Source of the DNA: a virus | Reading direction: 5' to 3' (one strand) | Virus record (IMG/VR): IMGVR_UViG_3300043436_001183 | Location: 1 to 39,519 of that record | Length of the DNA: 39,519 nt | Shown here: one piece after another, positions 1 through 39,519 of the stretch | Numbering within the stretch: the first letter of the stretch is position 1 | How the letters are laid out: each line of letters starts with the position of its first letter | Translations under genes and position numbers: made by a program | The notes under the pieces: generated by a model | Database searches by the model: none | The model's input: the letters and a program-made list of their open reading frames with translations, nothing else | Told to the model about the DNA's origin: nothing

Positions 1-72
1 CAGCAACGACTACAGGATGAGTCCCTCAAACTTTCCGACAAGTATCCGATAAGAATCCACTACAGTCGTTAA
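1..72 (+). CDS. 3' end of an unidentified gene (partial)
   Basis: The reading frame is open from the first base and ends at a TAA just before the next gene. Only 23 residues are visible, ending KYPIRIHYSR, which is too little to assign. It could be the tail of a glycosyltransferase like the one cut at the right edge if the genome is circular, but joining the two edges directly puts them in different frames, so some sequence would have to be missing. The reading frame is seen; its identity is not known. Confidence 0.4.
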   Translation, partial: QQRLQDESLKLSDKYPIRIHYSR

Positions 73-73
73 T

Positions 74-508
74 ATGGAATTGAGATGTAGTTCTTGTAAA
101 GAACATAAAGCACCAGAGTTGTTCTATAAAAATAAATCTACAAAAACTGGGTATAGCAATCAATGCCAAGAATGTAGAAAATTATGGAAACCATCAGCTG
201 AGCAAAGACTACTGTACAACGAAAGAATTAGAAACTGGAACAGAAAGAAATCTTCTGGCTTTACTGTAGAAGATTATGAAACAAGGCTAGCCGAACAAGA
301 TTACAAATGTGGAATATGTGGAACCGATAACCCTGGGGCCACAAATTGGCACACAGACCATAACCACGAAACAATGCAGAAGCGCGGAATCTTGTGTCAC
401 AAATGCAACACAGGACTAGGATTGCTTAAAGATAGTACTGAGGTACTGGAGAAGGCAATTATGTATCTTAACAAATATAACTCTATGAACAATGAGGTGA
501 AACCTTGA
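74..508 (+). CDS. HNH endonuclease, recombination endonuclease VII-like
   Basis: A 144-aa zinc-dependent nuclease of the T4 endonuclease VII type, which cuts branched or recombining DNA or acts as a free-standing homing enzyme. An N-terminal Cys pair array (C5/C8 and C31/C34) is followed by C79/C82, the catalytic DHNH at 95-98 and C108/C111. Every one of these positions matches the second such protein at 8926-9351 (C7/C10, C33/C36, C77/C80, DHNH 95-98, C108/C111), so the two share one architecture. There is no clear Shine-Dalgarno site before the ATG; TACAGT at 61-66 could be a -10 element of a leaderless transcript. The stop overlaps the TTG start of the next gene. It probably inserted between tail genes. 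Confidence 0.85.
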   Translation: MELRCSSCKEHKAPELFYKNKSTKTGYSNQCQECRKLWKPSAEQRLLYNERIRNWNRKKSSGFTVEDYETRLAEQDYKCGICGTDNPGATNWHTDHNHETMQKRGILCHKCNTGLGLLKDSTEVLEKAIMYLNKYNSMNNEVKP

Positions 509-1296
509 CCCGCAAATACTCCACAACCTCGGTTGCGACACAACTTGCCGCTACTATCTCAAACTCTGCTACGACAATAACAGTAGCATCAGGCACTGGC
601 TCAGCGTTAATGGGTGGTGTCACACTTGCAGCAGGTAACGTAGATCAGTTCCTTGTAGCACTCGATGTAGATACTAACAACGAAGAGATCGTCGCTGTCA
701 CTGGTATCTCTGGCGATACTCTTACAGTAGTTCGTGCTCGTGCTGGATCTTCTGCTATTGCACATACAGCCGGTGCTAGCGTCAAGCACGTCTTTACCGG
801 TGATGATGCAACCTTCTTTACAGCAGGAGTTGCTACAGCAGATGGTGCTATACCTAAGTCTTTGGTTACAACTAAGGGCGATATTGTTACTGCAACAGCC
901 AGTGCTACACCTGCTCGTCTAGGTGCTGGTACTAACAACCAAGTCCTTACAGTTGACTCAGCAACAGCAACTGGACTCAAGTGGGCTACACCTTCTACAC
1001 CAGCCTTGACAATCAATGCTCAGACTGGAACAACATATTCTTTGGTAGCAGCAGATGTGAACAAGCTCGTCACCCTATCTAATGCAGCAGCGATTACTTT
1101 GACAATTCCTAACGGAGTCTTTACTACAGGTCAAGAAGTACATATTCAGCAGATCGGTGTTGGACAGGTAACTGTAGCCAATGATGGAACTACATCCTAT
1201 ACAGGAGTCGGTACCAAGTTACGTGCTCAGTACTCAGCAGCCACAATCGTCTGTACCGGAACAAATACCTTCACAATGGTAGGAGACCTTAGTTAA
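505..1296 (+). CDS. Tail/appendage protein with a C-terminal domain shared with the collagen-like fibre
   Basis: A 263-aa Thr/Ala/Val-rich virion protein. The N-terminal half, with repeated TITVAS and TLTVV-like strands, resembles beta-rich phage appendage proteins. The last ~90 residues (QTGTTYSLVAADVNKLVTL through TMVGDLS) match the C-terminal domain of the collagen-like fibre at 37610-38662 ([19 protein letters not shown] through LIVGDIA), which suggests a shared trimerisation or receptor-facing tip. The TTG start overlaps the preceding stop (TTGA) and has GAGGTG a few bases upstream. The next gene starts at its last base. The role in host attachment is inferred from position and composition. 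Confidence 0.65.
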   Translation: MTRKYSTTSVATQLAATISNSATTITVASGTGSALMGGVTLAAGNVDQFLVALDVDTNNEEIVAVTGISGDTLTVVRARAGSSAIAHTAGASVKHVFTGDDATFFTAGVATADGAIPKSLVTTKGDIVTATASATPARLGAGTNNQVLTVDSATATGLKWATPSTPALTINAQTGTTYSLVAADVNKLVTLSNAAAITLTIPNGVFTTGQEVHIQQIGVGQVTVANDGTTSYTGVGTKLRAQYSAATIVCTGTNTFTMVGDLS

Positions 1297-1841
1297 TGAG
1301 TCCAATCCTAGGAATTATTGCTTCATCGTTTCGTAGCGCTGCCGGACCTAAAGGTGCCTATGATGCCTTGGCAACTGTCACGCTATCTGCTGCGACTTCT
1401 ACAATTACCTTTGCTGCTATTCCAAATACCTATAAGCATTTGCAGATTCGTGGCATTGCAAGAACTACAACTTCAACTCAAGACTTTATTGTTTACAAAC
1501 CAAATGGAAATAATATATCAGCTCGCCATTTTCTTGCGGGAGATGGAGCCTCTGCTTCAGCGGGTGCAAGTACTTCTGTTTTTGACTTCGGTTCTATTCC
1601 ATCAAGTAGTAGCACTGCAAATGTTTTTGGTGCCTATATATTGGACATATTAGATTACACAGCAAATAAAAATAAAACGTTAAGACAATTAAATGGTTCT
1701 GATCTTAATGGTTCTGGAAGTATAAACTTTGTTTCTGGTCTATATATTGATACGACACCAATGAATTCTTTAACAATTACAACATATAACGCAACTAATT
1801 TTGCTATCGGTACACAATTCTCACTATACGGGGTGCGTTAA
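1296..1841 (+). CDS. Putative tail appendage protein, paralogue 1
   Basis: A 181-aa Ser/Thr-rich protein ending in GTQFSLYGVR. This ending matches the end of the N-terminal domain in the two following genes (GSTFSLYGIA in both), and all three begin with a similar T-x-TLSAATSTITF-type strand. They are tandem paralogues; this one lacks the glycine-rich C-terminal half. Likely a beta-sandwich appendage or decoration module. Its ATG overlaps the previous stop (TAATG), so translation is probably coupled. No catalytic motif is seen, and function is inferred only from position among the tail genes. Confidence 0.6.
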   Translation: MSPILGIIASSFRSAAGPKGAYDALATVTLSAATSTITFAAIPNTYKHLQIRGIARTTTSTQDFIVYKPNGNNISARHFLAGDGASASAGASTSVFDFGSIPSSSSTANVFGAYILDILDYTANKNKTLRQLNGSDLNGSGSINFVSGLYIDTTPMNSLTITTYNATNFAIGTQFSLYGVR

Positions 1842-3152
1842 ATGCCAAATACATATACAGAATTACGCAAGACAACTGTTGCCACTGCCACCTCATCAGT
1901 CACTCTTGACCTAACTGGCATTAGTGGTTACACCGATTTGGTTTTGGTAATTAGTGGAACCAATACAACTTCAGCGCAAAATGTTGGATTACGATTTAAT
2001 GGTGACACAACTTCTTTGTATTCTAGAACTTCAGTTTACGGGGATGGAACTTCTGCTCTTTCAACTAGAGATTCAAACCAGACATCTATTTTTGCAACAT
2101 ATTATGGTACAACTCAAGCAACTGCCATTATTCAGATTATGAATTATTCCAACGCAACAACCTTCAAGACAATAATTTCACGCAGCAATGACCCAGCTTC
2201 TGCTCTTAATGCAACAGTTGGATTGTACCGAAGTACGTCTGCAATTACTTCATTAACTGTTATCCCTTTATCTACAACTTTTGCAGTCGGCTCCACATTC
2301 TCACTCTACGGTATCGCCAACGCTGACCAAGGCGCTGCAAAGGCAACTGGCGGTATCATCACAGAAGATTCACAGTATTGGTATCATACCTTTGGTGCAT
2401 CAGGAACATTTACTCCAAAGGTTGCACTTACCTGTGATTACCTTGTACTTGCAGGTGGCGCTGGTGGTGGAGCATCTGCTGCAAATGATTCAGGTGGTGG
2501 CGGCGGTGGTGGTGCAGGTGGATTTAGAACTTCTATTGGTGGTTCACCGTTGTCATTAACTGCAATTAACTACCCAGTAACAATCGGTGCAGGCGGAGCA
2601 GGTGGAGTTTATGCTTCAGGCGCAGGCACTAGAGGTGTTGATTCAGTCTTTTCCTCAATCACAAGTAACGGCGGTGGTGGTGGAGCTCCGTATAATATAA
2701 ATGGAACATCTGGAACTTATGGTTCCGGCGGTGGTGGTGGTGGCGGTATTAACATAACTGCAACGACTGGCACATCTGGCCAAGGAAATAACGGCGGAAA
2801 CGGCGCACAATTTTCCGCAGGCGGTGGTGGTGGTGCTGGTGCTAACGGCACAGCGAGTGTTAATGGTGGTGGCGGTGGCAATGGAGGAGCAGGTAGCGCA
2901 TCTTCAATTACTGGATCATCTGTAACTTATGCTGGTGGCGGCGGTGGCGGTGCTTACAACAACCCAGCAGGCACAGGCGGTACAGGTGGCGGTGGATCTG
3001 GCGGCGCTAACGGAATATCTCAAAACGGTGTCGCAGGTACAGTTAACACTGGCTCTGGCGGTGGTGGAGGCGGTGGTGGCTTTGGTTCAGGTGCTAGAGG
3101 TGCAGGCGGCGCAGGCGGTTCAGGCGTAGTCATTATTCGGTATAGCAAGTGA
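1842..3152 (+). CDS. Glycine-rich tail protein, paralogue 2
   Basis: A 436-aa protein. Residues 1-155 form the domain ending GSTFSLYGIA that is shared with both neighbours. Residues ~175-430 are a glycine-rich domain that starts with YWYHTFGASGTFTP, has many runs of four to seven glycines, and closes with GSGVVIIRY. That pattern (SGTFTP, then LVLAGGAGGG, then VVIIRY) is typical of the phage glycine-rich tail-tip domain family, in which polyglycine helices build a receptor-contacting face. It starts directly after the preceding stop. Glycine codons favour GGT and GGC, so the DNA itself is repetitive. Confidence 0.7.
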   Translation: MPNTYTELRKTTVATATSSVTLDLTGISGYTDLVLVISGTNTTSAQNVGLRFNGDTTSLYSRTSVYGDGTSALSTRDSNQTSIFATYYGTTQATAIIQIMNYSNATTFKTIISRSNDPASALNATVGLYRSTSAITSLTVIPLSTTFAVGSTFSLYGIANADQGAAKATGGIITEDSQYWYHTFGASGTFTPKVALTCDYLVLAGGAGGGASAANDSGGGGGGGAGGFRTSIGGSPLSLTAINYPVTIGAGGAGGVYASGAGTRGVDSVFSSITSNGGGGGAPYNINGTSGTYGSGGGGGGGINITATTGTSGQGNNGGNGAQFSAGGGGGAGANGTASVNGGGGGNGGAGSASSITGSSVTYAGGGGGGAYNNPAGTGGTGGGGSGGANGISQNGVAGTVNTGSGGGGGGGGFGSGARGAGGAGGSGVVIIRYSK

Positions 3153-3168
3153 TAAGGGAGATTAGATA

Positions 3169-4524
3169 ATGGCCAACGAAAACTACATTCTGCTCGAAAG
3201 AACCGAACTCAACGCTAGTGCTGCCAGTATAACTTTTTCCAACATCCCACAAACGGGTTACACCGATTTGAAGATTGTATTTTCAATAAGAACAGATAAT
3301 AACTCTTCTAATTACCTTTCAGCATTCATAACATTCAATGGTTCTTCTACAGGTTATTCTCAAAGAATGCTTTATGGAACAGGGTCATCTGCTCTATCTG
3401 CATCAGGTTCTGGTTCTTATCTTGATTGGTCAGCATATGGTTCTACCACCGCTGCTACCGCTTCAACATTTGGTAACGGTGAAATATACATACCTAACTA
3501 CACTGGCTCAACAAACAAAAGTGTTTCGGCAGATTCTGTATCTGAAACCAATGCTACAAACGCTATCACTGCTTTAACTGCTGGATTGTGGTCAAACACC
3601 GCAGCAATTACAAGTATTACCTTTACTGGTAATTCAGGCAATCTAATGGCAGGCTCAACCTTCTCACTCTATGGCATAGCAGCCCTAGGCACTACACCTG
3701 CCATTGCGCCAAAGGCTAGCGGTGGCAATATCATTGACTACGATGGCACTTACTGGATTCATACATTCACCACATCAGGAACCTTTACTCCATTACAAGG
3801 ACTTACTTGTGACTACTTAGTAGTTGCAGGTGGTGGTGGTGGATTTACTGGTATTACAAGCGACCAATACGGTGGCGGTGGTGGTGCTGGTGGTTTACGT
3901 TCAACCGTAACTGCTACGGGTGGTGGTGGTTCTCTTGAATCAGCTATATCGGTGGTAAGTAATACTGCTTATGCAATTACTGTTGGCGCTGGTGGTCCTA
4001 GTGGAACATCAGGAAGTAACTCAGTATTTTCTACAATCACATCAACTGGTGGTGGTTTTGGAAATGGAATTTCAGGCGGTTCAGGCGGTGGTTCCCGTTC
4101 TATTACTGGCACTGGTGCCGGTGGTACTGCTAGCCCAAGCGGTCAAGGTTTTGCAGGTGGTACAGGTACATTGATCGCTGGCACTGCCTCCGCAGCAGGA
4201 GGAGGCGGTGGTGCTGGAGCCGTTGGTGTTAATGGCAATGCTGGAAGCGGTTTTGGTGTTGCTGGAAATGGCGGTGCTGGCGTTGCAAGTTCTATAACTG
4301 GTACATCTGTGACTCGTGGTGGCGGTGGCGGTGGAGCCGGTGGCGGTACAGATGGAACTGGCGGTACTGGCGGAGGCGGTAATGGAAACCGAGCAGGCGT
4401 CGCAGGTTCTGGAACTATAAACACTGGCGGCGGTGGTGGTGGTGCCTACGGCGTCGGTGGAGGCACCGGAACTCCAGGCGTAGGCGGTTCAGGAATTGTT
4501 ATTATTAGATACCCAGCAGCATAA
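3169..4524 (+). CDS. Glycine-rich tail protein, paralogue 3
   Basis: A 451-aa protein organised like the gene before it: a ~165-aa N-terminal domain ending GSTFSLYGIA, a linker with YWIHTFTTSGTFTP, then glycine-rich sequence to a terminal GIVIIRYPAA. Glycine runs are interspersed with TGTSVTRGG-type turns. The two proteins differ substantially in the N-terminal part but keep the same domain borders, as expected for duplicated and diverging host-range determinants. The start is preceded by AAGGGAG at a suitable distance. The role at the tail tip is inferred. Confidence 0.7.
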   Translation: MANENYILLERTELNASAASITFSNIPQTGYTDLKIVFSIRTDNNSSNYLSAFITFNGSSTGYSQRMLYGTGSSALSASGSGSYLDWSAYGSTTAATASTFGNGEIYIPNYTGSTNKSVSADSVSETNATNAITALTAGLWSNTAAITSITFTGNSGNLMAGSTFSLYGIAALGTTPAIAPKASGGNIIDYDGTYWIHTFTTSGTFTPLQGLTCDYLVVAGGGGGFTGITSDQYGGGGGAGGLRSTVTATGGGGSLESAISVVSNTAYAITVGAGGPSGTSGSNSVFSTITSTGGGFGNGISGGSGGGSRSITGTGAGGTASPSGQGFAGGTGTLIAGTASAAGGGGGAGAVGVNGNAGSGFGVAGNGGAGVASSITGTSVTRGGGGGGAGGGTDGTGGTGGGGNGNRAGVAGSGTINTGGGGGGAYGVGGGTGTPGVGGSGIVIIRYPAA

Positions 4525-4535
4525 GGAGAAATAGA

Positions 4536-4868
4536 ATGTCACATTGGGCAGAGATAGATGAGAACAACATCGTACTACGTGTACTCGTAGGCGATAACAA
4601 CGAGCCAGATGAAGGCGAAGCCTTTATGAACTCACTCGGCGGTACCTGGGTTAAGACCAGTTACAACGGGAATATCAGAAAAAACTATGCAGGAATTGGG
4701 TTTCACTATGACCCAGTAAATGATTGGTTCCACGCACCTCAACCATTCCCATCGTGGACATTGGATGAGAATGCACAGTGGCAAGCACCAGTTGCTTACC
4801 CTACAGATGGAGTTATGTACGTGTGGGATGAAGAAACTACAGATTGGAAGGCAGTAAATAATGGCTGA
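4536..4868 (+). CDS. Conserved small phage tail-associated protein
   Basis: A 110-aa protein of a type common in aquatic phages: it begins MSHWAEIDENNIV, continues with a KTSYNGNIRKNYAGIGF segment and ends with FHAPQPFPSWTL and PTDGVMYVWDEET. In relatives it lies among tail-fibre genes, but its biochemical role is not established to my knowledge. AAGGAG precedes the ATG. The stop overlaps the next start by 8 bases, indicating translational coupling. Recognition of the family is from memory of the motif pattern. Confidence 0.65.
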   Translation: MSHWAEIDENNIVLRVLVGDNNEPDEGEAFMNSLGGTWVKTSYNGNIRKNYAGIGFHYDPVNDWFHAPQPFPSWTLDENAQWQAPVAYPTDGVMYVWDEETTDWKAVNNG

Positions 4869-5091
4869 TAAGAAACTTATTGTAGATGTAGCAAAGGGAA
4901 CACACTCATACGTGGACCTCACACCTGAAGAGATTGAACAGCGTGCAGTTGATGCACAGGCTGCTGCGATTGAGAAGGCAGAACGTGAGGCAGCAGAGGC
5001 TGCTAAGGCCGATGCCAAGCTCACAGCACAAGCAAAGCTAGCAGCACTAGGTCTTACAGGCGAAGAAGTAGCAGCACTTACAAACAACTAA
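4861..5091 (+). CDS. Small alanine-rich coiled-coil protein
   Basis: A 76-aa protein. After a short N-terminal segment, residues ~25-70 form an Ala/Glu/Lys-rich helix likely to be a coiled coil (EIEQRAVDAQAAAIEKAERE), ending LGLTGEEVAALTNN. It overlaps the preceding gene by 8 bases and is followed by the large tail protein after an AAGGAG site. It could be a chaperone or assembly partner for a neighbouring tail protein; that is inference from size and position. Confidence 0.55.
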   Translation: MADKKLIVDVAKGTHSYVDLTPEEIEQRAVDAQAAAIEKAEREAAEAAKADAKLTAQAKLAALGLTGEEVAALTNN

Positions 5092-5100
5092 GGAGTAATA

Positions 5101-7308
5101 ATGCCCTACGGCGATGACATTAGTGAGGGCTTACCATTAACCCTTTCCAATCCAGCAGGTGCTACATACACTCCTAGTGGTTATGCCTATGATGTAGCTA
5201 TTGCAGGTCTACCATTCTTCATCTCACCCCTTGACGACCAACCATATCGTCGTGTGACGGCGCAGTATCGTAAGCAACAGATTGACCAGTCACGTGAACC
5301 AGGTGAGCAGACGCTTACCGGTTGGTGGTTACGCTCTCAATCATCATTCCACTTTGGACAAGGCATCAAGTTCTTTGAGCCTATCCAAGAAGAGTCACTA
5401 CGCTTCCAGTACACAGAGTCCAAGGGACTCAACGTGTGGGAGAAGGGTCAAGCGACCCTACTTAAAGATAGCGATAATGTACACACAGTTACTGGTGGTA
5501 TCAGAACTGATGGTCGTCCTTGGCAAATCGCTAGATCTATCCAGTGGACTACTAGCAGCAATCTCTATAACGGTATTCTATTGGTGGATGAGTTTGATGT
5601 GGATAAGATATTCCCACAGATCACTGTATCTATTACCAACAAGGCACTGACATCTAACGTGGCAACGCTGACTACATCAGCTGCACACGGCCTATCTATA
5701 GGTATGCAGATCGTCATCACTGGGGTAGATGCTACCTTCAATGGTGAGTATCGAATTACTACAGTGCCTACTACAACCACCTTTACCTATGCTAAGACAG
5801 CAACCAACGTACCATCTGCTGCGGTGTCACCAGCAGGTACAGGCACGGCAGAAGTTATCCACTTCGTTGATTACATATCTGGTACTGATTATCCGGTACA
5901 CGCAATCTGTGATGATGGAGTCTATGCCTACTGGGTAACTAACGTGCTTAACTCTGGCACTCCTAGACTCAGAGTCTACAAGAAGTTGCTATCTGATGAT
6001 AGCTCTGTATCACCTACCTTAATGTTTAGCAACAATGGCATTACCGTAGAAAACGCTGTAATGGAATACACCAAAGAGCGTATCGTTATGTGTGTCAACG
6101 ATAAGGTCTACGAGTTTTCTTCAACAGCTAGCGCAATGCCTACTGCTGTCTATACCCACAATGATCCTGACCACGTCTTTACTAGCATTACCTCATCAGG
6201 TGCTGCAATCTATGTAGCAGGCTATGCCGGTATCCAGTCCAATATCTATAAGTTCACACTCAATACATCAGGTGTAATGCCTACCTTGACCAGTGCTATT
6301 ACAGCAGCTGAACTACCAGTAGGTGAAAGAACGTACAAGATCTCGTACTACTTAGGCTATATGATTATTGGCACTAGCCAAGGTATGCGTGTAGCACAGG
6401 TATCTGATACCGACGGGTCCATCCAATATGGTCCACTATTATTTGAGTCAACACAGCCAGTCTATGACTTTGCCTTCCGTGATAAGTATATCTGGGCAGC
6501 AACTGGAGTAGATGGACAAGTTGGCGTTACGCGTATCAACCTTGGACAAGATCTAGGCACCTTGATATTTCCTTATGCCTGGGATCTCTACGATCCAGAT
6601 GACACATTAGGTCACTACACAACCACCTGTGCTTTTATGGGAGAAACCAATCGCCTTGCTTATGTCAATGCTGGCAACGGTGCAGATGGTGCTATCTACA
6701 TAGAGTCAGCATCCACACTGCTACCTAGTGGCTATCTACAAACAGGCTTTATTCGGTACAACACACTTGAGAAGAAGATCTTCAAGCAGCTTCAGGCTCG
6801 TATAGATACGACCAATGGTGCTCTCAATATGTATTCAATTACATCAACTGGTGTTGAAGCTAACATCGGTACCTTTGCACAAGGTGATGATGTACCTGAG
6901 GTTAACATTGCTTATCCAAATACCTCACAAGAGTATCTAGGATTTAAGTTTACTCTTAGTCGTTCATCTACAGATAGTACCAAGGGGCCACTGTTTACTG
7001 GCTACCAAGTTAAGTCACTACCTGCTATCCCACGTCAGCGATTGATTCAGTATCCATTGATGTGCTTTGACCACGAGAGAGATAGATTTAATAACGAGGT
7101 AGGTTCAGATGGCTCTGCCTATGATCGTATCTCACAGATAGAAGGTGTCGAGAACGTAGGCGACACAATTAGAATTGAAGATTTCCGTACAGGTGAGTCT
7201 TATATCGGACTCATTGAAGAGATGGATTTCATCAACCGCACCCCACCATCAACCCGCTTTAGTGGGTTCGGTGGTGTCCTTCTAGTAACTATCCGGAGCG
7301 TATCGTGA
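5101..7308 (+). CDS. Large tail protein with a predicted beta-propeller-like core
   Basis: A 735-aa virion protein. Residues ~180-250 form an Ig-like phage module (TSNVATLTTSAAHGLSIGMQ, then FNGEYRITTVPTTTTFTY). Residues ~260-540 carry repeated beta-strand blocks of propeller style (AIYVAGYAGIQSNIYKF, YIWAATGVDGQVGVTRI). The C-terminal ~190 residues (from RYNTLEKKIFKQLQ) resemble a distal tail or nozzle domain. It is the largest tail gene in the window and sits just before the lysis cassette. No tape-measure gene is seen, so it may form the short tail's hub or spike. The stop overlaps the start of the next gene. Confidence 0.6.
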   Translation: MPYGDDISEGLPLTLSNPAGATYTPSGYAYDVAIAGLPFFISPLDDQPYRRVTAQYRKQQIDQSREPGEQTLTGWWLRSQSSFHFGQGIKFFEPIQEESLRFQYTESKGLNVWEKGQATLLKDSDNVHTVTGGIRTDGRPWQIARSIQWTTSSNLYNGILLVDEFDVDKIFPQITVSITNKALTSNVATLTTSAAHGLSIGMQIVITGVDATFNGEYRITTVPTTTTFTYAKTATNVPSAAVSPAGTGTAEVIHFVDYISGTDYPVHAICDDGVYAYWVTNVLNSGTPRLRVYKKLLSDDSSVSPTLMFSNNGITVENAVMEYTKERIVMCVNDKVYEFSSTASAMPTAVYTHNDPDHVFTSITSSGAAIYVAGYAGIQSNIYKFTLNTSGVMPTLTSAITAAELPVGERTYKISYYLGYMIIGTSQGMRVAQVSDTDGSIQYGPLLFESTQPVYDFAFRDKYIWAATGVDGQVGVTRINLGQDLGTLIFPYAWDLYDPDDTLGHYTTTCAFMGETNRLAYVNAGNGADGAIYIESASTLLPSGYLQTGFIRYNTLEKKIFKQLQARIDTTNGALNMYSITSTGVEANIGTFAQGDDVPEVNIAYPNTSQEYLGFKFTLSRSSTDSTKGPLFTGYQVKSLPAIPRQRLIQYPLMCFDHERDRFNNEVGSDGSAYDRISQIEGVENVGDTIRIEDFRTGESYIGLIEEMDFINRTPPSTRFSGFGGVLLVTIRSVS

Positions 7309-7502
7309 CCGCACAAGACTATGCAACAGTTGCTGTTTCCGTATGTACCATCGTTGGTGGATTTGCTACAGCAGTACGCTGGTTGGTTAAGCACTATCTC
7401 AATGAACTCAAGCCTAACTCTGGCAGTTCACTCAAGGATTCAGTCACCCGTTTAGAAGAGAAGGTAGAGATCCTCTACCAGATTCTTATACAGAAAAGGT
7501 AA
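7305..7502 (+). CDS. Small membrane protein, possible holin
   Basis: A 65-aa protein with one predicted transmembrane helix near the N-terminus (residues ~8-28, VAVSVCTIVGGFATAVRWLV). A soluble tail ending in a short coiled coil (DSVTRLEEKVEILYQIL) follows. Its position immediately before the endolysin fits a holin or holin-accessory role. It starts with GTG inside the end of the preceding gene (GTGA overlap). The other candidate holin is the gene at 7955-8149, and sequence alone cannot say which forms the lesion. Confidence 0.55.
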   Translation: MTAQDYATVAVSVCTIVGGFATAVRWLVKHYLNELKPNSGSSLKDSVTRLEEKVEILYQILIQKR

Positions 7503-7505
7503 ACA

Positions 7506-7958
7506 ATGATTCCATTAGCCAAGAGAGCAACACCTGCTGCTATCGCAGCTCTGCGTCAAGCAACTGCACACTTTCCTAAGCGAAAGAAAGCATCAGATGG
7601 ACTACTACCTAGTGCAGCACACGTACATCAGAACCCTAACTCAGACCACAACTCAGGCTTTGCTGTAGATATTACGCACGATCCAGTAAGAGGCGTTGAC
7701 TGTGCATTTGCTTTCATTAAACTGCAATCAGATCCACGTGTGAAGTACTTGATATTCAAGGGCAAGATCTGGTCTATCAAGAATGGCAATAAAGATTACA
7801 CTGGTAGCAACCCACACAATAAGCACCTACATATTTCGATCAAGGAAGAGTGCGGTAACGACACTTCGCCTTGGTTCCCTTGGCTGCCCCAGCCAAAGGC
7901 TATCAACAAAGTAAAGGCAGTAGTTAAGCCTCTACCTAAGAAGAAAGAGAATAAATGA
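7506..7958 (+). CDS. Endolysin, M15-type zinc peptidase (D-Ala-D-Ala carboxypeptidase-like fold)
   Basis: A 150-aa lysis enzyme predicted to cleave peptide cross-links of peptidoglycan. The zinc-binding motif of the VanY/M15 family is visible: H48 and D55 in SDHNSGFAVDITHD, and the C-terminal H-x-H in HLHIS (H107 and H109). The C-terminal ~20 residues are a basic tail (KAVVKPLPKKKENK), perhaps for wall attraction. There is no signal peptide, so release would depend on a holin. It lies between two small membrane proteins and overlaps the second by 4 bases. Substrate specificity cannot be deduced. Confidence 0.8.
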   Translation: MIPLAKRATPAAIAALRQATAHFPKRKKASDGLLPSAAHVHQNPNSDHNSGFAVDITHDPVRGVDCAFAFIKLQSDPRVKYLIFKGKIWSIKNGNKDYTGSNPHNKHLHISIKEECGNDTSPWFPWLPQPKAINKVKAVVKPLPKKKENK

Positions 7959-8149
7959 AAATCAATCCGAAAGTAAAAGCAATACTCGCAACATATCTTC
8001 GTGCAGGAGTAGCGTCAGTAATCGCGCTATACCTTGCAGGAGTTACAGATCCAAAGGCTTTAGCAACAGCAGGTATTGCTGCTATTGCAGGTCCATTGCT
8101 CAAGGCATTAGACCCAAAGGCCGCAGAGTTTGGTCGTGGTGCTAAGTAA
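7955..8149 (+). CDS. Holin-like small membrane protein
   Basis: A 64-aa protein with a hydrophobic Ala/Ile/Leu-rich helix at residues ~13-30 and a second weaker one at ~33-50 (ALATAGIAAIAGPLLKAL), a short basic N-terminus and a C-terminal KAAEFGRGAK tail. This is typical of actinophage holins, which control the timing of lysis. The ATG overlaps the endolysin stop. It is the last gene before the intrinsic terminator at 8173-8210, so it closes the late rightward transcript. Confidence 0.65.
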   Translation: MKINPKVKAILATYLRAGVASVIALYLAGVTDPKALATAGIAAIAGPLLKALDPKAAEFGRGAK

Positions 8150-8172
8150 TTAGCCCATAAGCGCGAGGCAAT

Positions 8173-8210
8173 GGCCCTCATCCCTTCGGGGATGGGGGCC
8201 TATTTTTTTT
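8173..8210 (+). terminator. Intrinsic terminator at the end of the late/lysis operon
   Basis: A 12-bp stem (8173-8184 with 8189-8200, one G-T wobble) with a TTCG tetraloop is followed by TA and eight T residues at 8203-8210. It lies 23 bases after the holin-like gene and separates the rightward late genes from the leftward pair at 8215-8800. This is the most convincing Rho-independent terminator in the window. Confidence 0.92.
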
Positions 8211-8214
8211 ATGC

Positions 8215-8565
8215 CTAAAATATGCCTGAGTTAGAGTCCCCACTTAGGTGGGTCTTGAGGCGGTGACAGTTAGCACAGAGCGTCTGTAAGTTAGACGGGT
8301 CGTTGTTCCACCTGTCCCCGTCAATGTGGTCAACGTCAAGTTGGCTGATGTGGACTGGGATGAAGCCACACTTCTGGCAGTTGTTCTTCTTGTGGACTGC
8401 GTATGGGTACTGCGAGTTGATAATGTTACGTTTATAGACTGCCTTGCACCGGTACCTGCTATTGATGGGTCGGTTCTTATCTCTGAGTTTAATCTTGGTC
8501 TGACCACAGACTGAGCATAGCGCAGTCCTGGCTTCTTCATCAATACTCGTTAGCTTGTGGTCCAT
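8215..8565 (-). CDS. HNH endonuclease
   Basis: A 116-aa nuclease of the classical HNH type. The motif is DVDHIDGDRWNNDP (D79/H80), followed by the N in SNLQTLC and the final H in CANCHRLKTH (C97/C100, H101); C63/C66 (CQKC) complete a zinc site, and C17/C20 (CSVC) may form another. It belongs to a different subfamily from the two endonuclease VII-like proteins. The ATG at 8565 is preferred because upstream in-frame sequence overlaps the neighbouring zinc-ribbon gene; with this start the overlap is 26 bp. It probably acts as a homing or packaging-associated nuclease. Confidence 0.8.
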   Translation of the reverse strand: MDHKLTSIDEEARTALCSVCGQTKIKLRDKNRPINSRYRCKAVYKRNIINSQYPYAVHKKNNCQKCGFIPVHISQLDVDHIDGDRWNNDPSNLQTLCANCHRLKTHLSGDSNSGIF

Positions 8566-8800
8566 CAGGGTTATCCACAGGACAGGGTATGGTAAGTAGA
8601 TTTCCACAGTTGGCACAGGTCCCATCAAGGTGCCACCAAGCTATATCATAATCCTCAAAGGATGCCATAATGTTGAACATAGTACAGCCACAAGTACAGG
8701 CGTGGATCGGGCCTAAGGCCCTCAGATCGGCTCCAAAGGGTGCAGGAAGGGTACTTCTGCGCCAGCCTAAAGATTGCAGGGTTGGTAGACGGAGCCGCAT
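8540..8800 (-). CDS. Zinc-ribbon protein conserved in actinophages, function unknown
   Basis: An 86-aa protein with paired cysteines (CTCGC and CANCG) around a conserved-looking core ASFEDYDIAWWHLDGTC, ending in a PVDNPDG turn. This pattern is familiar from small actinophage proteins of unknown role. The start at 8800 has a good AGGAGG about 10 bases upstream. The frame stays open to 8923, so longer forms of up to 127 aa with a basic N-terminus are possible. It is read together with the HNH gene that overlaps its end. Confidence 0.55.
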   Translation of the reverse strand: MRLRLPTLQSLGWRRSTLPAPFGADLRALGPIHACTCGCTMFNIMASFEDYDIAWWHLDGTCANCGNLLTIPCPVDNPDGPQANEY

Positions 8801-8925
8801 AGGTGTCGGGCCTCCTACCTCTCGGCCCGCCAAGGGCCGCTTACCGTTATTCGCCTTACGGCTCATATTGTACATACTTAACCCACCATTAAAGAATAAG
8901 ACACGCCGTGTGATATACTCCATCT
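8801..8925. promoter_or_regulatory. Divergent promoter region between the leftward pair and the replication operon
   Basis: This 125-bp gap holds a 16-bp motif at 8878-8893 that recurs exactly at 21357-21372. It also holds GTGTGATATACTCCAT at 8908-8923, whose near copy lies at 21125-21140. The TATACT at 8914-8919 ends six bases before the ATG at 8926, the spacing expected of a leaderless promoter. The elements are seen; their promoter role is inferred. Confidence 0.5.
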
Positions 8926-9351
8926 ATGACCAAGTGGCGCAACTGTAAACGGTGTGAAACTAAACGTCCCATCGAGGACTTCTACAAACACAGCCAATAT
9001 AAAGACGGGCGTATGTCGTGGTGTAAATTTTGCCACAATGATAAAGTTAGGGATACATACGACCCAGAGAAAAGAAAGAACTACCACCTAAAGCACTTAT
9101 ATGGGATTACCCTTGAAGACTACAATGAAAAGCTGGAGAGACAGGGTGGTGGATGTGCCATCTGTGGTATTAAAATTCCAGGTGGAAACGGAAAACATTT
9201 TTACGTAGATCATAACCACACCACTGGGCAGGTTAGAGATCTACTATGTCATAACTGTAATTTTGTTATTGGTTATGCAAAGGAAGACATTGAGATCCTT
9301 CGAGCAGTTGCTCGATACCTAGACGTTTGGAGCGGGCCATCACAACTTTAG
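8926..9351 (+). CDS. HNH endonuclease, recombination endonuclease VII-like (second copy)
   Basis: A 141-aa protein colinear with the one at 74-508: Cys pairs at 7/10, 33/36, 77/80 and 108/111 and the catalytic DHNH at 95-98. Expected to bind zinc and cleave branched DNA or a homing site. There is no ribosome-binding site; TATACT lies six bases upstream of the ATG, so it is probably translated from a leaderless message. Its end overlaps the TTG start of the proteasome-like gene by 25 bases. It is the first gene of the rightward replication block, so it may be a recent insertion at a module border. Confidence 0.85.
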   Translation: MTKWRNCKRCETKRPIEDFYKHSQYKDGRMSWCKFCHNDKVRDTYDPEKRKNYHLKHLYGITLEDYNEKLERQGGGCAICGIKIPGGNGKHFYVDHNHTTGQVRDLLCHNCNFVIGYAKEDIEILRAVARYLDVWSGPSQL

Positions 9352-9893
9352 TTGGAATCCAAGGACCTGACTTCGTTGTGATGGCAGCTGACTCACAGAT
9401 CACCGATAACGATCAACGCATCATATCTACTGCAACGCCCAAGATTATTCACATCGGGAACTACCTACTAGGTATCACGGGTGACTCACGACCAGGAGAT
9501 ATCCTCGCCTATAATTGGAAACCACCCACATACAAAGGTTACGATCCGGTGGAGTGGATGGGTAAGAGAATCTTGCCTAGTATCTTTGCTGCCTTTAAGG
9601 ATAATGGGTACGATCCATCCGACAAAGAGTCGAGCTACGCCTACCTCATAGCCTTTGATGGGATGTTATTTTCTATCGGATCAGATCTATCATTCAACGC
9701 CAGCGAACGAGGACTATTCTCGGCAGGTAGTGGTGGGGCATTTGCTCTAGGCTACCTCTACTCACTCAAGCCTGGATCGTATAAGTCTTTGTTGATGTCT
9801 AAGGTTGTGGCAGAGCGAGCAATAAAGATCGCGTCGGTGCTTGACGTAAACACCTGTCCTCCGATTCAATTAGTTACTCAACAGAAAGGATGA
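9327..9893 (+). CDS. Proteasome beta-subunit/HslV-like Ntn hydrolase
   Basis: A 188-aa homologue of the self-activating N-terminal-nucleophile peptidases. Removing five residues (MERAI) would expose TTLVGIQG, with Thr6 as Thr1. Asp22 sits exactly at mature position 17 (VVMAADSQIT), and Lys39 in PKIIHIG fits Lys33 with a one-residue insertion. GITG follows as in the family. SAGSGGAFALGYL fits the Ser129 loop, and Asp173 with Thr176 near the C-terminus fits Asp166/169. Its length is close to HslV (~175 aa mature) and below most 20S beta subunits. The start must be TTG because the next Met would delete Thr1; no clear ribosome-binding site precedes it. The substrate and any ATPase partner are unknown. 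Confidence 0.8.
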   Translation: MERAITTLVGIQGPDFVVMAADSQITDNDQRIISTATPKIIHIGNYLLGITGDSRPGDILAYNWKPPTYKGYDPVEWMGKRILPSIFAAFKDNGYDPSDKESSYAYLIAFDGMLFSIGSDLSFNASERGLFSAGSGGAFALGYLYSLKPGSYKSLLMSKVVAERAIKIASVLDVNTCPPIQLVTQQKG

Positions 9894-9985
9894 AGAAGAT
9901 GTTGAAGTTCGCATTTGGATTGCTTATTGGTTTCGTAGCAGCGTATGCTTTCGATGCTTGGCTAACACGCAGGGATCAGAAGTAA
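9890..9985 (+). CDS. 31-aa single-pass membrane protein
   Basis: The sequence MKKMLKFAFGLLIGFVAAYA begins a lysine-led transmembrane helix (residues ~5-22) followed by a short charged tail ending RRDQK. The ATG overlaps the stop of the proteasome-like gene (ATGA), and the stop overlaps the next ATG (TAATG). Such chained overlaps support real translation despite the small size. Topology is predicted N-in; the role is unknown, perhaps a membrane anchor or effector expressed with its neighbours. Confidence 0.55.
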   Translation: MKKMLKFAFGLLIGFVAAYAFDAWLTRRDQK

Positions 9986-10191
9986 TGGAAAAGACACTGA
10001 AGTATGCACTAGAGGAAGCGATACTATCTGGTCGTAGATCAGCAGCTCCATACATTATGGAGATAGAACTACGTGAACAGATTGCACAACACATTGAAGA
10101 TCAATATCTTCCTGTTGCATATGGCAAATACGAAGAAGGCTATAACGATGGCTTACAAAAAGCAGTAAAGATAGTAAGGAACCCGCAATGA
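9985..10191 (+). CDS. Small helical protein, function unknown
   Basis: A 68-aa acidic, mostly helical protein (MEKTLKYALEEAILSGRRSA, ending EEGYNDGLQKAVKIVRNPQ). The ATG at 9985 is chosen because it overlaps the previous stop; an in-frame TTG at 9958 would add nine residues that overlap the membrane-protein gene. The stop overlaps the start of the nuclease gene. I do not recognise a family. Its position suggests early or replication-associated expression. Confidence 0.55.
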   Translation: MEKTLKYALEEAILSGRRSAAPYIMEIELREQIAQHIEDQYLPVAYGKYEEGYNDGLQKAVKIVRNPQ

Positions 10192-11144
10192 TTACTGATC
10201 CGAAAGAACTACTATTAACAGTACTCCACGCTAAGGATGCTACTCGTGATCGTAGTACACAGACGCAGGTAGGCCCATCAGAGATAGGTGGTTGCCGTCG
10301 TAAGGTCTGGTACCGATTGAATGCACAGCCTCATACCAATGAGGATCAATCTAAACTTGCTGCAATTATGGGTACTGCTATCCACTCTGCAATCGAGGAA
10401 GCAATCGGACACCTAGATCCAGATGGCAAGGACTACCTTGTTGAAGCAGCAGTAGAACACGGTGATATGAAAGCACACGTGGATCTATTTATACCTAGCA
10501 CTGGTGCTGTCATTGACTGGAAAACTAGCAAGGTCAAGAACCTTAGCTACTTCCCATCAAAGCAACAGCGTTGGCAGGTGCAGGTCTATGGCTATCTACT
10601 ATCGAAGAATGGTCACACAGTTAACACTGTGAATCTAGTTGCTATCGCTCGTGATGGAGCTGAAAAGGATGTCAAGGTCCACTCAGAACCCTACGATGAA
10701 GCTATTGCGTTAGAGGCTTTGGAATGGTTAACTCAGGTCAAGGCAATGACCACAGCGCCAGAGCCTGAGAAGGATGAATCCTTCTGCAAACTTTACTGCC
10801 AGTACTACGACGCATCAGGTCAGATGGGATGCGTTGGATTAAAAAAAGAACATATCGTCCTTAGTGAAGTAGTGATTGAGGACGAAGAAGTTGACAAGAA
10901 CGCATTGCACTTTTTACAATTAGATGCAAAGATTAAAGAGTTAGAAACACAAAGAGATTCAATCAAGACTTCTTTTGAAGGTACTACCGGTGTTACAGCT
11001 AGTGGTATTGAAATCAGTTGGACAAAGGTTAAAGGTCGTGAGACAGTTGACAAAGATAAAGTTAAAGAACTTATTGGTTATGTCCCAGTAAGTGTTGGAC
11101 AGGAAACAGCAAGGCTCAACATCAAACCAAGTGGAGGAAAGTAA
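10188..11144 (+). CDS. PD-(D/E)XK nuclease, Cas4/RecB-like exonuclease
   Basis: A 318-aa nuclease likely to process DNA ends during recombination-dependent replication. The motifs are visible in order: GGCRRKVWYR with C36, GTAIH (H66), HVDL (D99), VIDWKTSK (D110/K112) and QVQVYGYLL. The cluster FCKLYC with a later Cys in GQMGC, together with C36, would give the four cysteines that hold an iron-sulfur cluster in Cas4/AddB-type enzymes. The C-terminal ~80 residues form a helical region with a GIEISWTKVKG strand. The ATGA overlap with the previous gene shows operon membership. No CRISPR array is seen nearby, so a recombination role is preferred over spacer acquisition. Confidence 0.8.
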   Translation: MITDPKELLLTVLHAKDATRDRSTQTQVGPSEIGGCRRKVWYRLNAQPHTNEDQSKLAAIMGTAIHSAIEEAIGHLDPDGKDYLVEAAVEHGDMKAHVDLFIPSTGAVIDWKTSKVKNLSYFPSKQQRWQVQVYGYLLSKNGHTVNTVNLVAIARDGAEKDVKVHSEPYDEAIALEALEWLTQVKAMTTAPEPEKDESFCKLYCQYYDASGQMGCVGLKKEHIVLSEVVIEDEEVDKNALHFLQLDAKIKELETQRDSIKTSFEGTTGVTASGIEISWTKVKGRETVDKDKVKELIGYVPVSVGQETARLNIKPSGGK

Positions 11145-11498
11145 ATGGCTACAGAAGGAACAAAGTTCCAGGTTAACTACAAGTTAGCAGATGGAACACT
11201 CATCAATCTCTATGCTGCAACAGTTTCTGAATTAGAAGCAGGACTATCTGATATCGCAATGAATGCAGCTAACATCAAGGCAACAGCAATCGAACTCGGT
11301 GGTGGTGCATCAGCACCAACAGTGGCATCAGTTGCTCAGGCTTTTAATGCAACACCAGTATCAGGTGATACACCTAGCTGCCGTCACGGTGCAATGAACT
11401 ATCGTGAAGGTACATCAGCACGAGGACCTTGGAAGGCTCATATGTGTTCAGCACCAAAGGGTGCTATGGACAAGTGCGACCCTATCTTTATGCGATAA
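11145..11498 (+). CDS. Conserved actinophage protein with a C-terminal Cys/His motif
   Basis: A 117-aa protein starting directly after the nuclease stop, with GGAGGAAAGTAA just upstream. The N-terminal ~55 residues read as a small beta-alpha domain (FQVNYKLADGTLINLYAATV). A linker leads to a C-terminal motif CRHGAMNYREGTSARGPWKA, then C and CDPIFMR, which probably binds zinc. I know this C-terminal pattern from other actinophage replication regions, where its function is undefined; a single-stranded-DNA or protein-binding role is possible but unproven. Confidence 0.6.
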   Translation: MATEGTKFQVNYKLADGTLINLYAATVSELEAGLSDIAMNAANIKATAIELGGGASAPTVASVAQAFNATPVSGDTPSCRHGAMNYREGTSARGPWKAHMCSAPKGAMDKCDPIFMR

Positions 11499-11499
11499 A

Positions 11500-11766
11500 A
11501 TGAGGGAGCCAGCAAAGTACGAGGCTCCGTTATGTGCAAGTGTAGGTGGAGATTTCTGGTTTCCTGAAAAGGAATCCGGAGGTTCCAATAGTACCGAAAT
11601 GGTTATGGCTAAATCTATTTGTAGAAGATGCCCACATCAAGCAGAGTGTGCTGAGTGGGGAATACAGAATGAAAGTCACGGCATTTGGGGAGGCATCACT
11701 GAGGGTGAACGCAGGTTCATCCGACGTCAACGAAAGATAACAATCAAGGAGGAACGAATTGCTTGA
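11500..11766 (+). CDS. WhiB-family iron-sulfur transcriptional regulator
   Basis: An 88-aa protein with all WhiB hallmarks: four cluster-binding cysteines C12, C41, C44 and C50 (LC, then CRRCPHQAEC), the GIWGG turn at 61-65 and a basic C-terminal segment (RRFIRRQRK) for DNA contact. WhiB proteins bind region 4 of the housekeeping sigma factor and change promoter choice; phage versions are known to interfere with host WhiB genes. The ATG at 11500 lies one base after the preceding stop. The family is confined to Actinobacteria and their phages, so it is the strongest host indicator here. Confidence 0.92.
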   Translation: MREPAKYEAPLCASVGGDFWFPEKESGGSNSTEMVMAKSICRRCPHQAECAEWGIQNESHGIWGGITEGERRFIRRQRKITIKEERIA

Positions 11767-12619
11767 TCTATCCCGCGCTTGGGGTGGTGTGCTTACCAAA
11801 GCAACACCATTACCTGACGTGTGGAAACCTTTAGGGGTTAAGCAGATCAGATTCAGACGTGGACAAGTGTGTATGGTGGCAGCAGCACCGAATGCAGGTA
11901 AGTCTATGTTTGCTTTGATCTATGCGATCAAGTCAGAAGTTCCAACCTTATTCTTTTCAGCCGATACTGACACTACAACTGTGATGATGAGAGCTGCTGC
12001 TCACACATCTGGTCACTCACAGTTATCGGTAGAAGCTAATCTTTCCAAGGATACTCACTACTACGACAAACGTTTTGAGAAGTTAAAGCACATCAAGTGG
12101 GTCTTTGATTCATCACCGTCACTAGATGATATTGAGTTAGAGATCAAGGCTTATGTAGAACTGTATGGAAAAGCACCAGAGTTGATTGTGATAGACAACC
12201 TAATGAACGTTGCAGCAGAGACTGACAACGAGTGGGCTGGACTACGTGCAATTATGATGGAGCTACACGATATGGCTCGTAAGACTGAGGCTTGTGTACT
12301 TGTGCTACATCACGTATCAGAGCAGAGTGAGTATGGAAACCCTACTAATCCATCAGCACGACGTGCAATTCACGGTAAGGTAAGCCAACTACCGGCGTTG
12401 ATCCTAACGCTGGGCTATGATCCACAACAGGCAACCCTCAAGGTTGCTGCGGTAAAGAATAGATTTGGACCACACACTGCCGACGCATCAGATTATGCAA
12501 CGCTCTATGTAAACTATGCAGCGTGTCAGATCACAGACGATCCTGTCTGGGGTAATATGTTTAGAAAAGATCAGCACTATGGATATGGCGGAGGATATAA
12601 TGTCGAAGCAGCAAACTGA
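11759..12619 (+). CDS. RecA/DnaB-like SF4 ATPase, putative replicative helicase
   Basis: A 286-aa ATPase. The Walker A motif is AAPNAGKS (42-49), the Walker B segment is LIVIDNLMN (142-150), and the sensor-like histidines are in VLHHVSE. A QLPALILTLGYD block followed by VAAVKNRFG matches the C-terminal domain of DnaB/gp4-type enzymes. The length corresponds to the RecA core alone, so no DnaB N-terminal domain is present. The start is TTG with an excellent AAGGAGG six bases upstream, overlapping the end of whiB. It probably unwinds DNA together with the split primase downstream. Confidence 0.82.
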   Translation: MLDLSRAWGGVLTKATPLPDVWKPLGVKQIRFRRGQVCMVAAAPNAGKSMFALIYAIKSEVPTLFFSADTDTTTVMMRAAAHTSGHSQLSVEANLSKDTHYYDKRFEKLKHIKWVFDSSPSLDDIELEIKAYVELYGKAPELIVIDNLMNVAAETDNEWAGLRAIMMELHDMARKTEACVLVLHHVSEQSEYGNPTNPSARRAIHGKVSQLPALILTLGYDPQQATLKVAAVKNRFGPHTADASDYATLYVNYAACQITDDPVWGNMFRKDQHYGYGGGYNVEAAN

Positions 12620-12761
12620 GATTCAGTACTTGAAGAATGAGATCAATCAGTTGCGTAATGATATGCGTAACCTTATCCTTGTGCTGATAGACCTAAAGAT
12701 TCTCAAGGTAACTACCGATGAGAATGGTAAAGCAGTCTACGATACAGGCGCCAATGGCTAA
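12600..12761 (+). CDS. Short coiled-coil protein
   Basis: A 53-aa protein with a clear heptad-like helix (QTEIQYLKNEINQLRNDMRN) followed by LILVLIDLKILKV and a short Gly/Asp tail. CGGAGG lies six bases before the ATG at 12600, inside the end of the helicase gene, so translation is coupled. It overlaps the following nuclease gene by 8 bases. It may help a neighbour to oligomerise; the role is unknown. Confidence 0.6.
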   Translation: MSKQQTEIQYLKNEINQLRNDMRNLILVLIDLKILKVTTDENGKAVYDTGANG

Positions 12762-13104
12762 TCCTAATGGACGCAAGGGTGCTCAGTTCGAGACCGATGT
12801 AATGAAATTCCTACGGTCAGTTGGCGTGTTAGCTGAAAGGTTAACCAAGGCTGGCAGTAAGGATGAAGGGGATCTGGTGTGCGTAGTCGCGGGAAAGACT
12901 TACATACTAGAACTCAAGAATAGAAAGGCCCTGAGCTTGCCAGAGTTCTGGGCTGAGGCCGAAGTTGAGGCGCTTAATTATGCTAAGGCTCGTGGTATTG
13001 GGGAAGTGCCATTGCATTATGTTGTAGTTAAGCGTCGCAACTCCGGTATAGATAAGGCTTGGGTCATTCAGGACCTAGAACAGTGGATCAAGGAGAAGCA
13101 ATGA
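12754..13104 (+). CDS. Holliday-junction-resolvase-like PD-(D/E)XK nuclease
   Basis: A 116-aa protein with the compact Hjc/VRR-type nuclease pattern: an N-terminal helix with GRKGAQFETDVMKFLRSVGV (the family glutamate in FE), then LTKAGSKDEGDLV (the catalytic aspartate in GD) and YILELKNRK (E-x-K). It likely resolves branched replication intermediates before packaging. The ATG at 12754 is preferred over an in-frame upstream ATG because it begins the conserved NPNGRKGAQFE segment. Its stop overlaps the next start (ATGA). Confidence 0.72.
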   Translation: MANPNGRKGAQFETDVMKFLRSVGVLAERLTKAGSKDEGDLVCVVAGKTYILELKNRKALSLPEFWAEAEVEALNYAKARGIGEVPLHYVVVKRRNSGIDKAWVIQDLEQWIKEKQ

Positions 13105-13310
13105 TTGACAGACCACCTGAATATGGGATGACCTGCCATTGTGGTATGCGGATAACTGGCACCAACGAAAAAGGTGTTGTTAGTTTATTCAAGAAGCATT
13201 ATACGTCTGGTGAATACCACGTTGCATACGAAGAGATTCAAAATTATTCAACAAAGTCTACGCAAGAAATTGTAGTAGACAAGGCAATAGCACAAAGGGA
13301 GAAAAAATGA
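13101..13310 (+). CDS. Small protein with an N-terminal CxC motif
   Basis: A 69-aa protein with YGMTCHCGMRITG near the N-terminus, followed by LFKKHYTSGEYH, a half-finger-like C-x-C/H-x-H arrangement that could bind zinc. AAGGAG precedes the ATG, which overlaps the nuclease stop. The C-terminal half is polar and probably flexible. No family is recognised. Confidence 0.55.
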   Translation: MIDRPPEYGMTCHCGMRITGTNEKGVVSLFKKHYTSGEYHVAYEEIQNYSTKSTQEIVVDKAIAQREKK

Positions 13311-13447
13311 CACCAGTACCAGAAGGAAAGATCACCACCACTTCAACGTGGAAAGAACCAGAGTCTAAGATCGAAGAAGCAATCAAAGAAGCTGATGCTG
13401 AAGAAGCAACAGAGGAGTACCTACCAGATGAAGTGGTAGAGCAATGA
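13307..13447 (+). CDS. 46-aa acidic protein
   Basis: A short, strongly acidic protein (for example KIEEAIKEADAEEATEEYLP) that starts in an ATGA overlap with the previous stop and ends in another ATGA overlap with the next start. AAGGGAG lies just upstream. Such acidic miniature proteins may mimic DNA or bind nucleic-acid proteins, but nothing specific supports this here. The chained overlaps are the main evidence that it is translated. Confidence 0.5.
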   Translation: MTPVPEGKITTTSTWKEPESKIEEAIKEADAEEATEEYLPDEVVEQ

Positions 13448-13596
13448 TCTGCGAATCTTGCCTTAAAGCAGGTGAAGAGAACTCACTTAACCACGTCAAG
13501 CGTGCCACACACTGGCACGAGAAGTGCAGAGGATGTGAATGCCAGCACAAGACTGGGCAAGGATACGTAAGAACAAGCGTTACAAAGGCGACCTAG
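13444..13596 (+). CDS. 50-aa zinc-finger-like protein
   Basis: The motif CESC at residues 3-6, a central RATHWHEKCRGCECQHK and a basic C-terminus form a plausible C2-C2/H zinc site. Its last 58 bases overlap the start of the primase zinc-domain gene at 13539 in another frame. The ATG overlaps the preceding stop. It may assist the primase or bind DNA; that is inference from location. Confidence 0.5.
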   Translation: MICESCLKAGEENSLNHVKRATHWHEKCRGCECQHKTGQGYVRTSVTKAT

Positions 13597-13916
13597 ACGC
13601 TACTGCTGTACCCATAGGAGCAATCATTGCCCACTATGGTGGTGAAGTAAGAGAAGGTAAGGCAGTAGCAGTACGGTGTGCTCTGCACTCTGACTCACGT
13701 AGGTCTGCTGTTATGAACACAGTGGACAATTTATATTTCTGCCATACCTGCGGTAAGGGTGGCAACGCAGTCAGCATTGTCTGCATACTAGAGAACTTGG
13801 AGTTTAAGGATGGCCTCAAACGTGCAGTCGAAATTGCTAAGGGAAGCGGCGCAGCGATACGCACAGGAGGTAAGTCCGGAAGCACTCGTCGTGCTAGCAG
13901 AACGTGGGATATCTGA
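13539..13916 (+). CDS. DNA primase, CHC2 zinc-binding domain (part 1 of a split primase)
   Basis: A 125-aa protein matching the N-terminal zinc domain of DnaG-type primases: C47-x2-H50 in RCALHSD and C68-x2-C71 in YFCHTCGKGG, followed by the helix IVCILENLEFKDGLKRAVEI. This domain recognises the priming site. The catalytic TOPRIM domain lies in the next gene, shifted by +1 and overlapping by 107 bp. The final ~25 residues (GKSGSTRRASRTWDI) look non-conserved. Either the two are separate subunits or a +1 frameshift joins them. The starting ATG lies inside the preceding miniature gene. Confidence 0.8.
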   Translation: MPAQDWARIRKNKRYKGDLDATAVPIGAIIAHYGGEVREGKAVAVRCALHSDSRRSAVMNTVDNLYFCHTCGKGGNAVSIVCILENLEFKDGLKRAVEIAKGSGAAIRTGGKSGSTRRASRTWDI

Positions 13917-14463
13917 AGAGGTAGCAGCACGCTTTCAGCTAGGCACAGTGACAGATCCCATCAATGGTCACGAGATGTATGAGGGATGGATCTCTATTCC
14001 CTACATCACCGCACTTGATATGTGCGTAGGCTACAAGTTTCGTAGGTTAGATGATGCTAAGCCTAAGTATGGCAGTCCAGTAGGGCAGAAGGCTCACCTC
14101 TATAACGTTGAAGATACCCTGTCTATGTCACCACATATTGTGGTCTGCGAAGGTGAGTTAGATACAGTCATTACTAGCGGGGTACTGGGTATCCCAGCAG
14201 TAGGTGTACCAGGAGTGCAGGCGTGGAAGCCACACTTTGCTAAGTTATTTACAGGTTACGACACAGTTTATATCGTAGGTGATAATGACATCAAGGAAGA
14301 TGGCACCAACCCTGGAGCTGAGTTCTCCAAGCGTGTCGCCGGTGAGATAATTAACTCACAAATTGTTACACTACCTCCAGGTATGGACATCAATGACTAC
14401 TACCTAGCACACGGAGCTGATGCTACGCGAGCTTTGCTAGTGGGTGAATCGAAGGGTGAGTAG
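13810..14463 (+). CDS. DNA primase, TOPRIM catalytic domain (part 2 of a split primase)
   Basis: A 217-aa protein beginning with the helix usually found between the zinc and catalytic domains (ALVVLAERGISEEVAARFQL). The RNA-polymerase-like part follows, and then TOPRIM: VVCEGELD (E114) and IVGDNDIKEDG (D158/D160). It ends with MDINDYYLAHGAD, as in DnaG relatives. No helicase-binding domain is present. The ATG at 13810 has only a weak AAGGA upstream. The reading frame is +1 relative to the zinc-domain gene. It is expected to make RNA primers for the phage fork. Confidence 0.8.
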   Translation: MASNVQSKLLREAAQRYAQEVSPEALVVLAERGISEEVAARFQLGTVTDPINGHEMYEGWISIPYITALDMCVGYKFRRLDDAKPKYGSPVGQKAHLYNVEDTLSMSPHIVVCEGELDTVITSGVLGIPAVGVPGVQAWKPHFAKLFTGYDTVYIVGDNDIKEDGTNPGAEFSKRVAGEIINSQIVTLPPGMDINDYYLAHGADATRALLVGESKGE

Positions 14464-14469
14464 AGACGA

Positions 14470-14865
14470 ATGGCAACAGATGATACAGATTTTGCAGCAT
14501 ATGGGCTTCCAGATCCTAGAAGTGGATATGGCAACAGAGACTATGCTGATTCGACCTACCGAGACAAGATAGAACCAGAGTTTATTGCAGATGTATGGCG
14601 CATTATGGATACAGCAGGCAATCTACTCATTCGTAAGCACCACGATTACGGTCCAAAGAACATTGCTCAGTCACCAGGTGGACCACTTAATGGTCTGCGT
14701 GTACGTATGTGGGATAAGATAGCTCGCATCAATAACCTCGTTGACTCTGATGTCAACCCTTCTAATGAGTCCTTGCGTGATAGCTTCCTTGATCTACTTA
14801 ACTACAGTGCTATTGCAATGATGGTACTTGATGGTAAGTGGCCTGAGGTACCGGAGAATGACTGA
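14470..14865 (+). CDS. DUF1599/Nmad1-like protein
   Basis: A 131-aa helical protein with the pattern KHHDYGPKNIAQSPGGPLN, then VRMWDKIARINNLVD and SLRDSFLDLLNYSAIAMMVL. This matches the nucleotide-modification-associated domain (DUF1599), a relative of all-alpha nucleotide pyrophosphohydrolases. Such proteins are common in phage nucleotide-metabolism blocks and may act on modified or non-canonical nucleotides. Conserved acidic and histidine residues are present, but the substrate cannot be read from sequence. The next gene starts inside its last codons. Confidence 0.65.
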   Translation: MATDDTDFAAYGLPDPRSGYGNRDYADSTYRDKIEPEFIADVWRIMDTAGNLLIRKHHDYGPKNIAQSPGGPLNGLRVRMWDKIARINNLVDSDVNPSNESLRDSFLDLLNYSAIAMMVLDGKWPEVPEND

Positions 14866-15490
14866 GATACACCCATCTATCTATGACATAGCACCTTCGG
14901 TTGCCAGTGTTGTGCATAAAAGGTTTGCCCAATGGGTAGAGCGTGAAGATGTACTGCAAGAGTGTTACCAGTGGGCCATCACTCGTACCAACTGGATCAA
15001 GTCTGAACTTGATGTTGAAGATACCAAGCAACGCATACATAATGAGAAGCGTGTAGCGTGGCAGATGTTACGCAGTGCTGAGCGTTACTGTCGTAAGGAG
15101 AAGGCTTCCAAGTCTGGCTATCAGACACAGGATGAAGCATACTATGAGTCTGGTACCTTGGCTCAGCTACTACCCTTTGTGATTGCATCGGTGGTAGATA
15201 ACACAGTCCTTGAACAAGCACAAGATATGATTCGAGATGGTCAACCTAAGGGATCATCTAGTCCATCAGAAGGTGGCACCTTACTTGCTGCACTACTAGA
15301 TATTAAGAAGTGTTTCGTTAAGTTAGAAGAGTATGATAAGAAGATACTTACCTATCGGTACTATGATAACTATACCCTTGCACAAGTAGCACAAGTATTA
15401 GAGTGTGCTGTATCTACAGCAGATCGTAGGGTGAATAACTCTATGCGTAAGTTACAAGATCTCCTTGGTGGGATCAGTCCCTGGCGATGA
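14858..15490 (+). CDS. Sigma-factor-like protein (RNA polymerase sigma, ECF type)
   Basis: A 210-aa protein. The N-terminal half fits a sigma region-2-like helix bundle (YDIAPSVASVVHKRFAQWV, then EDVLQECYQWA). The C-terminal half has a convincing region 4 helix-turn-helix: ALLDIKKCFVKLEEYDKKIL, YRYYDNYTLAQVAQVLECAV and the recognition helix STADRRVNNSMRKLQ. It probably directs host RNA polymerase to phage promoters. The ATG at 14858 overlaps the previous gene and follows CGGAG. Together with WhiB, which binds sigma region 4, it suggests deliberate rewiring of transcription. A related DNA-binding protein that does not bind polymerase is the alternative. Confidence 0.7.
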   Translation: MTEIHPSIYDIAPSVASVVHKRFAQWVEREDVLQECYQWAITRTNWIKSELDVEDTKQRIHNEKRVAWQMLRSAERYCRKEKASKSGYQTQDEAYYESGTLAQLLPFVIASVVDNTVLEQAQDMIRDGQPKGSSSPSEGGTLLAALLDIKKCFVKLEEYDKKILTYRYYDNYTLAQVAQVLECAVSTADRRVNNSMRKLQDLLGGISPWR

Positions 15491-15870
15491 ACGAGGCAAT
15501 CCTTTTTGACTTCCTGAAGCTCAGTCTTTATCCGGATCTTCAGCGAGCACCAGGAATCTATGATGCCTTCGATTGTATTAGTCCTAAGGCTGCACACTTT
15601 ATCGAACTCAAGTGTCGCCAAAGTCATTATTCTACGCTACTTATAGAGCAGATGAAGTATCAGAAGCTGATCTCTCAAGCCTATCATCGTGACCTCTTGC
15701 CCTTCTATATCAACTCCACTCCGGAAGGGATCTACTCCTTTGACTTGGCAGATATGCCAGAGCCAGAGTGGTTTGTCCATCCGATGCCAGCGACTACAGA
15801 GTTTGATCGTACTGAAAAGGTTGATAAGATAGTGGGGTACTTGGATATTGAGGAAGCGGTGAAGTTATGA
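15487..15870 (+). CDS. Putative PD-(D/E)XK-fold nuclease of unknown role
   Basis: A 127-aa protein whose central part reads YDAFDCISPKAAHFIELKCR and then LLIEQMKYQKLI. An aspartate followed by E-x-K on the next strand, with a downstream Q/K helix, is the PD-(D/E)XK arrangement. Length and order suit a minimal nuclease. The C-terminal part (from WFVHPMPATTEFD) is unfamiliar. The ATG overlaps the sigma-like gene's stop, so the two are probably co-translated. The assignment rests on motif reading alone. Confidence 0.5.
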   Translation: MNEAILFDFLKLSLYPDLQRAPGIYDAFDCISPKAAHFIELKCRQSHYSTLLIEQMKYQKLISQAYHRDLLPFYINSTPEGIYSFDLADMPEPEWFVHPMPATTEFDRTEKVDKIVGYLDIEEAVKL

Positions 15871-15956
15871 GTGATGGTTACGTTTTTCTTCTAGGCTATA
15901 TCTTTGGTTCGCTTCTAACTCTTGCCACTATGTGGCTATGGGATAGGTTGAACTAA
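15867..15956 (+). CDS. 29-aa single-pass membrane protein
   Basis: MSDGYVFLLGYIFGSLLTLA begins a single hydrophobic helix that ends MWLWDRLN. It overlaps the preceding stop (ATGA) and its own stop overlaps the next ATG (TAATG). Its size and design are like the membrane proteins at 9890-9985 and 17480-17569. The role is unknown. Confidence 0.5.
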   Translation: MSDGYVFLLGYIFGSLLTLATMWLWDRLN

Positions 15957-16126
15957 TGATCTATGCTTTCAAGTGTGAGTGTGGTAACACACGTGAGATA
16001 GAGCAATCTATCCACGATGACGTCATCAACCCTGTCTGTACTGATTGTTATAGTTCTATGTCTCGTGTTTGGTCATCACCTGGTATCACCTTCAAGGGTG
16101 ACGGGTTCTATTCTACTGGAGGTTGA
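15956..16126 (+). CDS. FmdB-type zinc-ribbon protein
   Basis: A 56-aa zinc ribbon: MIYAFKCECG gives the first Cys pair, VCTDC the second, and it ends SSPGITFKGDGFYSTGG. The FKG-x-GFY ending is diagnostic of the FmdB/CxxC putative regulatory family. Members are usually annotated as regulators without proven function. The TAATG overlap with the membrane gene and the strong GGAGG at its end, which serves the next gene, place it inside the operon. Confidence 0.7.
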   Translation: MIYAFKCECGNTREIEQSIHDDVINPVCTDCYSSMSRVWSSPGITFKGDGFYSTGG

Positions 16127-16127
16127 A

Positions 16128-16703
16128 ATGAGTTACCCTAATTGGTTCAAGCAGATAGCACAGTATAACTTTGAAGAGTTCCTTACCCCACTAGCGGGTA
16201 AGACTGATCTTAATTTCTTACAGCTCGGCGTCTTTACTGGCGATGCTAGCGTATGGTTGTTAGAGAACATACTTACTGGTTCCGGATCTACTCTTATGGA
16301 TATTGATACTTGGGAGGGTGCATCAAATGAACCTATCCAAGAGGAGATGGATTTCAGTGATGTGTTCCACACATACCGAGCAAAGACAGATCACTTTCAT
16401 AACCGATTGTTTAAGCAGATTACTACCTTTGAATATCTTTCCAAGTACAATTATATGAAACAGTATGACTTTATCTATGTTGATGCTCACCACACATCAG
16501 CTTCTGCGTTCCTGGATAGTGAACTATCGTGGCCACTGCTTAGGTCCGGTGGCATACTAGCCATTGATGACTATGAGTGGACTCACCCTGGCGGTAATCC
16601 TATTCACGCACCTAAGTTGGGTATCCATATGTTCTTAGATCGCCACGAGGGAGAGTATAAGTTACTTGCAAAGAACTCCCAAGTGTGGATTAGAAAGCAC
16701 TAA
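16128..16703 (+). CDS. SAM-dependent methyltransferase-like protein
   Basis: A 191-aa Rossmann-like protein. The glycine-motif region is LNFLQLGVFTGDAS, followed by an acidic strand end LMDIDTWEG, the motif-II-like YDFIYVDAHHTSASAFLD and LLRSGGILAIDDYEW. This resembles the class I methyltransferases that modify small molecules or sugars (Methyltransf_24-like). The ATG at 16128 has GGAGG five bases upstream; an in-frame start at 16017 would overlap the zinc-ribbon gene. It is the last gene of the rightward replication block and is followed by a hairpin. The substrate is unknown; phage DNA or a surface glycan are both conceivable. Confidence 0.6.
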   Translation: MSYPNWFKQIAQYNFEEFLTPLAGKTDLNFLQLGVFTGDASVWLLENILTGSGSTLMDIDTWEGASNEPIQEEMDFSDVFHTYRAKTDHFHNRLFKQITTFEYLSKYNYMKQYDFIYVDAHHTSASAFLDSELSWPLLRSGGILAIDDYEWTHPGGNPIHAPKLGIHMFLDRHEGEYKLLAKNSQVWIRKH

Positions 16704-16736
16704 CCCCCACCGCGAAAGAGGATAACTCGGTGAGGG
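16704..16736. terminator. Hairpin between convergent operons, possible bidirectional terminator
   Basis: A 9-bp stem (16704-16712 with 16728-16736, one wobble) and a 15-base loop lie immediately after the methyltransferase-like stop, where the leftward operon also ends (16762). There is no T tract on either side, so it may act as an mRNA end-protecting structure or need Rho. The location between convergent transcripts supports the call. Confidence 0.5.
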
Positions 16737-16761
16737 CTAGTACTTCCGAAAGGAGGCGAGC

Positions 16762-16923
16762 TTATTGTAGCAGAGATATTGCTGGATGGCAGGGATCGCC
16801 ACCCTCATCCCACTCAGCTCTCTCTTCCTCAGTCATATAATCGTAGTTGCCATCGTGCGTGGCACAGTAGGGTTGGCTTATCCACCCTCTCTTGATTCCA
16901 AAGAGTAGCCAGTATCTATACAT
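16762..16923 (-). CDS. Small conserved phage protein with a CATHDG motif
   Basis: A 53-aa protein beginning MYRYWLLFGIKRGWISQPYC, then THDGNYDYMTEEE and GGDPCHPAI. The C-x-THDG/GGDPC arrangement recurs in small actinophage proteins of unknown role and could bind a metal. It is the last gene of the leftward operon. Its ATG overlaps the stop of the transglycosylase frame by one base and the stop of the alternative 93-aa frame by eight bases, so it is coupled to whichever of the two is translated. Confidence 0.6.
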   Translation of the reverse strand: MYRYWLLFGIKRGWISQPYCATHDGNYDYMTEEERAEWDEGGDPCHPAISLLQ

Positions 16924-17197
16924 CAGTACCACCCTCTTCGGTCTGAGTGTCGGAGAGCGCTGCACGCGTCTGCTCTATAGCGATGACCAATGTATCGTAT
17001 GCCGTGAAGGATTTGTAGTTCAGGTTCTCGACTGCGCTCTCTAAGGAGTTGAGCAATTCCGAAAGCCGTTGATCGTGGGTTGTCGGCAAAGTGGTCAAGC
17101 CTGCTTTCACGGGTCCATAGGGTGATAAGGCACGCTGTTTGTCTCTTCGTATATCCGAGAGCTCGACTATATTGCTTGATGATTCTTCTGTTCTCAC
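16916..17197 (-). CDS. 93-aa candidate overprinted gene in another frame of the transglycosylase
   Basis: This frame starts with GTG in a GTGA overlap with the 100-aa gene's stop and has GGAGG six bases upstream, the best initiation signal in this stretch. The product is mostly helical (SELLNSLESAVENLNYKSFT, then LVIAIEQTRAALSD) and is of unknown family. Its coding region nearly coincides with the transglycosylase domain, which has clear homology. Both may be real (overprinting), or this one may be an accident that happens to use codons of the other. The start signals are seen; translation is inference. Confidence 0.4.
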   Translation of the reverse strand: MRTEESSSNIVELSDIRRDKQRALSPYGPVKAGLTTLPTTHDQRLSELLNSLESAVENLNYKSFTAYDTLVIAIEQTRAALSDTQTEEGGTDV

Positions 17198-17345
17198 GCT
17201 TTTCCTCCATTGTAGCCTTCGTCCTGGCCACCGCTGGCTTCTTCTCTATCTCCACGTGTATGTGGACTGGTGGAGTCGGTATAAATACCATCAACAAACT
17301 CAGTGTTACCATCAATATCAAGCCACTTCTTACCCAGTTGTTCAT
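16923..17345 (-). CDS. Lytic transglycosylase, SLT/lysozyme-like, with membrane anchor
   Basis: A 140-aa protein. Residues ~7-23 form a transmembrane or signal-anchor helix (SGLILMVTLSLLMVFIP). The catalytic domain follows at ~60-140: the glutamate is E80 in TLWTRESRLDHFADNP, and STAFGIAQLL, ILHGIRYIGHRY and a terminal RRGWY match the actinobacterial SLT pattern closely. It would cut glycan strands of peptidoglycan. The gene overlaps the 100-aa gene upstream by 152 bp and fully covers the last 275 bp of another frame with good start signals. A shorter start at 17210 would remove the membrane segment. Lying in the leftward block, it may act early, away from the lysis cassette. Confidence 0.65.
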   Translation of the reverse strand: MNNWVRSGLILMVTLSLLMVFIPTPPVHIHVEIEKKPAVARTKATMEEKRENRRIIKQYSRALGYTKRQTACLITLWTRESRLDHFADNPRSTAFGIAQLLRERSREPELQILHGIRYIGHRYRADACSALRHSDRRGWY

Positions 17346-17496
17346 CTACAATTTTCTCCTGTTCGAGTAGTTCCTTGTATGTCTCAGGGTAGGCATTGGA
17401 TAGGCGTGTCATAGCCCTATCCCTGGCTCTCCTATAGTTGCGATAGCCCACCGCATTACGCTTGGCAGTCTCTATCCTTCTAGCGATCTCCGTCAT
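17194..17496 (-). CDS. Conserved helical protein of the leftward operon
   Basis: A 100-aa protein. Residues 1-55 (KRNAVGYRNYRRARDRAMTR, then YPETYKELLEQEKIVDEQLG) are a helical region of a type common in actinophages, with unknown function. The remaining ~45 residues are low-complexity and acidic, and coincide with the stretch where the transglycosylase frame overlaps, as expected when one of two overlapping genes is less constrained. The ATG is preceded by GGAGGAGAAGG. It overlaps the tiny membrane gene upstream by 17 bases. Confidence 0.65.
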   Translation of the reverse strand: MTEIARRIETAKRNAVGYRNYRRARDRAMTRLSNAYPETYKELLEQEKIVDEQLGKKWLDIDGNTEFVDGIYTDSTSPHTRGDREEASGGQDEGYNGGKA

Positions 17497-17569
17497 TGAC
17501 CTTCTCCTCCATAACTATAAGTACATAGGTTATCAGTAATACTATGATGATCCCGATAGTAAAGCTCAC
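17480..17569 (-). CDS. 29-aa single-pass membrane protein
   Basis: A GTG-started frame, reading SFTIGIIIVLLITYVLIVM as one hydrophobic helix followed by the charged tail EEKVNDGDR. GTGA overlap with the preceding stop supports coupled translation. The helix has no polar residue in its core. It closely resembles the two other tiny membrane proteins of the window in size and layout. Function unknown. Confidence 0.5.
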   Translation of the reverse strand: MSFTIGIIIVLLITYVLIVMEEKVNDGDR

Positions 17570-17808
17570 TCGCCCTCACCCACTTTACTGTTGGCTAGGG
17601 CCGAGGTGATCTCGATAGGTCTGCCCACTAGGTGAGCATCCTCCTCATCACTTTCCCAGGTAGATATAAATACCCTTGAGTCCGGCGTTCGCCGGTGCCA
17701 GGCGAACATATCCTCGATCTGCTCGCCTCCCCATACTGCCACCCCTTGCTGGTCGGTGACTTCATATAGGTAGATCAGATCAGGATTGGTGGCATAGAAG
17801 TTACTCAT
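17566..17808 (-). CDS. Hypothetical 80-aa protein
   Basis: A mixed alpha/beta protein beginning MSNFYATNPDLIYLYEVTDQ with a charged centre (STWESDEEDAHLVGRPIEIT). The ATG at 17808 is chosen over an upstream in-frame start because it overlaps the previous gene by only 8 bases and begins the better-formed sequence. No family is recognised. It is part of the contiguous leftward operon. Confidence 0.6.
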   Translation of the reverse strand: MSNFYATNPDLIYLYEVTDQQGVAVWGGEQIEDMFAWHRRTPDSRVFISTWESDEEDAHLVGRPIEITSALANSKVGEGE

Positions 17809-18040
17809 CTCCCTCCTCCTTAATATAATCAAGGTCAATGGACATAACTACTACGATCTCGCCATATCCACCTTGCCCTCTCGCTAGCTGTAAGACTATC
17901 TCGCTACTATCTACATCTCCTAGAGCACCTAGATAGGTGGCTTCTGCCACCGTACTAGCGTCCAAATAAGCCCCGTCTTGGTATAGGCAGGGGATATTCA
18001 TACCCTCCTCAGCTAAATCTTTACGCATAACTACTTTCAT
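17801..18040 (-). CDS. Hypothetical 79-aa protein
   Basis: Begins MKVVMRKDLAEEGMNIPCLY, contains GQGGYGEIVVVMSIDLDYIK and ends acidic. It has an ATGA overlap with the 55-aa gene upstream, and a purine-rich ribosome-binding stretch (GAGGGAGAAA) directly before the ATG. No recognisable family; possibly a small beta-rich regulator. Confidence 0.6.
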   Translation of the reverse strand: MKVVMRKDLAEEGMNIPCLYQDGAYLDASTVAEATYLGALGDVDSSEIVLQLARGQGGYGEIVVVMSIDLDYIKEEGDE

Positions 18041-18204
18041 TTTCTCCCTCTTCCCTCTTCTATATTGATAAGGTGGATATCATTGAGCGCACGAACCATA
18101 CGCTTGAGATTCTTCACGCCCTCCTCCTCATTGCCGTTGTTGATCTGTTCTACTGCCAGCTTGCTGCACAATTCTGCCTTAGCTGATAGGTACTCTTTAT
18201 TCAT
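18037..18204 (-). CDS. 55-aa helical protein
   Basis: MNKEYLSAKAELCSKLAVEQ followed by a second helix (EEEGVKNLKRMVRALNDI) and a basic end. The ATG sits exactly six bases after an 11-base purine tract (AGAGAGAGGGC) that also precedes two other genes of this operon. Overlaps on both sides are ATGA type. Function unknown. Confidence 0.6.
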   Translation of the reverse strand: MNKEYLSAKAELCSKLAVEQINNGNEEEGVKNLKRMVRALNDIHLINIEEGRGRK

Positions 18205-18371
18205 TTACTTGCCCTCTCTCTCATTTCTTTGTAGGTTAGCTCGTTCTCACACTCCACACACGTGTCAGAATTATATTCCTTGCGGTCATACTCTCTCTCG
18301 CACGTATCACACGTGATCCATTCAGAGTTATCATCAAAGGCGGGATCTACCGCATAGTAGTAATCGCTCAC
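18201..18371 (-). CDS. Zinc-ribbon protein, 56 aa
   Basis: A GTG start with GGAGG a few bases upstream. The protein reads SDYYYAVDPAFDDN, then EWITCDTCEREYD and SDTCVECENEL, giving two CxxC pairs 13 residues apart, a standard zinc ribbon. It may bind DNA, RNA or a host protein; no family can be named. The stop overlaps the next start. Confidence 0.62.
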   Translation of the reverse strand: MSDYYYAVDPAFDDNSEWITCDTCEREYDRKEYNSDTCVECENELTYKEMRERASK

Positions 18372-18372
18372 C

Positions 18373-18594
18373 CTAGTCCTCCCACTTATGCGTGTTACGG
18401 TAGGCGTTGTAGAGATCTAGGATATCTTTGATAATCTCTAGGCACTCTTCATCCGTCCACTCCTCGCCATCTACCCCTCCTACTTGGGTAACTAGCTCTA
18501 GTGTCGGTCCATCAAGAGCGTCCATCTCCTCAATATAGGCGTTAAAGCTAGCCGTACTATCTATGATCTCTAGTATCTCTCTCTTACTTAGCAT
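18373..18594 (-). CDS. Hypothetical 73-aa acidic protein
   Basis: Starts MLSKREILEIIDSTASFNAY and ends with a helix (ECLEIIKDILDLYNAYRNTH). Most of the charge is negative. AGAGAGAGGG lies six bases before the ATG at 18594. A longer in-frame version exists up to 18807, but that part coincides with the upstream genes and is low in complexity, so the short form is preferred. Function unknown. Confidence 0.6.
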   Translation of the reverse strand: MLSKREILEIIDSTASFNAYIEEMDALDGPTLELVTQVGGVDGEEWTDEECLEIIKDILDLYNAYRNTHKWED

Positions 18595-18752
18595 TACTCT
18601 CCCTCTCTCTCGTGTAGGTATCCACCCATAGTGGAGATTAGATTGGTGCGTATAACTATCCCGCCCTCGCCCTCTTCCACCGTAGCTCCCGCCATATTCT
18701 CTCCCACCCATACCTTTAGATCTTGCAAGGTATCTATCTCTTCTAATTGCAT
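18594..18752 (-). CDS. Hypothetical 52-aa protein
   Basis: MQLEEIDTLQDLKVWVGENM is followed by EEGEGGIVIRTNLIST. The GGIVIRTNL strand is typical of small actinophage proteins from early regions. TAATG overlaps on both sides chain it to its neighbours, and GGAGAGAGG lies before the start. No function is known. Confidence 0.58.
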   Translation of the reverse strand: MQLEEIDTLQDLKVWVGENMAGATVEEGEGGIVIRTNLISTMGGYLHEREGE

Positions 18753-18865
18753 TACTTATCCTCTCTCCAGTTATTATGTTGAGTCTGCAACGCGTAATGC
18801 TCTGCACACTCTAGGCATAGCTCGACCTCTTGCGCCTTATCACAATAGTTCACACACTTATCCAT
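18752..18865 (-). CDS. 37-aa two-CxxC-like miniature protein
   Basis: MDKCVNYCDKAQEVELCLEC has cysteines at 4, 8, 17 and 20, followed by AEHYALQTQ and a charged end. Four cysteines in 17 residues suggest a minimal zinc knuckle. It starts six bases after the AGAGAGAGGGC tract and is the first gene after the clamp's 3' spacer. Function unknown. Confidence 0.55.
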   Translation of the reverse strand: MDKCVNYCDKAQEVELCLECAEHYALQTQHNNWREDK

Positions 18866-18921
18866 AATCTTGCCCTCTCTCTAACCTATCTACCTTACCA
18901 ATCTAGTAAGATACTACCGCA

Positions 18922-18940
18922 CTCTACCGTATAAGTAGAG
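18922..18940. other. Small hairpin in the spacer after the sliding-clamp gene
   Basis: CTCTAC pairs with GTAGAG across a seven-base loop in the 90-bp spacer between the clamp stop and the following gene of the leftward operon. There is no T tract. It may mark mRNA processing or modest attenuation; alternatively it is fortuitous. Confidence 0.3.
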
Positions 18941-18955
18941 CACGATAGTACGTCA

Positions 18956-19558
18956 CTATTCAGCGATACGCATAGGCATAAGTAGAGCTTTCCACTCTAC
19001 TTTATCACCCTTTAATACGATTACCATAGGCTTACCCTCACCTTGGAATTCTACTTTAATACCATTACCCTTGCCTACGATCTTCGCGTAGTCTGCCATA
19101 TATGCAGGGTTAAAAGACATCACTTTCATACTATCGCGCTCCTCTTTATTGAGTAGATCGCTAAAAGTCTTAGGATAGTTAGCGTCTAGTAATTGGATAG
19201 TGATTGCACTACCGCTTACGCTTACCGTGAGAAGATTATTCACGCGGGTAAAGGTAAGTAGAGCGTACTTACTATCCTTGGCTAGTGAGATCACTCTCTT
19301 CACGTCATCGAGAGCGATAAGGCTATGATCTAAGTGACCCTCACCCTCTACTCTTCCCTCAATCAAGCGATAGCGATCAGTAGCGCGAGCGATAAGTTGT
19401 CCCGCCCCGCCTAACACTTGCACACTATTGAGAGCGTGTACCGCGCTCTTACCCTTATCAGCGTGAGTAATTGCACCCTCTAATAGTTCAACTACCACTA
19501 TAGCCTTAACCGTAAGGCTATTCATTACTAGCGTCTTATCTTCTACTATTGTGCTCAT
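18956..19558 (-). CDS. DNA polymerase sliding clamp (beta-like), short form
   Basis: A 200-aa protein related to the DNA polymerase III beta clamp. The hallmark segments are ALNSVQVLGGAGQLIARATD followed by YRLIEGRVEG, a middle TFTRVNNLLTVSVSG domain, and the C-terminal KPMVIVLKGDKVEW with ALLMPMRIAE, matching the end of DnaN (MPxR). At about half of bacterial beta length it would need more than two subunits to close a ring. It probably tethers host polymerase III, because no phage polymerase is seen. The start MSTIV follows AAAGAGG; six upstream in-frame residues are possible. Confidence 0.75.
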   Translation of the reverse strand: MSTIVEDKTLVMNSLTVKAIVVVELLEGAITHADKGKSAVHALNSVQVLGGAGQLIARATDRYRLIEGRVEGEGHLDHSLIALDDVKRVISLAKDSKYALLTFTRVNNLLTVSVSGSAITIQLLDANYPKTFSDLLNKEERDSMKVMSFNPAYMADYAKIVGKGNGIKVEFQGEGKPMVIVLKGDKVEWKALLMPMRIAE

Positions 19559-19602
19559 ATTCTTATCCTCTTTCACTTTATTTAGGGCTATCTGCCCTCT
19601 AC

Positions 19603-19633
19603 CGCTCTCTCCCCCTACCGTGAAGAGAGAGCG
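19603..19633. other. Hairpin in the spacer upstream of the sliding-clamp gene
   Basis: A 9-bp perfect stem (19603-19611 with 19625-19633) and a 13-base loop lie in the ~118-bp spacer between a zinc-protein gene and the clamp start. Together with the hairpin at 18922-18940 it flanks the clamp gene. It may set clamp expression apart from the rest of the operon. No T tract is present. Confidence 0.4.
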
Positions 19634-19676
19634 ATAGATAACCTATAGCCTAGCCTTACCTTACTATACCGTACTC

Positions 19677-19853
19677 TTACTCTTGATCTTCCCACCCACA
19701 CTCGCATAAGTGACCGCAGCTATAGCATACATATGCGCCCGTATAGTAAGTTTTATATCCTCGCTCTCCCGCACCGTCTACCCATATATCTAAACTTTCA
19801 AGGTAGGTAAGTCTTTCGCCATTACTACCCACTCTCTCCATTGTATCGCTCAC
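19677..19853 (-). CDS. Small cysteine-rich protein, 58 aa
   Basis: A GTG start in a GTGA overlap with the preceding stop, eight bases after GAGGAG; an internal ATG at 19841 is the alternative. The product has an N-terminal part (NGERLTYLESLDIWVDG) and a C-terminal zinc-type cluster VCYSCGHLCECGWE. No family is recognised. It is followed by the hairpin-bearing spacer before the clamp. Confidence 0.58.
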   Translation of the reverse strand: MSDTMERVGSNGERLTYLESLDIWVDGAGERGYKTYYTGAYVCYSCGHLCECGWEDQE

Positions 19854-20098
19854 GCTAGTATCTCCTCTTCTAATACGGGAAAGCCATTGACTCTAACTAT
19901 TAGAAGATCGTCAGCGAGATTATCGCCCCCGATAGCCCTAGAGTCTATGTTGCAAGCGTGAGTGAAGGTATCTCCCTCTTCATATAACCACTCTTCGGCC
20001 TCTTCCACTGTCGCAAAAGAGTGAGAGTAGGTAGAGTGTTCTTCTAATACCTTTCCCGCTTGATCTCTTACTTCATACTTTACGCATATCTGACTCAT
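19850..20098 (-). CDS. Hypothetical 82-aa protein
   Basis: MSQICVKYEVRDQAGKVLEE, then ATVEEAEEWLYEEGDTF and LLIVRVNGFPVLEEE. A small alpha/beta fold is likely. The ATG sits exactly six bases after AGAGAGAGGGC. No family is known to me; it is part of the early-looking leftward operon. Confidence 0.6.
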   Translation of the reverse strand: MSQICVKYEVRDQAGKVLEEHSTYSHSFATVEEAEEWLYEEGDTFTHACNIDSRAIGGDNLADDLLIVRVNGFPVLEEEILA

Positions 20099-20141
20099 AA
20101 TCTAGCCCTCTCTCTATTCTGCACCTAGTTGCAGACTACCC

Positions 20142-20161
20142 CGCAGGGGATAACCCCTGCG
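20142..20161. other. Strong short hairpin in an 81-bp spacer
   Basis: CGCAGGGG-ATAA-CCCCTGCG, an 8-bp perfect stem with a tetraloop, lies between the membrane gene ending at 20180 and the gene starting at 20098. There is no T run, so it is more likely an mRNA processing or stability element, or a partial attenuator, than a standard terminator. Confidence 0.45.
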
Positions 20162-20179
20162 AGATAGTACGCCCCTACG

Positions 20180-20323
20180 CTATAGGCCGACACACTTAGC
20201 CATTGACCCGACACAATAGCCCCCGCCCGTCCACCATATATTCCCCGCGCACCATAGGGCTAAGGCTAAGCCCGCCCCGATAAGTAACGCCCTCACGATA
20301 CGCCCGCGTCTATTGAGTCTCAT
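20180..20323 (-). CDS. 47-aa membrane protein with a GGGYC motif
   Basis: A basic N-terminus (MRLNRRGRIVR) precedes a transmembrane helix (ALLIGAGLALALWCA). A short external part, NIWWTGGGYCVGSMAKCVGL, has two cysteines that could pair. I recall similar small proteins ending in W-x-G-GYC-x-GSM in actinophages, with unknown function. The TAATG overlap with the upstream gene supports translation. Confidence 0.55.
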   Translation of the reverse strand: MRLNRRGRIVRALLIGAGLALALWCAGNIWWTGGGYCVGSMAKCVGL

Positions 20324-20697
20324 TAGAGCCACCTATGGGAGAGCACATCTCCTGCGCGATCTTCTCCCGCGTAGAGTACAGAAGAGAGAGAGTAGACAAG
20401 GTGAAAGCCCATATCCATTCCGCACCCGTGTACGCGTATTGCGTCGCTACCATTGCGAGAGACTAGGCGATCACCTAGCGCACAAGCGACGGAATAGTTA
20501 AGGTGATAGATACTATTACCTTTTACATATAAGAGAGAGATATCGCGGGACATACCGCTATCGCTAACGTGTCTTAAAATAGTGTAGATCGTAGGCTTTT
20601 CGTCACCGTCTAAGATACCGCGTAGCCTTTCGATACTTTCAACTCTCTCTAATTCTTTAAGAGCTCTTTTACTTAGTGGCTTTTCTAGTGTGCTCAT
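20323..20697 (-). CDS. Conserved actinophage protein with a GCGMDMGFHLVY motif
   Basis: A 124-aa protein, first gene of the leftward operon. The conserved-looking parts are TIYTILRHVSDSGMSRDISL in the middle and VHGCGMDMGFHLVYSLSSVL followed by RAGDVLSHRWL at the end. Closely similar proteins occur widely in actinophages without a known function; the Cys/Asp/His content suggests a metal-binding or enzymatic site. The ATG follows a weak ribosome-binding region. As the first gene from the divergent control region it should be among the earliest expressed. Confidence 0.65.
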   Translation of the reverse strand: MSTLEKPLSKRALKELERVESIERLRGILDGDEKPTIYTILRHVSDSGMSRDISLLYVKGNSIYHLNYSVACALGDRLVSRNGSDAIRVHGCGMDMGFHLVYSLSSVLYAGEDRAGDVLSHRWL

Positions 20698-20791
20698 ATT
20701 CTTATTCCAATCGGTAGTGGTTGATCTTACAAGGATAAAGATATACCTATCTCTACCCTATACACAACTCTTAATGGTCACAATTTTCTAG

Positions 20792-20801
20792 TGACTAGTC
20801 A
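20792..20801. promoter_or_regulatory. Perfect 10-bp palindrome TGACTAGTCA
   Basis: A perfect inverted repeat about 95 bases upstream of the first leftward gene and just upstream of its likely promoter. Such sites are typical of dimeric regulators. No copy elsewhere in the window was noticed. Operator function is inferred only. Confidence 0.3.
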
Positions 20802-20841
20802 TCAATAACCCTAGACAGATAGGCGGGATATGTCTGCCGTG

Positions 20842-20924
20842 TTAGGGCTTGCCGATAGGTGCAAGGGTTAGGGCTTGACCCGATAGCGCAGGACATATTT
20901 ATTTATTAGGGCTTAGGGGATAGG
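20842..20924 (+). repeat. Three direct repeats of TTAGGGCTT with a following GATAG
   Basis: TTAGGGCTT occurs at 20842, 20868 and 20906; each is followed within a few bases by CGATAG or GGATAGG. The first two starts are 26 bases apart, twice the 13-bp period of the neighbouring TAGAC array. A protein-binding cluster is likely; whether for replication or transcription is open. Confidence 0.5.
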
Positions 20925-20980
20925 TGATGCCCCCGCCGATGCTGTAGTCGGCCCCTGTATTCTTTTACATACCTACAGAC

Positions 20981-21026
20981 TAGACCGCAGGAATAGACTG
21001 TTGCCCTAGACTGTCAGACTAGACCG
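20981..21026 (+). repeat. Four TAGAC repeats in exact 13-bp phase (iteron-like)
   Basis: TAGAC(C/T)G begins at 20981, 20994, 21007 and 21020, with constant 13-base spacing. A 12-base word, CAGACTAGACCG, occurs at 20976 and 21015. Regularly spaced short repeats of this kind bind an initiator or regulator at plasmid and phage origins. An A/T-rich stretch follows about 50 bp downstream. Confidence 0.6.
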
Positions 21027-21124
21027 AAAGACGACCCCCTGTTTTAAGTTTCAGGCGGGGCGGTCCCTGTACTCCCCAGAAAAAAATATACGCTAAAGTG
21101 AGCTCTGAACAGCACTTTTACCGT

Positions 21125-21140
21125 GTGTGATACACTTCAC
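21125..21140 (+). promoter_or_regulatory. Second copy of the GTGTGATA(T/C)ACT(C/T)CA element
   Basis: Thirteen of 16 bases match 8908-8923, where TATACT is the presumed -10 of a leaderless promoter; here the hexamer is TACACT. This may be a rightward promoter feeding the structured leader and the terminase operon. Flanking GTGTG/CACAC also gives imperfect dyad symmetry. Confidence 0.4.
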
Positions 21141-21184
21141 ACCGCGTAAACGGGAATTACCCTTTTTTTCCTGCCTTATATATA

Positions 21185-21294
21185 GTAGGGGCGGAAGTAT
21201 GGGAAGCCCCTACCATTGGCCTCTGGCGAGGCCCCTAGGCCGAGTACCAACTTACCCCTCACTCGCTGTGGCTTCGCTCGGGCGTCAAGCCCGA
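21185..21294 (+). ncRNA. Candidate structured RNA or leader with three consecutive stem-loops
   Basis: Three perfect stems follow one another: 21185-21192 with 21206-21213 (8 bp), 21218-21223 with 21228-21233 (6 bp) and 21278-21283 with 21289-21294 (6 bp). TATATA at 21177-21182 just upstream could be a -10 box. The region is much more G/C-rich than its flanks and has no convincing frame. It could be a small RNA or the 5' leader of the terminase message. Confidence 0.4.
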
Positions 21295-21356
21295 CGCTGG
21301 ACGGCACCTTTTAGTTGGGATAGTTATATCAATAGCCCACCATTGATCAAATCGCT

Positions 21357-21372
21357 TTAACCCACCATTAAA
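21357..21372 (+). promoter_or_regulatory. 16-bp motif TTAACCCACCATTAAA, second copy
   Basis: An exact copy of 8878-8893; a nine-base core CCCACCATT also occurs at 21336-21344. It lies ~48 bp upstream of the terminase start, the first copy 33 bp upstream of an HNH start. Two copies upstream of two rightward operons suggest an activator site or a phage-specific promoter element. Confidence 0.45.
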
Positions 21373-21419
21373 AAAGTATTCCGGCCCGTGCCGTTTCCCA
21401 CGATCTAAGGAGACATTAC

Positions 21420-23279
21420 GTGGCAGATAATTCCGCCGACATAGCCAAGAGAATCATCTTGGGCTGTGTCTCAGAGGGTATGACCATTGACGCCGCTTGC
21501 GGCTCAGCTGGCAAGTCCATCAAGACATATGAGTATTACCGGCGCACCGATAAGATCTTTGCAGATAAAATAGATCGAACCCGTCTCGGGTTAAAGGATA
21601 AGCAGTTTGCCTCCGGAGATGTCCACGACCTTACCTTCGCAGAGTTTCGCCAGAAGTTCCTTCATAGCCGTACCTTTCCCCACCAACAGAACATCGTAGA
21701 TGTGATTGAAGGTAGGCAGCCAGGGTGGTTACACCCTTCTATGAAGTTTGAACCTGGCCTTGCGGCCAACCGTATTTTGATTAACATTCCTCCCAACCAC
21801 GCCAAGTCCATCACAATCACGGTGGACTATGTGACGTGGCAGGTCTGTAGGAATCCTAACTTTCGAGTACTGATAGTCTCACAAACCCAGCAGTTAGCTG
21901 CCGACTTTCTCTACGCCATCAAGCAACGTCTGACACATCCAATGTATCAAGAACTTCAGACCGCTTATGCTGCTGGTGTAGGGTTTAACTCTAAGACCGC
22001 TTCGTGGCAGGCCACCCGTGTCACCTTCGGTGATGAGCTTCGTGAGTCTAGCGAAAAAGATCCGAACATCGAAGCCGTCGGTATCGGTGGTCAGATCTAC
22101 GGTAAGCGTGCAGATATGATCATCGTAGACGACGCAGTGACCTTAAAGAACGCCAATGAGTTTGAGAAGCAGATCCGCTGGTTGACCCAAGACGTGCGAT
22201 CTCGTTTGAACCCTACGGGTAAGTTGATCGTTATTGGAACTCGTGTGGCTTCGGTAGATCTCTACCGCGAGCTACGTTCTGAAGATCGCTACCCAGGTGG
22301 GTTAGTTCCTTGGAAGTATCTGGCTATGCCAGCCCTGCTGGAAGCAGATGAAAACCCAGACAAGTGGGTTACACTCTGGCCTTTCTCAGATGCCCCATTT
22401 GATGGGCAAGAAGAATCTGATAAGAACGAGGACGGCCTATATCCACGTTGGTCAGGACGTAACCTTTACAACGAACGCCAGGCGATGGATTCATCTACCT
22501 GGGCGCTAGTCTATCAACAACAAGATATATCTGAAAACGCAGCCTTTGACCCAGTATGTGTTAAAGGCTCTATTGACGGTATGAGAAAGTCAGGTCGTCT
22601 TGAACCAGGTTATCCAGGCCATCCGAAAGATCTCTCTGGCTTTAGTATTATCTGTGGTCTTGATCCTGCTATGGTCGGTGATACTGCTGCGATCTGTTAT
22701 GCTGTTGATCGAAGTACCAATAAACGTTACATTGTTGATGCTATCAAGATCACTGGTCCGTCTCCGCAACAAATCCGCGAACTGATATTTAACTGGACTT
22801 CTTTGTATAGTCCTTCCGAGTGGATAGTGGAGAAGAATGCTTTCCAAGCCTTCCTTACCCAAGATGAAGGAATCAGACAGCACCTTGCCTCACGAGGAGT
22901 TCAGTTCAAAGAACACCATACCGGCTCAAATAAATGGGATGCAGGCTTTGGTGTTGCTTCAATGGCTACGCTCTTTGGGACTAAACAGTCTGACAACAAG
23001 CACCATAGAGACAACCTCATACATTTGCCAAGTGACCAAACCGAAAACGTTAAGGCACTTATCGAACAGTTGATCACGTGGACCCCCACCACTAAAGGTA
23101 AGACAGACTTAGTGATGGCCTTATGGTTCTGCGAGATCCGAGCACGTGAGATGCTCAACTACGGGCAGTACGCTACCCACCACTTAAAAAATCCATTCCT
23201 GTCTCGTCGTGAGATAGGTAAGCGAGTAGTCATCAATATAGATGAAATGCTAGCTGAACAGAACAAAACCTTCATTTAG
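21420..23279 (+). CDS. terL: Terminase large subunit with an N-terminal helix-turn-helix
   Basis: A 619-aa DNA-packaging motor. The ATPase domain has Walker A PPNHAKS (124-130) and Walker B MIIVDD (233-238). The RNase-H-like nuclease domain has ICGLDPAMVGDT (D415) and a late acidic TDLVMALWF. The first ~60 residues (EGMTIDAACGSAGKSIKTYE) look like the helix-turn-helix of a small terminase subunit, and no separate small subunit was found, so DNA recognition may be fused in. It starts with GTG eight bases after AAGGAG. It opens the late operon and is followed nine bases later by the portal. Confidence 0.92.
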   Translation: MADNSADIAKRIILGCVSEGMTIDAACGSAGKSIKTYEYYRRTDKIFADKIDRTRLGLKDKQFASGDVHDLTFAEFRQKFLHSRTFPHQQNIVDVIEGRQPGWLHPSMKFEPGLAANRILINIPPNHAKSITITVDYVTWQVCRNPNFRVLIVSQTQQLAADFLYAIKQRLTHPMYQELQTAYAAGVGFNSKTASWQATRVTFGDELRESSEKDPNIEAVGIGGQIYGKRADMIIVDDAVTLKNANEFEKQIRWLTQDVRSRLNPTGKLIVIGTRVASVDLYRELRSEDRYPGGLVPWKYLAMPALLEADENPDKWVTLWPFSDAPFDGQEESDKNEDGLYPRWSGRNLYNERQAMDSSTWALVYQQQDISENAAFDPVCVKGSIDGMRKSGRLEPGYPGHPKDLSGFSIICGLDPAMVGDTAAICYAVDRSTNKRYIVDAIKITGPSPQQIRELIFNWTSLYSPSEWIVEKNAFQAFLTQDEGIRQHLASRGVQFKEHHTGSNKWDAGFGVASMATLFGTKQSDNKHHRDNLIHLPSDQTENVKALIEQLITWTPTTKGKTDLVMALWFCEIRAREMLNYGQYATHHLKNPFLSRREIGKRVVINIDEMLAEQNKTFI

Positions 23280-23287
23280 GAGTTACA

Positions 23288-25051
23288 TTGTTATCAGTTA
23301 AAGAGATTGACGCGAAACTAGCGCGTTTGCGTACCAAGTACGCTCCACGCGATCAGCGTATGCGCGACGTTCTTTCTGTACGCCAGGGAGACTTATCTAA
23401 AGTTTTCCCATCAATGTTCTCCGAGGACTACCCAAAGCCACTCGTTGCTAACTTCATTGATGTAGCAGCACGTGACTTGGCCGAGGCGAGTGCTCCGCTA
23501 CCTTCGTTTAACTGCTCAGCAAACAATATGGTTTCCGACGCACAGCGTAAGGCAGCTGACACCCGCACTCGTATTGCTAACTACTACGTTTCATACTCCA
23601 ATCTTTCATTACAGAACTACAAGAACGCTGACTGGTATAACACCTACGGTATGACTATCGGTATGGTAGAGATGGACTATGAGGATAACAATCCTCGTAT
23701 GCGCCTACTAGATCCAACAGGGTGCTACCCTGAGATGGATCGCTTTGGTCGTACCACTTCCCTTACCCAGTTGATTGTTTCCGATGCCGACACAATCGCA
23801 TCCCAATATCCAGAATTTGCAGAACAGATCCTGAAGAAGAATAACTTCCAACAGGGATCTCCTTATATGACTATCATTCGTTACCACGATGCAGAGCAGG
23901 ATCTGATCTATCTGCCACAGCGTAACAACTTAGTTCTATCACGTGTACCAAACCCAGTAGGCAAGTGCTTAGCACGTGTCTATGTCCGTCCATCACTTGA
24001 TGAGCAGGCACGTGGTCAGTTCGATGATGTGCTTTCAGTACAGCTTGCTCGTGCTCGCTTTGCTATCCTACAGATCCAAGCAGCAGAGAAGTCAATCCAA
24101 GCACCTATTGCTATCCCACAAGATGTGCAAGAACTTGCTTTGGGACCTGATGCTATTATGCGTTCTGCTAATCCGCAGAACATTCGTCGTGTTGGACTTG
24201 ATCTTCCACCAGGAATCTTTACCGAATCCGGTGTCCTTGAGCGTGAACTACGTCTAGGTGCTCGTTACCCAGAGTCACGTTCAGGTGAGATCAACGCATC
24301 AATCGTTACAGGTCGTGGAGTTCAGGCTCTACAGGCTGGCTTTGATACACAGATCAAGGCATCACAAGCACAGTTTGCACGCCTCTTTGAAGATCTTATT
24401 GGTCTTTGCTTTGAAGTAGATGAGAAGATCTTTGGATCTGTTCAGAAAACAATTAAGGGAACCGATGACGGTACTCCTTATACACTCAAGTACATCCCAT
24501 CACGCGACATCAAGGGTGAGTACGGAGTAGATGTACGCTACGGAATTATGTCCGGTATGGACCCTAACCGTGCAGTTATCGCATTACTACAAATGCGTTC
24601 AGATAAACTTGTTTCCCGCGATTATGTACGACGTGAACTACCGGTGGAGATCAATGTTACACAAGAAGAGCAGCGCGTTGACATCGAAGAGTTACGTGAC
24701 TCTCTACGTATTGCTGTTGCTCAGTACGCTCAAACCATCCCTGCGATGGCATCGCAAGGTCAGGACCCTTCCCTGGCTGTTACTCGCATTGCTGAAGTCA
24801 TTGCGGGACGTCAAAAAGGATTATCGTTAGAATCAATCGTGGAGAAAGCGTTCGCACCAGAACCAGCTCCACCAGCGCCAATGGCCCCAGAGATGGGTAT
24901 GCCAGGAATGGCACCTCAAGTTCCAGCAGCAGGTGAGGCCCTAGCTCCTGCCTCGCAGCAACCTCCACAAGAACAAGCTGGTCAGGCCCCTGCTGCTGGT
25001 CAACGTCCTGATATAGCACAACTACTAGCCGGTATTACTGGCGCAGCATAA
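23288..25051 (+). CDS. Portal protein
   Basis: A 587-aa protein following the terminase, as in most tailed phages, and expected to form the dodecameric ring at the capsid vertex. The sequence has the usual layout: an N-terminal helical region, a central wing with beta strands (GMTIGMVEMDYEDNNPRMRL), the stem/crown helix region around VQALQAGFDTQIKASQAQFA, and a Pro/Ala/Gln-rich disordered C-terminus (~residues 515-580). The start is TTG with TAGGAG just upstream. The assignment rests on position, length and layout more than on a signature motif. Confidence 0.8.
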   Translation: MLSVKEIDAKLARLRTKYAPRDQRMRDVLSVRQGDLSKVFPSMFSEDYPKPLVANFIDVAARDLAEASAPLPSFNCSANNMVSDAQRKAADTRTRIANYYVSYSNLSLQNYKNADWYNTYGMTIGMVEMDYEDNNPRMRLLDPTGCYPEMDRFGRTTSLTQLIVSDADTIASQYPEFAEQILKKNNFQQGSPYMTIIRYHDAEQDLIYLPQRNNLVLSRVPNPVGKCLARVYVRPSLDEQARGQFDDVLSVQLARARFAILQIQAAEKSIQAPIAIPQDVQELALGPDAIMRSANPQNIRRVGLDLPPGIFTESGVLERELRLGARYPESRSGEINASIVTGRGVQALQAGFDTQIKASQAQFARLFEDLIGLCFEVDEKIFGSVQKTIKGTDDGTPYTLKYIPSRDIKGEYGVDVRYGIMSGMDPNRAVIALLQMRSDKLVSRDYVRRELPVEINVTQEEQRVDIEELRDSLRIAVAQYAQTIPAMASQGQDPSLAVTRIAEVIAGRQKGLSLESIVEKAFAPEPAPPAPMAPEMGMPGMAPQVPAAGEALAPASQQPPQEQAGQAPAAGQRPDIAQLLAGITGAA

Positions 25052-25067
25052 GGAAAGGAGGCGCACT

Positions 25068-25196
25068 ATGAACAAAGGATCAAGAGCAAAGGCTTCAGTA
25101 CAACCAGTAAAGGTTGATACAAAGGCTGGTTCAGTCAAAGGCGGCGAAGTAAAATTCGGATACGCTCCAGCTGCTCGTAAGGGTAAGAAGGCTTAA
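25068..25196 (+). CDS. 42-aa basic virion-associated protein
   Basis: A lysine- and glycine-rich miniature protein (MNKGSRAKASVQPVKVDTKA, ending APAARKGKKA), preceded by a strong AAGGAGG. It lies between portal and ejection-protein genes. Similar short basic proteins occur in the capsid block at 36.4-37.0 kb; packaging with DNA or minor decoration is plausible but unproven. Confidence 0.55.
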   Translation: MNKGSRAKASVQPVKVDTKAGSVKGGEVKFGYAPAARKGKKA

Positions 25197-25220
25197 TTCT
25201 ACTGGAAGGTGTGCAGGGCG

Positions 25221-25439
25221 ATGGATGATTACGACAAGGTTCCCCGCCCTGTACGCTGGACAGATATCCTAGTGATATTCACAGGTGCTATATATAACTT
25301 ATCGCAAGTGATAGAAGCGTTCTTTGCAGAACTTTACGATTTAAGTATTTATCATTCTAAACAACAAACTAAAACAATGCAGGCGTGGGAAGATATGACC
25401 GCCGACTTAGAGAATTTACAGGAGGGAACAGATGGCTGA
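25221..25439 (+). CDS. Hypothetical 72-aa protein
   Basis: Begins MDDYDKVPRPVRWTDILVIF, with a hydrophobic stretch (LVIFTGAIYNLSQVIEAFFA), then a helical acidic end. A GTG four codons upstream is an alternative start. It may be membrane-associated. The stop overlaps the next start by 8 bases, with GGAGG nearby, so the two are co-translated. No family is recognised. Confidence 0.55.
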   Translation: MDDYDKVPRPVRWTDILVIFTGAIYNLSQVIEAFFAELYDLSIYHSKQQTKTMQAWEDMTADLENLQEGTDG

Positions 25440-25839
25440 GAATCCTATGGCTGGCGTTTCAGGTCCTGGACCATATGCAAAGCGTACAGATATTGGAACC
25501 CCAGAGATGAAGATGGGTTCTATCGCTTACGGAGAAGGTGTTGAGACTGCCGATATTAAATCTGGCGCTCCACTTTCAAAGACTCCTGATGCAGTCTCAG
25601 AGCCATCAGATAGATTGCGCCAAGCGCAAGCTCCAGTAACAGGACTGTTTGCAGAAACAGAACGACCAAATGAACCCATCACAGCAGGCATTGATCGCGG
25701 TGAAGGCCCAGGCTCTGAAGCCTTAATGATGAAAAAATCAGTAGTTAAAACTTCTGATACCTTAGCAAAACTTCTACCTTTTGACACAGATGGATCTATT
25801 GCCATTTTGTATTCAGAAGCAGTTGCGCGAGGTGACTAA
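25432..25839 (+). CDS. Hypothetical 135-aa virion-block protein
   Basis: A Pro/Gly/Ala-rich, probably largely disordered protein (GVSGPGPYAKRTDIGTPEMK), with a short helical C-terminus (KTSDTLAKLLPFDTDGS). GGAGG precedes the ATG. Its stop overlaps the start of the giant gene that follows, suggesting a partner or assembly factor for that protein. No family recognised. Confidence 0.55.
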   Translation: MAENPMAGVSGPGPYAKRTDIGTPEMKMGSIAYGEGVETADIKSGAPLSKTPDAVSEPSDRLRQAQAPVTGLFAETERPNEPITAGIDRGEGPGSEALMMKKSVVKTSDTLAKLLPFDTDGSIAILYSEAVARGD

Positions 25840-28800
25840 TGGCTGATAATCTAAAAGCAGCTTCAGCTGCTGCGGGTTTGACTCCAGAAGAAAAGAAAGC
25901 AATGGAAGGGTTACAAAAGACCCTATCAGTTCATAGAGAACTATCAAATCTTCCATCTAATGTAGCTAAGCAAGCATATAATTCTAAGACGCCTGAACAA
26001 CAGGCAGCTCTTAAACGTGTAGCAGGAGAAGAAGATCCTGCAACTAAGCCACAACGTGGTTGGTTGGGCAGTGCTTGGCACTATACAGGTGGTGCAATTC
26101 TTTCTGGTATACAAGAAGTATCAGATTTAACAACCCGTGCCTACCGTGCCGCAGTTATTCCTATCGTAGAACGTGGCGAACTAGGGTTTGCTTGGACCGA
26201 AGCTAACGATAAAGGCGACAAAGTATTTAATACTGGTCGTATCGAAAAGGCTAAATCTAAATTTGGTATAGATCGCGTTAACGTAGCAATGCGTGTAGCT
26301 GCTGGTGAAAAACTCAGCGACATTGCAAGCAGCGGAACAGAGTCTGAGCGTAACATTGCAGCCCTTGCTGCACAGAATAAAGATGATTTATTCCAAGATG
26401 CGCTAGATGCAACTCAAGCAGCCAAGTTCTCACCTGGCCGTCAGATTGCTAACCTTATCACCCCAGCAGATGTAGAAGGCTCAGGCTTATTCTATCGCGC
26501 AGTATCTGGAACATTTGATGCAGCATTTCGCATACTAGCAGATCCACTACTCGTTGCTGGAAAAGCAAAACGTTTAATAGATGTATCACGTTATGCAGTT
26601 GATGTTGTTGTTGGTGGGGATAAAGTGGCCGAAGTATTTGCACGCCCACAAGTACAAAACTTCTGGAACCAATATGGCGCAGATCTTGCATCGTACAAGA
26701 AAGCTATTGAAGCTGGCGCTACAAAGGAAGCAGTTGCTATTAAGCAACGTCTTACAACTCTTGCTCCTGAGTTTGGTGATCCAGTAATTAAATCGTTTAT
26801 TAACTCAGCCGATGATGCTGTCCCTATTACGGATGCTCTTAGTGCTAAGGCTTTCTTTGAGAATTCTAAGCAACTAGAAGAAATGATGAAAGGCCAGATT
26901 GGTCGCAAGCGTGTGATGATTCCACGTATGGACCCTCTTCGTCAAGCTCGTGTTACTACCGTAACTACAGCAAACAAAATTTTTAATATGGATAAAATCG
27001 GCCCACGCTTTGTTGATGACCTTTACTTTGGAGGGGCTGCTACAGACGATGGAATTGCCAAGGCAATTATTGATGGCAAAGAAACTATAGTTACAAACGT
27101 TAAGGCACAGGCAAACGCTAAAGGTGCAGCACGTTTTTCTATGGCACAAGTGCAATACAGAATTGACAGATTTAAGGCTAAGTTTAACCTTGTACCTTTC
27201 TTTGAAGATAGCCTTTTTGATGTTACATCAGCAGATGGTGCTGAAAAGGTTTATCGTTACGCACGTTTAGTTTTACCAAAGAGTGATTCTAAACTTATAG
27301 CCCAGGCTTTTGATAACGCTGAAGTAGGACGCAAGAAAGAAATCTTCTACGGCCTACAATCTACCATTGCAGATATTCGTGGTCTTAACGTCACTAAAGA
27401 AGGCAAGGTGCTTGCCGATCCATTGCGTCTAGGTCCTAACAAAACCTTTGCTTCTACAGATCCTGTAACTGGCTACAACCCAGCTGCTCTTCCTGATGGA
27501 GAACAAGTTGCTCTTATCTTGTCTGATGTATCAGATTATGTAACTACTTTAAGTGTCCGTGATATTGACCGAGCAACAGCACGTTCAGGTCTTATCCAGC
27601 GTACATTGGGTCTAGCACATTCAGACTGGGTAGAAAAGATGACTACAGGTTGGTCATTCTTAACTCTTGCCGGTCCACGTTATGCTATCCGTAACGCAAC
27701 AGAAGATTTGCTTGTACACCTTGCTATAGGTGAGTCACCATTTGGCTTAGTAAAAGCCCGTGCCTTATCAACTCGTTTGCGTACAGCGCGTCAAGTTGAA
27801 GAAGGTTTAAGCACTTTTGAAAAGGTAGGCGCAGATCCACTAGGTGGAGTTCTTCGCTTTGTTAACAAAAAAGAGTCAAAGCGTTATGGCGCTGAAGTCA
27901 AAGCAGCCGCAGGTGATATCAAGAAGATTCGTGAGATTACCGCACGTGCTTTGAACGAAGGCAAGATGGCTCGTTTCTACGAGAGCACTGGACTTGGTAA
28001 GTTTACTAAGGCTGATAGAGATGTTCTAGCAGAACAGATTAGATACGGTGACTTAGATAACGCTCTTATGGACGTTGTTGAAGGTGGCAAGAATGCCTTT
28101 ACTGGACTTGATTCCTACACACGTACCATTAACTTTACTCGTAAGAACAAAGTACGCACAGCTGAGTTGTCATATAATCTTGAAAAGGGTCAAACTGCAC
28201 TCGGAAGAGGCAAGGGTGGATACACCCAGATGGCTCCATTGGCTAATGAAGCAAACCAAGTATCTTGGATCTATCGAATTGGCTACTACTCAAACGACAA
28301 GTTAGGTCGTATTGCAGTTGCTAACCTAGCAGATGATACTGTAGGAGAAACAGAAGCAGTTAGAAAGATCTTTAACTGGCTAGATGATCCTAAGAACTCT
28401 AAGTTAGTATCAGCCTTCCGTATGGAAGAGCGTGGTATTTCAAAGGAAGAGCACGCTAAGCGTATCTACGATGCAGCTAAGCAACTCTTTGTCAAGAAAG
28501 ACGGAAAGATCAACCAAGATCTTCTTTCAAAAGTACGTACATTTGATGACGAACTTGGGGAATACCGCATTACCGGTAAACTTGGGTTAGATGATCTTCC
28601 TAAATCAGAGGCAGATGTACCAACCTATATTGTTGGACCACAGTTAGTACCTATTACCGATACTGGAAACTACGCCACAACCTTTATGGAATGGGGTTGG
28701 GACTGGCTAGGTAGTGCTAATGCTCGTTTCTCGCGTGAGCCTATGGTTCTTTCTGAGATGATCAAGATTCGTAAAGACTTTAAGAGCAGTGGGTTTGAAA

Positions 28801-30527
28801 AGGCTTTCATTGCATCACATACCAAAGGCATTACATCGCCTAAGGCGTTGGAACGTGCAACAGAAAATGCTAAGTACAAACTTGCAGAGATCGCAGAAGA
28901 TCGAGCACGTCTACAAACTCTTGCTTATGTAGATAACCCTGCGGTTCAGACACAGTTAGCTTTTGGTATTCGTAACTTTGCACGCTTCTATCGTGCTACT
29001 GAGGACTTCTATCGTCGTATTTATCGCGTTGTACGCTACAACCCAGAGTCAATCGTTAAGGCAAGCCTTACTTACGAAGGTGTAACCCACTCAGGTTGGG
29101 TTCAGTATGATGATCAAGGCGAACCATACTTCCTTTACCCAGGAACACAGTACGTTTACAAGGCAGTGCAGACAGCAATGACAGCATTGGGTGTACCAGC
29201 AGAGTTTAAGGTACCTTTCCCTGTAGAGTTTGGTGCTAAGTTGAAGATGATTACCCCATCTTTGAACCCAGAGTCTGCAATACCTACACTTGCCGGTCCT
29301 TTATCTGGATTCTCTATCAAAGTTGCATCAAACCTAGTTGGTATATTCAACCCAGGTGCAGCAGATCGCATTACAACTACATTTTTAGGTAAGTATGCAG
29401 AAGATCAACCAATGGTTTCTGCCTTCTTGCCAGCACACGTCAATCGTATCTATTCTGCTATGAATAAAGATGAACGTGATGGTCAATACGCATCAGCAAT
29501 GCGTAAGGCTATGACCTATCTTGAAGCATCAGGCAATGGACTTGAACAGAAGTTTGAAACAGTCAACGGTGAGAAGGTTCCAGTACCTTTCAGCGCAGCT
29601 GAACTAGAGGCATACCGCTTAAAGTTAAAGAATACTACAATGAGTATCCTTGGTATGCGTGTGATCTATGGATTTACAGCACCTGCTACAGCGCAGGTAA
29701 TGCTCAAGTCTGATATGGCTGACTGGGTGCGCGACAATGGTGAAGCATCATTCAAGCAGACCTGGTATGGAATCTTGGATAAGTACGGTGACTACGATAA
29801 GGCTATGGCTGAATGGGTCAAGCGTTATCCAAATCAGATCCCATTTACTATTTCAGAATCAGACCGTTCAACTGTTGCATACTTCCGATATGCAGAAGAA
29901 TCCGGTGACTTTGTAGAGACTAATGAGAAGCTATTTAAGGACTACCCACAGGCCGCAGCATTCTTAATCCCTCACAAGGGTGGATACTCTTGGGATGCTT
30001 ACAAGACTATGACTGATATGGGTCTACGACGCAATAAGCGTGTAGATGATTTCTTACTTGAAACCCAGACAGCAGCAGATTTACAGGTCTACTACGAAAA
30101 GAAGGACGAATACGAAACAAACCTTGAGGCAGTAAGCACGGACTTCGAGCGTTCACAACTTCGTCAAGAGTTTCAAAACTGGGCTACAACCTTTAAGGCT
30201 GGTAGACCATTAGTTCAAGAAGAGCTTGCCCAAGGAGGCAAGAAGGCTATTGAACGTATGAAGGCTCTTAATGACCTTGAGAAAATGCTTGGTGAAAAGT
30301 CAGCATTCCAGGCATCACCTAAAGTTGCAAACAAACTTCGTGAAATGCTTAAACTGTACAACGATTACAAAACAACAAAAGATGAATTAGATACCTTTGG
30401 TGGTAGCCAATTCCTTGCAAATATGAACAAGGAAGAGACTATTCTTAAAATGCGTGAGCTTGCAACATACAATGAAAATACACAGAGTGCCTACAATGTG
30501 CTCTTTGGTAGATTGTTAGGAGACTAA
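25839..30527 (+). CDS. 1562-aa putative internal virion/ejection protein
   Basis: The largest gene of the window. The product is predominantly helical, with no signal peptide, and segments such as WLGSAWHYTGGAILSGIQEV and LAGPRYAIRNATEDLLVHLA that could insert in membranes. Size, helical content and position between portal and scaffold suit an inner-capsid protein injected with the DNA to extend a channel through the cell envelope, as in other short-tailed phages. No enzymatic motif (transglycosylase, polymerase or ADP-ribosyltransferase) stood out. A large polyvalent injected protein is an alternative. The three next genes probably belong to the same assembly. Confidence 0.55.
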   Translation: MADNLKAASAAAGLTPEEKKAMEGLQKTLSVHRELSNLPSNVAKQAYNSKTPEQQAALKRVAGEEDPATKPQRGWLGSAWHYTGGAILSGIQEVSDLTTRAYRAAVIPIVERGELGFAWTEANDKGDKVFNTGRIEKAKSKFGIDRVNVAMRVAAGEKLSDIASSGTESERNIAALAAQNKDDLFQDALDATQAAKFSPGRQIANLITPADVEGSGLFYRAVSGTFDAAFRILADPLLVAGKAKRLIDVSRYAVDVVVGGDKVAEVFARPQVQNFWNQYGADLASYKKAIEAGATKEAVAIKQRLTTLAPEFGDPVIKSFINSADDAVPITDALSAKAFFENSKQLEEMMKGQIGRKRVMIPRMDPLRQARVTTVTTANKIFNMDKIGPRFVDDLYFGGAATDDGIAKAIIDGKETIVTNVKAQANAKGAARFSMAQVQYRIDRFKAKFNLVPFFEDSLFDVTSADGAEKVYRYARLVLPKSDSKLIAQAFDNAEVGRKKEIFYGLQSTIADIRGLNVTKEGKVLADPLRLGPNKTFASTDPVTGYNPAALPDGEQVALILSDVSDYVTTLSVRDIDRATARSGLIQRTLGLAHSDWVEKMTTGWSFLTLAGPRYAIRNATEDLLVHLAIGESPFGLVKARALSTRLRTARQVEEGLSTFEKVGADPLGGVLRFVNKKESKRYGAEVKAAAGDIKKIREITARALNEGKMARFYESTGLGKFTKADRDVLAEQIRYGDLDNALMDVVEGGKNAFTGLDSYTRTINFTRKNKVRTAELSYNLEKGQTALGRGKGGYTQMAPLANEANQVSWIYRIGYYSNDKLGRIAVANLADDTVGETEAVRKIFNWLDDPKNSKLVSAFRMEERGISKEEHAKRIYDAAKQLFVKKDGKINQDLLSKVRTFDDELGEYRITGKLGLDDLPKSEADVPTYIVGPQLVPITDTGNYATTFMEWGWDWLGSANARFSREPMVLSEMIKIRKDFKSSGFEKAFIASHTKGITSPKALERATENAKYKLAEIAEDRARLQTLAYVDNPAVQTQLAFGIRNFARFYRATEDFYRRIYRVVRYNPESIVKASLTYEGVTHSGWVQYDDQGEPYFLYPGTQYVYKAVQTAMTALGVPAEFKVPFPVEFGAKLKMITPSLNPESAIPTLAGPLSGFSIKVASNLVGIFNPGAADRITTTFLGKYAEDQPMVSAFLPAHVNRIYSAMNKDERDGQYASAMRKAMTYLEASGNGLEQKFETVNGEKVPVPFSAAELEAYRLKLKNTTMSILGMRVIYGFTAPATAQVMLKSDMADWVRDNGEASFKQTWYGILDKYGDYDKAMAEWVKRYPNQIPFTISESDRSTVAYFRYAEESGDFVETNEKLFKDYPQAAAFLIPHKGGYSWDAYKTMTDMGLRRNKRVDDFLLETQTAADLQVYYEKKDEYETNLEAVSTDFERSQLRQEFQNWATTFKAGRPLVQEELAQGGKKAIERMKALNDLEKMLGEKSAFQASPKVANKLREMLKLYNDYKTTKDELDTFGGSQFLANMNKEETILKMRELATYNENTQSAYNVLFGRLLGD

Positions 30528-31133
30528 ATGGCAGACGAAAAAGAAACACAGAAAGAGACAAACTCAACTGTCACTCCTCTTACAGAATACAGTGGGTTCA
30601 AAAAAGCTGTTGCTAAAAATCCTGCCTTAATTACTGGATACTCTAAACTTCTTAAATCTGCTGGATACTACAAAGGTCCAATAACCGACAAGTACACTCC
30701 TGCTTTTCAAAAGGCTTTGGATAGAGCAGAAGAAGAGCGTTTATCTATATCTGCTATCCGTCCAGTAGGGCGTGATGAGTTCCTTAACGAGCAAATTTCT
30801 TTTGGCGGTGGTGCAGGTGGCCCATCAACAACCGCACAAACCTACATAACTAGCCCATCACAGACGGCTAAGTTGCTAGATACCGTAGCTCAGGACCTAC
30901 TAGGTCGCAAACTAACCAGAGAAGAAAAGAACAAATACACAAAACTTATTAATCAACAGCAGAAGAAGCAACCATCAATGACTACTTCTGGTCAGGGATT
31001 TTCAACTACTCGTGGTGGTGTTGATGAGCAGCAGTTTATTACAGAGCAGATCGGTGCTACGGCTGAGGCTAAGACCAACCGTGCCACAGATGCCTACGCA
31101 ATTATGATGCAGGAACTTGGAGGTCTACGCTAA
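30528..31133 (+). CDS. Putative internal virion protein, 201 aa
   Basis: Starts directly after the giant gene. Residues ~25-70 (FKKAVAKNPALITGYSKLLK, then AGYYKGPITDKYTPAFQKAL) resemble a peptidoglycan-binding-like helical repeat. The middle is Gly/Thr-rich and the rest helical, with DTVAQDLLGRKLTREEKNKY. It may help contact the cell wall during DNA ejection. The stop overlaps the next start. Confidence 0.5.
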   Translation: MADEKETQKETNSTVTPLTEYSGFKKAVAKNPALITGYSKLLKSAGYYKGPITDKYTPAFQKALDRAEEERLSISAIRPVGRDEFLNEQISFGGGAGGPSTTAQTYITSPSQTAKLLDTVAQDLLGRKLTREEKNKYTKLINQQQKKQPSMTTSGQGFSTTRGGVDEQQFITEQIGATAEAKTNRATDAYAIMMQELGGLR

Positions 31134-32812
31134 TGGCTGAGCGTCCAAAAAATACTAGACTCGAAAATGTAATTAACTATGGTGTAGATAAGCGTATGCC
31201 TCTTGGTTTTGTTGACCAAGTAATTGATAACGAAACTGGAATGATTGTTGGGTTTGTTAAAGATGGACAATTCTACAATCTTGGCGAAAAAGTAAAAGAA
31301 AAGCCAAAGACCAAGGATAAAAGCCCTGGTGAACCAAGAGATATAATTGACTTAATTAACTTAACAGAGACTATGCTTTCTGCAAAAGAAAGCGGAATCC
31401 TTAGATACGAACCAGGAACTGAGGAATATAAAGACGCTGCTGAAGATATTAAAAAAGACAAAGATCGTCTTAAAGAATTAAAGACACGTCTTGAAACAGC
31501 AAAAGGCGCTAAAACTGTTAAAAAAGAACAGGACATCTACAAGGAAGAAAAGGGCGCTTACGAGGCAAAAGTAAAAGCTGCTCAAAAGAAACTTCAAGTT
31601 GCTAAAGACACGGGCGGGGATGTTAACACCGCACAGGCAGAGCTAGATGAGATAGTTAAAGTTAAACCTATTGCTCCTTCTATAACTACAGAAGATGTAG
31701 GAATGGCTGGTCAGCCATCAGGGTACCGTAATGTTGGTACTCAAAAGGTTGGCGTTACCCCAACAACCCCTGCTCCTGGCACACCAACTAAAGACGGTAC
31801 GCCATCCAAAGGTGGAGCAGGTGGTGCAGGTGGTAAGGGTGGCAAAGGAAAAGAAGTTCCTGTTCTTACAGATGCAGAGCAACGTGCTCAAGCCCTTGAA
31901 ACAGCAGGTGAGAATTTTGATCTACCTGAAACGATCTTTAATAACGTACCTAGCCTAAAGCAAATTCTTAACCGCTATGTAAAAGAAGATTGGACTCCGG
32001 AAAAACTTCGTAAAGCAATTCGTGACGATGTTTGGTTCCGAAAGAACTCTGCTGAAATCAAGGCTCGTTATGTCCAACTCTACAACTACCGTGACCTAGT
32101 AGCAACAGGTCAGGCAGATGGATCTACTGATTACGAAAAGCAAATCTCAACTCTTGAGCGTCAGATCGCTGATAAGGCTCGTCAAATGGGTTCTGGTATT
32201 GCATCAGATCCAGCAGCACTTCGCAAAGCTGCTGAGAATATGTACATCACAAACGTAGGTGTTGACGATGCAATGACAACAGACTTTATTGCTGCCGCTA
32301 TTCGACCAATCGGAGCTACTATTGGTGGGAAAGCAACAGAAGGATACTCAGGTCAGGCTCTCAAGGACTACCAAGCGATTCAAAGTATTGCTCGCGCAAA
32401 TGGATTTAGCGTTAAAGATATTGTTCCTGGTGGACAATCAGAACAACAGGTACTGCAAGGTATTGCCACAGGCAAGATTGATCCTAACCGCCTAGCACAA
32501 GATGCACGTAAATTGGCAGCACAAGGTCAGCCACAATACGTTCGTGACCTACTAGGTCAAGGCTATAACTTGGATCAGGTTTATGCTCCATACCGTCAAA
32601 CAATGGCTAATCTTTTAGAAATCAACGCAGATCAAATTGATATCAATGATCCAACTTTACGTACTGCAATTACAGATAAGGGCGATATGAACGTCTATGA
32701 CTTCAAGCGTACGTTAAAAGCAGACAAGCGTTGGCAGTACACAGAAAATGCTAAGCAGGAAGTTTCAGATGCAGCTCTTAAAGTACTTCGTGACTTCGGA
32801 TTCCAGGGGTAA
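31133..32812 (+). CDS. Putative internal virion protein, 559 aa
   Basis: The N-terminal ~190 residues are Lys/Glu-rich and probably coiled coil (EYKDAAEDIKKDKDRLKELK). A glycine-rich hinge follows at ~230-245. The C-terminal ~310 residues are a helical domain ending VYDFKRTLKADKRWQYTENA and VLRDFGFQG, an ending I recall from aquatic phage virion proteins. The motif SLKQILNRYVKEDWTPEKLR has a loose counterpart in the next protein. Likely an ejection-complex component; no catalytic motif. Confidence 0.5.
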   Translation: MAERPKNTRLENVINYGVDKRMPLGFVDQVIDNETGMIVGFVKDGQFYNLGEKVKEKPKTKDKSPGEPRDIIDLINLTETMLSAKESGILRYEPGTEEYKDAAEDIKKDKDRLKELKTRLETAKGAKTVKKEQDIYKEEKGAYEAKVKAAQKKLQVAKDTGGDVNTAQAELDEIVKVKPIAPSITTEDVGMAGQPSGYRNVGTQKVGVTPTTPAPGTPTKDGTPSKGGAGGAGGKGGKGKEVPVLTDAEQRAQALETAGENFDLPETIFNNVPSLKQILNRYVKEDWTPEKLRKAIRDDVWFRKNSAEIKARYVQLYNYRDLVATGQADGSTDYEKQISTLERQIADKARQMGSGIASDPAALRKAAENMYITNVGVDDAMTTDFIAAAIRPIGATIGGKATEGYSGQALKDYQAIQSIARANGFSVKDIVPGGQSEQQVLQGIATGKIDPNRLAQDARKLAAQGQPQYVRDLLGQGYNLDQVYAPYRQTMANLLEINADQIDINDPTLRTAITDKGDMNVYDFKRTLKADKRWQYTENAKQEVSDAALKVLRDFGFQG

Positions 32813-32814
32813 TA

Positions 32815-34068
32815 ATGGCTATTAGAACAGATCGTCCAACAAATGACTATCTAGGAATAGATATACTTACTGATCCACAAGAAGCGGTTACACCTAAAAG
32901 TCGTGCAGCCGATGACTATCTAGGGCTAGGAGCACTTGGTGGCCAAACAAATGCACCTGCTTCTCAAGCTCGCCAAGCAACCGATTACTTAGGATTAGGA
33001 GCACTTGGCGGTACTGGAACTGGAATAACTGTCAATCCTGTTACTGCTAGTGCTGGTGGTAATACCGATGGTGGAACAGATGGCGTTGTTAAATACACAG
33101 CCACAGACGGAACTGTCTTTACAGATCAGGCAGCCTATGCTACCTATCAAGCATCACTTAACAGTACAGCTGCAAGCAGACTTGCAGGACAACAACAAGC
33201 ATCACTTGCTGCACAAGCAGCACAGGCTCAGCGTCAATCAGCCTATGATCTATTATTTCAACAGTTCAAGCAATATGGTCTTAGTGACTTAGTTGAACCA
33301 CTCAAGAATCTTATTACATCAGGTGCTTCACCTTCTGAGTTTACAATCAGATTGCGTGAGTCAGAGCCATATAAGAAGCGTTTTGCTGCTAACGCACAGC
33401 GTATTGCTAAAGGTCTTAGAGCACTTGATGAAGCAACATACCTTGGTATGGAAGATCAATATCAACAAGTAATGCGCCAGTATGGGTTGCCTGCATCATA
33501 TTACACTAAGGATGCCACTGGAAAGCAACCTGGTTTTGAGCAGCTTCTTGCCAATGATGTCAGTAACGTAGAGTTAGCTGATCGTTTAATGGTGGGTCAA
33601 GAGCGTGTGCTTAATGCCAATCCAGAGATCCTTAACACGCTCAAGAGATTCTATGGAGATAGCATTACTAATGGCGACATTTTGGCCTATGTGCTTGATC
33701 CTAATAAGGCTATTAAGGATATTCAACGCAAGGTAACAGCAGCTGAGATTGGTGCAGCACAAACGGGTGCTGGTCTACAAGCCACACTAGCCGGTGCTGA
33801 AAGACTTGCCGCTGATAATGTTACAGCAGCGCAATATCAAAAAGCAGCGCCTACTATTGCTGAAGCATCAATTCGCGGTGGACAACTTGCTTCAATCTAT
33901 GGAGAAGATCCATACACCCAGCAGACAGCAGAACAAGCTGTGCTTAATACACCTGGATCAGCAGAAGCAATTAGACAAACCAAAAAACTTACAGCACTTG
34001 AAACTGCTGCATTCGCTGGAAAATCTGGTCGTGGCGCGATAGACCGCGAACGAGCCGGAGGAATATAA
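32815..34068 (+). CDS. Putative internal virion protein with N-terminal DYLG repeats, 417 aa
   Basis: The first ~65 residues contain three copies of a short motif: NDYLGIDIL, DDYLGLGALGG and TDYLGLGALGG, probably a docking peptide array. An Ala/Gln-rich linker (~105-140) precedes a helical domain with PSEFTIRLRESEPYKKRFAA, resembling part of the preceding protein. The C-terminus is Ala-rich and ends in a basic GRGAIDRERAGGI. Position and composition suit a capsid-internal protein. A 119-bp spacer with a hairpin follows. Confidence 0.5.
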   Translation: MAIRTDRPTNDYLGIDILTDPQEAVTPKSRAADDYLGLGALGGQTNAPASQARQATDYLGLGALGGTGTGITVNPVTASAGGNTDGGTDGVVKYTATDGTVFTDQAAYATYQASLNSTAASRLAGQQQASLAAQAAQAQRQSAYDLLFQQFKQYGLSDLVEPLKNLITSGASPSEFTIRLRESEPYKKRFAANAQRIAKGLRALDEATYLGMEDQYQQVMRQYGLPASYYTKDATGKQPGFEQLLANDVSNVELADRLMVGQERVLNANPEILNTLKRFYGDSITNGDILAYVLDPNKAIKDIQRKVTAAEIGAAQTGAGLQATLAGAERLAADNVTAAQYQKAAPTIAEASIRGGQLASIYGEDPYTQQTAEQAVLNTPGSAEAIRQTKKLTALETAAFAGKSGRGAIDRERAGGI

Positions 34069-34074
34069 AGCCTG

Positions 34075-34098
34075 CCACTAGAACGACTGGTCTAGTGG
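34075..34098. other. Hairpin between ejection-protein and scaffold genes
   Basis: CCACTAGA pairs perfectly with TCTAGTGG across an eight-base loop, seven bases after the ejection-protein stop and inside the only sizeable spacer (119 bp) of the head operon. No T tract follows. It may be a processing or attenuation point that lets scaffold and capsid reach higher levels. Confidence 0.45.
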
Positions 34099-34187
34099 AG
34101 CGATAACAAAACCAGTAGTGGGAGCCATACCTGTACCCCAACAGAATATGAGGCCCACGTCAATCAACTAATGATAGGGAGTGGACT

Positions 34188-34658
34188 ATGTCCAATTACG
34201 AGTACGAGGATGACGACGACGATTTCACAAATGATTCGTCGAATGACCTTGTAAAACAACTACGCAAGGCTGCTAAGCAAAAGGATAAAGAACTTCAGGA
34301 ACTACGTTCCCAGTTTGAAACTTTGAATAAAGGCCAACGCGAACGAGCAATCAAGGACGCCCTCGCAGCTCGCGGGGTAAATCAGAAGATAGCTTCTTTT
34401 ATCCCTCAGGATATAGACCCTTCAGAGGAGTCTGTGTCTAAATGGCTCACAGAATATGCCGATGTTTTCGGCATTGATATTGAGCAAAACCAGGCAACAG
34501 CAAATGTAGATCCAGCCGATGCAGCGGCATACAAGAGACTAAGTGCAGCGTCTAACGCAGGTATATCACCTGAACGTGGACAAGACATTATGAGTCGCTT
34601 GATGAATGCCAACTCAAAGGAAGAACTGGACGCCATCATTGCTGAATCTGGAATGTAG
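34188..34658 (+). CDS. Scaffolding protein
   Basis: A 156-aa protein immediately before the major capsid gene. The N-terminus is highly acidic (SNYEYEDDDDDFTNDSSNDL), followed by a coiled coil at ~24-55 (KQLRKAAKQKDKELQELRSQ) and a helical C-terminal part ending MNANSKEELDAIIAESGM. An acidic start, central coiled coil and position upstream of the capsid protein are typical of phage scaffolds, which guide procapsid assembly and are then lost. AGGGAG precedes the ATG. Confidence 0.75.
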   Translation: MSNYEYEDDDDDFTNDSSNDLVKQLRKAAKQKDKELQELRSQFETLNKGQRERAIKDALAARGVNQKIASFIPQDIDPSEESVSKWLTEYADVFGIDIEQNQATANVDPADAAAYKRLSAASNAGISPERGQDIMSRLMNANSKEELDAIIAESGM

Positions 34659-34685
34659 TTTACCCACTAACGAAAGGCAAAAATA

Positions 34686-35627
34686 ATGGCACTACCAGGC
34701 GGTACAATCACTGGTGCTGCTGACATTACTGCACTCGTACAGACAGCATACGATCAATATGTTCGTATGGCTCTTCGTAGCATCCCTGTTATGCGCGGTC
34801 TTGCAGATGTTAAGCCAGTACAGCAAGCAATGCCAGGATCATCAGTAGTATTCTCAATCTACTCTGACCTAAATGCACAAACATCAACTCTTACAGAAGA
34901 GTCAGATGTTTCTTCAATCGCTCTCGGCAACCCTAACCAGGTTACTGTTACTCTTAACGAGTACGGTTCAGCCGTAACAACAACAAAGAAGTTGAACCTT
35001 ACTTCGTTCAACGATGTTGACTCAGCTCTTGCTGATATCATCGCTTACAACGCAGCAGATTCGATTGACTCTGTAGTTGCAACAACCCTCACAGGTGGCT
35101 CAAACGTCATCTACGCAGGAACTTCAACAGCATCAACAACAAACGGAGTTACAGCAACAGACATTATGACAGTTGCTGCTATCCGTGAGGCTGTCACACA
35201 GCTTCGCACAAACAAGGCTGTGCCACGTATCAATGATTTGTACGCAGCATACCTACACCCACGTCAGGCAGCTGACCTCCGTGCTGAATCAGGCACCGGC
35301 GGATTCCAGGCTTTGACACAGTACGTAGATCGCACACCATTCGTGGCTGGTGCAGTCGGCGTAATCGAAGGTGCATTCGTGGTAGAAACACCACGTATCC
35401 CATTCGCTGCAAATACACAATCACCAGCAGTTAACGTCTATAAGGCTATTATCGCTGGTCGTGAAGCACTTGCAGAAGCGCAGGGACAAGATATCTCTAC
35501 CATCATCGGACCAGAGATTGATACGCTCCGTCGTTTCCGTACCATCGGTTGGTACTATATGGGTGGCTTTGCTCGCCTCCGTGAAGCAGCTCTTTACCGT
35601 ATTGAGTCAGCAGCTTCAATTAACTAA
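34686..35627 (+). CDS. Major capsid protein, N4-gp56 family type
   Basis: A 313-aa shell subunit with an HK97-like fold expected. Family-like segments are AAYLHPRQAADLRAESG, followed by FQALTQYVDRTPFVAGAVGV and IEGAFVVETPRIP, and the C-terminal TIGWYYMGGFARLREAALYR. Codons are strongly biased to a small set (ACA, GCA, GTT, CGT), as in highly expressed phage genes. AAAGG lies upstream of the ATG. It follows the scaffold gene and is followed by a hairpin, which suits separate high-level expression. Confidence 0.82.
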   Translation: MALPGGTITGAADITALVQTAYDQYVRMALRSIPVMRGLADVKPVQQAMPGSSVVFSIYSDLNAQTSTLTEESDVSSIALGNPNQVTVTLNEYGSAVTTTKKLNLTSFNDVDSALADIIAYNAADSIDSVVATTLTGGSNVIYAGTSTASTTNGVTATDIMTVAAIREAVTQLRTNKAVPRINDLYAAYLHPRQAADLRAESGTGGFQALTQYVDRTPFVAGAVGVIEGAFVVETPRIPFAANTQSPAVNVYKAIIAGREALAEAQGQDISTIIGPEIDTLRRFRTIGWYYMGGFARLREAALYRIESAASIN

Positions 35628-35638
35628 TTGAGCACGGT

Positions 35639-35662
35639 GGGGGCAGGGTCAAACCTGCCTCC
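35639..35662 (+). terminator. Hairpin after the major capsid gene, probable attenuator
   Basis: A 9-bp stem (35639-35647 with 35654-35662, one wobble) and a six-base loop lie 12 bases after the capsid stop. It lacks a T tract. Such stem-loops after capsid genes often stabilise the message or reduce read-through to the next genes. Confidence 0.5.
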
Positions 35663-35680
35663 ATCACTTAAAGGAGAAAT

Positions 35681-36001
35681 ATGCCATACACGCTAGTAAC
35701 ACCTTGGAACAACGAGACGTGGGTAGATAACAACACAGAACCATATGCTCGTCTAGCAGGACGTCGTATGGTAGGTGGAACCTATGATGGCACTATCCCA
35801 GTATCGCTAACAGATATCCCACGTGGAATAACACTGTTAATTAACGGCACAACTGTGACAGAAAATAGAACACCTAGCCAAGATGACTTGGCTGATGCTG
35901 ACACCTACTATCTTGGTGGTCACGCATACACTCTTACAGATGAAGAAGCAGACATTCTTATTGACGCTGGTTACAGCGATTACTTAACGGAAATAGCATA
36001 A
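35681..36001 (+). CDS. Head/decoration-region protein, 106 aa
   Basis: Begins MPYTLVTPWNNETWVDNNTE with beta-rich middle sections (GTIPVSLTDIPRGITLLING) and an acidic helical end (TLTDEEADILIDAGYSDYL). AAAGGAG precedes the ATG. Position just after the capsid protein suggests a head decoration or connector protein. Its last base is the first base of the next start (TAATG). Confidence 0.5.
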   Translation: MPYTLVTPWNNETWVDNNTEPYARLAGRRMVGGTYDGTIPVSLTDIPRGITLLINGTTVTENRTPSQDDLADADTYYLGGHAYTLTDEEADILIDAGYSDYLTEIA

Positions 36002-36270
36002 TGGCTAAACATTGGGAAGATCATCCAGTTGAGGTAGAAGGTTGCTTTGGTTGCAAGGTTACAGGCTTGCAGATGAGCGCAGGAGCTGCAAGTAGTCGCG
36101 GTATCCCGACTGCTAAGGCCCACGATAAAGAGTTGGGTGCGTACTACGACGCAGTTCGACAAGGAATAGAACCTCGTTCTACCAGACAACCTGATATTGA
36201 CGCAGCAGTCAAACTCAGCAATGAAGCTGGTAAGGCTTTCGACGGAACCAAACTACAATACAAGGAGTAA
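36001..36270 (+). CDS. Small virion-block protein with a GCFGCKVTG motif
   Basis: An 89-aa protein starting MAKHWEDHPVEVEGCFGCKV, a CxxC motif with nearby His residues, followed by polar helices. Similar short openings (HW-x-D-x-P, then a CxxC) occur in aquatic phage head-region proteins. Function unknown; possibly a capsid accessory. AAGGAG at its end serves the next gene. Confidence 0.55.
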   Translation: MAKHWEDHPVEVEGCFGCKVTGLQMSAGAASSRGIPTAKAHDKELGAYYDAVRQGIEPRSTRQPDIDAAVKLSNEAGKAFDGTKLQYKE

Positions 36271-36272
36271 CA

Positions 36273-36419
36273 ATGGATAAAGATATGAAGGGTGAAGTTG
36301 AACTCGTCAAGAACGTTGAAGAAGTTTCAGCATACCCATCAGCAGATAAGCAGTTTGCTTCAAACCGTAAGTATATGACTTACGAGTCAATCTCAACTGG
36401 AGTCGGAGGAAAGAAATAA
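36273..36419 (+). CDS. 48-aa hypothetical protein
   Basis: MDKDMKGEVELVKNVEEVSA then FASNRKYMTYESIST and a glycine/lysine end. AAGGAG lies just upstream of the ATG and the stop overlaps the next ATG (TAATG). No family recognised; probably a minor structural component. Confidence 0.5.
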   Translation: MDKDMKGEVELVKNVEEVSAYPSADKQFASNRKYMTYESISTGVGGKK

Positions 36420-36550
36420 TGCCAAACGTAAACGGAAAAGAATTCCCATACACAGCAAAAGGTATGGCTATGGCAAAGATGGAAGCCAAGAAAAAAGGCA
36501 AGAAGATGGTAGCCAAGCCTGCTAAGAAGAAAATGGGCAAGAAGAAGTAA
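36419..36550 (+). CDS. 43-aa lysine-rich protein
   Basis: MPNVNGKEFPYTAKGMAMAK continues into a run of Lys/Met/Gly. It begins with the same kind of G-x-x-FPYTAKG opening as small aquatic phage proteins. The strong positive charge suggests binding to packaged DNA or to acidic capsid surfaces. It follows directly from the previous gene. Confidence 0.5.
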   Translation: MPNVNGKEFPYTAKGMAMAKMEAKKKGKKMVAKPAKKKMGKKK

Positions 36551-36814
36551 ATGCCCAAGAAAGACCCACGCCTAGAGCGAGCAGGAGTTGCAGGCTTTAA
36601 TAAGCCTAAGCGCACACCAAGTCATCCGACTAAGTCCCACGTGGTAGTTGCTAAAGAAGGCGATAAGGTCAAGACCATTCGCTTTGGACAGCAAGGCGTA
36701 TCAGGGGATAAGAAGCCAACAGCAAGACAAGCATCATTTAAGGCTCGTCACGCTAAGAACATCGCTAAAGGAAAGATGTCTGCTGCATTCTGGGCAGACA
36801 AGGTGAAGTGGTGA
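36551..36814 (+). CDS. Conserved basic phage protein, 87 aa
   Basis: A Lys/Arg-rich protein beginning MPKKDPRLERAGVAGFNKPK, then PTKSHVVVAKEGDKVKTIRF and ASFKARHAKNIAKGKMSAAF. I recognise this arrangement from many aquatic phages as a conserved protein without an assigned function. Its place after the capsid genes suggests a virion or packaging role. It ends in a GTGA overlap with the next gene. Confidence 0.65.
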   Translation: MPKKDPRLERAGVAGFNKPKRTPSHPTKSHVVVAKEGDKVKTIRFGQQGVSGDKKPTARQASFKARHAKNIAKGKMSAAFWADKVKW

Positions 36815-36969
36815 AGAAGAAAGCATTTTGGGATAAACCCAATCCAAAGAAGAAATCAACTGCGTTGACACCAAAGCAGAAGGCTTCTGCTAAAGCAAAA
36901 GCCAAAGCAGCAGGTCGTCCATATCCAAACTTAGTAGATAACGCAGCAGCAGCCAAAAAGAAGAAGTGA
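36811..36969 (+). CDS. 52-aa lysine/alanine-rich protein
   Basis: A GTG start overlapping the preceding stop. The product reads KKKAFWDKPNPKKKSTALTP, then AKAAGRPYPNLVDNAAAAKK. The GRPYPNLVDN motif recurs in small aquatic phage proteins near head genes. Very basic, so probably DNA-facing in the virion; unproven. Confidence 0.6.
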   Translation: MKKKAFWDKPNPKKKSTALTPKQKASAKAKAKAAGRPYPNLVDNAAAAKKKK

Positions 36970-36978
36970 GGTAGATAG

Positions 36979-37274
36979 GTGCCAACAGGAAATCCAGGGT
37001 CAACCCTAGTAGCAGAACTTAATCGTCTTGCCAATGGTGGCACCTACCCACCTATTTCACAGTATGTAGATGCAGCACTTGCTGCTCGTCGCTGGGCAGC
37101 AGCACGTGGTATCACAAGTGACCACAAAGATACAGTAGGAGTTCTTAATGATATTGCGGGTATTTCGGGCAGTGCGAACACCCATCTTGATTACGCTGGC
37201 GTATGCAATCGTATCGCTGGTACTACTGGTCTTACTGCAAATGCAGCACTCCAAAGTATTGATGAAGGTGCCTG

Positions 37275-37275
<1 letters not shown>
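36979..37275 (+). CDS. Hypothetical 98-aa protein of the head-tail block
   Basis: A GTG-started protein (PTGNPGSTLVAELNRLANGG, then YVDAALAARRWAAARG and a C-terminal helix LTANAALQSIDEGA). Mostly helical with repeated Gly turns. AGGTAG lies upstream. It overlaps the next start by one base (TGATG). Position suggests a connector or tail-assembly protein; no family recognised. Confidence 0.5.
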
Positions 37276-38662
<1,387 letters not shown>

Positions 38663-38681
38663 TTTAGGTTATACTGTCAAG

Positions 38682-39263
38682 ATGAAAGTAAACGAATACT
38701 TTGACAAGGTAGTAGTCATTAACCTAGATCGTAGAACAGATCGTATGGAGCAGTTAGATCCCCAGTTAAAAGAACTAGGGATTGAGTATGAACGCTTCAG
38801 CGCAGTAGATGGTAAAGAGTTGGGCATAGATCCAATTATTGCTGGGACTATGAGCCACGTAGCGGTGATGAAGAAGTATCCTGATCTGAAGGTTTTAATC
38901 CTAGAAGATGATGCTTTATTCGTAGAAGATTTTGCAGAACGCTTCGATCAGGTGATGCAGACTCTACCAAAGAACTACGACATCTTTTATCTAGGAGCTT
39001 TGATACCTAAGAGCACTGGAAAAATAGTACAGATAAATAAAGATTGGCACAGACCAGTAATGACTACTGGATCTCAGGCTTACTGTATTAACCCAGTCAG
39101 GATGCGTCACTTTATAGATAGCCTTGATGGGTATGAATGGTATATAGATATTGGACTCAGAGTCTATTCTGAGAACTACACTGCCTGCCTAGCACAGCCT
39201 AACTTAGTAACACAGTTCCCCTCTTATTCAGACTTACGACTTAAAGAGGTGAATGACTTTTGA
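38682..39263 (+). CDS. Glycosyltransferase family 25-like protein
   Basis: A 193-aa protein. It begins with the family opening KVVVINLDRRTDRMEQLDPQ and the catalytic-type acidic triplet in KVLILEDDALF (EDD at 75-77). SGSQAYC-like and DIGLRVYSENY segments appear later. Such enzymes transfer sugars to proteins or lipopolysaccharide-like acceptors; here it may glycosylate virion proteins or alter the host surface. TATACT lies six bases before the ATG, so it could be transcribed leaderless on its own. The stop overlaps the next start. Confidence 0.72.
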   Translation: MKVNEYFDKVVVINLDRRTDRMEQLDPQLKELGIEYERFSAVDGKELGIDPIIAGTMSHVAVMKKYPDLKVLILEDDALFVEDFAERFDQVMQTLPKNYDIFYLGALIPKSTGKIVQINKDWHRPVMTTGSQAYCINPVRMRHFIDSLDGYEWYIDIGLRVYSENYTACLAQPNLVTQFPSYSDLRLKEVNDF

Positions 39264-39519
39264 AGATTGCAGTTTATACGATTAGCAAGAATGAGGAGAA
39301 ATACGTTGAGAGTTGGTATGAGTCTAGTAAAGAAGCCGACTACCACATCCTTGCTGACACAGGATCAACAGATCGAACCGTTGAGATTGCACGAAGTCTT
39401 GGCATTACGGTTGTCCCGATCTATGTTTCGCCATTTAGATTCGACGATGCTAGGAACGCGTCGCTAGCAGTTATCCCATCTGATGCAGACTATTGCATAG
39501 CACTAGATGTAGATGAGGT
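39260..39519 (+). CDS. Glycosyltransferase family 2, N-terminal part (cut by window edge)
   Basis: A TTG start in a TTGA overlap. The visible 86 residues begin MKIAVYTISKNEEKYVESWY, continue with ADTGSTDRTVEIARSLG and end ALDVDE, matching the start of GT-A fold enzymes up to the DxD-type metal site. The rest lies outside the window. Together with the preceding gene it forms a sugar-transfer pair next to the fibre, which suggests glycan modification of the virion or the host surface. Confidence 0.75.
   Translation, partial: MKIAVYTISKNEEKYVESWYESSKEADYHILADTGSTDRTVEIARSLGITVVPIYVSPFRFDDARNASLAVIPSDADYCIALDVDE

Follow-up and report, generated by a model that had tools for sequence, protein, structure and literature searches.

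The analysed stretch of DNA, referred to as the window, comprises the 39,519 nucleotides of the IMG/VR virus record IMGVR_UViG_3300043436_001183. Its minus strand carries a nest of three ORFs, termed TG, O93 and O100, that occupy three different frames (Table 1). Codons 1-50 of O100 are single-coding, the 3' half overlies the N-terminus of TG, and the O100 stop overlaps the O93 start. TG is covered end to end, by O100 over 17345-17194 (its first ~50 codons, 152 nt) and by O93 over 17197-16923 (about 275 nt), and no private coding bases are left in it. The order GGAGG-AAAAGC-GTGA is seen before O93. The stop codons of TG (TGA, 16925-16923) and O93 (TAG, 16918-16916) both lie against the ATG of the next ORF at 16923, as an earlier sequence-only reading of this DNA had described; this downstream ORF has no family match in Pfam or PHROG. 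The same reading held that three minus-strand frames are all open here, which is accurate for a brief stretch near 17194, where O100 ends and the O93 frame opens ~48 nt upstream; over the rest of the nest only two frames are open. The low complexity that it noted in the 100-aa frame where TG is overlapped can be seen in the C-terminal half of O100, as judged by eye. Promoter and terminator scans gave chance-level results only. We also note a 52-aa ORF (18594-18752, minus strand) that lies wholly within a 144-aa ORF (18373-18807, minus strand) in another frame, with ATG/GTG starts; the pair is possibly another overlap in the operon of TG.

Table 1. Positions in the window of the nest, its start signals and the putative lysis genes.
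Feature	Position	Strand	Description
TG	17345-16923	-	140 aa, ATG start; putative exported membrane-anchored SLT/lysozyme-like transglycosylase
O93	17197-16916	-	93 aa, GTG start; +1 frame relative to TG
O100	17496-17194	-	100 aa, ATG start; upstream gene
GTGA, O93 start/O100 stop overlap	17197-17194	-	inside TG codons R50-E51; 4 nt read in three frames
GGAGG, Shine-Dalgarno of O93	17204..17208	-	written in TG codons M46-E47-E48
AGGAG, Shine-Dalgarno-like site of TG	17353..17357 (approximate to a few bases)	-	inside O100
Downstream 53-aa ORF	16762..16923	-	ATG overlaps TG stop (TGATG), just before O93 stop codon
Putative lysis cassette	7305-8149	+	65-aa and 64-aa small hydrophobic holin-like ORFs around a 150-aa ORF; structural half

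TG matches the PHROG families phrog_12661 and phrog_35836, both 'transglycosylase' (E 1e-10 and 2e-8), and scores 43.9 bits against NCBIfam NF052397, for which the cut-off is 40. Among 42 members of the TG family, Pfam SLT is found in 10 (at E<=0.01) and Phage_lysozyme2 in 16; the Pfam match of the window's own TG falls under the curated cut-off. The best VIA-align rows of the AlphaFold model (mean pLDDT 80) are phi29 gp13 tail lysozyme, MltF and MltE, with middling Z values of 5.1-6.7. A Foldseek search of the model against the PDB returned nothing with E<=0.001, and the fold claim therefore rests on the VIA-align rows and the family profiles; a PDB sequence search with TG gave no match. The residues E80-S81, G96-I97, Q99, C72 and C128 are invariant in the 42 members, which come from both clades discussed below, and E80-S81 would represent the catalytic-type Glu in an ES motif. 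TG further carries a GIAQ motif and an N-terminal hydrophobic segment, the latter present in all sampled relatives. The SLT homology proposed earlier for this frame is supported by NF052397, the PHROG transglycosylase families, the invariant E80-S81 and GIAQ. TG is predicted to be an exported, membrane-anchored SLT/goose-type-lysozyme-like transglycosylase, with the activity predicted by family and by fold resemblance at middling Z.

Relatives were taken from IMG/VR by a scan with TG as query (best 80 of 138 relatives used), a scan with O93 as query (best 80 of 85 relatives used), and a profile scan for O93 (best 80 of 568 matches used). The two query sets, less duplicates and with the window included, amount to 114 distinct sequences. 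The O93 frame is open in register in all 114, so that the frequent stops looked for as a refutation were not encountered among these carriers. O93 ends between -2 and +82 nt from the TG stop, the two lowest values (L097 and L153) being contig ends. TG is present in 80/80 of the best of the 568 profile matches, two of them short merely through lying at a contig end. The relatives are not independent: clustering at 85% nt identity gives about 17-18 groups. The GGAGG and GTGA-coupled start recognised earlier in the window belong to a conserved junction: the 4-nt overlap of O93 start and O100 stop occurs in 110/110 testable relatives (106 GTGA, 4 ATGA), preceded by GGAGG in 94 and by some purine-rich Shine-Dalgarno sequence in 109 of the 110. 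For TG, an ATG with a Shine-Dalgarno-like site was found in 70/70 relatives tested; the O100 frame is open across the TG start in the same proportion (70 of 70 tested), for which the chance is 7% per sequence with TG fixed.

An open frame of this kind may arise without a protein gene, either by chance through the composition of TG or with translation that is merely regulatory, coupled ribosome traffic serving to tune TG. With the TG protein held fixed and its synonymous codons drawn anew according to codon usage in the window's genes, 3.1% of draws left the O93 frame open, with 2.9 stops on average; in the relatives it is open in 110/110. A redraw with the overlap's own codon usage, which already carries O93 signal, left the frame open in 19% of draws; the +1 frame is thus rather easily open given the composition of TG. 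The variability of the N-terminal 20 residues of O93 among relatives also favours this explanation. Selection on the frame argues against it. Overlap-aware counting in disjoint close pairs of carriers gave dN/dS of 0.21 for O93 (95% CI 0.16-0.26) and 0.09-0.10 for TG (95% CI 0.06-0.13). The control was a sister clade of TG genes (43 distinct sequences), in which the virtual O93 frame has 1-7 stops (mean 4.1) and a dN/dS of 1.23, with 0.13 for TG, values that rest on only 5 doubly synonymous changes (85-99.5% bin). Individual dN/dS values are rough because doubly synonymous sites are few, above all in the sister clade.

The synonymous-site constraint for which an alignment of relatives had been suggested was found. 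At 70-75% amino acid identity, the differences at four-fold sites of TG are 0.257 in carriers versus 0.517 in the sister clade, i.e. about half. Within the same carrier pairs, the value for TG is 0.21 versus 0.59 in the single-coding part of O100. In addition, L45, L48, L52, E53, V56, L59, S63, F64 and Y67 of O93 are about 100% conserved, whereas TG alone predicts 28-55%; at E53, S63 and Y67, conservation of TG is no higher than about 70%. A purely regulatory O93 would need the open frame alone and not conserved residues. In view of the universal opening of the frame in the 110 relatives, its dN/dS, the excess conservation at specific helix residues and the behaviour of the same frame in the sister clade, a non-protein O93 is considered highly improbable. 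Comparison of the sequences shows both TG and O93 to be under purifying selection as predicted proteins. The O100/TG overlap also displays constraint in both frames; with only 2 doubly synonymous changes its ratio is not firm.

Neither O93 nor O100 has a family match in Pfam, PHROG or NCBIfam, and a search with O100 gave no match. The members of the O93 family produce weak, scattered PHROG matches (best E 5e-4) to families without annotated function. A PDB sequence search with O93 yielded chance-level helix matches only, and a search of genome_contigs returned 71 pattern matches and 0 relatives. The AlphaFold model of O93 has a mean pLDDT of 68 and is confident over the helix only: residues 1-38 are predicted to be disordered and residues 39-87 to form one ~49-residue helix with pLDDT of about 90. 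The most conserved positions (45, 48, 52, 56, 59, 63, 67, 70, ..., 81) follow a 3-4-4 spacing, suggestive of a helix that is amphipathic or forms a hendecad coiled coil. Neither a signal nor a membrane segment is obvious in O93. The protein is probably soluble and helical, perhaps forms oligomers, probably has an accessory role, and putatively represents a new protein family. Residues 1-22 occur in two types, MRTEESSSNIVELSDI.. and MRTRHLSLVTQEHSVT.., which pair with the TG types ENRRIIKQ/ENKALIVS; this pairing suggests possible recombination at the start of the overlap.

The predicted export of the catalytic domain would suit a TG that acts as the main endolysin of the phage, and the obligate linkage with TG that O93 shows at every locus seen would suit an O93 that serves as its dedicated regulator, either inhibitor or chaperone. 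The location of the genes points elsewhere. An M15-like peptidase ORF stands apart from TG in the plus-strand structural half, accompanied by two small holin-like ORFs, and TG lies in a minus-strand operon together with a sliding-clamp-like gene. The 150-aa ORF of that cassette (7506-7958, plus strand; phrog_32486) shows the M15-peptidase-like motif SDHNSGFAVD...HNKHLH; the M15 and holin calls are both motif readings, confirmed by no family model. As for a regulatory O93, a protein in which no signal or membrane segment is obvious would not come into contact with the exported domain of TG. We regard the endolysin and regulator pairing as unlikely. Since an M15-type peptidase with holin-like neighbours stands elsewhere, TG probably cuts peptidoglycan in an accessory capacity and is probably not the main endolysin.

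The sister clade contains Planktophila phage LanE43-AprF5 (OX376641), which was cultured on 'Ca. Planktophila' (PMC10202952). The TG of this phage is 38% identical to that of the window and has the same membrane anchor and partly shared neighbours (a zinc-ribbon ORF upstream; FmdB-like, sigma-70 and other ORFs downstream). In contrast to the window, LanE43-AprF5 lacks O93 and O100, and its TG stands alone at the locus, with no overlap over its body, and starts after whiB with a 4-nt overlap. This TG as query retrieved 53 loci, and its clade is made up of the ~46 nearest to it. At the site of the O93 start these sequences read AAG-AAA/CGG-GC(C/T)-AAC/AAT, with no GTG. In the TG tree, carriers form one clade (100/95) that is sister to the LanE43-AprF5 clade (99/94); the TGs of Streptomyces phages and others branch outside the two.

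The sequence-only reading had left the direction open, with the enzyme either arising over an older gene or being covered by one. Overprinting stands, and an older gene beneath TG does not. What speaks for an older O93 is that its helix core is conserved as much as TG, or more, at several columns. On the other side, TG belongs to a family of wide distribution, whose members in the sister clade and in Streptomyces phages are without O93, whereas O93 was seen nowhere without TG. The O93 profile search of genomes was positive for 6/6 carriers and 0/16 non-carriers, and tblastn with O93 in 50,697 phage records found no match. In the reverse redraw, with O93 fixed, a random TG frame is open in only about 0.02% of draws. 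Codon usage likewise favours TG as the older gene, TG being nearer to the genome than O93 in 110/110 (rank correlation 0.38 vs -0.05). It is therefore most improbable that TG arose over O93. Given the tree, the distribution and the codon usage, TG came first and O93 was overprinted on it, and very probably the nest is a genuine same-strand TG/O93 dual-coding overprint, as judged from the sequences. The earlier suggestion of a true dual-coding nest accords with the open frame and start in all testable relatives, the O93 dN/dS of ~0.2 against ~1.2 for the sister-clade frame, and the halved synonymous divergence of TG.

Examination of the 93-aa frame in phages with a diverged TG, as had been proposed, separates the fully open carriers (110/110) from the interrupted sister clade, and does not extend to the Streptomyces camvirus TGs, whose +1 frame has zero stops. 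These camvirus frames and that of one further locus, L212, were considered as relics of O93 and rejected: there was no match in phage records and none in the profile search of L212. The camvirus +1 frame is presumably open through high G+C.

Immediately upstream of TG, the sister-clade records examined carry whiB, which in carriers is located elsewhere (11527-11715 in the window). WhiB is the marker of actinophages (PMC10202952), and the window virus is a WhiB-encoding freshwater actinophage. The nest occurs in a large group of lake viruses whose hosts are actinobacteria.

The comparison shows the following course of events. An old TG gene acquired O93 in its +1 frame in the ancestor of one clade, and the 3' end of O100 came to cover the TG start. 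O100 may have been able to extend into TG through the loss or relocation of whiB. By standard termination-reinitiation biology, O93 would be made by ribosomes that terminate on O100 at its TGA and restart on the GTG overlapping it, downstream of GGAGG, and TG would be started independently at its own AGGAG...ATG inside O100. Ribosomes on O100 and O93 would cross the start and body of TG and compete with its translation, so that the output of TG would probably be held low. The steps of translation interference and function are much less sure than the overprint, and we place them between doubtful and about even. More tentatively still, the tiling of TG by two coupled genes might be a control device that caps the dose of a membrane-anchored wall-cutting enzyme, with O93 born when O100 ran into TG after whiB had left, making a stop/restart junction behind a purine-rich run of TG codons.

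Several overprinted gene pairs invite comparison. In the Rz/Rz1 spanin pair of the tailed phage lambda, too, a short gene with start signals of its own is embedded in a cell-envelope gene and read in a different frame. Rz and Rz1 both yield envelope proteins, whereas O93 has no obvious targeting segment, and here two genes jointly cover all of TG. The D/E and A/B pairs of phiX174 are likewise long same-strand phage overprints with independent starts; they reside in a tiny ssDNA genome, in contrast to the ~40 kb dsDNA actinophage considered here, in which the older gene is an enzyme. Tombusvirus p22/p19 (PMC11044054) are also a protein pair from nested genes in different frames, but of an RNA plant virus and with a known function for p19. 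Among dsDNA viruses, +1 pairs overlap by a median of 14 nt (PMC8903798), and long same-strand overlaps such as those of about 275 nt and 152 nt are unusual. The overprint is thus known in kind, and its geometry is unusual for a dsDNA tailed phage. No earlier description of the nest was found in the open-access literature. Few such cases offer a clear direction together with carriers that number in the hundreds and have diverged, and with a closely related clade of non-carriers from which a phage has been cultured; this makes the nest a natural experiment on the birth of a protein inside an enzyme gene and on the sharing of one sequence by two proteins. In these abundant freshwater phages, annotation restricted to one frame per locus will overlook one gene of the conserved pair.

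Other genes of the window show overlaps or start choices of their own on the plus strand. An HslV/proteasome-like peptidase gene with a TTG start (9327-9893; PF00227, phrog_1040) overlaps the end of the endonuclease VII gene. Two ORFs in different frames at 13539-14463, one Zn-ribbon and one Toprim, share ~107 nt and apparently represent a split primase. At 15956-16703, the start listed for a methyltransferase ORF falls within an FmdB-like zinc-ribbon ORF; the methyltransferase probably begins further down.
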